DNA of 64,000 nucleotides from Gammaproteobacteria bacterium HGW-Gammaproteobacteria-11. GTDB taxonomy: Bacteria; Pseudomonadota; Gammaproteobacteria; Pseudomonadales; Pseudomonadaceae. The translations under genes and the position numbers were made by a program. Within the stretch, counting starts at the first letter, position 1; each line of letters begins with the position of its first letter. The stretch lies in assembly GCA_002840055.1 (NCBI GenBank), contig PGZJ01000001.1, forward strand, positions 1 through 64,000, given 5' to 3'. Positions 1 to 64,000 of the stretch are shown here, in pieces. The notes below the pieces were generated by a model, which made no database searches, was not told the origin of the DNA, and was given only the letters and a program-made list of their open reading frames with translations.

Positions 1-5
1 CCCAA

Positions 6-86
6 CCTGGGATTGGCCGAGTTCCACCTCGGCCGGCGGTGGTGCGGTTGAGATCGCTGGTCGAGATGGAACTCGACCGTCCCAGG
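6..86. repeat. REPIN-like element: two inverted REP hairpins inside an outer stem
   Basis: Outer CCTGGGA(6-12)/TCCCAGG(80-86). Inner hairpins GGCCGAG-ttccac-CTCGGCC (15-34) and GGTCGAG-atggaa-CTCGACC (59-78), which are inverted copies of each other at 17/20 positions. Confidence 0.7.
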
Positions 87-112
87 ATGCAACGCTAGGT
101 CTCGCTTGCGAA

Positions 113-142
113 CTTCTTCGCGGCGAGGCCGCCGCTCCCACA
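113..142. repeat. Single Pseudomonas-type REP (cttcgcggcgaggccgccgctcccac)
   Basis: Same head and hairpin pattern as the REPs flanking the RAYT gene at 3.9 kb. Confidence 0.65.
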
Positions 143-168
143 AAAAGAAGGCGATTGGGGTTGGTTTA

Positions 169-3518
<3,350 letters not shown>

Positions 3519-3602
3519 TCAATCAGCTGAAGGGAAAGGCCGATTGTACCCAATGGTGCGCAACGCGTCAGGCTTTGGTTGTTGTGACGCGAGGGCCTTG
3601 AA

Positions 3603-3680
3603 CCCCTTCGCGGTGAGGCCACCGCTCCCACCAAACCAGCTGCCCCCATCAGGTAGGAGCGATGATCTCATCGCGAAAGG
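3603..3680. repeat. REPIN 1 (two inverted REPs) upstream of RAYT
   Basis: ccccttcgcggtgaggccaccgctcccacc ... aggtaggagcgatgatctcatcgcgaaagg. Confidence 0.75.
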
Positions 3681-3727
3681 CCAAATCCTGCCAAATTGCG
3701 TAAATCAAGAACCTTGCATACATACAA

Positions 3728-3804
3728 CCCCTTCGCGGCGGGCCGCCGCTCCCACCAAACCAGTGCCGAACACCGGGTAGGAGCGGTGGCCCCACCGCGA
3801 ATGG
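3728..3804. repeat. REPIN 2 upstream of RAYT
   Basis: ccccttcgcggcgggccgccgctcccacc ... gggtaggagcggtggccccaccgcgaatgg. Confidence 0.75.
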
Positions 3805-3895
3805 CACTCAAACCTGTGTACTAGGCCACAAATTCATTCATCACCACTTCAGCCCTGCCAATCAACCCGATAGGCTTCCAGTAAATGCATCAAGG

Positions 3896-4351
3896 ATGAT
3901 GGTCATGCCCTCTTCACCTAAGGCTGCCAGCCATCGGTTGCGACTTGGCCGCATCTCGGAACCGGGCAGATTCTATCTGCTGACTACCGTGACCCTCCAT
4001 CGCAAACCCGTGTTTTCGGATATGCATGCAGCCCGAACACTGATGCGCATTCTGGCTTACCAACACCAAAGCAATAGGGTCAACAGTTACGCTTTTGTGG
4101 TCATGCCGGATCATCTGCACTGGCTGGTGCAGTTGCGGGAAGACCGGCTTGACAGGCTGATGCAACGGGTCAAGTCCCTGTCTTCACGGCAGATCAGCCA
4201 ACTGACGTGGCAACCGGGGTTTCATGATCATGCGTTACGACAGGAGGATGATCTGCGGAAAATGGCGCGCTATATCATCGCCAACCCGTTGCGGGCGGGG
4301 CTGGTTGAATCGGTTGGAGATTATCCGCATTGGGATGCGGTTTGGTTGTAG
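3896..4351 (+). CDS. REP-associated tyrosine transposase (RAYT, Y1 family)
   Basis: VVMPDHLHWLVQL (HUH-type histidine motif), YIIANPLRAGLV; flanked on both sides by REP elements. Confidence 0.9.
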   Translation: MMVMPSSPKAASHRLRLGRISEPGRFYLLTTVTLHRKPVFSDMHAARTLMRILAYQHQSNRVNSYAFVVMPDHLHWLVQLREDRLDRLMQRVKSLSSRQISQLTWQPGFHDHALRQEDDLRKMARYIIANPLRAGLVESVGDYPHWDAVWL

Positions 4352-4361
4352 GGGGGGTTAA

Positions 4362-4391
4362 CCCCTTCGCGGTGAGGCCACCGCTCCCACC
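4362..4391. repeat. Single REP immediately downstream of RAYT
   Basis: ccccttcgcggtgaggccaccgctcccacc. Confidence 0.7.
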
Positions 4392-4468
4392 AGGCGAGTC
4401 TCTTACCAAATCAGTGAACCCAACTGGGGCAGGTCACATAATGCAGGGGTGGGCTAATGGGGTTTTAA

Positions 4469-4545
4469 CCCCTTCGCGGTGGGGCCACCGCTCCCACCAA
4501 ACCGGCCGCTCGATCAGGTGGGAGCGGTGGCCTCACCGCGAAGGG
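4469..4545. repeat. REPIN 3 downstream of RAYT
   Basis: ccccttcgcggtggggccaccgctcccacc ... aggtgggagcggtggcctcaccgcgaaggg. Confidence 0.75.
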
Positions 4546-4558
4546 TTTGGGTAGTGGC

Positions 4559-5422
4559 TTATCGCCGGAAACCGTAATGCTTGCGTTCAAACTCGGCGAT
4601 ACGCAGACGGTAATGCTCAATGGTCTGGGCGGTCAGTACGCTGCGTTGTTCGTCCTTGAGGTCGCCGCCCAGTTCGTGGCCGAGCTTGCGTGCGGCGGCA
4701 ATCATCAGGTCCAGCGCCTGTTTCGGGTGGCGCGGGCCGGGCAGGCCCATGAAGAAGCTGACGGCTCGCACATGGCTCTGGTCCATCTCGTCCAGATCAA
4801 ACACACCCGGCTTCAGCGCATTGGCCATGGAGAACAGCACGTCGCCATTGCCGCTCATGCTTTCGTGGCGATGGAAGATATTCATGTCACCGTGGCGCAG
4901 GCCGCTTTCCAGCACGCTCTGTAGCAGCGCCGAGCCAGGGAAACCCTGTTCGTCACGGGCCACCACATTGATCACCAGTACTTCTTCAACCGGCGCCTGG
5001 GGGGCCGACCTGGGCTGTTCGGGTTCGCGCGCAGCGTCGACCGGCTTGTTCACTTTGCTGGTCGCTTCTGCCGCTTTGGCATCACTCAGCGGATCCAGCA
5101 GAACCGGTACCGGTTCTTCCAGATCCAGACCGACTTGCTCGGGGGCACGGGGGCCGTCGGCGGACAGCTTTTCTTCTGTCAGTTCAATGACCCGATCAAG
5201 GTCATCACCAAAGGTAGGTTCAGCACGCTCGTGCTGGCCCACTTTTCTCGGTGGGCCAAGCAACTCGTGGCCGTCATCGACATCCGGCAGGTCTTTGAGG
5301 CTGTGGTCCAGCTTGATACGAATTTTCGAGCGACCACCCATGCGTCGCCATCCATCGAACAGAATGCCGGCAATGACCAGAATGCCAATGATAATGAGCC
5401 ACTCTCGCAAACCGAAGTCCAT
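4559..5422 (-). CDS. zipA: Cell division protein ZipA
   Basis: N-terminal TM MDFGLREWLIIIGILVIAGILFDGWRRM; C-terminal ZipA domain; position next to smc and ligA. Confidence 0.92.
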   Translation of the reverse strand: MDFGLREWLIIIGILVIAGILFDGWRRMGGRSKIRIKLDHSLKDLPDVDDGHELLGPPRKVGQHERAEPTFGDDLDRVIELTEEKLSADGPRAPEQVGLDLEEPVPVLLDPLSDAKAAEATSKVNKPVDAAREPEQPRSAPQAPVEEVLVINVVARDEQGFPGSALLQSVLESGLRHGDMNIFHRHESMSGNGDVLFSMANALKPGVFDLDEMDQSHVRAVSFFMGLPGPRHPKQALDLMIAAARKLGHELGGDLKDEQRSVLTAQTIEHYRLRIAEFERKHYGFRR

Positions 5423-5512
5423 GAAATACCTGATCCTGTTGAACTGATTCTGTTGCCGCCCGCAACTGCTGGGGCGCGCCTCTGCGTGACATTAACATGC
5501 CAGCGTGTTGCT

Positions 5513-8500
5513 TTACACTGCTGCCAGTGCGGCAGCCTCTTCCACGTCTACTGTGACCAATCTGGAGCAACCAGGTTCATGCATGGTAACACCCAGCAAC
5601 TGGTCGGCCATTTCCATGGCGATCTTGTTGTGCGTAATGTAAATGAATTGCACGCGCTTCGACATCTCTTTAACCATGCGTGCATAACGTCCGACGTTGG
5701 CATCATCCAGCGGCGCATCCACTTCATCGAGCATGCAGAAAGGTGCCGGGTTGAGCTGGAAGATGGAAAACACCAGGGCAATCGCGGTCAGCGCCTTCTC
5801 CCCGCCGGAGAGCAGGTGGATGGTGCTGTTCTTTTTGCCCGGCGGCCGCGCCATGATGGTTACGCCGGTATCCAGTAGGTCGTCGCCGGTCAGTTCCAGG
5901 TACGCGTGCCCGCCTCCAAAGACCTTGGGGAACAGTGCCTGCAGACCATGGTTGATCTTGTCGAAGGTTTCCTTGAAGCGGCTGCGGGTTTCGCGGTCGA
6001 TCTTGCGGATCACCTGCTCAAGGGTATTCAGCGCATCCTCCAGATCGGCGTTCTGCGCATCCAGGTAGCGCTTGCGCTCCGATTGCTGCTGGTACTCGTC
6101 AATGGCCGCCAGGTTGATCGCGCCCAGCCGCTGAATCCGTGCATCCATTTGCGCCATCAACTGTTCCCAGTCGGCCTCGGTAGCACCCTCGGGCAGGGTT
6201 GCTATCACCGCCTTCAGGTCGTAGCCGGACTCCAGCAGTTGCTCCTGCAGCCCCTGACGCCGGGTTTGCAGGTCCCTGGCCAGTAGCCGTTGCTCGTCCA
6301 ACTGACCGCGCAGCAGTTGGGCCTGCTGTTCGGCCTGGCTGCGGCGCCGATCCTGATCGCGCATTTGCTGATCAACCCCTTCCAGCGCTTGTCGGGCTTG
6401 AGTCAGTGCCTGCTCAACCTCGATCCGCTGCTCCAACAGCGTCTCCAGCTCGATACGCTGATCGTCTTCCGGGGCCTGGCTTTCCTGCAGGGTCATGCGT
6501 AACTGTTCGCGGCGCTCGGCCAGCCGCTCGGTTTGCGCTTCAAGTCGCTCCAGCCCCTGAACGGTCGACTCCTGCTGGGCGCGCAGCGATTGCACGCGCA
6601 GGGCCAGTTGATGCACCTTATCCTTGTGCTGGCGCGCATGCTGACGCGCATGATCCAGCGCATCACGCACCTGATCACGCTGGCGCAGCAGGGCTTCACG
6701 CTGACCGGCATCAGCCGCCATATGATCCAGGGCGGCCTGCAGATTCAGACGCGCCTCGGCAATCTGCTCCTGCTCATCGCTACGCTGGCGTTTGATCTCT
6801 TCCAGATCCTCGAGCACGCGTTGGCGTCGGGCATTGATCTGCTCCAGCCGCACCTGGCGGGCCGACCACTGCGCCTTGAGATCGCCCTGCTCCCGGCTCT
6901 GACTTGCCAGACCCTGCTGTACGCTGTCGCGCTGCAGTTCGAGCTGCCGAATGGCTTCGCGCAGTTCATCGACCTTGTGGTTGTCCGACTCCAGCAGACT
7001 GTCCTGCTGCTCGATGCTCGCCTGCAGACTGTCGATTTCCTGCTGTCGTGCCAGTACGCCGGCTTCGCTGGCCTCGGCCTGGCGAAAACGCAGCCAGTTG
7101 CGACCCAGCCAATGGCCTTCGATGGTGATGATGGACTCATGCGCGGCCAGGGAGCCACGCTGTGCCAGCGCCTGCGCCAGGGAATCAGCGGTGCGGATGC
7201 TGCCCAGCCAGGGACTCAGATCGACCGGGCAACGCACCCGCGCCATCAATGAATCGGCCGCAGCTGGCTGGCTAACAGGGCCAGATTCCAGCAGCCGCAA
7301 GTTACCCTGGGCAAAGCCCTGCAGGGTGTCGGCCACCGCATCCAGACTATCCAGGCTGACCGCATGCAGATCGTCCGCCAGCACCGCTTCGACTGCCCGT
7401 TCCCAGCCTGCATCCACCTGCAACTGTTCAGCCAGCGGTGGGCGTTCACGCCAGCCCTGCTCATCCAGCCATTGCTGTACGCCCTGACCCTGATCCAGGG
7501 CAGCTTGCTGCAAGGCTTCCAGAGAAGCCAGGCGGCCACTCTGGCGCTGAATTTCGCCACGCCGGATATCGCGTTCCTGATGCAGGGCGTGCAGGTTTTC
7601 CCGCTTCAGCTGGAGGTTTTCAGCCAGATCGCTGAGTTGCTGCTGATCGCTCTCGCTGCGCAGCTCCATCTCCGCCAGTTGTTCGCTCAGTTCGGCCAGC
7701 TCATCATCCAGGGGGCCGGCGGTCAGGGTGCCCCGTTCATCTTCAAGGCGTTGGATCCGCTCACTGAGGCGTTCAATCGCCTGTTCCAGATGGCGAATAC
7801 GTGACTGCTCGACCTCGGCCTGCTGGCGCGGGGCGGCGGCCTGCTGGTTGAACTGATCCCAGTTGCCTTGCCAGTCCTGCATGGCCTCTTCTGCGGCCAG
7901 CAGGGTGACGGAGGTGTCCTCGTCGGCGGCACTGGCCATTTCCAGTTCCGGCTCGATACCGGCCAGCTCATTGTCCAGATCCGCCAGCAGGGCCTTGTCC
8001 TGGGCCAGATGACTTTGCGCTTCCTGCCAGGCCAGTTCGGTCTGATCGATATCATCATGCAGCTGGCTTTGACGGTCGCGATTGAACTGCAGTTGCTGCT
8101 CGATCCGACTGATATCCGCACCCAGGCTGTAATAACGGGCCTGCACTTGATTGAAGGCTTCGGTCAGGTCAGCATGCTGGTCGCGGTGTTTCTCCATTTC
8201 GCTGTCGGCGTTGCGCTGCTCGGCGATCAGCGCCTCCATGGCAATCTCCAGGTCGCGCACGCGGTGTTCACGCTCGGCGGTCTGGGCATCCAGAGACTGC
8301 CAACGCAGCGCCTGCAGCTGCGCCTTGAGGTGGCGCTCTTCAGCCTTGAATTCCTTGTATTTTTCCGCCGCCTGGGCCTGACGCTGCAAATGCGCCAGTT
8401 GTCGCTCGAGCTCTTCGCGCAGGTCAGTCAGACGTGACAGGTTGTCATGGGTACGCCGAATGCGGTTCTCGGTTTCACGGCGCCGCTCCTTGTATTTCGA

Positions 8501-9010
8501 TATACCGGCGGCCTCTTCGATAAACAGGCGCAGTTCGTCGGGTTTGGCTTCGATCAGCTTGGAGATCATGCCCTGTTCGATGATCGAATAGCTGCGCGGC
8601 CCCAGACCGGTACCGAGGAAAATGTCGGTAATGTCGCGGCGGCGGCATTTGGTGCCGTTCAGGTAATACTGGTTTTGTGCTTCGCGGGTGACCTTGCGGC
8701 GGATGGATATCTCGTTGTAACCGGCGTATTCGCCCTTCAGGGTGCCATCGCTGTTGTCAAACACCAGCTCAATCGAGGCCTGACCGACCGGCTTGCGGGA
8801 GTTGGAGCCGTTGAAGATCACATCGGTCATGGACTCGCCGCGCAGGTTCTTCGCCGAACTCTCGCCCATGACCCAGCGTACGGCATCGATAATGTTCGAC
8901 TTGCCGCAGCCATTGGGGCCGACCACCGCGCCCATGTTGGTCGGAAAATAGACGGTGGTTGGATCCACGAAGGATTTGAACCCCGCCAATTTGATGCATT
9001 TCAATCGCAT
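5513..9010 (-). CDS. smc: Chromosome segregation protein SMC
   Basis: MRLKCIKLAGFKSFVDPTT, VGPNGCGKSNIIDAVRWVMGESSAKNLRG, coiled coils, LLSGGEKALTAIALVFSIF, LDEVDAPLDDANV. Start trimmed from the ORF-track 9094 to the conserved MRLKCIKL. Confidence 0.96.
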   Translation of the reverse strand: MRLKCIKLAGFKSFVDPTTVYFPTNMGAVVGPNGCGKSNIIDAVRWVMGESSAKNLRGESMTDVIFNGSNSRKPVGQASIELVFDNSDGTLKGEYAGYNEISIRRKVTREAQNQYYLNGTKCRRRDITDIFLGTGLGPRSYSIIEQGMISKLIEAKPDELRLFIEEAAGISKYKERRRETENRIRRTHDNLSRLTDLREELERQLAHLQRQAQAAEKYKEFKAEERHLKAQLQALRWQSLDAQTAEREHRVRDLEIAMEALIAEQRNADSEMEKHRDQHADLTEAFNQVQARYYSLGADISRIEQQLQFNRDRQSQLHDDIDQTELAWQEAQSHLAQDKALLADLDNELAGIEPELEMASAADEDTSVTLLAAEEAMQDWQGNWDQFNQQAAAPRQQAEVEQSRIRHLEQAIERLSERIQRLEDERGTLTAGPLDDELAELSEQLAEMELRSESDQQQLSDLAENLQLKRENLHALHQERDIRRGEIQRQSGRLASLEALQQAALDQGQGVQQWLDEQGWRERPPLAEQLQVDAGWERAVEAVLADDLHAVSLDSLDAVADTLQGFAQGNLRLLESGPVSQPAAADSLMARVRCPVDLSPWLGSIRTADSLAQALAQRGSLAAHESIITIEGHWLGRNWLRFRQAEASEAGVLARQQEIDSLQASIEQQDSLLESDNHKVDELREAIRQLELQRDSVQQGLASQSREQGDLKAQWSARQVRLEQINARRQRVLEDLEEIKRQRSDEQEQIAEARLNLQAALDHMAADAGQREALLRQRDQVRDALDHARQHARQHKDKVHQLALRVQSLRAQQESTVQGLERLEAQTERLAERREQLRMTLQESQAPEDDQRIELETLLEQRIEVEQALTQARQALEGVDQQMRDQDRRRSQAEQQAQLLRGQLDEQRLLARDLQTRRQGLQEQLLESGYDLKAVIATLPEGATEADWEQLMAQMDARIQRLGAINLAAIDEYQQQSERKRYLDAQNADLEDALNTLEQVIRKIDRETRSRFKETFDKINHGLQALFPKVFGGGHAYLELTGDDLLDTGVTIMARPPGKKNSTIHLLSGGEKALTAIALVFSIFQLNPAPFCMLDEVDAPLDDANVGRYARMVKEMSKRVQFIYITHNKIAMEMADQLLGVTMHEPGCSRLVTVDVEEAAALAAV

Positions 9011-9164
9011 TGAATCGCCTGTCCTTGCGTAAAGCTGAGCCTTTGATGGAGTGGCGCCGGGGCTCGCAGTGCAGTCATGACATAAAACACGCATTTTTAC
9101 CTGCTATGGCGGCCCATGAGAAGCCCCAAGCGGCAAATAGCGCGCTGAACTGTGGTCATCCCCG

Positions 9165-10526
9165 GTGGGTTGCGGCAGTATTATCCTCCTATTCCCCGCA
9201 ATGGCGCCCGGCATGGCACTCGAACCCGATTTCGACAAGCTGTATGACAGACTGATGGACGAAGAGGATGCCCGGGTCTGCAAGGATATTCCGGACAGTG
9301 CCTGCACCAGCGTGCCACGCAACTTCTTCCGCCAGGTCAGCGCCACCACACTGACCAGCCTGGGCGACAGTCTGACCAACCCGAAAACCACCCTGGCCTG
9401 GCTGATGGGTATGGTCGGGGCGCCCGTGGCGTTGATTGCCTGGCTGGTCCCCATTCGCGAATCCGGTTCGATGCTGCCCCAGCTGTTTATCGCCGCCTAT
9501 ATTCGCCAGTTGGCGCAACGCAAGACCACCTGGGTACTCGGCAGCCTGCTGCAGGCTGTCGCCCTGTTGGCCATGGCCGTGGTGGCTTGGACAACCGAGG
9601 GCGCTCTGGCTGGCGGCCTGATCATTACCTGTCTGGTGCTGTTCAGCCTGGCTCGTGGCCTGTGCTCGGTGGCCAGCAAGGATGTCATCGGCAAAACCAT
9701 CCCCAAGACCCGACGCGGCCGCATGAACGGTCTGGCCGCGAGTCTGTCTGGCCTGCTGGCACTGGCGTTCGGCCTGTACTGCTTCTTCTGGCCGCCGGCG
9801 GATTCTGACACGGCTTTCTTCGCCTGGATTCTGATCGGCTCGGCCGGCTTATGGGTTCTCTCCAGTCTGATCTACTGGCAAATTGATGAGGCTCCGGGGG
9901 CGACCGAGGGCGGCGACAACGCGATTCGCCAGGCTCTGGCCAGGATCAGTCTGCTGCGAGATGACCCGCCCTTCCGGCGTTTTGTCATCACCCGTGCCCT
10001 GCTGATGATGTCGGCGCTGTCCGCGCCTTATTACGTGGTTCTGGCCCAACAACTGAATACCGGGATTGGTATGCTCGGGGCCTTTCTGATTGCCAACGGT
10101 CTGGCCAGCAGTCTCAGCGCACTGGTCTGGGGACGCATGGCCGATCAGTCGAGCAAGCGCGTACTGATTCGCGCCGGCCTGCTGGCCAGCCTGCTGGGCC
10201 CGCTGGTCATTGGTCTGCACTGGTCGGGCAGCCTGCCAGAGTCAATGCAGGCCTGGCTGTTCCCGCTGGCCTTCTTTGTGCTCGGCATTGCCCACAGCGG
10301 TGTACGGGTCGGGCGCAAGACCTATGTGCTGGACATGGCCGGGGGCAACAAACGCACCGACTATGTGGCCGTAGGCAATAGTCTGATTGGTCTGCTATTA
10401 CTGATGACCGGCTTGCTCGGTCTGCTTACTGCACTGATCGGCGCTGCCGGTATGCTGCTGCTGTTGTCCGGCATGGGTCTGGGCGGCACGCTGCTAGCCT
10501 GTCGTCTGGATGAAATAAAATACTGA
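9165..10526 (+). CDS. MFS transporter (start may be internal, MALEPDF)
   Basis: Multiple TM segments and RRGRMNGLAAS-type loop. Confidence 0.7.
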   Translation: MGCGSIILLFPAMAPGMALEPDFDKLYDRLMDEEDARVCKDIPDSACTSVPRNFFRQVSATTLTSLGDSLTNPKTTLAWLMGMVGAPVALIAWLVPIRESGSMLPQLFIAAYIRQLAQRKTTWVLGSLLQAVALLAMAVVAWTTEGALAGGLIITCLVLFSLARGLCSVASKDVIGKTIPKTRRGRMNGLAASLSGLLALAFGLYCFFWPPADSDTAFFAWILIGSAGLWVLSSLIYWQIDEAPGATEGGDNAIRQALARISLLRDDPPFRRFVITRALLMMSALSAPYYVVLAQQLNTGIGMLGAFLIANGLASSLSALVWGRMADQSSKRVLIRAGLLASLLGPLVIGLHWSGSLPESMQAWLFPLAFFVLGIAHSGVRVGRKTYVLDMAGGNKRTDYVAVGNSLIGLLLLMTGLLGLLTALIGAAGMLLLLSGMGLGGTLLACRLDEIKY

Positions 10527-10550
10527 CACCACCGCCAAGGAATCTGCCGC

Positions 10551-12008
10551 ATGAACGCCAGCACAGACAATGCACCTCAGGGCTTGCCCCTCAGCCGCCT
10601 GATTGGCTTGCTGCTGGGGCCGGCCTTCTTGCTCGCCACGCTGCTGTTGCCAGCCCCTGGCAGCATGAGCGATGCCGCCTGGCTGGCGCTGGGGCTGATG
10701 TTGCTGATGGCCACCTGGTGGTCGACTGAAGCCATCCCGATTCCGGCCACCGCCCTGCTACCGATTATTCTGGTGCCGGCCCTGGGTCTTGGCAATGTGG
10801 CCAGTGCCACAGCGCCCTACGCCAATCCGGTGATCTTTCTGTTCATGGGCGGTTTTGTTCTGGGGCTGGCCATGCAGCGCTGGAATCTGCACAGACGTAT
10901 TGCCCTGCTGACCTTGCTGGCCGTGGGCAGCAAGCCAAGAAACCAGATCGCCGGGTTTATGCTGGCCACGGCCTTTCTGAGCATGTGGGTAAGCAATACC
11001 GCGACCACCATTATGATGCTGCCCATTGGCCTGTCGGTGATCAACATGCTGGGCAACCAGAACCCTGAGGGAGCCCAGCGTTTTGCCAGTGCGCTGCTGC
11101 TGGCTATCGCCTATTCCGCCAGTGTGGGCGGTATTGCCACACTGATCGGGACACCGCCTAACGCATTGCTGGCTGGCTACCTGGCCGACAACCACCAGAT
11201 TCAGGTTGGCTTTGGCCAGTGGATGCTGATTGGTATACCGGTTGCCGCCAGCATGCTGGCGGCTATCTGGCTATGGCTGGCGCGCCGGGACTTTGGTCTG
11301 GGCACGACCGCAGTCAGCAGTGAGGGTCTGCGCCAACAATTGCACGCCCTTGGCCCCATGTCGCTGGCGGAAAAGCTGGTCTCACTGGTCTTTGTACTCA
11401 CGGCAATGACCTGGATACTGCAACCACTGCTGTCCGCTCAGTTGCTGCCCTGGCTGAATGACACCGTGATTGCCATAGCCGCTGCACTGGCGCTGTTCCT
11501 GATCCCGGTCAACCTCAAGGAGCGCACCTTTCTGATGGACTGGGAGACGGCACGGGATATGCCCTGGGGCGTGCTGTTGCTGTTTGGTGGCGGACTGGCC
11601 ATGGCCAGTGTTATCACCAGTTCGCAACTGGCCGAATGGATAGCGACCAGCCTCGGCGTGCTGAGCATGCTGCCAGCCTTGCTGATGCTGGCACTGGTGG
11701 TCAGCGTGATCATCTTTCTGACCGAAGTCACCAGTAATACCGCCACGGCGGCGGCCTTCCTGCCTTTGCTGGGCGCCCTGGCTGTGGCCCAGGGTATCTC
11801 GCCGATTGTCTTTGCCGTACCCGCAGCCATTGCCGCCAGCTGCGCTTTCATGATGCCAGTGGCTACGCCACCCAATGCGATTGTCTTCGGCAGCGGCCAT
11901 TTACAGATCAGCGAGATGATCCGCGCCGGCTTTGTACTGAATATGATCGGTATTCTGGTCGTTACCCTGGCGGGTTACAGTCTGGTTGGCTGGGTACTGG
12001 CGGGCTGA
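10551..12008 (+). CDS. SLC13/DASS-family anion:sodium symporter
   Basis: TPPNALLAGYLADNH and VATPPNAIVFGSGHLQISEMIRAGFVLNMIG motifs; TM-rich. Confidence 0.85.
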   Translation: MNASTDNAPQGLPLSRLIGLLLGPAFLLATLLLPAPGSMSDAAWLALGLMLLMATWWSTEAIPIPATALLPIILVPALGLGNVASATAPYANPVIFLFMGGFVLGLAMQRWNLHRRIALLTLLAVGSKPRNQIAGFMLATAFLSMWVSNTATTIMMLPIGLSVINMLGNQNPEGAQRFASALLLAIAYSASVGGIATLIGTPPNALLAGYLADNHQIQVGFGQWMLIGIPVAASMLAAIWLWLARRDFGLGTTAVSSEGLRQQLHALGPMSLAEKLVSLVFVLTAMTWILQPLLSAQLLPWLNDTVIAIAAALALFLIPVNLKERTFLMDWETARDMPWGVLLLFGGGLAMASVITSSQLAEWIATSLGVLSMLPALLMLALVVSVIIFLTEVTSNTATAAAFLPLLGALAVAQGISPIVFAVPAAIAASCAFMMPVATPPNAIVFGSGHLQISEMIRAGFVLNMIGILVVTLAGYSLVGWVLAG

Positions 12009-12065
12009 TTCAGTCTGTCTTCAGGGCAAGCCTGCTGCTGGCTTGCCCTGGATAAACAGCACGCA

Positions 12066-13265
12066 TCAAGGGAGGGGCTGCTCGACTCTCAGCAGAATCC
12101 GCTGTTCGGAACCGACCTGGACATCATCCACTTTGGCTTCATGGCTACCCTGCATGGCATCACCCTCGGGAGACAGACGCGCAATCAACTGCACACGCTG
12201 GCCGGCGCTGAGTCTGGCCTCGGGCAACATGGCATCTGCCGGGCTCAGATCAACTTCAACCGGTAACTCGGACAGGCGGAAACGGCGTGCTGCCAGTGGC
12301 ATGGGCGGACCTTGTGGATCCCTGGCAAAGACAAACAGCACCGCCTCCTCGCCCATCTGTTCAGCGATACCCTCACCCAGCTCCAGCTGGATGCGTATGA
12401 CCGCGGTCGCATCGATTGGCGCCACATCAGTGCCCGCACTCAAGCGCTGTTGCGCACGTTGAATGCCGCCCTGAATGGTTTGCGCGCCGGGGCTGTCCGC
12501 CGGCATGCCCGCCAGCAGGCGCTGCCAGAAATCAATTGCGCCCTGGAAATCACCGCTCTCGAACGCGGCAATACCCAACAGGCCCAATGCGGTCGGTTCC
12601 TGCGGGTCCAGTTCAAGGGCCTTGTCCAGGGCGGCGACCGAGGGTGCATCCAATTCATTACCGGCGGCAAAATAACGGGCCTGAGCAAGTTGCGCCAGCA
12701 CCTCCGGGCGCTCGCCCAAACGCTCAAGACTGTTGCCCAGCGCCAGCACCGCCAGATCAAATTCCTGCGCATTGATGTAGCCACGACCCAGCATGTACCA
12801 GGCTTCGCCGTTTTCCGGCTGCACCTGCACCATGCGCTCCATGCGGCTGATTGACTCTTCCAGGGTAGTGGGTGGCGGCCCCTCCTCGAGTTCACGGGCC
12901 AAGGCCAGACCCGCAGGATTACCCCAGGTGGTGTACAGCGCAGCAACGACCAGTGGCAACACGCCGGCAGCCGCAACCAGCAACCAGGGGGCGCCGCGCC
13001 GACGCGTTCCCTGCTGGCTGTCAGCCTGGGCGGTATCATCCAGCAATAGCCGGCTGGCCTCCTCCAGCGTGGCATCACGCTGGGCCTCTGTAAGGTCGCC
13101 AGCCAGTACCTGGGCATCCAGCTCCTGAACGCGCTCCTGATACAGGGCGACGTTCAGCGCAGAACGATCAACAGCCCGCTGGCGACGCTGTCGCCAGATT
13201 GGCCAAAGTACCGTCAGCATGCCGCAGATCACCAGTAGCGCGGCAAATATCCACAAGTCAATCAT
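12066..13265 (-). CDS. ccmI: Cytochrome c biogenesis protein CcmI (CycH)
   Basis: MIDLWIFAALLVICGMLTVLWP N-terminus, TPR region; last gene of ccm operon. Start trimmed from 13316. Confidence 0.9.
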   Translation of the reverse strand: MIDLWIFAALLVICGMLTVLWPIWRQRRQRAVDRSALNVALYQERVQELDAQVLAGDLTEAQRDATLEEASRLLLDDTAQADSQQGTRRRGAPWLLVAAAGVLPLVVAALYTTWGNPAGLALARELEEGPPPTTLEESISRMERMVQVQPENGEAWYMLGRGYINAQEFDLAVLALGNSLERLGERPEVLAQLAQARYFAAGNELDAPSVAALDKALELDPQEPTALGLLGIAAFESGDFQGAIDFWQRLLAGMPADSPGAQTIQGGIQRAQQRLSAGTDVAPIDATAVIRIQLELGEGIAEQMGEEAVLFVFARDPQGPPMPLAARRFRLSELPVEVDLSPADAMLPEARLSAGQRVQLIARLSPEGDAMQGSHEAKVDDVQVGSEQRILLRVEQPLP

Positions 13266-13731
13266 CACGCGTTTTGTTCTCCAACAGGGCCTTGAGTCGC
13301 GCCTGTTCATCGGCACTCAGGTGCTCGTCCTGGCTGGCTATCTGCGCGGACTGGCGGCGCCGAACCATGATGATCAGCGCCAGCAGCCCACCGAGCAAAA
13401 ACACCGCAGGGGCAAACCAGAGCACAGCGGTCTGAGCATTCAGTTGCGGGCGATAGCGCACAAACTCGCCATAGCGCATGACCATGAAATCGACGATTTG
13501 CTCGTTGCTCTGGCCTTCATCGAGCATGCGAAAGATTTCACGGCGCAGGTCATTGGCAATCGGTGCGTTTGAATCGGCAATGTTCTGGTTCTGGCATTTC
13601 GGGCAGCGCAGCTCAGCACTGAGCTGATAGAAGCGCGCACGCTGCTCGTCGGTTTCAAATTCGTAGGTATCAATGGCCGGCAGCGCAGCCGTGCTGAACA
13701 ATAGCAGCGCCAAGAGCATGCAACGGATCAT
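13258..13731 (-). CDS. ccmH: Cytochrome c maturation protein CcmH
   Basis: LRCPKCQNQNIADSNAPIANDLRREIFRML: heme-handling CxxC motif. Confidence 0.95.
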   Translation of the reverse strand: MIRCMLLALLLFSTAALPAIDTYEFETDEQRARFYQLSAELRCPKCQNQNIADSNAPIANDLRREIFRMLDEGQSNEQIVDFMVMRYGEFVRYRPQLNAQTAVLWFAPAVFLLGGLLALIIMVRRRQSAQIASQDEHLSADEQARLKALLENKTRDD

Positions 13732-14267
13732 TGTCCTGCCTCCTCAAGCAGGGCCTGATAACGCGGCGCCAGCTCGGTCTGCCAGACACGTTCGTCAATC
13801 ACGCCGACGAACTTGTAACGAATCACCCCCCGGGCATCAACCAGGAAGGTCTCCGGGGCGCCATACACACCCAAGTCCAAACCCAGACGCCCTTGCGGAT
13901 CGCTGATATTCAACTGGTAAGGGTTATGCAGATCGCGCAGCCAATTACGCGCCGACAGGTTGTCATCCTTGTAGTTGACGCCGTGGATCACCACGCCCTG
14001 CTCTGCCAGCTTGTTGAGTACCGGATGCTCAACCCGGCAGGCCACGCACCAGGTCGCCCAGACGTTGACCAATGACGGTTTGCCCTGCAGATCGGCCTGG
14101 GTAATCAGGGCCTCGCCGTCCGTAACTGACTGCAGTTCAAAAGCAGGGAAGTCCTTGTCTATCAACACAGACGGCAGGTCTTCGTTATCCAGATACAGGC
14201 CCTTGAACAAGAACACCAGCATCAACAGAAAAACAACCAACGGCAAGGCCATTAATGCGCGCTTCAT
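13728..14267 (-). CDS. ccmG: Thiol:disulfide interchange protein DsbE/CcmG
   Basis: VNVWATWCVACRVEHPVLNKLA, GVYGAPETFLVDARG. Confidence 0.95.
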   Translation of the reverse strand: MKRALMALPLVVFLLMLVFLFKGLYLDNEDLPSVLIDKDFPAFELQSVTDGEALITQADLQGKPSLVNVWATWCVACRVEHPVLNKLAEQGVVIHGVNYKDDNLSARNWLRDLHNPYQLNISDPQGRLGLDLGVYGAPETFLVDARGVIRYKFVGVIDERVWQTELAPRYQALLEEAGQ

Positions 14268-16234
14268 GCCTGAACCTCCTTGTCAGCCGCTTGCGGGCGA
14301 GTTTGCCGGGCACGCAGCCGGTAGCGCTTGTCACTGGCCGCCAGCAGGCCACCAAAGGTCATGAACAGACCACCCAACCAGATCCAGCGGACAAAGGGCT
14401 TGATATGCACGCGCATGGCCCAGGCGTCTTCGCCCAGGGGCTCACCCATGGCTACAAACAGGTCACGGGTCAGGCCGGCATGAATGGCTGCCTCGGTCAT
14501 CAGCTGGTTCTGTACTGTGTACAGACGCTTCTCCGGGCGTAGCGTGGTAATCATGCGTTCACCCTTGAACACATCCAGCACCACCTTGTCCGATACCCAG
14601 TTGGAACCCTCGCGGTGCGCCACACCCTGAAATACAAAGGTATACCCGCCCAGATCAAGACGGTCGCCGGGCCCCATGCGCAAGTCTCGCTGACTGTCGA
14701 ACAGACTGGCACCGACCACGCCTACCGCGCAGACGGCCATGCCGATATGCGCCAGCGTCATACCCCAGTAACTGCGCGGCAGTGCGCGCAGACCACTGAC
14801 CAAGCCCTTGTTGCGCGTCTTGTTGAGGATGTCCTTGAGGCTCATGCCGACGACCCAGAACACCAGCAGCAGCATGCTGCCGACCGCCAGATGGTGCTCA
14901 CCAATCCAGACCGCCAACCCGATGGCTGCCAGCGCGGCCAACAACAATACCCACTTCAGTTGGCCCAGCAGCCAACTGACCGGGGTGTCCTTCCAGCGGC
15001 TGAGCATGCCCACGCCCATGGCGGCCATCAGCAAGGCCATAAGAGGAATAAACAGCGCATTGAAATAGGGCGGACCGACCGACACCAGGCTACCGCTGAT
15101 CGCATCCAGTGCCAGCGGATACAAGGTGCCGAGCAGAATCATCAGCGCCGAGACCACCAGAATCACGTTGTTGATCAACAGGAAGGTTTCCCGTGACCAC
15201 AGCGCAAAGCCAATCTGACTTTTCACTACCGGCGCACGCAGGGCGTAAAGCAACAGCGAACCGCCTGTGACCAGCAACAGGAAGGCGAGAATGAATACGC
15301 CGCGCTCGGGATCAGTGGCAAAGGCATGCACCGAGGTCAGCACACCCGAGCGCACCAGGAAGGTACCGAGCAGGCTGAGCGAGAAGGTGGCAATCGCCAG
15401 CAGTACGGTCCAGCTCTTGAATACCCCGCGTTTTTCGGTCACTGCCAGCGAGTGGATCAGCGCCGTACCCACCAGCCAGGGCATGAAGGAGGCATTTTCC
15501 ACCGGATCCCAGAACCACCAGCCGCCCCAGCCAAGCTCGTAATAGGCCCACCAGGAGCCCAGCACTATGCCCAGGGTCAGGAAGGCCCAGGCTATGATGG
15601 TCCAGGGCCGTGACCAGCGCGCCCAGGCTGCATCCAGCCGACCACCCAGCAAGGCGGCGATGGCAAAGGCAAAGGCCACCGAGAAACCGACATAGCCCAT
15701 GTACAGCATCGGCGGATGCACGATCAGACCAAAATCCTGCAGCAATGGGTTAAGGTCATTGCCGTCCGCCGGATGAAAAGGCAGTTGGCGATCAAAGGGA
15801 TTCGAGGTCATCAGCATGAAGAGCAAAAAGCCCACGCTGATCATACCCATGACCGCCAATACGCGGCTGAGCATGTCCTCTGGCAGATCGCGGGAAAAGA
15901 CCGCTACAGCCAGGGTCCAGGCCGCCAGAATCAAGGCCCAGAGCAGCAGTGAACCCTCATGCCCACCCCATACCGCGCTGATCTGGTAATACCAGGGCAG
16001 CGCGCTGTTGGAGTTCATCGCCACATAGGTAACGCTGAAGTCGTTGGCCAGAAAGGACTGCACCAGACACAGGAAGGCAAAGAACACAAACAGGCACTGG
16101 CCGATGGCCGCTGGCTGGGCAAAGCCCATGGCCAGTGTATCACCGCGCCAGGCGCCGTAGAGTGGCACTGTGGCCTGAAGCACGGCCAGCACCAACGCAA
16201 TTATCAGGGCAATTTGCCCAAGCTCGGGAATCAT
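14264..16234 (-). CDS. ccmF: Heme lyase CcmF
   Basis: WAYYELGWGGWWFWDPVENASFMPWL WWD domain; TM-rich. Confidence 0.97.
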   Translation of the reverse strand: MIPELGQIALIIALVLAVLQATVPLYGAWRGDTLAMGFAQPAAIGQCLFVFFAFLCLVQSFLANDFSVTYVAMNSNSALPWYYQISAVWGGHEGSLLLWALILAAWTLAVAVFSRDLPEDMLSRVLAVMGMISVGFLLFMLMTSNPFDRQLPFHPADGNDLNPLLQDFGLIVHPPMLYMGYVGFSVAFAFAIAALLGGRLDAAWARWSRPWTIIAWAFLTLGIVLGSWWAYYELGWGGWWFWDPVENASFMPWLVGTALIHSLAVTEKRGVFKSWTVLLAIATFSLSLLGTFLVRSGVLTSVHAFATDPERGVFILAFLLLVTGGSLLLYALRAPVVKSQIGFALWSRETFLLINNVILVVSALMILLGTLYPLALDAISGSLVSVGPPYFNALFIPLMALLMAAMGVGMLSRWKDTPVSWLLGQLKWVLLLAALAAIGLAVWIGEHHLAVGSMLLLVFWVVGMSLKDILNKTRNKGLVSGLRALPRSYWGMTLAHIGMAVCAVGVVGASLFDSQRDLRMGPGDRLDLGGYTFVFQGVAHREGSNWVSDKVVLDVFKGERMITTLRPEKRLYTVQNQLMTEAAIHAGLTRDLFVAMGEPLGEDAWAMRVHIKPFVRWIWLGGLFMTFGGLLAASDKRYRLRARQTRPQAADKEVQA

Positions 16235-16246
16235 CTCAGCTCCGCA

Positions 16247-16708
16247 TCAGTAACTGGACGCCGCCTCGGCGTCCTGTTTCATCTGGTTGACCTTGGACAT
16301 CGCCTGGGCGACCTCCGGAGGCATGTATTCTTCGTCGTGCTTGGCCAACACCTCGTCGGCAATCAGCATGCGGTTTTCATCCAGACGGCCCAGGGCAACG
16401 ATGCCCTGCCCTTCGCGGAACAGATCCGGCAGGATGCCGCTGTAAAATACCACCACCTGCTCGGCGCCATCGGTGACGGTAAACTGCACATCCAGGTTCT
16501 CGGTCGAGCGCACCACACTGCCGTCCACCACCATGCCGCCAGCACGAATGCGTGTTTGCTCAGGTGCTTCGCCCTGGGCAATCTGGCTCGGGGTGTAGAA
16601 CAGATTGATATTCTGGCTCAGGGCCATCAATGCCAGGCCGACGGCAACCCCGACACCAAACACCACCAGCAGGATCAGGCCAAGTCGTTTCTTGCGTTCA
16701 GGATGCAT
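16247..16708 (-). CDS. ccmE: Heme chaperone CcmE
   Basis: [23 protein letters not shown] heme-binding HxxxY. Confidence 0.96.
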
Positions 16709-16874
16709 TGATTTCCTCCCGGCGCCGACGGCGCGCTTCAGCTTGAACCAGACTCTTCATGTAGCGTCTGGGCTCGGCGACATTCAGCCACAATATGACC
16801 AACGTGATGGCGTAAGCGGACCAGACATAGGGACCGTGACCGTCCATGGCAATAAACTCGATCACTGCATTCAT
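16698..16874 (-). CDS. ccmD: CcmD, 58 aa, absent from supplied ORF track
   Basis: Manual translation [58 protein letters not shown]; overlaps the ccmE start (ATGCATCCTGA) and the ccmC stop. Confidence 0.92.
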
Positions 16875-17641
16875 GACATTTTCTCCAGGGCCTCACGGGC
16901 CCAGCTTGTCTTGTGCTCGCGCTGCAAGACAGTCACGCGCATACGCATCAGCAAGCTGACGGTAAACAGCGCATAGAAGCCCAATACCATAAGCAAAAGG
17001 GGAAACCACATCTCAATCGGCATGGCCGGCTTTTCGGTGATCTTGAAGGTGGCCGGCTGGTGCAGGGTGTTCCACCAGTCCACCGAATACTTGATGATCG
17101 GAATATTGACCACACCAACAATAGCCAGCACCGCAGACGCTTTGGCGGCGGTATCGCGGTTGCTGATGGCATGCGTCAGGGCAATAACACCGATATACAG
17201 AAACAGCAGTATCAACATGGACGTCAAGCGGGCATCCCAGACCCAGTACGTACCCCAGGTCGGCTTGCCCCAGATGGCCCCTGTGACCAAGGCTATGACG
17301 GTCATCCAGGCGCCAATCGGCGCCGCACACTGCAAAGCCACGTGGGCCAGCTTCATACGCCAGACCAGCCCGACGGTACCGGCAACCGCGAGCATGATGT
17401 AGCAGGACTGCGCAACAAAGGCAGCGGGCACGTGGATATAGATTATCCGGAAGCTGTTGCCCTGCTGATAATCCTCTGGTGCAAAACCGAGCCCCCAAAC
17501 CAGACCCACCAGTAACAGCAGAGCGCTGGAAACCGAGAACCAGGGTAGCCAGCGGCCACTGATTTCAAAGAACCACTTGGGCGAACCCAGCTTGTGGAAA
17601 AAGGTCCAGTTCATCCTTTCAGCACTCCGCAATTCATTCAC
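16871..17641 (-). CDS. ccmC: Heme exporter protein CcmC
   Basis: WGTYWVWDARLTSMLILLFLYIG WWD-type motif. Start may be internal. Confidence 0.96.
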   Translation of the reverse strand: MNELRSAERMNWTFFHKLGSPKWFFEISGRWLPWFSVSSALLLLVGLVWGLGFAPEDYQQGNSFRIIYIHVPAAFVAQSCYIMLAVAGTVGLVWRMKLAHVALQCAAPIGAWMTVIALVTGAIWGKPTWGTYWVWDARLTSMLILLFLYIGVIALTHAISNRDTAAKASAVLAIVGVVNIPIIKYSVDWWNTLHQPATFKITEKPAMPIEMWFPLLLMVLGFYALFTVSLLMRMRVTVLQREHKTSWAREALEKMS

Positions 17642-18332
17642 TCACTCCGATGCGCAAACCCGCCGCAATTGCCAGGGGCGCAAGGCTCAGCGCAAACACC
17701 GACAGACAACCGAGCCACAGCGCGTAGCCGGCGATGGGCAAACCCTGCATGGCGGCTTCTACCGCACCGGTACCCAGAATCAGCACCGGAATGTACAGGG
17801 GCAGGATCAGCAGTGCCAGCAAAACTCCCCCGCCTTTCAAACCAACCGTCAAAGCCGCACCTACAGCGCCCAGCAGGCTCAGTACCGGCGTACCCAGCAA
17901 CAGGCTCAATAACAGCACCGGCAGTACCTCTGGCGGCATGGACAGCATCAGACCGAACAGCGGCGACAACAACACCAGCGCAAGGCCGCAAACCAGCCAG
18001 TGGTGGAATACCTTGACCAGCACCATCAGGGTCAAGGGATGTGACGATAAAACCCATTGTTCCAGCGAGCCGTCCTCAAAATCACTGCGGAACAGTCCAT
18101 CCAGTGACAGCAAGGTGGCCAGCAGCGCGGCAACCCAGATGATCCCCGGGGCCATGGTTCGGAGCATGCCCGGTTCTGGGCCCACGGCCAGGGGAAACAG
18201 GCTGATCACGATGGCAAAGAACACCAGCGGGTTGAGCAGGTCACTGGGCCGACGCCAGGCCAGTTGCCACTCGCGACGGAACAGCAGCCATATGATTCGA
18301 CGCATCAGGCCAACACTCCCAGATCCAGACAA
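17634..18332 (-). CDS. ccmB: Heme exporter protein CcmB
   Basis: Integral membrane protein, [18 protein letters not shown]; position in ccm operon. Confidence 0.95.
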
Positions 18333-18940
18333 CGCAGGCCGGACAGGTGATCCAGACTGTGATGCGTCGTCAGGATGACGATACCTCCGCGAGCGGCGTG
18401 TGCGAGAAGATGCGACTCCAGGGCAGCAACACCGGCGCGGTCAATGGCGGTAAAGGGCTCGTCCAGAATCCACACCGGGTGATCCTGCAAATACAACCTG
18501 GCCAGGGCCACCCGACGCTGCTGCCCGGCGGACAGATGGTAGCAGGGCACATCCTCGAAACCGCGCAGCCCAACCTGCTCCAGCGCCTGCCAGATAGCAT
18601 CGCGGGTTACCGGCTGACCCAGCGCACAGAGCCAGGCAAGATTTTCCTCCGGCGTCAGCGGGCCCTTGATCGCCGGCGCGTGGCCGATAAACAGACGACT
18701 GTTACGCCAGGCGCTGAGGCCCTGACCGCGAAACACCGTATGGCCACCGTAGCGCAGGTCACCGTCCGAGGGCGGCAGCAGTCCTGCCAGAATCCGCAGC
18801 AAGCTGGTCTTGCCTGACCCGTTGGGGCCAGCCACTTGCAACACGTCACCGGCATTCAACTGCAGACTGATGCCATCAAACAGCTCTCGCTCGTCGCGCT
18901 CACAGGCCAGTTGATGCAACTCGATAGGCAGTGCGTTCAC
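18305..18940 (-). CDS. ccmA: Heme exporter ATP-binding protein CcmA
   Basis: Walker [13 protein letters not shown], signature [14 protein letters not shown], Walker [12 protein letters not shown]. Confidence 0.95.
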
Positions 18941-19110
18941 CCGCTCTCCAGACCGACCAGCTGATTGGCTGACCGGAGCTCATGTTTGTCGCGCCACAGC
19001 CGCTATACTCTGTTAAGCCCGAAGGGTACAGAGGCAACTGTCGCAAGGCTGTGCCATTATACATACAGCCCCCCTTGCAGGGCTTGTGATTTACATCAAC
19101 ATGTGACCAC

Positions 19111-20787
19111 ATGACATCCGATATTCGCCTCCCGCCTGCCATGCCCAGCCCAGTCATACCGGGGCCTGCAGCCAAAACGCCGGAACCCGGCGCACTGGCT
19201 CTGCAACTTCTGCGTCCGATTGACGCACTGATGTTGCCAGCGGGCCAAAGCAGTCGCGCAGAAGTCATCAACAGCAAAACCGACGGAGCCCAATTCGAAG
19301 TCCTGTTGCGCCTGTCGCAAAGTAACACCCAGGGTAAAACGCTGGATATCACAGCAACCAGCCCGCGAGCACTGGCAACAGGTACCCAACTGGTCATTCA
19401 AGCGCTGAATCCCATGCAACTGATGGCCATACTGCAACCTGCCGACAAACCCACTGCCGATCTACTGACGCGACTGGACCCGGCCCTGTTCCCTCCAGGC
19501 AGCAAGGTAGAAGCACGGGTGATCAGTCAGCAGCAAATCAGCGCTGCCGGCGAGCAGTTGCGCTTTGCCATTCTCGCCCGGCTGTTGCAGGGACCTGCCA
19601 GCGGCAGCACCTTGAATCTGACCAGTGGCAAAGCACTGGAGCCGGGCACCCTGCTGAGCGCTGAAGTGGGTACACGCGGCGAGTTGCGGGTGGCCGACAT
19701 GGCCAAACAACAAATGGCCATGGCCTTGAGCCTGGGGTTGCGCGACAGCATGCAGCGTCAAGCCTCGGCAGAGCCACTGTTATCCAGTATCGATCTGCTT
19801 AACCGCTCCAGCGCCACCTTGCCGGAAGGCGTTCAGGCCGCCATGCGCCAGGTTCTGCAACAAGTGGTGAATATCAGCCAACTGACCAGTTCAACGGGTG
19901 TGCAGCAGGCCATCCAGCGCAGCGGGAGCTTTCTTGAAGCAGGCTTGAAGCAACTCACCGAGATGCTCACCACCGGCAATCCAGCCGGAAACCCGGCACC
20001 CGGCAACCGAACCGATGTCACTGCCCAACCAGCTCAAGTCCAGACTGGCAGCCTGCCTGCGCTGGATAAACTCATCACGCTGCTGTCCAGCCTGCCGGTC
20101 AGTGCCGACAGCCCCAGCCTGCCGGGTGCAGACTTGAAAGCGGCACTGGTCAATCTGCTGATCAACCTGCAGCAACAATTGCCACCCGGCACACTGAAGC
20201 TGCTGGGACTGCAACCCGGGCCCTGGCAGCAAGGGATGAGCGCCGTGCCACATGGGATTTTCCCGCTGCCAGCCAGAGCCATGCAGGCCCTGACCGATGC
20301 ACCGGATCTGGGCGCCCTGCTGCGTCTGACCGCAGCGCTACTGTCGCGCATCCAGCACCACCAGCTACAAAGCCTTGGCCAGACCCAAAGTTTTTCCGAT
20401 GGCAGTAGCCAGACCACCTGGCAACTGGAAATACCGCTGCGCGACGGCCAGCAGTTCAGTCATGTACAGGTACGCATTCAGCGCGACGATGCGGCAGCCA
20501 AGGGCAAGAAACAGGAACAGGAACCCCTCTGGGAAGTACGTTTGGCCTTCAACCTGGACCAGCTTGGCGCGCTGCAGGCCATTGCCCGACTGTTCAAGGG
20601 TCGGGTCAGCACCGAATTCTGGGCTGAACAGCAAAGCACCCTTAGCCTGCTCGATCAGGAACTCGTGCAATTGCGTGATCGGCTGCTGGCCAAAGGCCTC
20701 GAAGTCGGGGAAATGAGCTGCCATCGGGGTGCGCCACCGCAGCCCAGCCACGCCGTGCAACAACGCTGGATTGATGAGGTGACCTGA
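19111..20787 (+). CDS. Flagellar hook-length control FliK-like protein
   Basis: Gln/Ser-rich N-terminus, C-terminal FliK-like domain (WQLEIPLRDGQQFSHVQVRIQRD). Confidence 0.75.
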   Translation: MTSDIRLPPAMPSPVIPGPAAKTPEPGALALQLLRPIDALMLPAGQSSRAEVINSKTDGAQFEVLLRLSQSNTQGKTLDITATSPRALATGTQLVIQALNPMQLMAILQPADKPTADLLTRLDPALFPPGSKVEARVISQQQISAAGEQLRFAILARLLQGPASGSTLNLTSGKALEPGTLLSAEVGTRGELRVADMAKQQMAMALSLGLRDSMQRQASAEPLLSSIDLLNRSSATLPEGVQAAMRQVLQQVVNISQLTSSTGVQQAIQRSGSFLEAGLKQLTEMLTTGNPAGNPAPGNRTDVTAQPAQVQTGSLPALDKLITLLSSLPVSADSPSLPGADLKAALVNLLINLQQQLPPGTLKLLGLQPGPWQQGMSAVPHGIFPLPARAMQALTDAPDLGALLRLTAALLSRIQHHQLQSLGQTQSFSDGSSQTTWQLEIPLRDGQQFSHVQVRIQRDDAAAKGKKQEQEPLWEVRLAFNLDQLGALQAIARLFKGRVSTEFWAEQQSTLSLLDQELVQLRDRLLAKGLEVGEMSCHRGAPPQPSHAVQQRWIDEVT

Positions 20788-21092
20788 TGGACAGACAACG
20801 GGAAGCAATAGCGCTGGTCTACGACGGCGATCAGGCACCCACCCTGACAGCCAAGGGCGAAGGCGAACTGGCCGAACAGATCATTGAACTGGCAATGGCC
20901 TATGAAGTGCCGATTTACGAAAACGCCGAACTGGCCAGGATGCTGACACGACTGGAATTGGGTGATCAGATCCCGGAGGCGTTGTACCGCACCATTGCCG
21001 AAATCATTGCCTTTGCCTGGTATCTGAAAGGCAAGGCGCCGGAGGGTTTCGATCCTGATGAACCGCGCCCAAGACGCAGGCCGATTGAATAG
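20787..21092 (+). CDS. FlhB C-terminal-domain-like (EscU/YscU/HrcU family) protein
   Basis: AIALVYDGDQAPTLTAKGEGELAEQIIELAMAYEVPIYENAELARMLTRLELGDQIPEALYRTIAEIIAFAW. Confidence 0.88.
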   Translation: MDRQREAIALVYDGDQAPTLTAKGEGELAEQIIELAMAYEVPIYENAELARMLTRLELGDQIPEALYRTIAEIIAFAWYLKGKAPEGFDPDEPRPRRRPIE

Positions 21093-21141
21093 CATCGGCC
21101 TACCGCTCAAGTCAGAGGCGCGACCTGGCAGTTGTCAGCCA

Positions 21142-21564
21142 TCAGGGTTGTTTGCGTGCCGAGTGCAGCTTGGCCACCAACTCGGCCTCGGCCTTGGACA
21201 GGCCACAGGACTGAGTTACATCCTCAATACTGGCGCCCATACTCACCAAGCGCGCCGCCTGATTGTAGGGCAAGGCATGCGGATCGGTCTGATCCACACG
21301 TTGCAAGCGGTCTTCCAGCTGTTTGAGCTTGTCACGCAGGGCGATCAATTCATCCCCCATGCGGATGCTGCCCTGCTGAAAACTGGACGCTTCGACCCTG
21401 AGCGCTTGCAGCCGCTGCTGATGCTGCTCATCCAGGGCACGCAGTTGAGCCGCCAGCCTGACCTGGGAACGACGCAGTAGTACCAGAAACAATACCAGCA
21501 CAGCCAGCAGTACGCCTCCACCCAGGCCCGCCAGGAGCATCAACAGGCCGTTGTCAGCCGCCAT
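21142..21564 (-). CDS. DUF2802 domain protein
   Basis: N-terminal TM, coiled coil, C-terminal AARLVSMGASIEDVTQSCGLSKAEAELVAKLH; adjacent to cheW. Confidence 0.8.
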   Translation of the reverse strand: MAADNGLLMLLAGLGGGVLLAVLVLFLVLLRRSQVRLAAQLRALDEQHQQRLQALRVEASSFQQGSIRMGDELIALRDKLKQLEDRLQRVDQTDPHALPYNQAARLVSMGASIEDVTQSCGLSKAEAELVAKLHSARKQP

Positions 21565-21569
21565 GCTGA

Positions 21570-22049
21570 TCAGAAGCCCTGCAGTTCAGCCCACTCATCT
21601 TCGGTCATCATCTTTTCCAGATCGACCAGAATGAGCAGTTCATTGTTCTTGTTGCATACGCCCTGAATGAACTTGGCGGACTCATCTGTACCGACGTTCG
21701 GTGCCGTTTCAATCTCGGACTGGCGCAGATAGACCACTTCGGCAACGCTATCGACCAGAATCCCGACCACCTGCTTGTCCGCCTCGATAATCACGATCCG
21801 GGTGTTGTCGGTTATCGGTGCCGGGGTCAGGCCAAAGCGCTGGCGCGTGTCGATCACGGTGACCACGTTACCGCGCAAGTTGATAATGCCCAGTACATAG
21901 GACGGCGCGCCGGGAACAGGTGCAATCTCGGTATGCCGCAGCACTTCCTGCACCTGCATGACGTTGATGCCGTAGGTTTCATTGTCCAGGCGGAAGGTAA
22001 CCCATTGCAGAATCGGATCTTCAGCGCCCTGTGCGGAGTTGTTTTTCAT
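21570..22049 (-). CDS. cheW: Chemotaxis coupling protein CheW
   Basis: FRLDNETYGINVMQVQEVLR..., INLRGNVVTVIDTRQRFGL. Confidence 0.93.
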   Translation of the reverse strand: MKNNSAQGAEDPILQWVTFRLDNETYGINVMQVQEVLRHTEIAPVPGAPSYVLGIINLRGNVVTVIDTRQRFGLTPAPITDNTRIVIIEADKQVVGILVDSVAEVVYLRQSEIETAPNVGTDESAKFIQGVCNKNNELLILVDLEKMMTEDEWAELQGF

Positions 22050-22128
22050 TCTTTTGCTTCCCGATTTAGGTTATTGCCACTCCGGCTATCTGGCGTGCCG
22101 GCACGCTGACTCATTAATTGATCCAAAG

Positions 22129-22932
22129 CTATGCTAATGCTCTGCCACTGGCTTTGCCAGCCTTGCTTGCCGCCTCACCTGCGGCAATCAGTTGTGCCAG
22201 AGAGGATACGTCAACCAGGGCACACATGTGCTCTATAACTGTGCCGGCCAGCCAGGGTCTTTTGCCCTGCTGCGAGCGCCATTTGATCTGCTCCGAGGTC
22301 AGCTTGACCGACTGGCTGACACCGTGAACTGCCAGGCCCCAGTCATAGCCCTCGACTGAAATGACAAAACGCAGGTCATCCCGCAAAGCGTCCGTATAGC
22401 GCTCGGGCATGACCCAGCGCGCGGTATCCAGCACCTTGAGATTACCAACGGGGGTCGGCATCAAGCCAAGAAACCAGTCCGGCTGCCCAAACAACGGCGT
22501 GATCTCGTCGTCCAGCGGATAGATCGAACCCAGCAGGATCAACGGCACTGCCAAGGTCAAGCCACCGACATCAAACAGCAGCGCCTCGAAGGGCTGATCG
22601 CGCCAACTGGGCTGCTCAACCAGTTGTTCTACCTCGAACGCCGGCGTTTCGCTCGCCTGGGCTTCGACCGCCGTCGTCTCGACCACCTGGGTGTCGAGCG
22701 TCCGGTTCTCAAGCATTCGCTGCTGAACCGATCTGGACGGGGGTGCCGGCTCAACGCTGGAGATTTCCGGTTGAGGCTCCCTGATTGGCGCCTTGGCGAC
22801 TGATGATTCAACCGGCATGCTCACAGGCTCATCCTGCACCACCGACTCGGTAGCATCCTGCAGCAGCGCGTCCAGATAGCTCTGAATGGTCTGTTGCGGT
22901 ACAAACTGCTGTAGGGGCAAGGCTTTGCTCAT
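22129..22932 (-). CDS. CheW-domain protein, ParP-like
   Basis: C-terminal degenerate CheW domain (LLFDVGGLTLAVPLILLGSIYPL); directly follows a ParA-like ATPase gene. Confidence 0.75.
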   Translation of the reverse strand: MSKALPLQQFVPQQTIQSYLDALLQDATESVVQDEPVSMPVESSVAKAPIREPQPEISSVEPAPPSRSVQQRMLENRTLDTQVVETTAVEAQASETPAFEVEQLVEQPSWRDQPFEALLFDVGGLTLAVPLILLGSIYPLDDEITPLFGQPDWFLGLMPTPVGNLKVLDTARWVMPERYTDALRDDLRFVISVEGYDWGLAVHGVSQSVKLTSEQIKWRSQQGKRPWLAGTVIEHMCALVDVSSLAQLIAAGEAASKAGKASGRALA

Positions 22933-23012
22933 GACAAACCGCTATTCAAGGGAAAGATTCACTGTCCTAGAGAGTATCGGCCAATCCTGGCCTGACATTA
23001 GAACTAAATGCA

Positions 23013-23807
23013 TCATGCCACCTGCTCCCGGCGCGGTAATGACTGCGCCAACAGGTAGCGCAACAGGGCCCGGTACGCCAGCACACCACGGGCATTTGCA
23101 TCCAGTCTTGAGGGTACCAGACCTGCCATGCTGGCATCCCGCAGCTTGGTATCAATCGGGACATAGGCTTGCCACAGATGGTCGGCATAGTCACGGCGCA
23201 GTACCTTGAGCGTACTGATCGAGGCCTGGGTCCGACGGTCAAACAGAGTTGGCACTATGGTATAGGGTAACGCCTGCTTACGGGAGCGATTGACCATGTC
23301 AAGTGTATGAACCATGCGTTCAAGACCCTTGAGCGCGAGAAATTCGGTTTGTACCGGGATGATCAGCTGTTCGCAGGCCGCCAGCGCATTGATCATCGAG
23401 ACCCCAAGCAGGGGCGGACTGTCGATCAGGACAAAATTGAAATCATCCCACAATTGCGCCAGGGCTCGGGACAACACCAATCCGAAGCCGCCCTGCGCCG
23501 CTGACTGGCGCTCAAGCGTGGCCAGTGAGGTACTGGAGGGCAGCAAACTGACGTTCTCGTGGGAGGTCGGCAGCAACAGCGCCCTGGCCATGCCCTCTGG
23601 CACCTGTCCGTTGTGCTGGAACAGATTGAACACGCTATTGGTCAGACTGTCCGGGTCATGCCCGAAGTAACTGGTCATGGAGCCATGGGGATCCAGATCG
23701 ACCACCAGTACACGCTGCCCCTGGTCTGCCAGCAGACCAGCAAGCGCGACGGCGGTCGTGGTTTTACCCACACCCCCTTTTTGGTTGGCCACAGCCCAGA
23801 CTTTCAT
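23013..23807 (-). CDS. ParA-family ATPase (ParC-like, chemotaxis array positioning)
   Basis: MKVWAVANQKGGVGKTTTAVALAGLLADQGQRVLVVDLDPHGS deviant Walker A. Confidence 0.85.
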   Translation of the reverse strand: MKVWAVANQKGGVGKTTTAVALAGLLADQGQRVLVVDLDPHGSMTSYFGHDPDSLTNSVFNLFQHNGQVPEGMARALLLPTSHENVSLLPSSTSLATLERQSAAQGGFGLVLSRALAQLWDDFNFVLIDSPPLLGVSMINALAACEQLIIPVQTEFLALKGLERMVHTLDMVNRSRKQALPYTIVPTLFDRRTQASISTLKVLRRDYADHLWQAYVPIDTKLRDASMAGLVPSRLDANARGVLAYRALLRYLLAQSLPRREQVA

Positions 23808-23905
23808 GTCTTTCCTCCTGGGGTTGGTATGCCTGATTGCACAGACATAGGCCCCATCATCGACAACAGATTGACGCCCGCAGCGGCGTCAGACAAGTGA
23901 AGCAC

Positions 23906-24730
23906 TTACTGTGCAGGAGGCGTGCCAGCCCCGCTACGTGCCTCACGCATCTGATCCACACCCGATGTATCAGGCGTGTACGCCTCGTGCCGGGAGTCGG
24001 TATAGCGCGATACCAGTAACACAACCCGTCGATTGGCACGCCGACCGGCCGCAGTCGTATTGTCGGATATCGGACGAAACTCACCATAGCCCACGGCAGC
24101 CAGACGGCCGGGATCGACCCCGCCGGTATTCAACATGCGCACTACGCTGGCAGCACGGGCGGCGGACAACTCCCAATTGGTCGGGTAGGCACGCGAATTG
24201 ATCGGAACATTGTCGGTAAAACCTTCGACATGGATCGGGTTGTCGTACGGCGACAATATATTGGCGATCCGCTCAACCAGATCGAAAGCCTGGTTCAGCG
24301 GCAAGGCGTCACCACTGGGAAACAACAGACTGGAATTCAATTCGATTTCAATCCACAACTCATTGCCACGCAGTTCAATATCACCCGCCTGAATCAGGTC
24401 GCCAAAGGCCGCCTGCATGGCCGAGGTGATATCGGCCAGCGCGTCGCCACCGTCACCGCTAGCGTCACCGCCGGAGGTTCCCGGCGCATCGCTGAGATTG
24501 ATCCCGCGAGGAATTTGATCGCCGATCTGTATCGGCTCGATGGATCGCTGAGGCGTATTGAAGGCGCCGACCAGGGTATCCGACAACACCTTGTATTTAC
24601 CCTCGTTGACGGAGGAGATGGAATACATGACCACAAAGAAGGCAAACAACAGGGTAATGAAATCCGCATAGGACACCAGCCAGCGCTCATGGTTTTCATG
24701 CTCTTCATGGCGACGGCGGCGCATGGTCAA
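23906..24730 (-). CDS. motD: Flagellar motor stator protein MotD (MotB/OmpA family)
   Basis: RWLVSYADFITLLFAFFVVMYSIS plug/TM, OmpA-like peptidoglycan-binding domain. Confidence 0.92.
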   Translation of the reverse strand: MTMRRRRHEEHENHERWLVSYADFITLLFAFFVVMYSISSVNEGKYKVLSDTLVGAFNTPQRSIEPIQIGDQIPRGINLSDAPGTSGGDASGDGGDALADITSAMQAAFGDLIQAGDIELRGNELWIEIELNSSLLFPSGDALPLNQAFDLVERIANILSPYDNPIHVEGFTDNVPINSRAYPTNWELSAARAASVVRMLNTGGVDPGRLAAVGYGEFRPISDNTTAAGRRANRRVVLLVSRYTDSRHEAYTPDTSGVDQMREARSGAGTPPAQ

Positions 24731-24877
24731 TCCCAGCCCATGAGGGGCAGCGCTTTGCCTGTTCGGGCTAAAGGCTGCGAATTCGCGTTACATCCTGCAT
24801 CGTGCATATCTGCGCCCCTCCCGAGATGGGCTGGCTGTGCTGCATGCGACAAGCATCCATCTGGGTACCCGCGCTGT

Positions 24878-25618
24878 CTAATCAAGAAAACCCTCAAGCT
24901 TCAATTCGATCGAACGGGGATTTTCCCCTTCGGCAATCGACAGCAAGCCCTCCAGCAGCATCTCCCGGTAACGTGATTGCTGCAGGACCACCGCCTTGAG
25001 CTTGTTGGCAACGGGCAACAGGAACAGGTTGGCCAGTGCTACGCCATAGATGGTGGCGACAAAGGCCACAGCAATACCAGTACCCAGCATGGAGGGATCA
25101 GCCAGGTTGCCCATGACATGAATCAGGCCCATTACTGCGCCAATGATGCCAATGGTGGGCGAATAGCCGCCCATACTTTCATATACTTTGGTTGCCATCA
25201 GGTCATGGCTCTCGCGGGTCATGAGGTCCACTTCGAGAATACTGCGCAGGGCTTCTGGCTCGCTGCCGTCAACCAGCAACTGCAAACCCTTGCGGGCGAA
25301 CTGGTCTGTCTCCAGTTCGGCAATCTGTTCCAGGCCCAGTAGGCCTTCCTTGCGGGCAATGGTGCTCCAGCCGATGACCTGGCTGATACCCTGCTGCAGC
25401 CGATTCTTGGGCGGAAAGAAAATCCAGCTGGCAATCGCCAGGGCACGCTTGAATACTTTCAACGGGGTCTGAATGAAAGCCGCCCCCAGCGTGCCGCCAA
25501 ACACAATCAGCGCTGCAGGGCCGTTGATCAGGGCCGCCGCATGTCCACCCTCAAGATAATTGCCGCCAAGAATCGCCACGAAGGCGAGAATAACGCCAAT
25601 GATACTGAGGATATCCAT
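24878..25618 (-). CDS. motC: Flagellar motor stator protein MotC (MotA family)
   Basis: MotA-type TM segments, YSPTIGIIGAVMGLIHVMGNL. Confidence 0.93.
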   Translation of the reverse strand: MDILSIIGVILAFVAILGGNYLEGGHAAALINGPAALIVFGGTLGAAFIQTPLKVFKRALAIASWIFFPPKNRLQQGISQVIGWSTIARKEGLLGLEQIAELETDQFARKGLQLLVDGSEPEALRSILEVDLMTRESHDLMATKVYESMGGYSPTIGIIGAVMGLIHVMGNLADPSMLGTGIAVAFVATIYGVALANLFLLPVANKLKAVVLQQSRYREMLLEGLLSIAEGENPRSIELKLEGFLD

Positions 25619-26727
25619 CAGCTCAGCTCCGCCAAATAACGGCCGATGTCGTCCAGGCTATAGACGCCGTCGGCCAGATTGGCCTTGACCACCGCCATGG
25701 GCATGCCATAGATGACACAGCTTGCCTCGTCCTGGGCCCAGACATCGCTGCCGGACTGTTTCAGAATGCGCGCCCCTTCTCGACCATCGGCTCCCATACC
25801 GGTCAGCACCACCGCCAGCACCTTGTCGCGAAATGCCTTGGCAGCGGAACCAAAGGTGACATCAACGCAGGGCTTGAAATTCAGCCGCTCATCACCGGGC
25901 AGAATTCTCACCACGCCACGCCCGTCAACCATCATCTGCTTGCCGCCGGGGGCCAGCAAGGCCACGCCGGGGCGCAGTGCATCACCGTCAACAGCCTCTC
26001 TCACGGTAATCCGGCATAGCTTGTCCAGACGCTCGGCGAAGGCCTTGGTGAACGCGGCAGGCATGTGCTGAATCAACAACAACGGCGAGGGGAAATTTGC
26101 CGGCAACTGGGTCAGAACGCGCTGCAAGGCGACCGGACCGCCCGTGGAGGTACCAATGGCGACCAACTGGTAGTGCTTGCGGCGCGGCGGCGGGCTTGCC
26201 GAGCGGTTGGCGGCCGGCGCCACGGCAGGCTTGACGGCGGGCTCACCAGGCCGGAGTTGAGGTCTGGCTGCCGGCGACGAGCTGCTTGGTGCGCTGAGCG
26301 GGGCAGCAGCCAGACCGAGGGAGCGGCGGTTGGTGCGCGCCAGCGCATGCACGCGTTCACACAGCAGTTGCCGGACCTTGTCGGGGTTACGCGAAATATC
26401 CTCGAAGTTCTTTGGCAGGTAGTCTGCTGCACCCGCATCCAGCGCATCCAGACTGACGCGAGCGCCTTCGTAGGTCAGGGAAGAGAACATCAGTACTGCC
26501 GTGGGGCATCGCTGCATGATCTCGCGCACGGCTGAAATACCGTCAAGCACCGGCATTTCATAATCCATGGTCACCACATCAGGACGCAAAGCCAGCGTCT
26601 GGTCTACCGCTTCACGGCCATTGGAAGCGGTACCGACCACCTGGATCTGCGGATCGCCTGCGAGGATCTCCGTTACCCGGCGGCGAAAGAAACCCGAGTC
26701 ATCCACCACCAGCACCTTGACCGCCAT
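25618..26727 (-). CDS. cheB: Chemotaxis response regulator methylesterase CheB
   Basis: Receiver domain ([13 protein letters not shown]), [27 protein letters not shown]. Confidence 0.96.
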
Positions 26728-26860
26728 ACACTCTCCTGAAACCTGTCAGCCCGACAGCAGCGTGCTGCCGAACCTGAATCCTGTTATTCCACTATAGCTG
26801 GCCAACCCAGCTGGCGATCAAGTCCGGTAGTGCTTTACCCACTGCGCCCCCAGTTCGGGA

Positions 26861-29071
26861 CTAGCCGCGTCGCGCGTAGCGCTTGAGCAAACTGGGGATA
26901 TCGAGAATCAGTGCAATGCGGCCATCGCCGGTAATGGTTGCACCGGACATCCCGGGTGTACCCTGCAACATGCGGCCCAGAGGCTTGATCACCACCTCCT
27001 CTTGCCCGACCAGTTGATCCACCACAAAACCGACACGCTGGGTGCCGACTGAAACAATCACGACGCTGGCTGCCGAGCGGTCACTGTTGTCCGCCACACC
27101 GGGCATCAACCAGCGCTTGAGGAAGAACAGCGGCAGTGCCTTATCGCGAACAATGATGACCTCCTGACCATCCACCACATTGGTGCGCGACAGATCCAGA
27201 CTGTAAATCTCGTTAACGCTGACCAGTGGCAAGGCAAAGGCCTGGTCTGCCAGCATCACCATCAATGTCGGCATGATTGCCAGCGTCAGGGGGACCTTGA
27301 TGGCAATGCGGCTGCCTTCGCCCTTGACCGAATGAATACCTATTGTGCCGTTCAGCTGGGAAATCTTGGTCTTGACCACGTCCATACCGACACCGCGACC
27401 GGATACATCGGAAATTTCGGTCTTGGTGGAAAAGCCCGGGGCCAGAATCAGGTCGAAACATTCACTCTCGGTCAAACGATCAGCGGCATCCTTGTCCATC
27501 ATGCCCTTCTCGACTGCCTTGGCACGCAGTACCTCTGCATCCATGCCACGACCATCATCGGTGATGGTCAACAGAATGTGGTCGCCTTCCTGCGCGGCTG
27601 CCAGGATAACCTTGCCGGTTCGCGGTTTGCCTGCTGCCTCACGCTCATCAGGCATCTCTATACCGTGATCCACCGAGTTGCGTACAAGGTGGACCAGTGG
27701 ATCAGCCAGGGCTTCAACCAGATTCTTGTCCAGATCGGTTTCTTCGCCGATCAGTTCGAGATTGATTTCCTTTCTGAGGTTGCGGGCCAGGTCCCGGACG
27801 ACACGTGGAAAGCGTCCGAAGACCTTCTTGATTGGCTGCATGCGGGTCTTCATTACCGAGGACTGCAGATCCGCAGTCACCACGTCCAGATTGCCAACAG
27901 CCTTGTTCAGCTCTTCATCTCCGCTGCTCAGACCAAGGCGTACCAGACGATTACGTACCAGCACCAGCTCGCCCACCATGTTCATGATCTCATCCAACCG
28001 GGCAGTATCCACACGCACAGTGGTTTCGGGTGCAGCGGCTTCAAGTCCGCCAGGCGCGGTGGCCGGATCAGGCACGACAACCGCCTTTTGGCTAGGCTCG
28101 GGCGCCGCCTTGGGCTTGGCCTTTGCAGCCGCTTTGGGCTTGGCGTCGGCAACTGCAGGCTTGGTGCTCGGCGTCACGGCAGCGACGCTGTCGTGCTTGC
28201 CCGGAGCCTTTCCCGAACCATGCAGCTGGTCGAGCAGGGCCTCAAATTCATCATCGGTTATATGTGCATCATCGCTGCTGATCGCCGGATCTGATGGCGC
28301 AGAGGGTGCCTCAGCGGCTTTCAAGCCTGGCGCAGCACCCTTGCCATGCAGCTGATCCAGCAGGGCCTCGAATTCATCGTCATTGATTTCATCGCTAACA
28401 GGCGGGTTGGCCGGCTCAGCAGCAGCTGTATCGGCGTTACCGGAACCATGCAACTGGTCCAGCAGGGCCTCGAATTCATCATCGGTAATTTCATCATCGT
28501 TGCCCGGAGCTGCTGGTGTCGCAGGTGCCGCCGGCTCGTTATCGGACCCATGCAGGGCATCGAGTAACTTCTCGAACTCGTCATCGGTAATATCACCTTC
28601 GGCAACGGGCTGGTCTGACGGGTTGGCAACTGCACTTGCGGGCGGTTGGGGGGCTGGATCGGCCGGCGCAGGGTCATCGGATTCAGGATGGGCAAGACGT
28701 GCAAGTGCTTCAAGCAAAGCGGGATCTGCAGGTCGAGGTTCTTCACCCTCTCGCACCTGACTGAACATTTCATTGACGCTGTCGAGGGCCTGAAGGACGA
28801 CATCCATCAGCTCCGAGTCGACCTTGCGCTCACCCTTGCGCAGAATATCAAAAACGTTTTCAGCTATATGACAGCAACCAACCAGGGCATCCAGCTGCAG
28901 GAAGCCTGCTCCGCCTTTTACCGTGTGAAAGCCGCGAAAAATCGCGTTGAGCAGATTCATGTCATCGGGACGATTCTCCAACTCGACCAACTGTTCGGAC
29001 AACAGCTCGAGAATCTCGCCGGCTTCTACCAGAAAGTCTTGAAGAATTTCTTCATCCGCATCAAAACTCAT
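26861..29071 (-). CDS. cheA: Chemotaxis histidine kinase CheA with four repeated acidic linker motifs
   Basis: Hpt FHTVKGGAGFL, HATPase, CheW-like C-terminus; four copies of I(T/N)DDEFE(A/K)LLD(Q/A)LHG. Confidence 0.96.
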   Translation of the reverse strand: MSFDADEEILQDFLVEAGEILELLSEQLVELENRPDDMNLLNAIFRGFHTVKGGAGFLQLDALVGCCHIAENVFDILRKGERKVDSELMDVVLQALDSVNEMFSQVREGEEPRPADPALLEALARLAHPESDDPAPADPAPQPPASAVANPSDQPVAEGDITDDEFEKLLDALHGSDNEPAAPATPAAPGNDDEITDDEFEALLDQLHGSGNADTAAAEPANPPVSDEINDDEFEALLDQLHGKGAAPGLKAAEAPSAPSDPAISSDDAHITDDEFEALLDQLHGSGKAPGKHDSVAAVTPSTKPAVADAKPKAAAKAKPKAAPEPSQKAVVVPDPATAPGGLEAAAPETTVRVDTARLDEIMNMVGELVLVRNRLVRLGLSSGDEELNKAVGNLDVVTADLQSSVMKTRMQPIKKVFGRFPRVVRDLARNLRKEINLELIGEETDLDKNLVEALADPLVHLVRNSVDHGIEMPDEREAAGKPRTGKVILAAAQEGDHILLTITDDGRGMDAEVLRAKAVEKGMMDKDAADRLTESECFDLILAPGFSTKTEISDVSGRGVGMDVVKTKISQLNGTIGIHSVKGEGSRIAIKVPLTLAIMPTLMVMLADQAFALPLVSVNEIYSLDLSRTNVVDGQEVIIVRDKALPLFFLKRWLMPGVADNSDRSAASVVIVSVGTQRVGFVVDQLVGQEEVVIKPLGRMLQGTPGMSGATITGDGRIALILDIPSLLKRYARRG

Positions 29072-29098
29072 GCATCCACTCCCGGGTCGTGCTTGTTG

Positions 29099-29893
29099 TT
29101 AGAAGCCCAGACTGGAGAGAAGATCGTCCACTTCGTCCTGTCCGGATACTACGTCTTCTCTTGTATCGGCATGAATCTGCGGACCTTCACCCCTGGGTGA
29201 AGTTTTTTTCGCTTCGACCGGCTGCTCGGCGTGATCAATCCCGGCCATACGGTTCACATGCCCAGCCATGCGCACCAGGTTCACCAGGCTCTCTTCAACA
29301 TCATGGACCAGGGTGATGACGCGCTTGATCACCTGTCCGGTCAGATCCTGATAATCCTGCGCCATCAGGATATCGTTCAGTTGCGAGCTGACTTCAGTAC
29401 TCGAGGTTTCGGTTTTCTCAAGGAACTCGCCGATACGACGGTACAGATCACGGAACTCGCCTGCGGCCATTTCACGACGCTGCAGGCGCTCCCAGTCAGC
29501 GCGCAGAACACTGGCTTCCTGACCCAGGGCCGAGACAATAGGGGCACTGCTCTCCACCAGATCCATGGTGCGATTGGCAGCCTTGTCGGTCAGTTGCACA
29601 ACATAATCAAGTCGATCTGAGGCGTCGGAAATCTTGGAGGTTTCGTTTTCGTCGCCCAATGCATGGGTGGTATCGATCTGAAAATTGACAATGGCATTGT
29701 GCAGGGCGCGGGTCAGTTGCCCCACCTCGTGATATAAACCGCGATCACGTGCCTGGTTGATGGCATGAATGACCAGAATGGCCTCGCCATACTGGCCTTG
29801 CTCCAGATAGTCGACCAGTTGCCGCGCGTTGTCTTTAAGGGAATGTTCAAATTCCTGAGCGGTTGCCTGGCCGGGATCCTTACTTAGTGCCAT
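29099..29893 (-). CDS. cheZ: Protein phosphatase CheZ
   Basis: ILMAQDYQDLTGQVIKRVI catalytic motif. Confidence 0.94.
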   Translation of the reverse strand: MALSKDPGQATAQEFEHSLKDNARQLVDYLEQGQYGEAILVIHAINQARDRGLYHEVGQLTRALHNAIVNFQIDTTHALGDENETSKISDASDRLDYVVQLTDKAANRTMDLVESSAPIVSALGQEASVLRADWERLQRREMAAGEFRDLYRRIGEFLEKTETSSTEVSSQLNDILMAQDYQDLTGQVIKRVITLVHDVEESLVNLVRMAGHVNRMAGIDHAEQPVEAKKTSPRGEGPQIHADTREDVVSGQDEVDDLLSSLGF

Positions 29894-29914
29894 AACCTGT
29901 ACCCCGGTGTGTTG

Positions 29915-30364
29915 TCATTTGGCCTGGACGCGCTCAAAAATCTTTTCGATCTTCTCTTTCAACGCCTGGGCGGTAAAAGGCTTGACCACGTAGCCATTGA
30001 CTCCGGCCTGAGCCGCTTCAATGATCTGATCGCGTTTGGCCTCAGCCGTCACCATGAGAACCGGCAAATGCTTCAGGCGTTCGTCGGCACGCACAGCGCG
30101 CAACAGGTCAATGCCGCTCATGCCCGGCATGTTCCAGTCCGTTACCAGAAAGTCGAAACTGCCGCTCTGCAGCATCGGCAATGCGGTATTGCCGTCATCA
30201 GCTTCGGCGGTATTGGTAAAGCCAAGATCCCGCAGTAGGTTCTTGATAATACGTCTCATCGTCGAGAAATCATCAACGATGAGGATTTTCATGTTCTTGT
30301 CCAAGTCGACCTCCGTACACACCAGGAAGAGTGCTGTCACACACCCCGTTAACCTACTGGCCAA
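29915..30364 (-). CDS. cheY: Response regulator CheY (start probably MKILIVDD, internal)
   Basis: [54 protein letters not shown]. Confidence 0.95.
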
Positions 30365-30485
30365 ACAAGCCTTCAGATCCCGCTGATGTCAGTGTAACCG
30401 CAGCGGCACCGCGGCGCTGCCCCATCTGACATGCAATGCTCATTTTCCAGGCCAACCGGGCATTGTCCGGATGCTGGCAACAAAA

Positions 30486-31223
30486 TCAATCGTTATGCCA
30501 TCCTGACAGTCTTGAACGCAGCCTGGCGGCACATTGGCTGTGCAACTGACTGACTCTTGACTCGCTGACGCCCAATACCGCGCCAATCTCCTTGAGATTC
30601 AACTCTTCCTCATAGTACAGCGACAGCAGCAGTCTTTCGCGCTCTGGCAAACCCTCTATCGCCTCAACCAGAGCCGCTTTGAAGCGCTCGTCCTGCATGC
30701 CTTGAAAGGGCTCTTCATCGCTATGGGCATCAGCCCGAGCGCCGCTCTCCAGCAGGTCGTCAAAGCTGAACAGCTTGCTGCCGGCGGTATCGTTGAGAAT
30801 CGCGTAATAATCCTCAAGACTCATCTCAAGTTCGGCCGCAATCTCGTGATCTTTAGCATCCCGCCCCAGGCGCGACTCGACCGCTCTGACCGCGTCAGAG
30901 ACCATGCGGGTATTACGATGAACCGAACGGGGCGCCCAGTCACCCTTGCGCACCTCGTCAAGCATGGCACCACGAATGCGGATGCCGGCATAGGTTTCAA
31001 AACTGGCACCCTTGCCATTATCGAACTTGCGCGAGGCTTCCAGCAGGCCAATCATGCCAGCCTGAATCAGATCATCAACTTGAACACTGGCAGGCAGGCG
31101 GCCCAGCAGATGGTAGGCGATACGCTTCACCAGGGGGGCAAACTGGGCAACCAGCTGATCCTGATGTTCTGACGAACATTGTGCGCGTGTATACATGCTT
31201 ACCCCGGCTGCGGCCTGCGTCAT
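30486..31223 (-). CDS. fliA: Flagellar sigma-28 factor FliA
   Basis: Sigma-70 regions 2-4; start trimmed to MTQAAAGVSMYTR, which gives a 4-nt overlap with fleN stop. Confidence 0.93.
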   Translation of the reverse strand: MTQAAAGVSMYTRAQCSSEHQDQLVAQFAPLVKRIAYHLLGRLPASVQVDDLIQAGMIGLLEASRKFDNGKGASFETYAGIRIRGAMLDEVRKGDWAPRSVHRNTRMVSDAVRAVESRLGRDAKDHEIAAELEMSLEDYYAILNDTAGSKLFSFDDLLESGARADAHSDEEPFQGMQDERFKAALVEAIEGLPERERLLLSLYYEEELNLKEIGAVLGVSESRVSQLHSQCAARLRSRLSGWHND

Positions 31224-32047
31224 AGGCCCGTTCCTGTCTGCTGGACAAGGCGTTCGACAAAAAACTCCAGATGCCCGCGTGGGTTGGCCGGCAAGGGCCA
31301 CGCGTCGACTTTCTGGGCTATGGCTCGAATAGCCATGGACGCCTTGCTACGCGGGAAGGCTTCGTACACTGCCCGCTGTTTTTGTACCGCCTTGCGAACA
31401 TTCTCATCGTAGGGCACAGCACCGACATACTGCAGCGCCACATCCAGAAATCGGTCAGTTACCTTGGTCAGTTTAGCAAAGACTGTGCGACCTTCCTGCG
31501 GTGTATGCACCATGTTGGCCAGAACCCGGAAACGGGTCATGCCATAATCGCGATTGAGCAGCTTGATCAGCGCATAGGCATCGGTAATCGAGGTGGGTTC
31601 GTCGCAAACCACCACCAATACTTCCTGGGCAGCGCGGACGAAACTGACCACCGAGTCGCCAATACCTGCTGCCGTATCGACAATCAGCACATCGATATTG
31701 TCGCCAATATCACTGAATGCCTGAATCAGGCCCGCATGCTGCTGGGGATTGAGGTTGACCATAGTGGCGGCACCGGAGGCCGCCGGAACAATACGCATGC
31801 CGCCCGGCCCGGTGATCATCACATCACGCAGTTCACAGGTGCCTTCAAGCACGTCGGCCAAGGTGGCTTTGGGCTTGATACCCAGCAGCACATCGACGTT
31901 GGCCAGGCCAAGGTCGGCATCCAGCAGCACAACGCGACGCCCCAGCTCGGCCAAGGCCAGGCCCAGGTTGACCGATACGTTGGTCTTGCCGATGCCACCT
32001 TTGCCGCCGGTAACTGCGATAACCTGAACCGGATGTTTGCTACCCAT
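31220..32047 (-). CDS. fleN: Flagellar number regulator FleN (FlhG), MinD family
   Basis: VIAVTGGKGGIGKTNVSVNLGLALAELGRRVVLLDADLGLANVDVLLG. Confidence 0.94.
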   Translation of the reverse strand: MGSKHPVQVIAVTGGKGGIGKTNVSVNLGLALAELGRRVVLLDADLGLANVDVLLGIKPKATLADVLEGTCELRDVMITGPGGMRIVPAASGAATMVNLNPQQHAGLIQAFSDIGDNIDVLIVDTAAGIGDSVVSFVRAAQEVLVVVCDEPTSITDAYALIKLLNRDYGMTRFRVLANMVHTPQEGRTVFAKLTKVTDRFLDVALQYVGAVPYDENVRKAVQKQRAVYEAFPRSKASMAIRAIAQKVDAWPLPANPRGHLEFFVERLVQQTGTGL

Positions 32048-32078
32048 CTGCGTTGATTACCTTATTATCGTTTGTGAT

Positions 32079-33437
32079 TCAGCTTGCACGCTGATTATGG
32101 AGTATACCGGCAAACACGTCTGCCATGTCCTGATCGGCCGGTGGCTCGTTTCCAGCCAGGGTAACGGCCCGGCTGACCAACTGATGACCGACGCCACAGG
32201 CGATATCATCGGGAATACGCTGGCCATCTGCCAGATAGGCTACCGGCAAACCCTGTTGCATGGCCAGCCCCAATGCCTCGCCCAGTGTTGCCGCCTCATC
32301 CACCTTGGTCAATACGCAAGCATCAAGTCCACAGCGCTTGTAAGTATGATAGGCGGCTTTCAGAACCTGGTATTGACTTGTAGCAGCCAGAACCAGCAAC
32401 TTGCTGACCTTTTGGCCCAGCGCAGCCAATTCACTGAGCTGACTGTGCAGATGCGGATCCTGTGCCTGCAGACCGGCGGTATCCACCAGCACCAAGCGCT
32501 TGCCGGAAAATTCGCGCAGCACATCAGCCAGGCTGTTCTGCTCGTCCACCACCCGCACCGGCACATTCAGAATCCGGCCCAGGGTACGCAGTTGTTCGTG
32601 GGCACCAATCCGGTAGGTATCCATGGTAACCAGTGCCACATGCTGGCTACCGTGCTTGAGCACATAGCGGGCGGCCAGCTTACCCAGGGTAGTAGTCTTG
32701 CCGGACCCGGTCGGTCCAACCAGCGCGACGACACCGCCACGCTCGATCAATTCATCGCGCATGACCGGCAGACTGTGGGCCAGATGCGCCAGCAGCATGC
32801 GCCAGGCCTGCTTGGTATTGGGCTCGTTGTCGACCAGGCGCAGCAGTTGCTGACTCAGCTCAGCCGGAAAGCCCAGCTGCGTCAGGCGACGCCAGAGACT
32901 GGCCTGACGCGGCTGGGTTTGATGCATCTGTCCCCAGCTCAGGCTGCCCAGTTGCGCTTCGAGCATTTCCCGCAGGCCGGCAATCTCGGCGCGCATGTCA
33001 CTGATGCTGCCCGCCTCGGCGACTGCCGCATACCCGCGCGCGGCAGGCTGAGCCTGGGCCGCACCAGTAACCGGCTGCGATTCTTCGTTATTCAGGCGCT
33101 CCAGCAGATCGCGGGCCACACTGGAGCCTGATTCAACCGCCTGGCGCATGGTGTCGCCAAACAACTGACGGTTGACCTTGGGGCCACCAGCCATCTGCTC
33201 GCCAACGGCCAGTTGCGCCTGGGCAGTAACAATACGTTCCTGAGTTTTTCTCAGCTCCAGATCCAGGCCCGGCGTCGGTGGAGTCAGACGCGGCGCGTCA
33301 AAGTCGAGGGCGGCGGTCAATTCCACGCCGCCGGCGACGCGCCGATTGGCAATGATCGAGGCATCACCGCCCAGCTCGTCTCTGACCAGCTTCATCGCCT
33401 GACGCATATCGGCGGCAAAGAAACGTTTTACCTTCAT
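32079..33437 (-). CDS. flhF: Flagellar SRP-like GTPase FlhF
   Basis: MKVKRFFAADMRQAMKLVRDELGGDASI, VALVGPTGSGKTTTLGKLAARY; start trimmed from 33461. Confidence 0.95.
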   Translation of the reverse strand: MKVKRFFAADMRQAMKLVRDELGGDASIIANRRVAGGVELTAALDFDAPRLTPPTPGLDLELRKTQERIVTAQAQLAVGEQMAGGPKVNRQLFGDTMRQAVESGSSVARDLLERLNNEESQPVTGAAQAQPAARGYAAVAEAGSISDMRAEIAGLREMLEAQLGSLSWGQMHQTQPRQASLWRRLTQLGFPAELSQQLLRLVDNEPNTKQAWRMLLAHLAHSLPVMRDELIERGGVVALVGPTGSGKTTTLGKLAARYVLKHGSQHVALVTMDTYRIGAHEQLRTLGRILNVPVRVVDEQNSLADVLREFSGKRLVLVDTAGLQAQDPHLHSQLSELAALGQKVSKLLVLAATSQYQVLKAAYHTYKRCGLDACVLTKVDEAATLGEALGLAMQQGLPVAYLADGQRIPDDIACGVGHQLVSRAVTLAGNEPPADQDMADVFAGILHNQRAS

Positions 33438-33488
33438 GGCTGACCCACCTTGCTCATTCATCTGACCGCCCCTTTATCAGAGGTTGGA

Positions 33489-35636
33489 TTAACTCTGGCC
33501 TACGGTAGCGACTATGGTTACCTGCTTGCTGTCCGGAATTTCCTGGTAGGACAGCACATGGGCGCCAGGGGCCGCATAGCGTACAAACTTGGCCATCATG
33601 CCGCGGATCGGACCAGCTACCAGCAAAATCGCCGGCTTGCCTTGCAACTCCTGCCGCTGCACCGCATCGGCCAGAGAGCGCTGGAGTTTTTCGGCCATGC
33701 CCGGTTCGAGCATAACGCCGTCATCTCCACCCTGCCCGGCCTTCTGAATACTCTGTAGCAATATCTGTTCCAACCTTGGTTCCAGGGTGATCACAGGCAG
33801 CTCGGAGTCAAGCCCGACAATGCTTTGCACGATTGAGCGCGACAACGCCACCCGCACCGAGGCAATCAATGCGCCGGGATCTTGACTCTTGGAGGGCTGG
33901 TTGGCGATGGCTTCGGCAATGGTCCGAATATCCCGTACCGGCACCTGCTCCTGCAGCAGCCCCTGCAACACCTTGAGCAACGCAGACAGGGAAATGATGC
34001 CGGGAACCAGCTCCTCTGCCAGCTTCGGCGAGGCCTTGGCCAGCACCTGCATCAATTGCTGCACCTCCTCATGGCCGATCAGCTCATGGGCGTGCTTGTG
34101 CAGTATCTGATTGATATGGGTGGCGACCACCGTACTGGCATCGACCACGGTGTAACCGAGTGACTGCGCCTGATCCTTCTGCATGGGCTCAATCCACACG
34201 GCATCCAGACCAAAGGCCGGATCCTTGCCGGCAATACCCTTGATATCACCAAACACCTGACCCGGATTGATCGCCAGTTCACGGTCCGGATAGACCTCAG
34301 CTTCAGCCACGCCAACGCCCATAAGCGTGACCCGATAGGCGTTGGGTGCCAGGTCCAGGTTGTCGCGAATATGAACGGATGGCATGAGGAAACCCAGGTC
34401 CTGTGAGAGCTTCTTGCGCACGCCCTTGATCCGCGCCAGCAATTGCCCACCCTGATTGCGATCTACCAAAGGAATCAGGCGATACCCCACCTCCAGGCCA
34501 ACCATGTCGACCGGCGTGACATCATCCCAGCCCAGCTCCTTGACCTCCTGGCGAGGCGCAGCGGGTACTTCAGCCAACTGACGCTCCTGCTCCTGCTCAG
34601 CAACCACCTTGAGGCGCTGACGATTGGCAATCACGTAGGCTGCACCGGCCGCCAGGGCGCCCAGGCTGATAAAGGAAAAGTGTGGCATGCCGGGAATCAG
34701 ACCCATGACAATCAGAATCGCAGCGGCAATCGCCAGGGCCTTGGGCGAGGCAAACATTTGACGCTGGACCTGGGCACCCATGTCCTCGGAAGTCGATACC
34801 CGGGTTACCATGATGGCCGCAGCCGTCGACAGCAACAGTGAAGGAATTTGCGCCACCAGGCCGTCACCAATGGTCAGCAGTACGTAGATACGTCCGGCGT
34901 CGGCAAAGGCCAGATCATGCTGCGCCATACCAATGGCCAAGCCACCGATGATATTGATGAACAGGATCATCAGACCGGCCACCGCGTCACCGCGAACAAA
35001 CTTGCTGGCACCATCCATCGAACCGTAGAAGTCAGCCTCCTGGGCCACTTCCTGACGGCGCAGCTTGGCCTGCTCCTGATCAATCAATCCGGCATTCAAG
35101 TCGGCATCAATGGCCATCTGCTTGCCAGGCATGGCATCAAGGGTAAAGCGTGCGCTGACCTCCGAGATACGCCCCGCGCCCTTGGTAACCACCACAAAGT
35201 TGATGATCATCAGGATGGCAAAGACCACCAGACCGACCACATAGTTGCCACCGATAACCACTTCACCGAAGGCCTGAATCACCTTGCCCGCGGCATCGCC
35301 ACCCTCATGGCCGTAGAGCAGCACCACACGGGTAGAGGCTACGTTGAGCGCCAGGCGCAGCAGGGTTGCAACCAGCAGAATGGTCGGGAAAACGGCGAAA
35401 TCCAGGGGTCGCAGGGCATAGGCGCAGACCAGCAGAACCACCAGCGCCAGGGCGATATTGAAGGTAAAGAGCACATCAAGCAGGAACGGCGGCACCGGCA
35501 GCATCATCATGCCGAGCATCACCAGCAACAGAATCGGCACACCCAGGCTGCCATGCCGCAACCCGGACAGGTTGCTGCGCACCGTACTCATCATTTCTGC
35601 TCTGTCGACTGCCATGCCCGATGGATTCCTGATCAA
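33489..35636 (-). CDS. flhA: Flagellar export protein FlhA
   Basis: PPFLLDVLFTFNIALALVVLLV, FHIPEP-type region, TM-rich FHIPEP family. Start may be at 35615. Confidence 0.96.
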   Translation of the reverse strand: MIRNPSGMAVDRAEMMSTVRSNLSGLRHGSLGVPILLLVMLGMMMLPVPPFLLDVLFTFNIALALVVLLVCAYALRPLDFAVFPTILLVATLLRLALNVASTRVVLLYGHEGGDAAGKVIQAFGEVVIGGNYVVGLVVFAILMIINFVVVTKGAGRISEVSARFTLDAMPGKQMAIDADLNAGLIDQEQAKLRRQEVAQEADFYGSMDGASKFVRGDAVAGLMILFINIIGGLAIGMAQHDLAFADAGRIYVLLTIGDGLVAQIPSLLLSTAAAIMVTRVSTSEDMGAQVQRQMFASPKALAIAAAILIVMGLIPGMPHFSFISLGALAAGAAYVIANRQRLKVVAEQEQERQLAEVPAAPRQEVKELGWDDVTPVDMVGLEVGYRLIPLVDRNQGGQLLARIKGVRKKLSQDLGFLMPSVHIRDNLDLAPNAYRVTLMGVGVAEAEVYPDRELAINPGQVFGDIKGIAGKDPAFGLDAVWIEPMQKDQAQSLGYTVVDASTVVATHINQILHKHAHELIGHEEVQQLMQVLAKASPKLAEELVPGIISLSALLKVLQGLLQEQVPVRDIRTIAEAIANQPSKSQDPGALIASVRVALSRSIVQSIVGLDSELPVITLEPRLEQILLQSIQKAGQGGDDGVMLEPGMAEKLQRSLADAVQRQELQGKPAILLVAGPIRGMMAKFVRYAAPGAHVLSYQEIPDSKQVTIVATVGQS

Positions 35637-35735
35637 ATTTTTGACGCTTGCCGTTGTCCGTAGCTTGACTACGCAAAAAGCGTTCCATCTCTTGAAATCC
35701 TTTTGGAAAACTCTGCTCTTGCCCTGTGCCGGCGG

Positions 35736-35751
35736 TGCTATTATTAGGCCA
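35736..35751 (-). promoter_or_regulatory. Candidate sigma-54 promoter upstream of flhA
   Basis: Minus strand TGGCCTAATAATAGCA: GG-N10-GC spacing as in the -24/-12 consensus TGGCACG-N4-TTGCW. Confidence 0.4.
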
Positions 35752-35829
35752 GTGAGTTGGCATCCGGACTGGCGCTTGAACGGTCAATGGAGCCGTTTAT
35801 CAGAGCAAGGGCCTTGATCGGGAATAGAC

Positions 35830-37140
35830 ATGCGCGCATCAGTTGTTGCCTTAGCCAGCTTTATCTCTCTGCTTGCAAGCGGCTGCTCAAGCTTGCCAGA
35901 TCGCCAGGAGGTGCTCAGCGCCTCTGGCGAGTTTCTCAGCAAAGCCGGTGACATGCTCAGCGACCAGGGCACCCGGCTTGCCGAGTTTACCGGCCTTGGC
36001 CAGCAATCCAGACAGCAGCAACAGTACCAACAGGAGGTCGAAGCCCTCTTTGCCCAACCCTATATCGACCCCCTGACCCGTTATCTCGAAACGCACAGCA
36101 ATGACAGGTCAAGAGCCACCTTGCTGGAAACCGTAGCGACTGAACGCGAGCGGAGATGTCAGGTCATTGCTCGCCGTTACGCCAGCGTAACGCCGGATCA
36201 AGGCAGTCTGCAGCGCCTTGAACGCGGCTATCTTTTCTCCTGTCCGGAACAGGTCAAGGCCTTTGCCGACCAGCTGGAGCGATCTCAATCAGAGGCGGCG
36301 CAAGAGCCCATGACAGCCCAGCAGCAAAACGCTGTCAGACCGGTGTCAACCGATTCCAGCGCTCCCGCCAGCCTCTACGGCATTGCTCCACAGGACGACT
36401 CGGTAGAGCTGGCCGTGGTCCGGCGGCAAGCAAGCAATTGCTATCTGCTCTTTACCATACGCAACTACAGCCAGGCTGAAACCGCTTGTGCAGCCCCGGC
36501 AGCCAATGGCGATGCGAAAGCCCAGCAGCATCTGGCGCGCATCAGCGAACTGGCGGGTGATGAGGACAAGGCGATGCACTGGGCTACCCGATCGGCACAG
36601 CAACAGCACCCGGAAGGCATGCTGTTGCTGGGGCGGTATTATCAGGATGGCGTTGGCACGACACCCGATGCGGCCCGCGGCCTTGAACTGATTCGGCAAG
36701 CCGCGGACAAGGGTCTGGCAGAAGCCAGTTACAAAGCCGCCTTGGCCTATCGTGATGGCAAGGGAACCGCCATCAATACCGACGCCTCCCTGGTCTATAT
36801 GGCGCGTGCCGGAGAACAAAATCACCTGCCTGCGCAACTGGCGCTGGCTACACATTACCTGTCGACTGGCGGCACCCAGGCAACCAGGGGCCGGTACTGG
36901 CTACTGCGGGCCGCCGCTGCAGGCTCGGCGCGGGCGCAATTTCGCCTCGCAGAAAGCTATGCCACAGGCACAGGTGGCCCGGCCAATATTCAGGCCGCCT
37001 ATGAGTGGTACAGTCTGGCATTATTGAACGGTGAAAGCCGTGCCCAGGCTGAGGTCGATGCACTGGCGCCGCGCCTTACGGCCGAGCAGTTACGTCTGGC
37101 TCAGGCCAACATTCAGAGCAGGCTCAACGGCCTGCAGTAA
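35830..37140 (+). CDS. SEL1/TPR-repeat lipoprotein
   Basis: Lipobox LLASGCSS; SEL1-type repeats (GMLLLGRYYQDGVGTTPDAARGLELIRQAADKGLAEASYKAALAYRDGKGT). Confidence 0.8.
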   Translation: MRASVVALASFISLLASGCSSLPDRQEVLSASGEFLSKAGDMLSDQGTRLAEFTGLGQQSRQQQQYQQEVEALFAQPYIDPLTRYLETHSNDRSRATLLETVATERERRCQVIARRYASVTPDQGSLQRLERGYLFSCPEQVKAFADQLERSQSEAAQEPMTAQQQNAVRPVSTDSSAPASLYGIAPQDDSVELAVVRRQASNCYLLFTIRNYSQAETACAAPAANGDAKAQQHLARISELAGDEDKAMHWATRSAQQQHPEGMLLLGRYYQDGVGTTPDAARGLELIRQAADKGLAEASYKAALAYRDGKGTAINTDASLVYMARAGEQNHLPAQLALATHYLSTGGTQATRGRYWLLRAAAAGSARAQFRLAESYATGTGGPANIQAAYEWYSLALLNGESRAQAEVDALAPRLTAEQLRLAQANIQSRLNGLQ

Positions 37141-37153
37141 CAGGACATCAGGG

Positions 37154-39532
37154 ATGAAGCGATTTGCTCTGGCGACACCCGAGAGCATGACCATCCAACG
37201 CTCGGTGATGCTGGTACTGAGCTTGCTGGTATTGCTGTTCATCCTCGGCATGTGGCTGATGTCCAGTCTGAACCTGCGCTTTGCCCAGGACACCATGACC
37301 GAGTTGCGACAACGTCAGGTTGCCGACACCTTCTATGCCAATCTTGACCGCATCAATGCGCACCATCAGCGCATGGAGCAAAACACCCTGGATCTGGCCA
37401 GACTGGGCGAACTCTATCAGCGCTTGAATCTGGACACAGGCCGTCCGCCCAGTGTTGAACTGGAGCGCAACCTGCGTCAGATATTGCGTGACTTTCCAGA
37501 TGCCAATGGCTCTGCCATCTGGCTTGAGCCGGGTGTTGTTGGCCCAGAAGCGCTGGGTATCAGCGCGCACCGTGACGACGAGGGCATTCGCATCAATCTG
37601 AACCGTGATGATGTGCGCGAACGCAACTGGTACCAGCGTATCAGAGCCCATCTCGACACCCAGGACCAGCAAACCGGCCGGCGCAGCTTCAACTGGTCAC
37701 CGGCCTATTACAAGTCACAGATCGACACTGTCGTCATCAGTCTGAGCACCCTGATGCGTGATGACAGCAACAGGGTCATCGGCATGGTCTCCAGTGACTG
37801 GCAGATAGACGCCATCATCAACCTGGTCAGCCAGGTCGATATCACTCCGGGCACCTTCGCTTTTCTGCTCGACAGCCAGAACCGCAACCTTTCAAGCCTG
37901 TCCCGCTCGGAAGACGTACAAGGCGCCCAGCAGTTGATTGAAGCCATTACAGCCCTGCAACTGCAGGCCGGCGAAGACAACCGGAGCAACCGCTTGCTCG
38001 GCATGCTCGAGCGAAACACCCCGCTGCAGCAGAGAATGCTGGAGGTTGCCGGTCACCAATATGCCTTGCTGTATGCCGCCACCGATGCGGATATGGTCTT
38101 TGGCATCGGTGTTCCCAAGGCTGAAATAGATGCGGTATTGGTCCCCATGCGGGAAAGCAATCTGCGCATTGCTCTGCTGATAGGCAGTATTCTGCTGTTA
38201 CTGTCGGCGCTGATTCTGTTCATGGTTGCCAGCACCCTGCGTCAGTTGCGCAACTTGTATACCGACCCACTGACAGGACTGCCGAACCGGGAAAAGTTGC
38301 TGGTCGATCTGCGCCAGACCCGAGCCGCCAGTTTGATCCTGTTGAATATCGATGACTTTAAACAGATCAATGATTTTTACGGCCATGAATGCGGCGATCA
38401 GGTTATCTGCATACTCGCAGGTGCCCTGCGTCAGCGCCTGCTGGAAGACGCCCTGTGGGCCAGCAGCCGCCTGTATCGCATGCCCGGCGATGAAATGGCC
38501 ATCTGGCTGCCCGGCCAGCTTAGTCCGACACAGCAGCAACAGCGACTGTCCGAGCTTGAGCGCTTTGTGCAGAAATTGAGCATCACCTGGGCAGGCCAGG
38601 ACCTGACTCTGCGCACCAGTATGGGGATGGCCAGCACCCGGCAGCCCGACGGCTCGCTGCTGCCCAGCGCCCTGTTGCTGGCCTCGGCCAATATTGCTCT
38701 GAAGCAGGCACGCCTGAGCCTGACCAGCCACGTTATCTATGATCCGGCACTTCGCGCCCGGGAAAGCTACGAACACAATCTGATCTGGGCCAACAAGCTG
38801 AAGTCGGCACTGGAGCAGGGCCGTATCGTGCCCTGGTTCCAACCCATCATGACGCTGGCAAACGACCGCATCGAGAAGTTTGAATGTCTGGTACGCATGC
38901 TGGATGAACAGGGTGAGCCGGTCAGTCCGGCACAGTTTCTGCCAGTAGCCAAAAAAATACGGCTATACCGTGAAATTACCCGGCAGATGATTGACCAATG
39001 TTTTCGCCACTTTGCCGACAATGACTATGCCTTCTCACTGAACCTGTCCAGTGAGGACCTGCTCGATCCGGAGCTGTGCAAGGATATTCTCCAGCGCCTG
39101 GAAAACAGCCCTCTGGCGCATCGCGTGATTCTGGAAATACTCGAGTCCGAGGGCATTGAAAACTATGCCCCGGTGCGCGCTTTTATTGATCAGGCCAAGG
39201 CCCTTGGCTGTCGCATTGCGATTGACGATTTCGGTACTGGCTATTCCAATTTCGAGCATCTGTTGCGGCTCAATGTTGACCTGATCAAGATCGATGGCAG
39301 TCTGATCCGTCAGTTGAATGACGACTCCAACGCCTTGACTCTGACCCGCGGCATCATTCACTTTGCCCGTGAACTGGGCATGCAGACGGTAGCCGAGTTC
39401 GTCCACAGTCCGGCCCTGCTGCAACGGGTGCGCGAACTGGGCATCGACTTTGCTCAGGGCGCGGCCATTGGTATGCCCATGGCCGATCTGCAGGGGACCA
39501 TTGAACCCCAGGATCGGAGCGCTCAGCGGTAG
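37154..39532 (+). CDS. Membrane sensor with degenerate GGDEF and C-terminal EAL domain
   Basis: Two TM segments and periplasmic sensor; RMPGDEMAI in place of GGDEF; ECLVRML, IDDFGTGYSNFEHL, DLIKIDGS. Start trimmed from 37031. Confidence 0.88.
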   Translation: MKRFALATPESMTIQRSVMLVLSLLVLLFILGMWLMSSLNLRFAQDTMTELRQRQVADTFYANLDRINAHHQRMEQNTLDLARLGELYQRLNLDTGRPPSVELERNLRQILRDFPDANGSAIWLEPGVVGPEALGISAHRDDEGIRINLNRDDVRERNWYQRIRAHLDTQDQQTGRRSFNWSPAYYKSQIDTVVISLSTLMRDDSNRVIGMVSSDWQIDAIINLVSQVDITPGTFAFLLDSQNRNLSSLSRSEDVQGAQQLIEAITALQLQAGEDNRSNRLLGMLERNTPLQQRMLEVAGHQYALLYAATDADMVFGIGVPKAEIDAVLVPMRESNLRIALLIGSILLLLSALILFMVASTLRQLRNLYTDPLTGLPNREKLLVDLRQTRAASLILLNIDDFKQINDFYGHECGDQVICILAGALRQRLLEDALWASSRLYRMPGDEMAIWLPGQLSPTQQQQRLSELERFVQKLSITWAGQDLTLRTSMGMASTRQPDGSLLPSALLLASANIALKQARLSLTSHVIYDPALRARESYEHNLIWANKLKSALEQGRIVPWFQPIMTLANDRIEKFECLVRMLDEQGEPVSPAQFLPVAKKIRLYREITRQMIDQCFRHFADNDYAFSLNLSSEDLLDPELCKDILQRLENSPLAHRVILEILESEGIENYAPVRAFIDQAKALGCRIAIDDFGTGYSNFEHLLRLNVDLIKIDGSLIRQLNDDSNALTLTRGIIHFARELGMQTVAEFVHSPALLQRVRELGIDFAQGAAIGMPMADLQGTIEPQDRSAQR

Positions 39533-39966
39533 ATGATATCCGCCCGCATTGGCGCCAAACGCGCCAAAAGGCGATTCTGGGTTGCCACTGGAACGCCCTC
39601 AGCATCCATGGCCGCTATCAGATCTTCCACCAGCGCATTGAAATCAGCCTCGCTGACATCCATACCGGTGTGACTGTCGGCCATGCTGTCACCGGTATAC
39701 TCGCAGGGACCGCCCGACTCGAAACAGAATTGCTCGACCAGCATCTGATACAGACGATCAATATCGGTCTCGGCAAAGTGATGAACTATCTTCGGATTGT
39801 CGGAAATGTTGATCAACATGCCCTCGACTATCCGCTCTATGCCTGGCTGGCCGCCCAGAGCCTGATACAGGCTGTCATCCTTGGCTGGCGCAAGCGGCTG
39901 GTGAGTACAGGCACCCAGTGTGGTCACCAGAAGCAATGACACAAGCATTCGCATAACCCACCTCAA
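39523..39966 (-). CDS. Group 1 truncated hemoglobin with lipoprotein-type signal
   Basis: LVTTLGACTHQ lipobox; LYQALGGQPGIERIVEGMLINISDNPKIVHHF. Confidence 0.85.
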   Translation of the reverse strand: MRWVMRMLVSLLLVTTLGACTHQPLAPAKDDSLYQALGGQPGIERIVEGMLINISDNPKIVHHFAETDIDRLYQMLVEQFCFESGGPCEYTGDSMADSHTGMDVSEADFNALVEDLIAAMDAEGVPVATQNRLLARLAPMRADIIYR

Positions 39967-40820
39967 TAACTGACTTGAACCGATAGATAGAGTCCGCGCT
40001 GATCATCCAGCGTGGCAATGTCGCCGAGATCCGCCCAGGCGGCAACCAGCGCCAGACGCTTGTCAGGGAAATAGCCAACAAACAGGTCCTGCCAGTCACT
40101 CTCGCCAGCAAACGAGAGGTTATCCGGCTTTTCCCGGTATTCCACCCCGACAGCCCAGCGTGGGTTCAACAAGACGGCGACGCTGCCCTCCTTGAGCAGG
40201 CTACGGCTATCCCGGCGGTCACCACCAAAACCCAGCAGACCGGTTTCATTGGCCCGACTGTAGCGCAGGGTGCCGTTTACCAGCAGGTTGTAGCCGAAGG
40301 CTCCACCAAGAAACAGCCGGCTGGCCGCCAGGTAGGCTTCATTGTCACTGTCCCGCACAGCGCCCACCGCGTCAGGGATCAGGAAGTTTTGCTGGCGTTT
40401 GTGCATTAATCCCAGACTGACCTGGGGCAATTGGTCATAGACCAGATCACCCAGCAGTCTGACCTTGAGACCGAATACGTCCTGATTCAGGCTGCTCTGC
40501 GGCAGACCGGCCAGACTGGCCAATTCACCAATATCCAGACGCTGGCGCGCCACCGACAGCTCCACGCGGTTGGCAAAACTGGCGCTGGCACCAAAACTGT
40601 CGAGCCGGTAATCACCACTGTCCACCCGGGTGGCAAAAACCGCACCACCCCATTCCTCGCGCGTGCCATAACCGGACATGACCGCCCAGGGAACAATGCC
40701 TCCGCCCGCCGCCCCTTCAAACATGCTGGCACCACCGGTGGCCAGCAGCCGACTGCCGGGGTCTGCCGCCGCAAGCAGCGGCGCAACAAGCAAGGCAATA
40801 AATGCCAGTATACGTCTCAT
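39963..40820 (-). CDS. DUF3034-family (outer-membrane-like) protein
   Basis: Signal peptide MRRILAFIALLVAPLLAAA; DUF3034-like beta-rich sequence. Start trimmed from 40865 (4-nt overlap with upstream stop). Confidence 0.72.
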   Translation of the reverse strand: MRRILAFIALLVAPLLAAADPGSRLLATGGASMFEGAAGGGIVPWAVMSGYGTREEWGGAVFATRVDSGDYRLDSFGASASFANRVELSVARQRLDIGELASLAGLPQSSLNQDVFGLKVRLLGDLVYDQLPQVSLGLMHKRQQNFLIPDAVGAVRDSDNEAYLAASRLFLGGAFGYNLLVNGTLRYSRANETGLLGFGGDRRDSRSLLKEGSVAVLLNPRWAVGVEYREKPDNLSFAGESDWQDLFVGYFPDKRLALVAAWADLGDIATLDDQRGLYLSVQVSY

Positions 40821-43123
40821 GAAAGCTCCCGTTGCCGATAGGTATCCCGGTTGGCTTGCAGCCACTGCTCAAGGTCCCGAGCCGCCAGCGGCCGGCTGAT
40901 AAAGTAGCCTTGGGCAACATTGCAGCCCAACTGCTGGAGGCGACTCAGGCTATCGGCGTCCTCAACGCCCTCGGCCACCACCTTGAGGCCCATGTTGTGC
41001 GCCAGCTCGATGGTCGATTTGACGATCACCAGGTCGTCACTGCTGGTGGCCAGGTTAAGCACAAAGGATTTGTCGATTTTCAATTGCTGAACCGGCAGGC
41101 TCTTGATCGTCGCCAGTGACGAGTAGCCCGTGCCGTAGTCATCTATTGCCAGTTCGATGTCCAGTTCTCGCAAACGCCGCAAACTCTGTAGGCTGGCCGC
41201 AGGATTGTTCATCAGCGCACTTTCGGTGACTTCAAAGGCAATGTAACGCGCCGGAATCTCTTGCGCCCGCAGGATGCGCGCGACCTGCTCAGGGAAATCC
41301 GGATTATCCAGATCCAGTGCCGAGAGGTTCATCGCCACCTGCATCTCCAATCCCTGCTCAATCCAGTAACCCAATTGCGATACCACAGCCGCGAGCATCC
41401 ATTGGGTCAAACGGTGAATACTCCCTGTTTGCTCAGCCAGAATAATAAACTCATCCGGCCTGATCGCACCCAGCTCAGAGTGCGTCCAGCGCATCAATGC
41501 CTCCAGTTGCCGCACTTCTCCGGTTCGGATATCCAGTTTGGGCTGATAAACCACTGTCAGCTCTTTCAACTGCGGTGCAAAGTGGATGTCACGAATCAAG
41601 CGCATGCGACGCATATAGGCTTCATCGCGCTTGGCCTGGTAAACCGCAATGCGTGCCGGACCGGGCTGGGCATCGGCGGCGGCGATGCCGACCTGACGTA
41701 ACAACGACTCGGCATCACTGCCCTGCTCCGGCCAAACAACAATACCGGCAAGCCAGGTCAGGGTCAGCTTGACCTCATCAACCTGCATGCGCTCTGACAG
41801 TGCCGTTAATAGAAGGTCACTGGCAATGACGGCCTGATCCACATCCAGACCATCCAGAACCAACAGAAAGCCCTGTCCAGGCTGATAAGCCAGCAAACCA
41901 CCCGTCGGAATGACGGTATTCAGACGCCCGGCATAAGCAACCATCAAGCGTGAATGGGCCGTCTGCCCCACAGACGTCAGCACCTCAGCCTCAGCATCCA
42001 GAAACAGACGAATCAGCGCCCCTTTACGTCCCGCCTGAACGCCCTCTGACAACCGCTCAGCCACCTTGAGCACATTGGCAAGCCCGGTCAAAGGGTCGTG
42101 GTAGGCACTGTGCGCTATCTGCCTTTCACGCTCGGCAATTCCCTGGCGCATGGTATCAATGCTGCTGGCCAACAACCCAAGCTCATCATCCCGCGGCAAG
42201 GAGACCGGCTGACTGAAGTCACCCAGACCGATTTGCCGTGCACTGTCCGCTAACTGTTTGACCGGCCTGGACAGATTGCCCGCTATGACCATGGCAACCA
42301 GAGACGACAAAGTCAGAGCTATCAAGGTGATGATTGCCAGCTCCTGCTTCAGCAGGTCAAAAATAGCCAATGCCTCGCTGCGCGGGCTTAGCAGCTCAGC
42401 GCTTACCTGGTAGCCCTGCTGTTCGAGCAGGATATTACGTAACCCAAGATAGCTTTCATCTTCAATAGTCAGGGCATTATTGCTCTCATTCGGTATGGGT
42501 TCGTAGGTATCACCGAGCGTGCTGATGCGGTACAAAACCTGATTATCCAGCGAGGTCACAAAACTCACCTGCAAGCCGGTCAGCTTTTGCATCTCCAGCG
42601 CCAACGCCTCATCAAGCCGAAAGGCCATGGCTACCTGACCGACCATCACGGGCGCCATGACCACCGCCTCTACCAGCAAATAAGGCCGGCCATCTATCAC
42701 CGCTAACAAGGCATCCTGGGTCAATGGCTGAACGGCCGAGATATCAATCCGAGCGCCCACTTCGGTTCGTGATGATTCGCGAACCTGTCCGGCCAGATCA
42801 AAGAACAGCGCTTCATCTGCGCCAATACGCGCACTCTGATTTATCAGTGCCGAGCGTATGGTAGGCAGATCGCCGGAGGCCACCGCATCACGAAAGCCGA
42901 AGTCAGCAACCAGTACCTGAGTGGCGCTGGACAGCTCGCGCGCGCGCAGCTCAAGCAGCCGTGCAAACACGTTGCTACCCACATCCAGTTGCTGGCGCGC
43001 CTGGCGGTTTGCAGAGCTGTCAGTAGCGGAATAAACGGCAACGAACACCGCCCCCAGTACCAGCACCAGCAGCCCAAACAACAGCAGAACCAGACGTGTA
43101 CGCAGGCGCTTAATGCGTAGCAT
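40817..43123 (-). CDS. HAMP-degenerate GGDEF-EAL c-di-GMP phosphodiesterase
   Basis: HAMP region, no GGDEF signature, intact EAL: RQLEALMRW, FEVTESAL, IDDYGTGYSSL, QQLKIDKSFV, VVAEGVED. Confidence 0.88.
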   Translation of the reverse strand: MLRIKRLRTRLVLLLFGLLVLVLGAVFVAVYSATDSSANRQARQQLDVGSNVFARLLELRARELSSATQVLVADFGFRDAVASGDLPTIRSALINQSARIGADEALFFDLAGQVRESSRTEVGARIDISAVQPLTQDALLAVIDGRPYLLVEAVVMAPVMVGQVAMAFRLDEALALEMQKLTGLQVSFVTSLDNQVLYRISTLGDTYEPIPNESNNALTIEDESYLGLRNILLEQQGYQVSAELLSPRSEALAIFDLLKQELAIITLIALTLSSLVAMVIAGNLSRPVKQLADSARQIGLGDFSQPVSLPRDDELGLLASSIDTMRQGIAERERQIAHSAYHDPLTGLANVLKVAERLSEGVQAGRKGALIRLFLDAEAEVLTSVGQTAHSRLMVAYAGRLNTVIPTGGLLAYQPGQGFLLVLDGLDVDQAVIASDLLLTALSERMQVDEVKLTLTWLAGIVVWPEQGSDAESLLRQVGIAAADAQPGPARIAVYQAKRDEAYMRRMRLIRDIHFAPQLKELTVVYQPKLDIRTGEVRQLEALMRWTHSELGAIRPDEFIILAEQTGSIHRLTQWMLAAVVSQLGYWIEQGLEMQVAMNLSALDLDNPDFPEQVARILRAQEIPARYIAFEVTESALMNNPAASLQSLRRLRELDIELAIDDYGTGYSSLATIKSLPVQQLKIDKSFVLNLATSSDDLVIVKSTIELAHNMGLKVVAEGVEDADSLSRLQQLGCNVAQGYFISRPLAARDLEQWLQANRDTYRQRELS

Positions 43124-43808
43124 GCTCAGCCGCCTTGCGGAATCGTTGCTGCAGCGGTGACAGAGGGGGTTCCGCGACAGCTGGAGCCAGGGTGACAGGC
43201 AGGCTCAGCACAGTCTGTTCGCGGAGGTTGATGTCTCCCAGGGCGACCGGCGACTGCTCAGCCAGACTGGGGTGCCACCAATGGGTATCCAGCGGGCCGA
43301 CAGGCAAATCAGCCAAAGCCAGTGCACCGTCAGCGTCACTGACGGCGTGCCAGGGCAGCTCGGTTACCAGAATATAGCCGAGCATGTTGTCATGGATATT
43401 GCAGCCGAGGATCACCGGACCAGGCTGATCAAAGACCACCGGTGGCGCATCGCTGCCCTGGAAAAGACGCAGTTCAAAGCGCTTGGCCGCAGAAAACGAA
43501 TACACGTGATGGCGCACATCGTCACTGTTGGGAAAATCCACCGAGGCACCGGTATTGACCACCAGTATGCGGGGCTGGAATTGCATGTTGAGCTGATCCA
43601 TAACCGGCGGGTTGGCCACCGATGGCGCCACCTCTGACACCAGGATCACGGCATCCGGCAGCGGATTACCGGCCGCATCAACAATCTGCAGAGGGGCAGC
43701 TTGTAACGGCAACAGGGGCAGCACGAATGCGGCCAACGAAACTGCAACATAACGGGCTAACCCGGCAAAAGGCATATGAGCATGGCTCCTGACTGCGGAA
43801 TGATCCAA
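43110..43808 (-). CDS. Periplasmic cupredoxin-like ('methylamine utilization') protein
   Basis: Signal peptide; VDFPNSDDVRHHVYSFS, GPVILGCNIHDNMLGYI copper-ligand-like His/Cys/His/Met pattern. Confidence 0.78.
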   Translation of the reverse strand: MDHSAVRSHAHMPFAGLARYVAVSLAAFVLPLLPLQAAPLQIVDAAGNPLPDAVILVSEVAPSVANPPVMDQLNMQFQPRILVVNTGASVDFPNSDDVRHHVYSFSAAKRFELRLFQGSDAPPVVFDQPGPVILGCNIHDNMLGYILVTELPWHAVSDADGALALADLPVGPLDTHWWHPSLAEQSPVALGDINLREQTVLSLPVTLAPAVAEPPLSPLQQRFRKAAEHATH

Positions 43809-43903
43809 GCGGCGCTGTGCATGGCTTGGTACGACTCAGACTAGGCGCAGCCTGACTATGACGTTAGCATACCCCCTTAATCTCTGCCTATGCCGGAGCT
43901 CGG

Positions 43904-44902
43904 ATGTCTTCCCTCGCCATTCCACTGTCTGTACTGGATTTATGCCCCGTCCCCCAGGGGGCGACACCGGCGCAGGCGCTGCACAACGCGCTGGCCCTGG
44001 CCCGGCATACCGAGTCTCTGGGTTTTTTGCGCTACTGGGTGGCTGAGCATCACAACATGATCGGCATCGCCAGCGCCGCGACCTCGGTGGTGATGGGCTA
44101 TCTGGCCGGTGGAACCCGGCAGATCCGTATTGGCTCAGGCGGCATCATGTTGCCGAATCATGCGCCGTTACAGATCGCTGAACAGTTCGGCACGCTGGAA
44201 TCCCTGTACCCCAACCGTATTGACCTGGGACTGGGTCGGGCGCCAGGCACTGATCAGGCAACCGCTCAGGCACTGCGCCATGGTGCCGGCGATGGTTCGG
44301 ACTTTCCGCAGATGCTTGCGACCCTGCAGGCACTGTTTGCCGAACCGGTGGCCGGACAGCGTTTGCGTGCCGTTCCCGGCGCAGGACTCTCAGTCCCCAT
44401 CTGGCTGCTGGGCTCCAGCACCTTCAGTGCACAACTGGCCGGACAACTGGGACTGCCCTTTGCCTTTGCCGGGCAGTTTTCTCCCGACTACATGCACGCC
44501 GCGCTGGATACCTACCGCACGCACTTCCAGGCCTCAGCCACGCTGGAAAAGCCGCATGTCATGCTGGGGATCAACGCCTATGTAGCAGAAAGTCGAGAGC
44601 AGGCACATGTGCTGGCCAGCTCGCAGCAACAGGCCTTTCTGAACATGATACGCGGCCAGCCCGGACAATTGCCGCCGCCGGTTGAAAGCATGGAGGACAT
44701 CTGGCTACCGCATGAGCGTCATCAGGTGCTGGCCACCCTCGCCGGCACCCTGATTGGTGACCGCGCCAGCGTCTCGCAGCAGATGGCCGACCTGCTGGAA
44801 CGCACCGGCGCCAACGAGTTGATTGTCAGCAGTTCGATTTTTGACCAGAGCAAACGCCAGGAAAGCTACAGCGGGCTGATGGCCGCCGCCAAGGCGCTCT
44901 GA
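43904..44902 (+). CDS. LLM-class (luciferase-like) flavin oxidoreductase
   Basis: PLSVLDLCPVPQGATPAQALHNALALARHTESLGFLRYWVAEHHNM. Confidence 0.88.
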   Translation: MSSLAIPLSVLDLCPVPQGATPAQALHNALALARHTESLGFLRYWVAEHHNMIGIASAATSVVMGYLAGGTRQIRIGSGGIMLPNHAPLQIAEQFGTLESLYPNRIDLGLGRAPGTDQATAQALRHGAGDGSDFPQMLATLQALFAEPVAGQRLRAVPGAGLSVPIWLLGSSTFSAQLAGQLGLPFAFAGQFSPDYMHAALDTYRTHFQASATLEKPHVMLGINAYVAESREQAHVLASSQQQAFLNMIRGQPGQLPPPVESMEDIWLPHERHQVLATLAGTLIGDRASVSQQMADLLERTGANELIVSSSIFDQSKRQESYSGLMAAAKAL

Positions 44903-44983
44903 AGCAGCCACCCGGAATACTCAGCAAAGCCCCGCATAGAGCGCTTCCCAGCAGGGAGCAAGTCTGGTACAAAGGCGCCTGTT

Positions 44984-45057
44984 GCGGGTGTAGCTCAATG
45001 GTAGAGCAGAAGCTTCCCAAGCTTACGACGAGGGTTCGATTCCCTTCACCCGCTCCA
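44984..45057 (+). tRNA. tRNA-Gly(CCC)
   Basis: GCGGGTGTAGCTCAATGGTAGAGCAGAAGCTTCCCAAGCTTACGACGAGGGTTCGATTCCCTTCACCCGCTCCA; anticodon loop TTCCCAA; encoded CCA. Confidence 0.96.
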
Positions 45058-45192
45058 TTTCTTAGTATCAACCACTCTCAGCAACTCTCACAAAGCCCCA
45101 AGAAGCATTGAATTAGAGGGATTTTCTTACCCTATTCATATTCAATGACTCTTACAGACATGCAGTCCAGCGCTTCACATCCTGTATGGTAG

Positions 45193-45230
45193 CTTGTATG
45201 GTATTAGTTCGATTAATCTCACCATACAAG
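45193..45230. promoter_or_regulatory. Perfect 10-bp inverted repeat just upstream of integrase start
   Basis: CTTGTATGGT (45193-45202) / ACCATACAAG (45221-45230); additional direct TGTATGGTA at 45183. Confidence 0.55.
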
Positions 45231-45233
45231 ACA

Positions 45234-46490
45234 ATGAAGAGAGCAGATATTAAACGCCGGCCTTTGGCCAACACCGTACTGGCATCCTTGGAACCTGAGC
45301 ACAGCGAGTACCGTGAGAAGTATGGTGTCGACAGGATCTATTTTGTCGTCAATACAAGTGGCAAAAAACGCTGGGAGCTAAGGTATAAAAAGCCATCATC
45401 CGGCAAATGGTCTTGGGCAGGTCTAGGCAGTTACCCCGATGTCAGCGCAAAAACTGCGCAGGTGAAAGCAGCAGAACTGCTGAAGGTACTCAGTGAGGGT
45501 ATCGACCCGGGAAGCTTAAAAAAAGACACTAATCCCCAAGGCATTCTGTTCAAGCAAGCGGCTGAGGAATGGTTTGACAAAAAAAAACGGGATGGACGTG
45601 CCACAAAAACACTCAAGGGCATACGCTTGGCATTAGACAATGACATGCTGCCTGCGCTGGGCGATACGCCGCTGAGAAAAATCTCAAGACAACAATGTGC
45701 CGAGCTCCAAAAAAAAATTGAAAACCGAGGTGCTCATAACACCTCGGAAAAAGTACGTGCGTGGCTCAAGCAGATTTTTGGAGAGGCCATTGGCAAGGGT
45801 TGGTGCGAGAACAACCCCGCCAGCAACCTCAGTGACATCGCAGAAGTTGCTCCTCGCGAAAAACAATACCCGCATTTATTAGAGCCTGATCTACCGGACT
45901 TTCTCAGAGCTCTTCAAAACGCGCCAAGTAAAATTCTTGCGCGCACAGCCGCATGGATGGTGATCAGAACGGCCTCTCGACCTGGTATGGTGCGCACAGC
46001 TGAGTGGAGTGAAATTAATCTTGAAAAGGGACTATGGGAGATACCTGAAGAGAAAATGAAAATGGGGCGCGCACATATCAACCCGCTACCTCGACAACTT
46101 ATTGCCGACCTGGAAGTTCTTCACCAAATAACCGGACGATCAAAATACCTCTTCCCAGGCGAAGGCTCGGTTAATCCAACCATGTCTGATGGAACCATTA
46201 ACAAGCTGTTTGAGTCAGCAGGTTACAAAGGACGCATGACTGGACATGGATCACGTCACACCTGCACAACCCTCCTATCAGAGCATAACTGGCCTGAAAA
46301 GTGGTCGAGCGCTCAACTTTCCCACTTCAAAAAGGGTATGGCCAAGGTTTATGACAAGGCCGCATTTCTGAAGCAAAGGGTAGATATGATGCAATGGTAT
46401 AGCGATTATCTTGACGCACTCCAGCGCGGTATTACTGATAAAGATGAAATCTCATTTGCTGCCAGAGTTCCCTTCATTAAAGACGAATAA
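45234..46490 (+). CDS. P4-type tyrosine integrase (genomic island)
   Basis: N-terminal arm-binding DUF4102-like region (KKRWELRYKKPSSGKWSWAGLGSYPDVSAKTAQVKA), RTASRPGMVRTAEW, TGHGSRHTCTTLL, catalytic Tyr region; adjacent to tRNA 3' end. Start trimmed from 45186. Confidence 0.93.
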   Translation: MKRADIKRRPLANTVLASLEPEHSEYREKYGVDRIYFVVNTSGKKRWELRYKKPSSGKWSWAGLGSYPDVSAKTAQVKAAELLKVLSEGIDPGSLKKDTNPQGILFKQAAEEWFDKKKRDGRATKTLKGIRLALDNDMLPALGDTPLRKISRQQCAELQKKIENRGAHNTSEKVRAWLKQIFGEAIGKGWCENNPASNLSDIAEVAPREKQYPHLLEPDLPDFLRALQNAPSKILARTAAWMVIRTASRPGMVRTAEWSEINLEKGLWEIPEEKMKMGRAHINPLPRQLIADLEVLHQITGRSKYLFPGEGSVNPTMSDGTINKLFESAGYKGRMTGHGSRHTCTTLLSEHNWPEKWSSAQLSHFKKGMAKVYDKAAFLKQRVDMMQWYSDYLDALQRGITDKDEISFAARVPFIKDE

Positions 46491-46509
46491 AAAGGTTCGT
46501 GACCTGACG

Positions 46510-46552
46510 TTGTTCCGTCTAATTGCGCAAAATCCGCAATTAGACGGAACAA
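46510..46552. repeat. Perfect 18-bp inverted repeat, 7-nt loop
   Basis: TTGTTCCGTCTAATTGCG-caaaatc-CGCAATTAGACGGAACAA. Confidence 0.9.
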
Positions 46553-46572
46553 CAAAGCCTTGACCGAGCTTA

Positions 46573-46600
46573 TCTTGATAGCTACTACCAACTATCAAGA
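46573..46600. promoter_or_regulatory. 9-bp inverted repeat immediately 5' of alpA-like gene
   Basis: TCTTGATAG-N10-CTATCAAGA. Confidence 0.5.
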
Positions 46601-46610
46601 GATCTAAACC

Positions 46611-46781
46611 ATGTATTTGAATGTTAATGAAATTTCCCAGCGTTATGGCATATCCACATCTACTATCTGGCGCTGGGTTGCTGCCGGAATTTTTCCCAAA
46701 CCCTACAAGATAGGGCCGGCTGCAAGCAGATGGCACATTGACGAACTACAGCGATTTGAAGCCCAGAAAGAAAGGCGCTGA
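46611..46781 (+). CDS. AlpA-family transcriptional regulator/excisionase-like, 56 aa
   Basis: Manual translation MYLNVNEISQRYGISTSTIWRWVAAGIFPKPYKIGPAASRWHIDELQRFEAQKERR*; not in ORF track. Confidence 0.88.
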   Translation: MYLNVNEISQRYGISTSTIWRWVAAGIFPKPYKIGPAASRWHIDELQRFEAQKERR

Positions 46782-46956
46782 CCTTTTGAAATGCAAAATA
46801 CTACCCAAAAGCGCACTCATGGATGAGAGCGCGAAGGCTAAAAATGAAGATATAGCCATAACATTACCCTTTTGAGATACCTATTCGGAATTGGGACGAC
46901 CGGCGGTCTCAGTCCTTACCGGCCATTAACAGTGGTCATCGCCTCCTCATCCTGAC

Positions 46957-47210
46957 TCACGGCAAAGTGCACCAGTCCCGCTCCAGTTCGCTCACTAGCT
47001 TCAGCACCAGCATAGCTTCCGGGTTGTTCGGGTTGGCCTTGGCGAACTTGTCCCAGCGTTCCGGCCAGGCGTCCTTGAAGTAGCCAAGAAAGTTCTCGGT
47101 ATTCAGTACCGTGCGCCGGTCATAGCCGCTGCCCGGGCCGGTGAGCCAGCCCTAGGCGACCATGGCGGGATGATGTCTTACTGAAACTGATATTCCTTGC
47201 TATCCGCCAT
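46957..47210 (-). pseudogene. 5' relic of a type I restriction hsdR gene
   Basis: Manual translation with breaks: MADSKEYQFQ*DII/[frameshift]MVA*GWLTGPGSGYDRRTVLNTENFLGYFKDAWPERWDKFAKANPNNPEAMLVLKLVSELERD...; resembles N-termini of HsdR proteins. Confidence 0.72.
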
Positions 47211-47260
47211 GCCTACCCCTAACCACCATTCCTTGAATTGAAGTTCGAGCTGCTGCTGGA

Positions 47261-48310
47261 CTAGTTTTGACCGAACTCCGAGGCATACTGCGGCGGCTTC
47301 AAGAGCACAAAATGCTCAATCAGGCGCACCATCAGATTTTTCTGCTCGGGCAAACTCTCTGCCACCAGCAAGGCCAGCGCCACCAAGGTGTTGTCGTTAA
47401 TTAACTGCTCGACCGGCCGCGCCAGCAGGTGCTGGTTCAGTTGCAAATACCAAAGAAACAAAAATGAGCCACTGCGCTTGTTGCCATCGGCTAGCGGGTG
47501 ATTCTTGATTACGAAATACAGCAGATTTGCAGCACGGCTGGCCACATTAGGGTAGAACCACTCACCGGCAAAGCCCTGCTCAATGGTGGCAATGGCCGAG
47601 GCCAACCCCTCGCCCCGCAACTGACCGAAAAGTTCGGTCGCCTCGCCTTTGGCCATCAACGTGGCTTTCAGTTGCGCAATGGCTACCAGCACATCATCCA
47701 GCGCCAGTGCGCGCATATCGGTCTGAGTCGTGTTCTGCTCCTGCAGGCTTTGCTCGTCAAAGCCCTGCAGCAAGGTCCAGCTGCGGGCGTAGTCATCGAT
47801 CACCTGCAGCACCTCCCGGCCCTGATCATTGACCAGTTGCTGGTTGGCAAGGGTGCGCGTCAACAGGCTCACCGCCTGCTCGAACTCGATACCACGCTCT
47901 GCAAGACGGTGCTGGTTAAGGGTGTAGCCTTCGACCAGATGCTGCCTGAGCACGCCTGTTGCCCACTGACGGAACTGGGTCGCCCGCGCCGAACTCACCC
48001 GGTAACCCACCGAGATGATGGCATCGAGGTTGAAGTACTCGACCTGATACGTTTTGCCGTCAGCGGCAGTTGTTGCTTTTTTTGCAACAACTGCCTCGCG
48101 CTGCAACTCGTTGCTGTCGAAAATATTTTTCAGGTGCCGCGAGATCACCGACTTGTCCCGCGCAAACAGCTCGGTCAATTGCTGCAGACTCAGCCAGACG
48201 GTTTCGTGCTCCAGCGCGACCTGCAGATGCGCCTGGCCGTCGGCCGAGGTAAACAGCTTAATCCTCTGGCTCAAGGCTGGCGGGTACTGGACTTCCTTGC
48301 TTTTCGCCAT
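47261..48310 (-). CDS. RhuM-like protein with C-terminal Fic/Doc domain
   Basis: RhuM N-terminus (VWLSLQQLTELFARDKSVISRHLKNIF...YFNLDAIISVGYRVSSARATQFRQWAT) and Fic motif HPLADGNKRSGSFLFLWYL. Confidence 0.92.
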   Translation of the reverse strand: MAKSKEVQYPPALSQRIKLFTSADGQAHLQVALEHETVWLSLQQLTELFARDKSVISRHLKNIFDSNELQREAVVAKKATTAADGKTYQVEYFNLDAIISVGYRVSSARATQFRQWATGVLRQHLVEGYTLNQHRLAERGIEFEQAVSLLTRTLANQQLVNDQGREVLQVIDDYARSWTLLQGFDEQSLQEQNTTQTDMRALALDDVLVAIAQLKATLMAKGEATELFGQLRGEGLASAIATIEQGFAGEWFYPNVASRAANLLYFVIKNHPLADGNKRSGSFLFLWYLQLNQHLLARPVEQLINDNTLVALALLVAESLPEQKNLMVRLIEHFVLLKPPQYASEFGQN

Positions 48311-48460
48311 TTAGTGGACCTCTGCTACTGCTGGTTCGGGGGCTTGAGTACTGGCCGTTGGCTGCCTGCCGCGCACGTCGGTTTTACCTGTGACGACGGC
48401 GGCGATTAGGGCAGAGCGACGTTCTTGGAGCAGAGCTATGAGGCGCATTGACTCATCCTG
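48311..48460 (-). pseudogene. 3' relic of type I specificity subunit hsdS
   Basis: ...QDESMRLIALLQERRSALIAAVVTGKTDVRG...: HsdS C-terminal coiled-coil pattern; stop TAA abuts the RhuM-Fic ATG. Confidence 0.75.
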
Positions 48461-48461
48461 A

Positions 48462-48700
48462 TGAACCGCCCCGGGTTTTGCGGAGACTCGTTGGTTTAAG
48501 TCAGGCAGCCATGGCCCAACCGGTGTGTTGCTGATAGAAGTTTGCCTCAGCTTCTGCCGGAGGTATATATCCAATCGAGCTCAGTAGCCGTTGGTGGTTG
48601 TACCAGTGAACCCACTTAAAGGTTCGATTTCGACAGCTTCGCGGCTCCGTCAGGGCTGCCGGTAAATCAGTTCCGCTTTGAACAATCCGTTGATTAATAC
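48462..48700 (-). mobile_element. IS3-family insertion sequence remnant (one end plus transposase C-terminus)
   Basis: Terminal TGAACCGCCCCGGGTTTTGCGGAGACT; minus-strand INGLFKAELIYRQP*RSREAVEIE(frameshift)KWVHWYNHQRLLSSIGYIPPAEAEANFYQQ. Confidence 0.82.
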
Positions 48701-48745
48701 ACCTCCACAAAACACGGTGTGATTCAGTGTCGCCAAGGAGAGTCA

Positions 48746-51700
48746 TCAATCCTCTTCCCAGCTCTCCAGTATCTCTTCCACCGTTTGACGTATGTCCCCT
48801 TCCAAATCATCCAGTAATCGAACCTTAACTAAGGGGCTCATTCGTCTGATGCCGTAACTTAAGCAAGCGAGAATTGTTGCCCTTAGCTCCGGATCGCTCG
48901 CTAAAGTTAGTTGCACCTCGTCTTCACTAGACTGGACATGCACACCAAAGAGTTGTATTGCCAGCGCTTCGCGGACTTTGATATCAGGATCAATTGCTAA
49001 TTTTCTTTGGACGTCCGGTGTAAGTGGACGCTCAACGCTAGATGTCTCAATCAATCTTAGTCTGACGCCCTTATCTGCATCATTTGCCAACAGTGCTTGT
49101 GCTTCAGAAGAAAGACGATCGTTCTCAGCCAAAGCCATGCGCACACCGCGGTCGCTATCTTGGGTCAACAAGACTTGGACGTCATCGCACAAACCATTGC
49201 CTAACCCGCCCTCGCATCCCTTAGCCAAAGCTCGTCGAACACCGATCATTCTATCCTTGGCAATTAAGCGTTGGACTGTCGCAGGAAGTCCCAACTGGCT
49301 AGCAAGCAGTTCACGGATGGACTGCTCAGCATCGTTAGCAAGAATCTCCTGCGTCTCAGGGAGTAGCGCACACTCACCTGTCAACAGACAGGTCCGTACA
49401 CCTTTGTCCGAGTCCTTTGCGAGTTGTGCCTGAATAACCTTACCTGTCCGCCCACGCGCTGCAAGTAAACAGCGAACTCTTACATCTCTATCCTTTGCTA
49501 ATTGCACCTGCATCGCTAGATCTAGCGATGGGTTGCTCAACAGAGCTACTCGGACATCAATGGATGTGTCGTGAAGAAATTGACGAAGAATAAGCTGATC
49601 GACATTCTCGTTAGCAGCTAGCACTTGCCTTACCTCAACCCTGCTCTCCTCAGATAACTTTTTCTGGATGGAGTTAGGCAAACTGGGGTTGCGTGCCAGT
49701 GCTTTCAACTGCGGTTCCAAATGCCCTTGGTAGATTTCAGTCATCAATGCTTCAGTGATACCAGGGTTTGAGGAGAGACTCTCAATAACTTCAGTTTTGC
49801 CGGCCTCATATAAGCCTTGGTATTGGGTTTCAGTTAGATAACTATTTGTAGCAAGCTCTGTCTGCACACCGAGGTCTGCGTCAACGATCAATTTGTCAAA
49901 CACTAGCCCAGGTAGCGTCTTATCATGAGCCAAGCAACGACGTACCCTAAAATCTCCTCCATCAGCGAGTCTGGCTTGAAGTTGCCCCTCAAGTTCCGGA
50001 TTTGACGCCAATTCGATCAGAATTTCTTCGATACCCTCTTCTAACAATTGCAACTGGATATGCGCATCACGAGTATTTCTTGCTAGAGCTTTCTTTACAT
50101 CAACCGCGTCTATAGCCAACCTTTCCTGAACTGCTCGCGGCAAATCTTGAACCGATGCCAGATGCTCACGAACGCATACTTCCTGATCGTTTAGGAGCTT
50201 TTCATAGATGTGCCCATCAAGACGATCGTTTCTTGCCAGCGCAGCGCGAACCTCAGAGCAAGAATCTCTTACCAGAAACTCCTGCATTTCAGCCTTGATA
50301 AAAGGGTTACCTGCCAAAGCAATACGCACAGATGCAGCCCCATGCTCACTCAGCTTCAGCTGCACCTCAGCAGGCTTAACATGAGAGCTGCCAGCCAGCT
50401 TTGTCTTTACTTCATCCACATCGTCGATCAAGTAATGCAGTGCAGCACTGGTAAGGCTTGGGTTCTCCGCAAGAAGACAACGCACTTCTGGGCTCGGGTC
50501 TTGAGCTAACCTGATCTGAGCAATGGCACTTAAGCTTTCGTTACCTGCCAGCGCTATGCGCACGTCAAGATCACATTCAACCAACTGCAGCTGGACTGAG
50601 TCAGGGAGAAGGGCAGCCCCCGAGCGTCGAGCCAATGCATCGAGAACTTCCAGCTCTGCACGTCTAACCAATGACAATTGTGCCGCTTCACTTAAATCGC
50701 AGCGCTTAGCGAGAGTTACTAATACATCGAGCGACGAATCCTTCGCAAACTCATCCTGCACCTCAGTTTCAAGATTATCGTTTCCGACCAAACTTTGCCG
50801 TACAGTCACATTCTCGTCGGCAACCAGAATAAGCTGAATAGCCTTTGCCAATGCGTTGTTACCCGCCAAAGCCCTGCGAACATTCACATCCGGAATACCT
50901 AGCAAGCGCCGTTGCAAGTCCTCGTTTTGCGTTCTTTCCGCCAATTGAGCAATTTGAACATCACGAATTTTCAGGCGATCGAACTGCGCTGCAATCAGAT
51001 CGTGGGGAGCATGGGCATGTAAACAGGCAATATGTAGCAACGTGCTGTCAAAGCCCGGCTGTCCCTCTTCAATATTGATCCGAAGGGTCAGTAAATCTGC
51101 TGAACAATTGGGGTTTTCATAGGCTGCAGCGCGAACGGTCTCATCAGTGTCAGAAACAAGCTTTTCCAGTAGATCTATCGGACAATCCTGATGTCGGGCG
51201 ATCCTAAGACGATTGATAGCGTTAGGACTATCCGCCATCTTGATCATATCCGCGACACTAAGACCGTCCTGTGCTGAGGCAGGTTTGAGTTTGAGTTTCT
51301 CGAAAAGCTCCTCATACTTTGCCACCTGGTCTCGCAGGGTCTCCCTCAATGACATTGTATGTTCAATCGCAATTTCGAGATCTTCGAATTTAAGCCCCCT
51401 GTTCTTCAAAAATGCGATTTCTCTAGCCTCATTGACCGCATTCTGGATATCAGCCCCCGCGTAGTCACGGCAAAGTCCGACCAGGCGGCTTCGCTGAGCG
51501 CTGGTTAACTCAAGCGTCTCGCTTCGGAGATGGATGTCTAGAATCGCACTGCGCTCGGTAGCGTTGGGGAAACCCACATAAAACACCTCATCGAACCGCC
51601 CTTTGCGTAACAACTCAGGTGGCAGCGCGGTGATGTTGTTAGCAGTAGCAATAACAAAAACCGCACCGCTTTTTTCTTGCATCCACGTTAGGAAGTAGCC

Positions 51701-52783
51701 GAATAGCCTCGACGAAACCTCCGAGCCGCTGCCACTATTCATTCCAACAAATGCCTTTTCCAGCTCGTCGATCCAGAGAATACAAGGGCTGATTGACTCG
51801 GCCATACTCAAGGCGCGACGCATATTGTGCTCGCTTTCGCCCACGTATTTTCCCAGCAGCGAACCGATATCCAAACGCAGCAAAGGGAGTTGGAATAAAC
51901 CTGCTGCGACCTTGGCGGTAAGCGACTTACCGCAGCCAGGCATCCCCGCAATAAGTACGCCTTTTGGCGCTTGCACTCGGGCTTCGCGGGCGTCATCGAG
52001 GCGACTAAAAACGTTGGCTCGGCGCTTAAGCCACTCCTTGAGATTTTCCAAGCCGCCGATGTCGGCATCACTCTCGCTGACCTTAAGCATTTCCAACACA
52101 CCACTCTTGGAAATGATCTGTTCCTTCTCACTCTGAATCAGTGCCAATGCTTGATCGTCAACCTGATCGTGATGCTGGCGTACCATCGCCAAAACCGAGC
52201 GAATTTGCTCCTCGTTGAGACCGCTGCATGCCGCAAGAAGTCGCTGACGTGTTCCCTTGGGTACATCCAAACCTAGCCGATCAGCATGACCGCTGAGTAA
52301 GCTGCTGATCTCGGTACCTTGGGGTAACGGCAAACGCAGAAGAGTGATTTGAGCCTCAATCTCAGGAGGGATCGACAACGTCTCGGAGACTAGTACCACT
52401 GCTGCTCTACCACGATGGTGACGTTGAATGCGGTTCAGCAACTGCTTCAATCGCGCGACCGCTAAAGGTTGGTTCTCCAGGGCACTGCGGGCGTCCTTGA
52501 TAACAAAAAGCTTGTTATCAAGGTCGTCATCCAATAACGACGGCAGACTGCCTGCAAGGTCCATTCTGGCTTCTTGGTTATCCCTGGGCTGCTTGTTGAC
52601 GAAGTCCACCCATCCATAACCAAGGTTCCACTCCTTGGGATAAAGTGATAGCTGGGTAGCTACATCCTGGAGCATGGCATCAACTCGGGCTTCCTCACCC
52701 GAATGAATGTAAAGCCCGGGATAGCCAGATACTAAATAGGATTCGATCTTCTTTTTCAGGTCACTCAAATTCATGCACGTCAC
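48746..52783 (-). CDS. AAA+ ATPase (Ycf46/FtsH-like core) with long C-terminal LRV-type repeat array
   Basis: GVLIAGMPGCGKSLTAKVAAG (Walker A), CILWIDELEKAF (Walker B), RKGRFDEVFYVGFP; then ~825 aa of ~24-aa repeats such as LVRDSCSEVRAALARNDRL, LAQDPSPEVRCLLAENPSL. Confidence 0.9.
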   Translation of the reverse strand: MTCMNLSDLKKKIESYLVSGYPGLYIHSGEEARVDAMLQDVATQLSLYPKEWNLGYGWVDFVNKQPRDNQEARMDLAGSLPSLLDDDLDNKLFVIKDARSALENQPLAVARLKQLLNRIQRHHRGRAAVVLVSETLSIPPEIEAQITLLRLPLPQGTEISSLLSGHADRLGLDVPKGTRQRLLAACSGLNEEQIRSVLAMVRQHHDQVDDQALALIQSEKEQIISKSGVLEMLKVSESDADIGGLENLKEWLKRRANVFSRLDDAREARVQAPKGVLIAGMPGCGKSLTAKVAAGLFQLPLLRLDIGSLLGKYVGESEHNMRRALSMAESISPCILWIDELEKAFVGMNSGSGSEVSSRLFGYFLTWMQEKSGAVFVIATANNITALPPELLRKGRFDEVFYVGFPNATERSAILDIHLRSETLELTSAQRSRLVGLCRDYAGADIQNAVNEAREIAFLKNRGLKFEDLEIAIEHTMSLRETLRDQVAKYEELFEKLKLKPASAQDGLSVADMIKMADSPNAINRLRIARHQDCPIDLLEKLVSDTDETVRAAAYENPNCSADLLTLRINIEEGQPGFDSTLLHIACLHAHAPHDLIAAQFDRLKIRDVQIAQLAERTQNEDLQRRLLGIPDVNVRRALAGNNALAKAIQLILVADENVTVRQSLVGNDNLETEVQDEFAKDSSLDVLVTLAKRCDLSEAAQLSLVRRAELEVLDALARRSGAALLPDSVQLQLVECDLDVRIALAGNESLSAIAQIRLAQDPSPEVRCLLAENPSLTSAALHYLIDDVDEVKTKLAGSSHVKPAEVQLKLSEHGAASVRIALAGNPFIKAEMQEFLVRDSCSEVRAALARNDRLDGHIYEKLLNDQEVCVREHLASVQDLPRAVQERLAIDAVDVKKALARNTRDAHIQLQLLEEGIEEILIELASNPELEGQLQARLADGGDFRVRRCLAHDKTLPGLVFDKLIVDADLGVQTELATNSYLTETQYQGLYEAGKTEVIESLSSNPGITEALMTEIYQGHLEPQLKALARNPSLPNSIQKKLSEESRVEVRQVLAANENVDQLILRQFLHDTSIDVRVALLSNPSLDLAMQVQLAKDRDVRVRCLLAARGRTGKVIQAQLAKDSDKGVRTCLLTGECALLPETQEILANDAEQSIRELLASQLGLPATVQRLIAKDRMIGVRRALAKGCEGGLGNGLCDDVQVLLTQDSDRGVRMALAENDRLSSEAQALLANDADKGVRLRLIETSSVERPLTPDVQRKLAIDPDIKVREALAIQLFGVHVQSSEDEVQLTLASDPELRATILACLSYGIRRMSPLVKVRLLDDLEGDIRQTVEEILESWEED

Positions 52784-54369
52784 CAGAAAGCCGAGATATT
52801 GGAGGCTATGTTACGCATGTCATTGCCTAGGGTCTCGACTGCCCGCCCCATCTCATCAAGCAGCGAGACTGCGACGCGAGTAGCCGTTTTCGCAACTTTC
52901 TTGCCAGCTTCGTAAACCACGTTGCCAATCTGTCCGCCTACAATACCTCCGGCCACCCCTCCAACGAAACCACCGACAGCAATACCTACCGGGCCAAACA
53001 CCGTGCCGATCGCCAAGCCTAGCGCAGCGCCTTTAGCTGCTCCAGCAATGGCCATAGTTGTTGTCACCGTAGTATTACCGATAGCGTCAATAGCTTCCTC
53101 ACCGCTCAGCTCTCCCTTACCAAACTTGTAGAGTACTTTCGCGTTTTGCAGCCCTACGCATGCAATATTGGTGATCAAACCTGCTGGCGTGTTTCGTAAA
53201 GCAGCACCGAACCAACCATTTTTTATAGCCACGACCAGTGCCCCCGACACTGCCACTTGAGCTCCAGTGTTGACGCTGGCACTCAGCGAGCTTTCGAAGA
53301 ACTCTTTCAGATCACAATTAACGCTTGGATTTTGCCGACCATTGAAGGAGTTCCAGCAGCGCCGTGCAAGAATCCGCGTCCCCTGCATGCCTACTGCGAT
53401 GCAGCTTCCTATCAACGCTTGCTTACCAATCTGCCGAGCGATGACCGAGCGATTTGTTTCGCTCCAATCATATTGTCGAGTTTCAGAATCCTGCTGGGCT
53501 TGCTCTTGTCGTTGCTTAGCCTCCTCTTTGGTAAGGGGCTGTGAGCTCACGCCATCTGCTTCAATAACTTCAGTACTACCAGCGATATCTTTACTTTGTC
53601 CCTCAGGCACTAGAGGCGTTTGGCCCTCGTAATCCCCTCGATTCAGTAATACGTTGGTTCTGTTGGCGTCGCTACCGTACTTCGACTGGTAGCTGGAAAC
53701 CACGTTACCGCTAGCGTCAACAATCTCAATATCAACAGAGTTTAAACCGGTCGACTTTACAACCCGGGCGCGATAGCCGCTACCCTTGCTGACAGCATCG
53801 ATATTGAAGCTGTCAACGTGGTGCTGCTCAGCGATAAAGCCATCAAGGTTGGGGCTGCGGCTGATACCTCCATTAAGGTTGGTGACCATGTCACGAGCAT
53901 TTTTCGTGGCATCAGCTAGTGCCTGATCGATTCGGCCTGCGTAATGGCCAACATGCACTGACCCAGAAATGGCGGCTTTCGCCTCAATTTCTCCCGCCAG
54001 CCAAGACGCTTTACTCCTGCCCTTATCAATATGCGTTTGCAACGACTCTCTGGACTCATTGAACGAAGCAGTAGTGGAAATCACCTGCTTGCTGGCGCTC
54101 AATAGATCTTCTTCGCTAGACCACAGGTGTGGGTATTTCCTGAACTCATCACTGAGCCACTGGTCCAGCGGTTGATCACCGCGCACGTTGCAAGAGTCAA
54201 CGAAGGTGGTTATTAATTCCGTCGTTTTATCGCCATTGCTTAACTCACCACCTAATAACTCAATTTTGAGAAATTCTGCCTGTTCCAAGCCAGCCTGCTC
54301 AAAATCGTTGTTGTTCTTGTGTTCGTCGGCCATGTTATTTTCTTTAAACGTCATACTACTGCCTCGCAC
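52780..54369 (-). CDS. Uncharacterised protein: D-x14-QxK nuclease-like region plus C-terminal glycine-zipper membrane segment
   Basis: LDGFIAEQHHVDSFNIDA...NSVDIEIVDASGNVVSSYQSKYG; AGAAKGAALGLAIGTVFGPVGIAVGGFVGGVAGGIVGGQIGN; stop overlaps next start by 4 nt. Start may be 54354 or 54333. Confidence 0.75.
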   Translation of the reverse strand: MRGSSMTFKENNMADEHKNNNDFEQAGLEQAEFLKIELLGGELSNGDKTTELITTFVDSCNVRGDQPLDQWLSDEFRKYPHLWSSEEDLLSASKQVISTTASFNESRESLQTHIDKGRSKASWLAGEIEAKAAISGSVHVGHYAGRIDQALADATKNARDMVTNLNGGISRSPNLDGFIAEQHHVDSFNIDAVSKGSGYRARVVKSTGLNSVDIEIVDASGNVVSSYQSKYGSDANRTNVLLNRGDYEGQTPLVPEGQSKDIAGSTEVIEADGVSSQPLTKEEAKQRQEQAQQDSETRQYDWSETNRSVIARQIGKQALIGSCIAVGMQGTRILARRCWNSFNGRQNPSVNCDLKEFFESSLSASVNTGAQVAVSGALVVAIKNGWFGAALRNTPAGLITNIACVGLQNAKVLYKFGKGELSGEEAIDAIGNTTVTTTMAIAGAAKGAALGLAIGTVFGPVGIAVGGFVGGVAGGIVGGQIGNVVYEAGKKVAKTATRVAVSLLDEMGRAVETLGNDMRNIASNISAFW

Positions 54370-54674
54370 TTCAAGATGATGTTTATTGGCTTGATGGCCA
54401 TCATTTTTGATTATGCCCAGAAAGCTGGATAACCAGGATTATGAGCAAAGTAGGTAATTTCAATGAGTGACGTGAGACTGATACATCATTCCGCTCAGCC
54501 CAAACACAGAAAATATCCCGTTATGCTTTGCCCCCTTACGTTTAATCAATTTCAGCATAACCAGCATTTGCGACAAAATGGGTCGCAGCATTTATAGAAG
54601 GGCTGATTACTGGCAAACCCAGTCCTGTGCAAAGTGAACTTGCCTGAGTAGTTAGGGCCTCTCTACGCAATAAT

Positions 54675-57600
54675 TCACATCCACGCCTCACACAGCGTCT
54701 CCGCCTGCGCCAGCACCAGCTGGGCGGCTTCTTCAGCCTGATCCGGTGGATATTTGTACTTGCGCAAGATACGCTTGACCATCAATCGCAGTTTGGCCCG
54801 GACGCTATCGCGATTGCTCCAGTCCACCGTGACGTTCTGCCTGAGACTGTCAGTCAGTTCATGGGCAATCTTTGCGAGTATTTCGTCACCCAGTTCACGC
54901 ACCGAGGCTTCATTGTTGGCAAGGGCATCATAGAAGGCCAGTTCGTCATCGTTCAGGCCCAACTCATCGCCGCGCTTGCTGGCAGCCGCAAATTTCTTGG
55001 CCATCTCGATCAGCTCTTCGATAACCTGAGCCGTTTCAATTGATCGGTTTTGATAGCGCTTGATCACATTATCGAGCAATTCGGAGAACTTCTTTTCCTG
55101 CGCCAGATTGCTGGCGTACTTGCTCTTGATCTCGCCTTCCAGCAGTCGCTCCAGCAGTTCAACCGCGAGATTCTTCTCAGGCAGGTTGCGGACCTCAGCA
55201 AGAAACTCATCGTCCAGCAGGCCAATATTGGGCTTATCCAAACCCACCGCGGCAAACACATCAACCACATCACCGGAGACAACCGCATTACCGATGATCT
55301 GACGAATCGCCAGCTCGCGCTCTTCATCCGTTTTCTTCTTGGCGCTGATCTCACGCTTGGTCAGCATCACCTTGATAGCCTGAAAGAATGCCACTTCCTC
55401 GCGCACAGCCTTGGCTTCATCCAGTGTGCAGCACAGGGTAAAGGCTTTGCTCATGGCCAGGGCATTGTCGGCAAAGCGTTTTTTGCCATCCTCCAGGCCC
55501 AAGACATGGTTGGCCGCGCCAGCCAGCAACTTGTGTCCGCCGTTCAGGAAGTCGCTGTAATCGAAGCCATGCAGCAGGCTACGCAGAACATCGAGCTTTT
55601 CCTCCAGCACTGAGTAGGCCTCATGGGCATCAACAGTTGGCCGTCCCCTGCCCTTGCTGGCGGTATATTCCTTGAGCGCCGCTTTCAACTCGTTAGCAAT
55701 GCCAATGTAATCGACGACCAGACCGCCTTGCTTGTCCTTGAACACCCGATTTACCCGCGCGATAGCCTGCATGAGGTTATGGCCCTTCATGGGTTTATCG
55801 ACATACAAGGTATGCACGCAGGGTGCATCAAAGCCGGTAAGCCACATATCCCGTACAATGACCATCTGGAGGGGATCGTTCGGATCCTTGAAACGTTTCT
55901 CCAGGCGCTTTTTCACCTGATTGGGATATATATGCGGCCGCAATAACGCCTTATCCGACGCACTGCCCGTCATCACGATTTTAATTGCGCCCTTTTCAGG
56001 GTCTTCATCATGCCACTCAGGGCGAATGGCAATGATCGCGTTGTACAGGTGAGCACAGATCTCCCGGCTCATGGCGACCACCATGGCCTTGCCGCTTTGT
56101 GCCTGGTTGCGCTCCTCAAAGTGGGTCACCAGATCGGCCGCCACACTATGAATGCGCGGCTCTGCCCCTACAACCTTCTCAAGTGCCGCCCAACGGGACT
56201 TCAGACGAGACTGCTGGTCTTCCTCTTCATCCTCAGCCAGTTCATCGACCTCCTCGTCGATATAGGACAACTCCGAATCCTTGAGCGATAACTTGGCCAG
56301 CCTCGACTCATAATAAATCGCCACAGTAGCGCCATCTTCCTTGGCCTGCTGCATGTCATAAACGTGGATGTAATCGCCAAATACCGCACGGGTATCTCGG
56401 TCTTCACTGGAAACCGGCGTACCGGTAAAGGCCACGAAGGTTGCGTTGGGCAGCGCATCGCGCAGGTGCTGAGCATAGCCAACCTGATATCGAGCACCGT
56501 CTTCTGCTGCTTTCAAACCAGGCGTCTTGAGTGTGGCGCTAAAGCCGTACTGCGTGCGGTGTGCCTCATCGGCTACCACCACAATATTGGAGCGGTTAGA
56601 CAACACCGGGAAGCTGTCTTCATCCTCACCCGGCATAAACTTCTGAATAGTGGCGAAGACAATGCCGCCACTGGGCCTGTTGGCCAGTTTCTCGCGCAGA
56701 TCACCGCGTGTTGCAACCTGAACCGGCTCTTCACGCAGCAAATCCTGCGACAAGGAAAACACACCGAACAACTGGCCATCCAGATCATTGCGGTCAGTGA
56801 TGACAACAATGGTCGGGTTTTCCATCGCAGCTTCCTGCATGACCCGCGCAGCAAAGCAGGTCATGGTGATGCTCTTGCCCGAGCCCTGGGTATGCCAGAC
56901 CACACCGCCCTTATGCGTGCCGCCCGGGCGCGAAGCGCTGACCACTTGCTGAATGGCCGCTCTCACTGCATGAAACTGGTGATAACCAGCGATTTTCTTG
57001 ACCAGTCGCCCATCATCCTCAAAGAGCACAAAGTAGCGCAGGTAATCCAGTAGCATCGCTGGCTGCAAGACACCGCGAACCAATGTCTCCAGCTCGTTGA
57101 ACTCACCAAGCGGATCAACAGTTACCCCGTCAATGGTGCGCCAACGGGCAAAACGCTCTATATCAGCTGACAGGGAGCCCATACGAGCCTCGCTACCGTC
57201 GGCAATAACGAGAATCTCGTTGTACTGAAAGAGATCGGGGATCTGCTCTTTGTAGGTCTGAATCTGATCGAACGCCTTGACCAAATCGGCATTCACATCC
57301 GCTGGATTTTTCAGCTCCAACAACACCAGTGGCAAGCCATTGACGAACAGAATGATATCTGGCCGTCTGGTATGTTTAGGTCCCTGAATGCTGAACTGAT
57401 TGATAGCCAGCCACTCATTGGTTTGCACATCGACCCAGTCGATCAAGCGAACAAAGTCGCCCCGTGTTTCTCCGTCCTTCTGGTACTGAACGGGCACGCC
57501 GCTGACCAACAGCCGATGGAACAGGCGGTTTGCCGATAGCTGAATCGGCAATCCAAGATCCACAACCTGTTTGAGTGCATCCTCCCGAGCTGCCACAGGG

Positions 57601-57776
57601 ATGGTCGGATTGATTCTGGCAATAGCCCCCCTCAAGCGTTCGACCAACAGCACCTGACGGTAATGCGCGCGCTCCGGGCTATCACCATCATGGGCGATAT
57701 CAGGGCCATAGAGGTGGGTATAGCCAACCTCCGCCAGCCAGCCGAGGGTTTCCTGCTCCAGTTGATCTTCAGTCAT
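54675..57776 (-). CDS. hsdR: Type I restriction endonuclease subunit R (HsdR)
   Basis: RPDIILFVNGLPLVLLELKNP (PD-(D/E)xK), GGVVWHTQGSGKSITMTCFA (Walker A), VADEAHRTQYGF, C-terminal DUF3387-like region. Confidence 0.93.
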   Translation of the reverse strand: MTEDQLEQETLGWLAEVGYTHLYGPDIAHDGDSPERAHYRQVLLVERLRGAIARINPTIPVAAREDALKQVVDLGLPIQLSANRLFHRLLVSGVPVQYQKDGETRGDFVRLIDWVDVQTNEWLAINQFSIQGPKHTRRPDIILFVNGLPLVLLELKNPADVNADLVKAFDQIQTYKEQIPDLFQYNEILVIADGSEARMGSLSADIERFARWRTIDGVTVDPLGEFNELETLVRGVLQPAMLLDYLRYFVLFEDDGRLVKKIAGYHQFHAVRAAIQQVVSASRPGGTHKGGVVWHTQGSGKSITMTCFAARVMQEAAMENPTIVVITDRNDLDGQLFGVFSLSQDLLREEPVQVATRGDLREKLANRPSGGIVFATIQKFMPGEDEDSFPVLSNRSNIVVVADEAHRTQYGFSATLKTPGLKAAEDGARYQVGYAQHLRDALPNATFVAFTGTPVSSEDRDTRAVFGDYIHVYDMQQAKEDGATVAIYYESRLAKLSLKDSELSYIDEEVDELAEDEEEDQQSRLKSRWAALEKVVGAEPRIHSVAADLVTHFEERNQAQSGKAMVVAMSREICAHLYNAIIAIRPEWHDEDPEKGAIKIVMTGSASDKALLRPHIYPNQVKKRLEKRFKDPNDPLQMVIVRDMWLTGFDAPCVHTLYVDKPMKGHNLMQAIARVNRVFKDKQGGLVVDYIGIANELKAALKEYTASKGRGRPTVDAHEAYSVLEEKLDVLRSLLHGFDYSDFLNGGHKLLAGAANHVLGLEDGKKRFADNALAMSKAFTLCCTLDEAKAVREEVAFFQAIKVMLTKREISAKKKTDEERELAIRQIIGNAVVSGDVVDVFAAVGLDKPNIGLLDDEFLAEVRNLPEKNLAVELLERLLEGEIKSKYASNLAQEKKFSELLDNVIKRYQNRSIETAQVIEELIEMAKKFAAASKRGDELGLNDDELAFYDALANNEASVRELGDEILAKIAHELTDSLRQNVTVDWSNRDSVRAKLRLMVKRILRKYKYPPDQAEEAAQLVLAQAETLCEAWM

Positions 57777-57863
57777 TTATTCGGGCCTTACCTGGCGACC
57801 ATTCCGAGTAATATTGCGAACTGCTTGGTCAGTTGCAGCTGCGCAATTAATCATCATCAATCC

Positions 57864-60800
57864 CTAATTCACAGATCCTGTTGTCAACAGACCGCCAGAC
57901 ATCTGAAGACGCCCCTCTGAGACCAAATATTCCAGTCTCTCATCAAGAATACCGGTAATTTTTGATGTTGCACGACCAAAACCGATCAAGTTCAATGCGC
58001 CAGCAATAGCAGCATCCCTCGACATTGAAAAGCCGCTCTTTACTGTATCCACAAGAGCTTGATCTATCTCCTCAGGTGCTACCCATTCAATTTTCTTTTC
58101 TGCGGGGTCAAAGCTTGCTCTAGACCTAACGGCAATAGCGCGCTCATCTGTAGCGTATAAGAAACCTCCCTTTTCTCGGAAAGTTCTGCGCCTTATCCCA
58201 AGCTGGATCGCCGCATCAACAGCAGCAACGATTCGCGAACCGGCACGGTTCACACCAAAAGCTTCCGTCAGTCTTTTTATAATTTCAGCATTACTAACAG
58301 GTGATTCAGTATCAACAACATGTCTAATCATAGACAACAAGCTTTCAGAACTTGCCTGGTGGAGTTCTATCGTCGCTCCTACGGGGGGAAGATTTGCCTT
58401 TTTATAGGGCTGGCTTAGCTCAACACCATAGTCCTCTGCTGGCGCCGCTCTTATTATTTCATGTTTGTTTTCTGGCTCAATTTTCCGGATAACATTGCGA
58501 CCCTTACCAATCTTGCTTCGAGCAGCCTCAATTGCGGCTACAGCTCGGGTGATTTCCTGCTGCGGATTGCGAAACCAATCGGTACTCCAGATCCGATGGA
58601 AATTCCAGCCCAACCCCTCCAGCACGCCCTGACGCAGGCGGTCCCGGTCACGTGCAGATTTCGAGCTGTGATATGCAGCACCATCACACTCAATAGCCAG
58701 AACATAGCGCCCTGGGTATTCAGGATCCTTTACCGCGATGTCGATGAAGTAACCAGCTGTACCAACCTGTGGTTCAACCTCATAGTTCCTATCACGAAGC
58801 GCCTCTATCACCTCTAATTCAAACGGCGAGTCAGTCGCCTTCCCAGTCTCACGCGCCACTTCAAGCTCGCCCGTTTCGGCATACTTGAGAAAGTTTTTCA
58901 GCGCTCGCACGCCAAGGCTGGCACCCTCAGCAAGGTCAAGCTCGTCAGCTCTGAAGTTACAGAACACCCGCATCGCCAGCTTGGCCCGTGTTATCAGAAC
59001 GTTCAGTCGGCGATGCCCACCTTCACGATTTAGCGGGCCGAATTCCTTGGCAATACGACCAGTTTCATTACGCCCATAACCAATGCTGATAAAAATTGTG
59101 TCCCTCTCATCACCTTGAATATTTTCCAGGTTCTTGACGAAGAATGGCTCACTACCCTGGGCTGTGAAAAAGGCCTCAGCTTCAGGCATCTGCCTGCGCA
59201 ACAGTTCAATTTCGACCTGGATCAGATCGCGTTGCGCCACACTGAATGCTGCAACTCCCAGTGATAATTCAGGGGTTTTAATCGCATGCTGCATGACCGC
59301 CTGAGCAACAGCCTTGGCCTCCCCTTTATTGGTCCGGGTGCGACCTCGGTCATACAGTGCGTCTGGCAGATAATCGAAACTCACACCACGGGCATGCGGA
59401 TGCTGGCCTGCAGAGGGAAAAACCACCAGCTTGCTGTCATAGAACTCAACGTTGGAAACAGCAATCAAGGACTCATGGCGGCTACGATAGTGCCATCGCA
59501 GATAACGCTCCTGGCTACCGGCAGCCTTGAACATACTCAGAATGCTTTCTATGTCAGCGGTTACCACTTCCTCATCATCAAGATCGACATCTCGACTAAA
59601 AAAATCGGTAGGGGGCATCTGCTTGGTATCACCAACCACAACCACCTGCTTGCCGCGCATGATGGCCCCGAACGCATCTACGGCCTTCACCTGAGAAGCT
59701 TCGTCAAAGATCACCACATCGAACTCAACCTTACCGGGCGGAAGGAAATTCGCAATCGACATCGGGCTCATCATGAACACAGGCTTGATCTGCTGGATCG
59801 CCCGTCCAGCCTTATCAATAAGCTGCCTGATAGGCATATGCCGGCGCTTCTTGTTCAGTTCAGCGCGTAGAACAGCCATTTCACCTGGCTGGTTGATATT
59901 AGGCTTAGCCTCCCAAACCTGCTTAGCCAAATGCGTTTGAGCGTGATTCAACGAAGCTAAATCAAGGGTCTTGAATCGTGCAATCTGGTGCTCATGCTTG
60001 ATTCGATCGAACTGCTGCAATGCTGGGTTGTCGGCATACACTCTCTGCACCAGGCCGGAATACCAGGAAAAGTCCAAGATTGCTATTAACTGCCTGGGCT
60101 CATCACTGCTGTTCGCTATCTTGAGCAGATCATCCAAACTACTATTGCGTAGCTGTTCAACCAAGACATTGAAACGTGCAATCTGGTAAAGCCCATTAAG
60201 GCTGTCCTGCCATAGCTGTAAGCGTGTCCCTAGCGAGGCCAGGGGAAGCTTCCTGACGTCGGCGTTTTCACTCTGCATCCCAGTGACTTCTAGTGCATTT
60301 CGAAGCGCAGTTTCTAGGCCAACAACATGCTGCTCTATTCCAGTTACCGCTGCCCCCAAGCCACTGGCATCAGCATGACCGGATAAAAAAGCAATAATCC
60401 CCTCTGGAATCTGACCATTACCCAGGTCATCATGCAGCTTGATCACCCATGTACTTAACCGCTCGAGTACTGTCCAGTCCGTTTTTTGTCGTTGCCACTG
60501 GGCGCCGAAAAGCGCACTACCTAATGCTTCATGCTGATCGTAAGTTTTCTTGCTCTGCTGATATGTCAGTATCGAATCCACCAGCTCCAACATACCGGAG
60601 TTAGTCTTGGGCAATGTCTCGCGAACCAGACCTTGAAGACGCGTTCGTGCCGCTCGAAAACGGCCCGAAACAATCCTCCACCATTTATCGCCATAGGCTT
60701 GCAGACTCTGCCGCACATCCAAAAGATCCTGGTCCCAAGCCGCATCGATTAACTGGCTGTCATGCTTGGAACGACAAGCCGTCATAAGCTGACCAGCCTC

Positions 60801-62633
60801 AAGCAGCTCACGGATAACATCACGTCTTGACTGCCATTCACCTGTAGAAAGCTGGACACCTTCAAGCCTTGGCGCCTCAGCCGCCCGTCTTGCCGCGCGG
60901 CATACCACATCCACATCCGCCAAAGTGGCAGGCTGCGTTAGCATCAACCGCTCTGAAAGCGCAGAAGCGGCCGCTTGCACCTCTACGAGATGAGCACTTG
61001 CCTGCTGCAACGCATCATTGGCGCTGCTCTGTTCAATTGGCGAAAAGAATGTCCGCTCACTTCCCCAAAAGGCACTGCGGTCGGGGCGACCCATCTCCTC
61101 CAGATGAAGAACCAATTCTTCAACCAATTCCCGTCGTTTTTGTTGCTCGGCAAAGCTCCATGCTGACATCGGCTCGAATGAAATTACTGGTAACCCGGCA
61201 TGAACACGTTTTAGCTTGAGATAGCGACCAAGCACCTCAAGAAATGGCAAACCGCTCGCCCCCGCACTGGTGCTCACTGCCTCGCAATACTGGTTGAGGC
61301 TATCTTGCAGCTCTTTCAAGCTCGCAAGGTCATCCTCACCGACTTTGGTTAGAGGCTTGCCCTGATCAAGCGTCCTTCCCAGCTCTTTGAGTACCGACTG
61401 CTTAGTGGACTTGTGACTATGCAGTTCAAGCACAGCATCGCCGAGATGGCACTCGTCCAAACGTCGCTTAACAACCTCGAGAGCGGCCATTTTCTCAGAG
61501 ACAAAAAGGACTGTTTTGCTTTGGCCGGTCAACTCGGCGATTATGTTGGTAATAGTTTGCGACTTACCCGTGCCCGGTGGCCCCTGAATTACCAGGTTAG
61601 AGCCTTCCCGCACCTCAAGAATGGCTTCAGTCTGGCTACTGTCGGCATCTTTCACAAAACGAACATCACCTGGCTTGATCACCGAGTCGATATTCACATT
61701 CTCCGCATATGCTGCGCGCATATCCCCGAAGCCAGAACCAAGCAGGCGTTTAATCACACCGTTGGCATCAGGCTGCTTTTCTTCTGGCCAGCTCTTTGGG
61801 TCAAGATCATTGAACATCAAAAACTTGCCGAAGGAGAAAAAGCCCAACGCAATTTCATTACTGGCAACTTTCCAGCGCTTTTGCTTGCTGATCACATCAG
61901 ATACATCAGCATAAAAACTGCCCAGGCTGCCCTCATCCGCAGCAAAACTATCCTCATCGAAGCCACAGGTAGTCATATCCAAACCGAAGTCAGTTTTAAG
62001 CTTTGCCACCAGAGAGAGATTGGGCATCAGCTCGTCACCCGTGTACTTCAGTCTGAATGCATCCTTGGCACTACTGCGCTCAAGACTGACCGGGAGCATT
62101 ATCAATGGAGCTTTGCGCAGCTTTTCGGAACTGTCCGCTTCGTACCAATGCATGAACCCCAAGGCCAGGTAAAGGGTATTAACGCCCTGCTCCTCAATAA
62201 AACCTTTAGCCTCGGTATGAATCTTCAACAGCTGCAGGAATAGATGCTCGTCATCAATTGCGGTCTGTAAACGCGTATTTGGATGGCGACGGGTCTTTCC
62301 AGCGTCCTCCGCAACCCCTTCATCAGAGCTGCTGGACCATCCCAGGCTATCCAACTCATGCAGGAGCTCGGCTTCACTGGCTGATTCAGAGTCAGTCTCA
62401 GCGTCCTCCAGGTTTTCAGACGTTTCAAACTGAGCTAGTTTGTTGTGCGCCAAGGGCGCAAAAGTCACAGCCTTTTCTTGGCGATAGAGGACGTTGAATA
62501 CATCCTCGGATTGCTCATCAACAATCATCAAGGTCTTCTTTGTCTTGCGGAAGTTGAGCATGCTGTTGCGAAGTCCGATATCGAGCAGCTCTTTACGACT
62601 GGCCTGAAGTTTCTGACTGATCACTGTATTCAT
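57864..62633 (-). CDS. DUF4011-SF1 helicase-Vsr/DUF559-like nuclease-DUF3320 protein
   Basis: LLDIGLRNSMLNFRKTKKTLMIVDE (DUF4011), IQGPPGTGKSQTITNIIAEL, VIFDEASQ, INVLITRAK helicase motifs; YFIDIAVKDPEYPGRYVLAIECDGAAYHSSKSARDRDRLRQGVLEGLGWNFHRIWSTDWF nuclease domain. Start trimmed from 62684. Confidence 0.9.
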   Translation of the reverse strand: MNTVISQKLQASRKELLDIGLRNSMLNFRKTKKTLMIVDEQSEDVFNVLYRQEKAVTFAPLAHNKLAQFETSENLEDAETDSESASEAELLHELDSLGWSSSSDEGVAEDAGKTRRHPNTRLQTAIDDEHLFLQLLKIHTEAKGFIEEQGVNTLYLALGFMHWYEADSSEKLRKAPLIMLPVSLERSSAKDAFRLKYTGDELMPNLSLVAKLKTDFGLDMTTCGFDEDSFAADEGSLGSFYADVSDVISKQKRWKVASNEIALGFFSFGKFLMFNDLDPKSWPEEKQPDANGVIKRLLGSGFGDMRAAYAENVNIDSVIKPGDVRFVKDADSSQTEAILEVREGSNLVIQGPPGTGKSQTITNIIAELTGQSKTVLFVSEKMAALEVVKRRLDECHLGDAVLELHSHKSTKQSVLKELGRTLDQGKPLTKVGEDDLASLKELQDSLNQYCEAVSTSAGASGLPFLEVLGRYLKLKRVHAGLPVISFEPMSAWSFAEQQKRRELVEELVLHLEEMGRPDRSAFWGSERTFFSPIEQSSANDALQQASAHLVEVQAAASALSERLMLTQPATLADVDVVCRAARRAAEAPRLEGVQLSTGEWQSRRDVIRELLEAGQLMTACRSKHDSQLIDAAWDQDLLDVRQSLQAYGDKWWRIVSGRFRAARTRLQGLVRETLPKTNSGMLELVDSILTYQQSKKTYDQHEALGSALFGAQWQRQKTDWTVLERLSTWVIKLHDDLGNGQIPEGIIAFLSGHADASGLGAAVTGIEQHVVGLETALRNALEVTGMQSENADVRKLPLASLGTRLQLWQDSLNGLYQIARFNVLVEQLRNSSLDDLLKIANSSDEPRQLIAILDFSWYSGLVQRVYADNPALQQFDRIKHEHQIARFKTLDLASLNHAQTHLAKQVWEAKPNINQPGEMAVLRAELNKKRRHMPIRQLIDKAGRAIQQIKPVFMMSPMSIANFLPPGKVEFDVVIFDEASQVKAVDAFGAIMRGKQVVVVGDTKQMPPTDFFSRDVDLDDEEVVTADIESILSMFKAAGSQERYLRWHYRSRHESLIAVSNVEFYDSKLVVFPSAGQHPHARGVSFDYLPDALYDRGRTRTNKGEAKAVAQAVMQHAIKTPELSLGVAAFSVAQRDLIQVEIELLRRQMPEAEAFFTAQGSEPFFVKNLENIQGDERDTIFISIGYGRNETGRIAKEFGPLNREGGHRRLNVLITRAKLAMRVFCNFRADELDLAEGASLGVRALKNFLKYAETGELEVARETGKATDSPFELEVIEALRDRNYEVEPQVGTAGYFIDIAVKDPEYPGRYVLAIECDGAAYHSSKSARDRDRLRQGVLEGLGWNFHRIWSTDWFRNPQQEITRAVAAIEAARSKIGKGRNVIRKIEPENKHEIIRAAPAEDYGVELSQPYKKANLPPVGATIELHQASSESLLSMIRHVVDTESPVSNAEIIKRLTEAFGVNRAGSRIVAAVDAAIQLGIRRRTFREKGGFLYATDERAIAVRSRASFDPAEKKIEWVAPEEIDQALVDTVKSGFSMSRDAAIAGALNLIGFGRATSKITGILDERLEYLVSEGRLQMSGGLLTTGSVN

Positions 62634-62705
62634 TGCAGTCTCACTAACCAAAAAATGAAATTCTCGCTCACGAACCGTACGCACACAGAATGGTGGATAA
62701 ACACC

Positions 62706-63914
62706 TCAACGCACTACTCTGAATATGTCTGATCGCTCTGCAAATGACATGGAGTCGCTTGCACCTTCGATAACCGCCCCATATGAGCCAAACATAGACA
62801 GCGCATGAGCCATACCATCAAAGCAGCCCTTTTTCGATCCGAAGAGCTTCAAGTCGAGACCGTCAGGCGTTGAAACGCTAAACATGTTAAAAACGCACAC
62901 GGGGAGTTCATGGTTATTCTTGAATCTCAAGTCAGGCCAGCCATTGTTTCTGACGAAGCGCCATGTACGATCCACAACTGTTGCGTCAGATGCGAGCCTA
63001 TTGTCCTCGACAAAGCGAACCGGCGAGCTGACAGCAGAAAGCTTCGCATATTCAATGCTGCCAACAGCCTTATTCTGAAAAGCAAGTACACGGTCGGGAT
63101 AAAACGCCAAAGTAGTCGCGCCGTTGGAAAGCAAAGGAACCTGAATGTTGGCTACTATCGACGGACCGTTGCCAAGCTGAAGTTTGGCACCGTTCAGCTG
63201 AATTGCTCTGCCAGCACCTGCCGAGTATCTGGTGTCACGAAAAACGGAAGTACTCGCTAACGATCTGAGCCGTTGAGCGCTAGCTGCAAACCGCAGTGCA
63301 TCAGATAATTTCTCGCACAACTCAGTCGTCTCGTCGTCAGTCTCGTAGAAAAGGACCGTCAGCTTACTCAACTGATCCTGCCAAAACATCCATCCTGTCG
63401 TTGCGGCCAGACTGACGAAAACGGCGACATAGACCCAGGCCGGCAAAGATGTCCCGAACAGCAGGAGCAAAAAAGCTATGAGCAGCCCAGTTGCCACGAA
63501 TGGCCACTTAGGTATTTTAGACATTTGCTCATTCATCGACTTCAACAATGCATCTGAAGTCGAGTCCTCTAGCTCAAGAATGCTTTTGGTATCGTGCTCT
63601 TCGGTACTGAACACGTTCGGGCTTTCGAGCACGCTTAAGGCATCACGTGTCGTCCCAGGCTCAGCTGCCGGGCTCTCACGCTGATCAGATGAAACCTTGC
63701 TTCTCTGATATTCAAATTTTCGAACGCCACCTCTAATGTGCGCCCCTCGCATATTTATCCAAGTTGGCAGCTTCGGTATTACAGTGGCTACATCAATGTC
63801 CTGCTCAGACAGAACGAACTTTACGACCCCAAAACTGATTATTCGAACGCCATCCTTTGCCATATTCATTTTGTCCTTAACTGGCGTCGCGTTCACGGAA
63901 CATTCCCAAATCAA
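62706..63914 (-). CDS. Uncharacterised membrane protein (two adjacent TM helices, soluble C-terminal domain)
   Basis: WPFVATGLLIAFLLLLFGTSLPAWVYVAVFVSLAATTGWMFW; no family recognised with confidence. Start may be 63869 (MNMAKDG). Confidence 0.65.
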   Translation of the reverse strand: MIWECSVNATPVKDKMNMAKDGVRIISFGVVKFVLSEQDIDVATVIPKLPTWINMRGAHIRGGVRKFEYQRSKVSSDQRESPAAEPGTTRDALSVLESPNVFSTEEHDTKSILELEDSTSDALLKSMNEQMSKIPKWPFVATGLLIAFLLLLFGTSLPAWVYVAVFVSLAATTGWMFWQDQLSKLTVLFYETDDETTELCEKLSDALRFAASAQRLRSLASTSVFRDTRYSAGAGRAIQLNGAKLQLGNGPSIVANIQVPLLSNGATTLAFYPDRVLAFQNKAVGSIEYAKLSAVSSPVRFVEDNRLASDATVVDRTWRFVRNNGWPDLRFKNNHELPVCVFNMFSVSTPDGLDLKLFGSKKGCFDGMAHALSMFGSYGAVIEGASDSMSFAERSDIFRVVR

Positions 63915-64000
63915 ACGGCTGCATTGCCTTTAGCGGCGCCACTACAAGTGCGCAATTATTGATGCAGCCGCGCACCGCCACATCCTCCGTTACTAACAGC

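Follow-up and report, generated by a model that had tools for sequence, protein, structure and literature searches.

Two adjacent genes on the minus strand of the window (the whole 64,000-nucleotide stretch analysed here) encode an AAA+ protein with a long repeat tail and a partner that combines a nuclease-like domain with a glycine zipper. Sequence comparisons indicate that this pair is a stand-alone, CoCoNuT-free and probably sensor-fused branch of a larger group of cassettes. Our tentative reading, to which we give a little less than an even chance, is that these cassettes form an unnamed family in which a p97-like unfoldase with interchangeable sensors (a separate protein X or an LRV tail) arms a membrane-inserting nuclease, and in which sensor fusion arose at least twice.

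A conserved gene pair in a mobile island

Both open reading frames are adjacent on the minus strand, as the initial annotation had them. The partner gene (52780..54369, minus strand) comprises 529 codons, and an ATG at 54354 is its more likely start. The AAA+/LRV frame (48746-52783, minus strand; 1345 codons) opens with a GTG, which creates a 4-nt GTGA overlap with the partner's stop codon at 52780-52783. This overlap, reported earlier as a stop/start junction, does exist between the called frames but is probably not used as the AAA+ start. The closest relatives of the same layout (L024, L025 and L026) have the AAA+ ATG exactly 5 nt past the partner stop and the window likewise has an ATG at 52774, 5 nt past this stop; the gene therefore more likely runs from this ATG, whose position is matched in homologues (48746..52774, minus strand). 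A true ATGA overlap is used in three other loci (L028, L029 and L054).

The pair sits in a 72-kb island, since the 3' end of a tRNA-Gly(CCC) gene, the island attachment site (44984..45057, plus strand), is present as a 26-bp repeat at 45032-45057 and as an exact copy at contig positions 117195-117220, where there is no tRNA gene. The tyrosine integrase of the island (45186..46490, plus strand) adjoins the tRNA gene. A third copy of the repeat, with two mismatches, at 105427 suggests that the island may be composite; a guessed att motif gave no match. Going upstream of the pair, the minus-strand run comprises hsdR, a gene for a 1606-aa DUF4011 helicase (PDC-S37/ProA-like) and one for an unknown 402-aa protein, followed by a McrC-family gene, a McrB-like gene, hsdS and hsdM. 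The tRNA-Gly repeats, the integrase, hsdRMS and the helicase bear out the integrase-marked island beside restriction-modification and helicase genes that had been described from the window.

Homologues of the partner were searched in one genome per species on the basis of short conserved peptides, and were found at a minimum of 41 loci in Pseudomonadota, Spirochaetota, Bacillota and Thermodesulfobacteriota; this count is a lower bound because the scan relied on such short peptides. In 39 of the 41 loci an AAA+ homologue is a direct neighbour or lies no more than 5 kb away on the same strand, the two others being a contig end (L061) and a truncated partner (L048). Gene order varies, the AAA+ gene mostly coming first in Bacillota, unlike in most Pseudomonadota, and the pair still stays together. 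The neighbourhood survey suggested by the initial annotation thus returned a conserved pairing across phyla, associated with defence genes. Among 399 sampled Pseudomonadota genomes no other had the nuclease domain, so the cassette is rare and patchy in its distribution; it is also mobile. No relative was found in the viral contigs searched, and a DNA-level search of E. coli genomes gave no match. A single 4.6-kb "phage" record, unannotated, was also met.

The context of the cassette at other loci was sampled from 139 flanking genes (up to two per side), a qualitative survey without a control set. WYL regulators account for 13 of these 139 genes and CARF-PDDEXK proteins for three, and further matches were to HsdR, HsdS, MzaE, a CBASS cyclase, a phospholipase, TIR-TM and JukA.

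The AAA+ protein and its repeat tail

About 230 aa without Walker motifs precede the AAA+ core. This N-terminal region (to residue 230; 52094..52774, minus strand) is roughly as long as a degenerate first ATPase domain would be and contains two p97 stretches (phmmer). It is followed by an active-looking, p97/CDC48-like AAA+ domain (residues 231-505; 51269..52093, minus strand) identified with Pfam and phmmer. Its core is complete, in agreement with the initial annotation: Pfam AAA matches residues 276-404 at 4.1e-29, the Walker A motif GMPGCGKS lies at 280, and the domain matches a VCP-like ATPase at 1.2e-52 (phmmer).

The last 840 residues (506-1345; 48749..51268, minus strand) form an LRV-type tail, the putative sensor. 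Roughly thirty repeats of about 24 residues had been proposed for this region. The tail is truly repetitive and appears to be of LRV type, with about 31 motif matches, but its unit is 26 aa rather than 24: autocorrelation peaks at a lag of 26, with a mean BLOSUM62 score of +0.11 against a maximum of -0.49 over 300 shuffles. The consensus is roughly VRxALAxNxxLxxxVQxxLAxDxxxx, and Pfam LRV_2 matches at 9.9e-6 with 25.9 bits, just below its cut-off of 27.

Identity comparisons among Pseudomonas and the window identify the tail as the fastest-diverging part. P. cedrina and P. pisciculturae share 99.6% identity in the AAA domain and 99.3% in the nuclease, against 78% in the tail; for the window and P. 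japonica, these values are 83% for the AAA domain and 45% for the tail. Pairwise dN/dS is 0.21 in the tail versus 0.01 in the AAA+ domain and dS is raised in some tail segments, which makes relaxed constraint and segment replacement probable. Positive selection is not proven by these values and was rejected as an explanation, as pairwise dN/dS remains below 1. This divergence fits a variable recognition module, in line with the sensing role that had been suggested for the solenoid.

The partner protein

The partner starts with a helical domain (residues 40-162; 53884..54252, minus strand) that forms a block in the AlphaFold model, with pLDDT mostly between 65 and 97 and near 42 around residues 131-140. 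This domain is retained in a nuclease-less homologue from Microcystis (L071; HMM match 23-152). The PD-(D/E)xK-like nuclease domain that follows (residues 163-300; 53470..53883, minus strand) carries GFIAEQHH, D213 and Q228-x-K230, and generally shows the highest conservation within the partner. Modelled alone, it reached a pLDDT of 86 with the core order alpha-beta-beta-beta-alpha-beta. In this model E181 belongs to the first helix, D213 maps to strand two and Q228-x-K230 to strand three, so that the PD-(D/E)xK superfamily core is present with an acid-acid-(D/E/Q)xK pattern at the standard places. The D-x14-QxK region of the initial annotation is exact (D213, Q228 and K230), and these residues, together with E181, are invariant in 35 of 35 partners from several phyla, CoCoNuT-linked loci included. 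The QxK of the partner departs from the canonical (D/E)xK, with Q in place of the usual acid; QxK is found in active Mrr-type nucleases. Because the four residues are invariant at the active-site places of PD-(D/E)xK enzymes, we favour a partner nuclease that is active rather than "inactivated", the term used in the literature discussed below.

Foldseek comparison of the nuclease-domain model with the PDB gave no match at E <= 0.001 (best E 0.046, 3dnx), and the list was rich in what we take to be REase folds (3dnx, EndoMS, DrdV, 9y1l, YaeQ, Can2 and 3ijm). Among viral models only a segment of a Bodo saltans virus J-domain protein matched significantly (E 1.1e-4, TM 0.65); the weak matches listed after it include annotated nucleases. 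The full-length partner model returned nothing meaningful from the PDB, helices dominating the list, and the partner profile matched PDB sequences only through low-complexity or glycine-zipper regions.

The glycine-spaced C-terminal segment that had been noted corresponds to a hydrophobic glycine zipper (residues 440-485; 52915..53052, minus strand), with sub-threshold Pfam Gly-zipper matches and glycines 462, 466, 470, 474 and 478 (G462/466/470/474/478) invariant in 35 homologues. Its peak hydropathy of 1.84 is moderate for a transmembrane segment, and AlphaFold models this part with low confidence. A single-sequence search with the partner within the order yielded glycine-zipper noise, with matches confined to residues 392-515, which we rejected as homology. 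These results support the original description of a nuclease-like, glycine-zipper partner. Partners without a nuclease domain occur in Exiguobacterium and Microcystis (349 and 375 aa), in plasmid-borne cassettes (L070, which adjoins McrBC, and L071, respectively) that retain X and the AAA+ gene. Because these partners keep the glycine-zipper region, the membrane part may be the core of the protein and the nuclease a module.

A third gene alternates with the AAA+ extension

A third gene, X, accompanies the pair at most loci. Its product has a conserved head of about 75 aa (IKFNL..DG..VRNIEEL..HF.IE.L..Y.NGLL.RWLEVRG) without a Pfam match and variable C-termini such as pentapeptide repeats, propeller-like/DUF5050 and Lcl_C. 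X is not visible from the window locus alone, where the tail has apparently replaced it.

An HMM of the head detected X in 28 of the 29 cassettes with a short AAA+ protein ending near the core (about 500 aa) and in 0 of the 13 whose AAA+ protein is extended C-terminally by at least 200 aa (the homologous plasmid loci L065 and L066 were counted as one and L030, with its AAA+ gene cut at a contig end, was excluded). Fisher's test gives p ~5e-10 for this mutual exclusion, a value that ignores relatedness and is thereby inflated in significance. The partner tree gives the sounder evidence. On it, extensions fall in two clades, the LRV clade with the window and the CoCoNuT clade, each beside X-bearing relatives; support at the joining nodes is 100/98 and 98/95, and L035 is weakly placed (84/59). 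Such a distribution in two separate clades implies that the swap between X and extension would have happened twice. We infer that X and the AAA+ extension do the same job and, given that they are mutually exclusive, that the LRV tail of the window is probably a built-in replacement for X. The shared job is most likely recognition, with the tail as sensor, because X proteins end in variable repeats and the LRV tail diverges faster than the other parts.

Relation to CoCoNuT and other systems

The initial annotation put the pair forward as a candidate undescribed system, but it is not wholly undescribed. Bell et al. 2024 (eLife, PMC11090510) reported that Type III-A CoCoNuT can be extended by a SpoVK/CDC48-like AAA+ protein with a glycine-zipper neighbour, and their pair is homologous to ours (L032, L033, L041 and L065). 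These authors suggested a stand-alone role for the pair, described the N-terminal ATPase of CoCoNuT homologues as inactive and called the nuclease fold of the partner inactivated. Among the main texts of the openly readable papers searched, no other joins "SpoVK" and "glycine zipper".

The CoCoNuT extension and the window pair have homologous AAA+ proteins (~38-43% identity) and partners (~43-49%) in the same gene order, and share a degenerate N-terminal ATPase, a PD-(D/E)xK-like domain and a glycine zipper. In contrast, the CoCoNuT pair is flanked by two TerY-like vWA genes, a CARF nuclease, TerY-P and CnuB/C. Neither a TerY-like vWA with the TerY-P triad (PP2C, kinase) nor a CARF nuclease (Can1/Can2-like) was found among the annotated genes around the window pair, whereas L065 has both; a VIT-vWA protein encoded some 23 kb from the pair is the sole vWA seen. 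CnuB/CnuC are McrBC-like with a coiled coil; on the upstream side of the window pair, a few genes away, there are McrB-like and McrC-family genes that compare with them at the family level only. The AAA+ proteins also differ, that of CoCoNuT having an extension of ~210 aa with a biotin-carrier-like barrel (Biotin_lipoyl at 4e-4 in L032, and none in the window protein) where the window has its LRV tail, and the CoCoNuT loci and the window belong to separate supported clades of the partner tree. Klebsiella/Enterobacter plasmid loci, with the order vWA, partner, AAA+, CARF, vWA or hypothetical, PP2C, kinase and AAA-domain protein, match the system of Bell et al.

Several other systems resemble the pair in part. 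IetAS and SGI1 sgiAT also join a classical-clade AAA+ protein to a potentially toxic partner, but theirs is a subtilisin protease and that of the window is not; identity with IetA was rejected, with IetA models at 74 bits or less, NCBIfam IteA at 68 bits against a curated 510, and no subtilisin IetS. LeoB (PADLOC; Eleos-type dynamin system) matches the C-terminal segment of the partner at 2.9e-6 and was likewise rejected, as the match is limited to residues 447-526 in the glycine-zipper region and there is no GTPase. A Ycf46-like AAA+ protein of the same genome (L068, 518 aa) has the same layout of N-domain and AAA+ with 35% identity, but lies among housekeeping neighbours (coq7, argC and tyrS by sequence) and lacks partner, X and tail. 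Finally, HerA-DUF4297-type defence complexes are built from a ring ATPase and a PD-(D/E)xK-like nuclease. They resemble the window pair only in how they work, as their ATPase belongs to another clade and they have neither a glycine zipper nor a variable sensor.

Discussion

We read the pair as a stand-alone, sensor-fused and mobile AAA+/effector immune cassette that would kill infected cells abortively, a reading that we hold to be as probable as its negation. The AAA+ protein would most likely assemble into a p97-like ring, and its C-terminal LRV solenoid would recognise a cue of infection that is probably a phage protein. The partner may be held inactive until recognition licenses ATP-driven remodelling by the AAA+ protein, after which its C-terminal glycine-zipper helices would enter the inner membrane and nucleic acid would be cut by its PD-(D/E)xK-like domain, leading to cell death or growth arrest ahead of phage release. 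In related cassettes, recognition would fall to the separate protein X, whose constant head would dock while its variable C-terminal end senses.

Part of this scheme would change if the nuclease-like domain were catalytically dead and only bound nucleic acid, leaving the partner as a membrane-pore effector that kills via its glycine zipper. The term inactivated used by Bell et al. (PMC11090510), the Q in place of the usual acid and the Exiguobacterium and Microcystis cassettes, in which glycine-zipper region, X and AAA+ persist without the domain, all agree with such a view. Yet E181, D213, Q228 and K230 are invariant in all 35 partners over several phyla, and the domain is usually the best conserved of the protein. 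Active Mrr-type nucleases also use QxK, and we consider a dead nuclease somewhat unlikely. The pair could also be a toxin-antitoxin-like addiction module in which the AAA+ protein restrains a toxic partner and cells that lose the island die. The coupling of two genes within an integrative 72-kb island would suit this logic, which is similar to that of SGI1 sgiAT, where a SpoVK/Ycf46/Vps4-type AAA+ protein accompanies a subtilisin-like toxin. An addiction module has no need for a long, fast-changing solenoid or for an X with variable ends, however, and the WYL regulators and CARF/TerY-P couplings indicate signalling, which makes it unlikely.

We find it quite improbable that the pair acts like a restriction system, destroying incoming DNA at the membrane while the cell survives. 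It does lie within a Type I restriction-modification run near McrBC-like genes and fuses a nuclease-like domain to a membrane segment, but the flanking genes scanned at other loci show no methylase or modification partner that is kept along with the pair, and the recognition parts are repeat proteins rather than DNA-binding domains. The combination of glycine zipper and nuclease also resembles the reported Ntox15 effectors (PMC10470768), and the partner might be a secreted interbacterial toxin in the style of type VI glycine-zipper nuclease effectors, with the AAA+ protein as loading chaperone. This is very hard to credit, as the families listed for the scanned genes contain no recurrent secretion or immunity gene next to the pair and the AAA+ gene is nearly always found in cis.

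As far as we have checked, several features are apparently new: how widely the pair occurs as a cassette of its own, the X component, the repeated exchange between X in trans and an extension in cis, the partners that lack a nuclease domain, and the catalytic motif being intact. The invariant motif residues call into question the published view of a dead partner nuclease, and what had been a passing remark on CoCoNuT operons becomes an independent, widespread cassette. If the immune cassette reading is true, it would be a bacterial counterpart of receptor-type immunity, with a constant ATPase and killer and a sensor that is swappable between a separate protein and a fused tail; specificity would therefore be directly testable by exchanging tails or X proteins.

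Genomic context of the AAA+/LRV pair

Three copies of the tRNA-Gly 3'-end repeat were identified on C56, the contig that carries the island (45032-45057, 105427-105451 and 117195-117220), one of them with two mismatches. Because the repeat is present in three copies, the sequence suggests a composite island of ~72 kb. Beside the pair, a Type I R-M run (hsdM, hsdS ... hsdR) lies on one strand (window 54675-63914 and locus L067 3877-10967). Into this run, between hsdS and hsdR, are inserted a McrB-like/McrC-family pair, a 402-aa ORF of no assigned family and a 1606-aa DUF4011 helicase, which scored 1458 bits against NCBIfam ProA (cut-off 1500). Immediately 3' of the AAA+/LRV gene, we found a RhuM-Fic fusion protein (PADLOC PDC-S23; window 47261-48310).

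Using Foldseek, the fold of the partner's nuclease domain was also matched within a J-domain protein of Bodo saltans virus, a giant virus (BFVD A0A2H4UU33; E 1.1e-4, 22% identity).

Related AAA+ genes

The AAA+/LRV gene of Pseudomonas bharatica CSV86 (L027 11698-15845) is probably frameshifted, since its coding sequence is divided between two ORFs that overlap. The window organism encodes a second Ycf46-like AAA+ of 518 aa (L068 7828-9384) in a housekeeping neighborhood, with neither the partner nor X, the third cassette gene. On a Calditerrivibrio plasmid (L072 2883-6500), the AAA+ gene is preceded by one for a right-handed beta-helix protein, which weakly matches the X head (2.6e-4) and may be a further kind of sensor, one that occurs where the partner is absent. 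Finally, on plasmids of Paenarthrobacter and Planktothrix (L074 4564-8257 and L075 4992-9168), related AAA+ genes lie beside DUF2997 and 4Fe-4S or DUF1257 genes, which constitutes another partnership of the same ATPase family.
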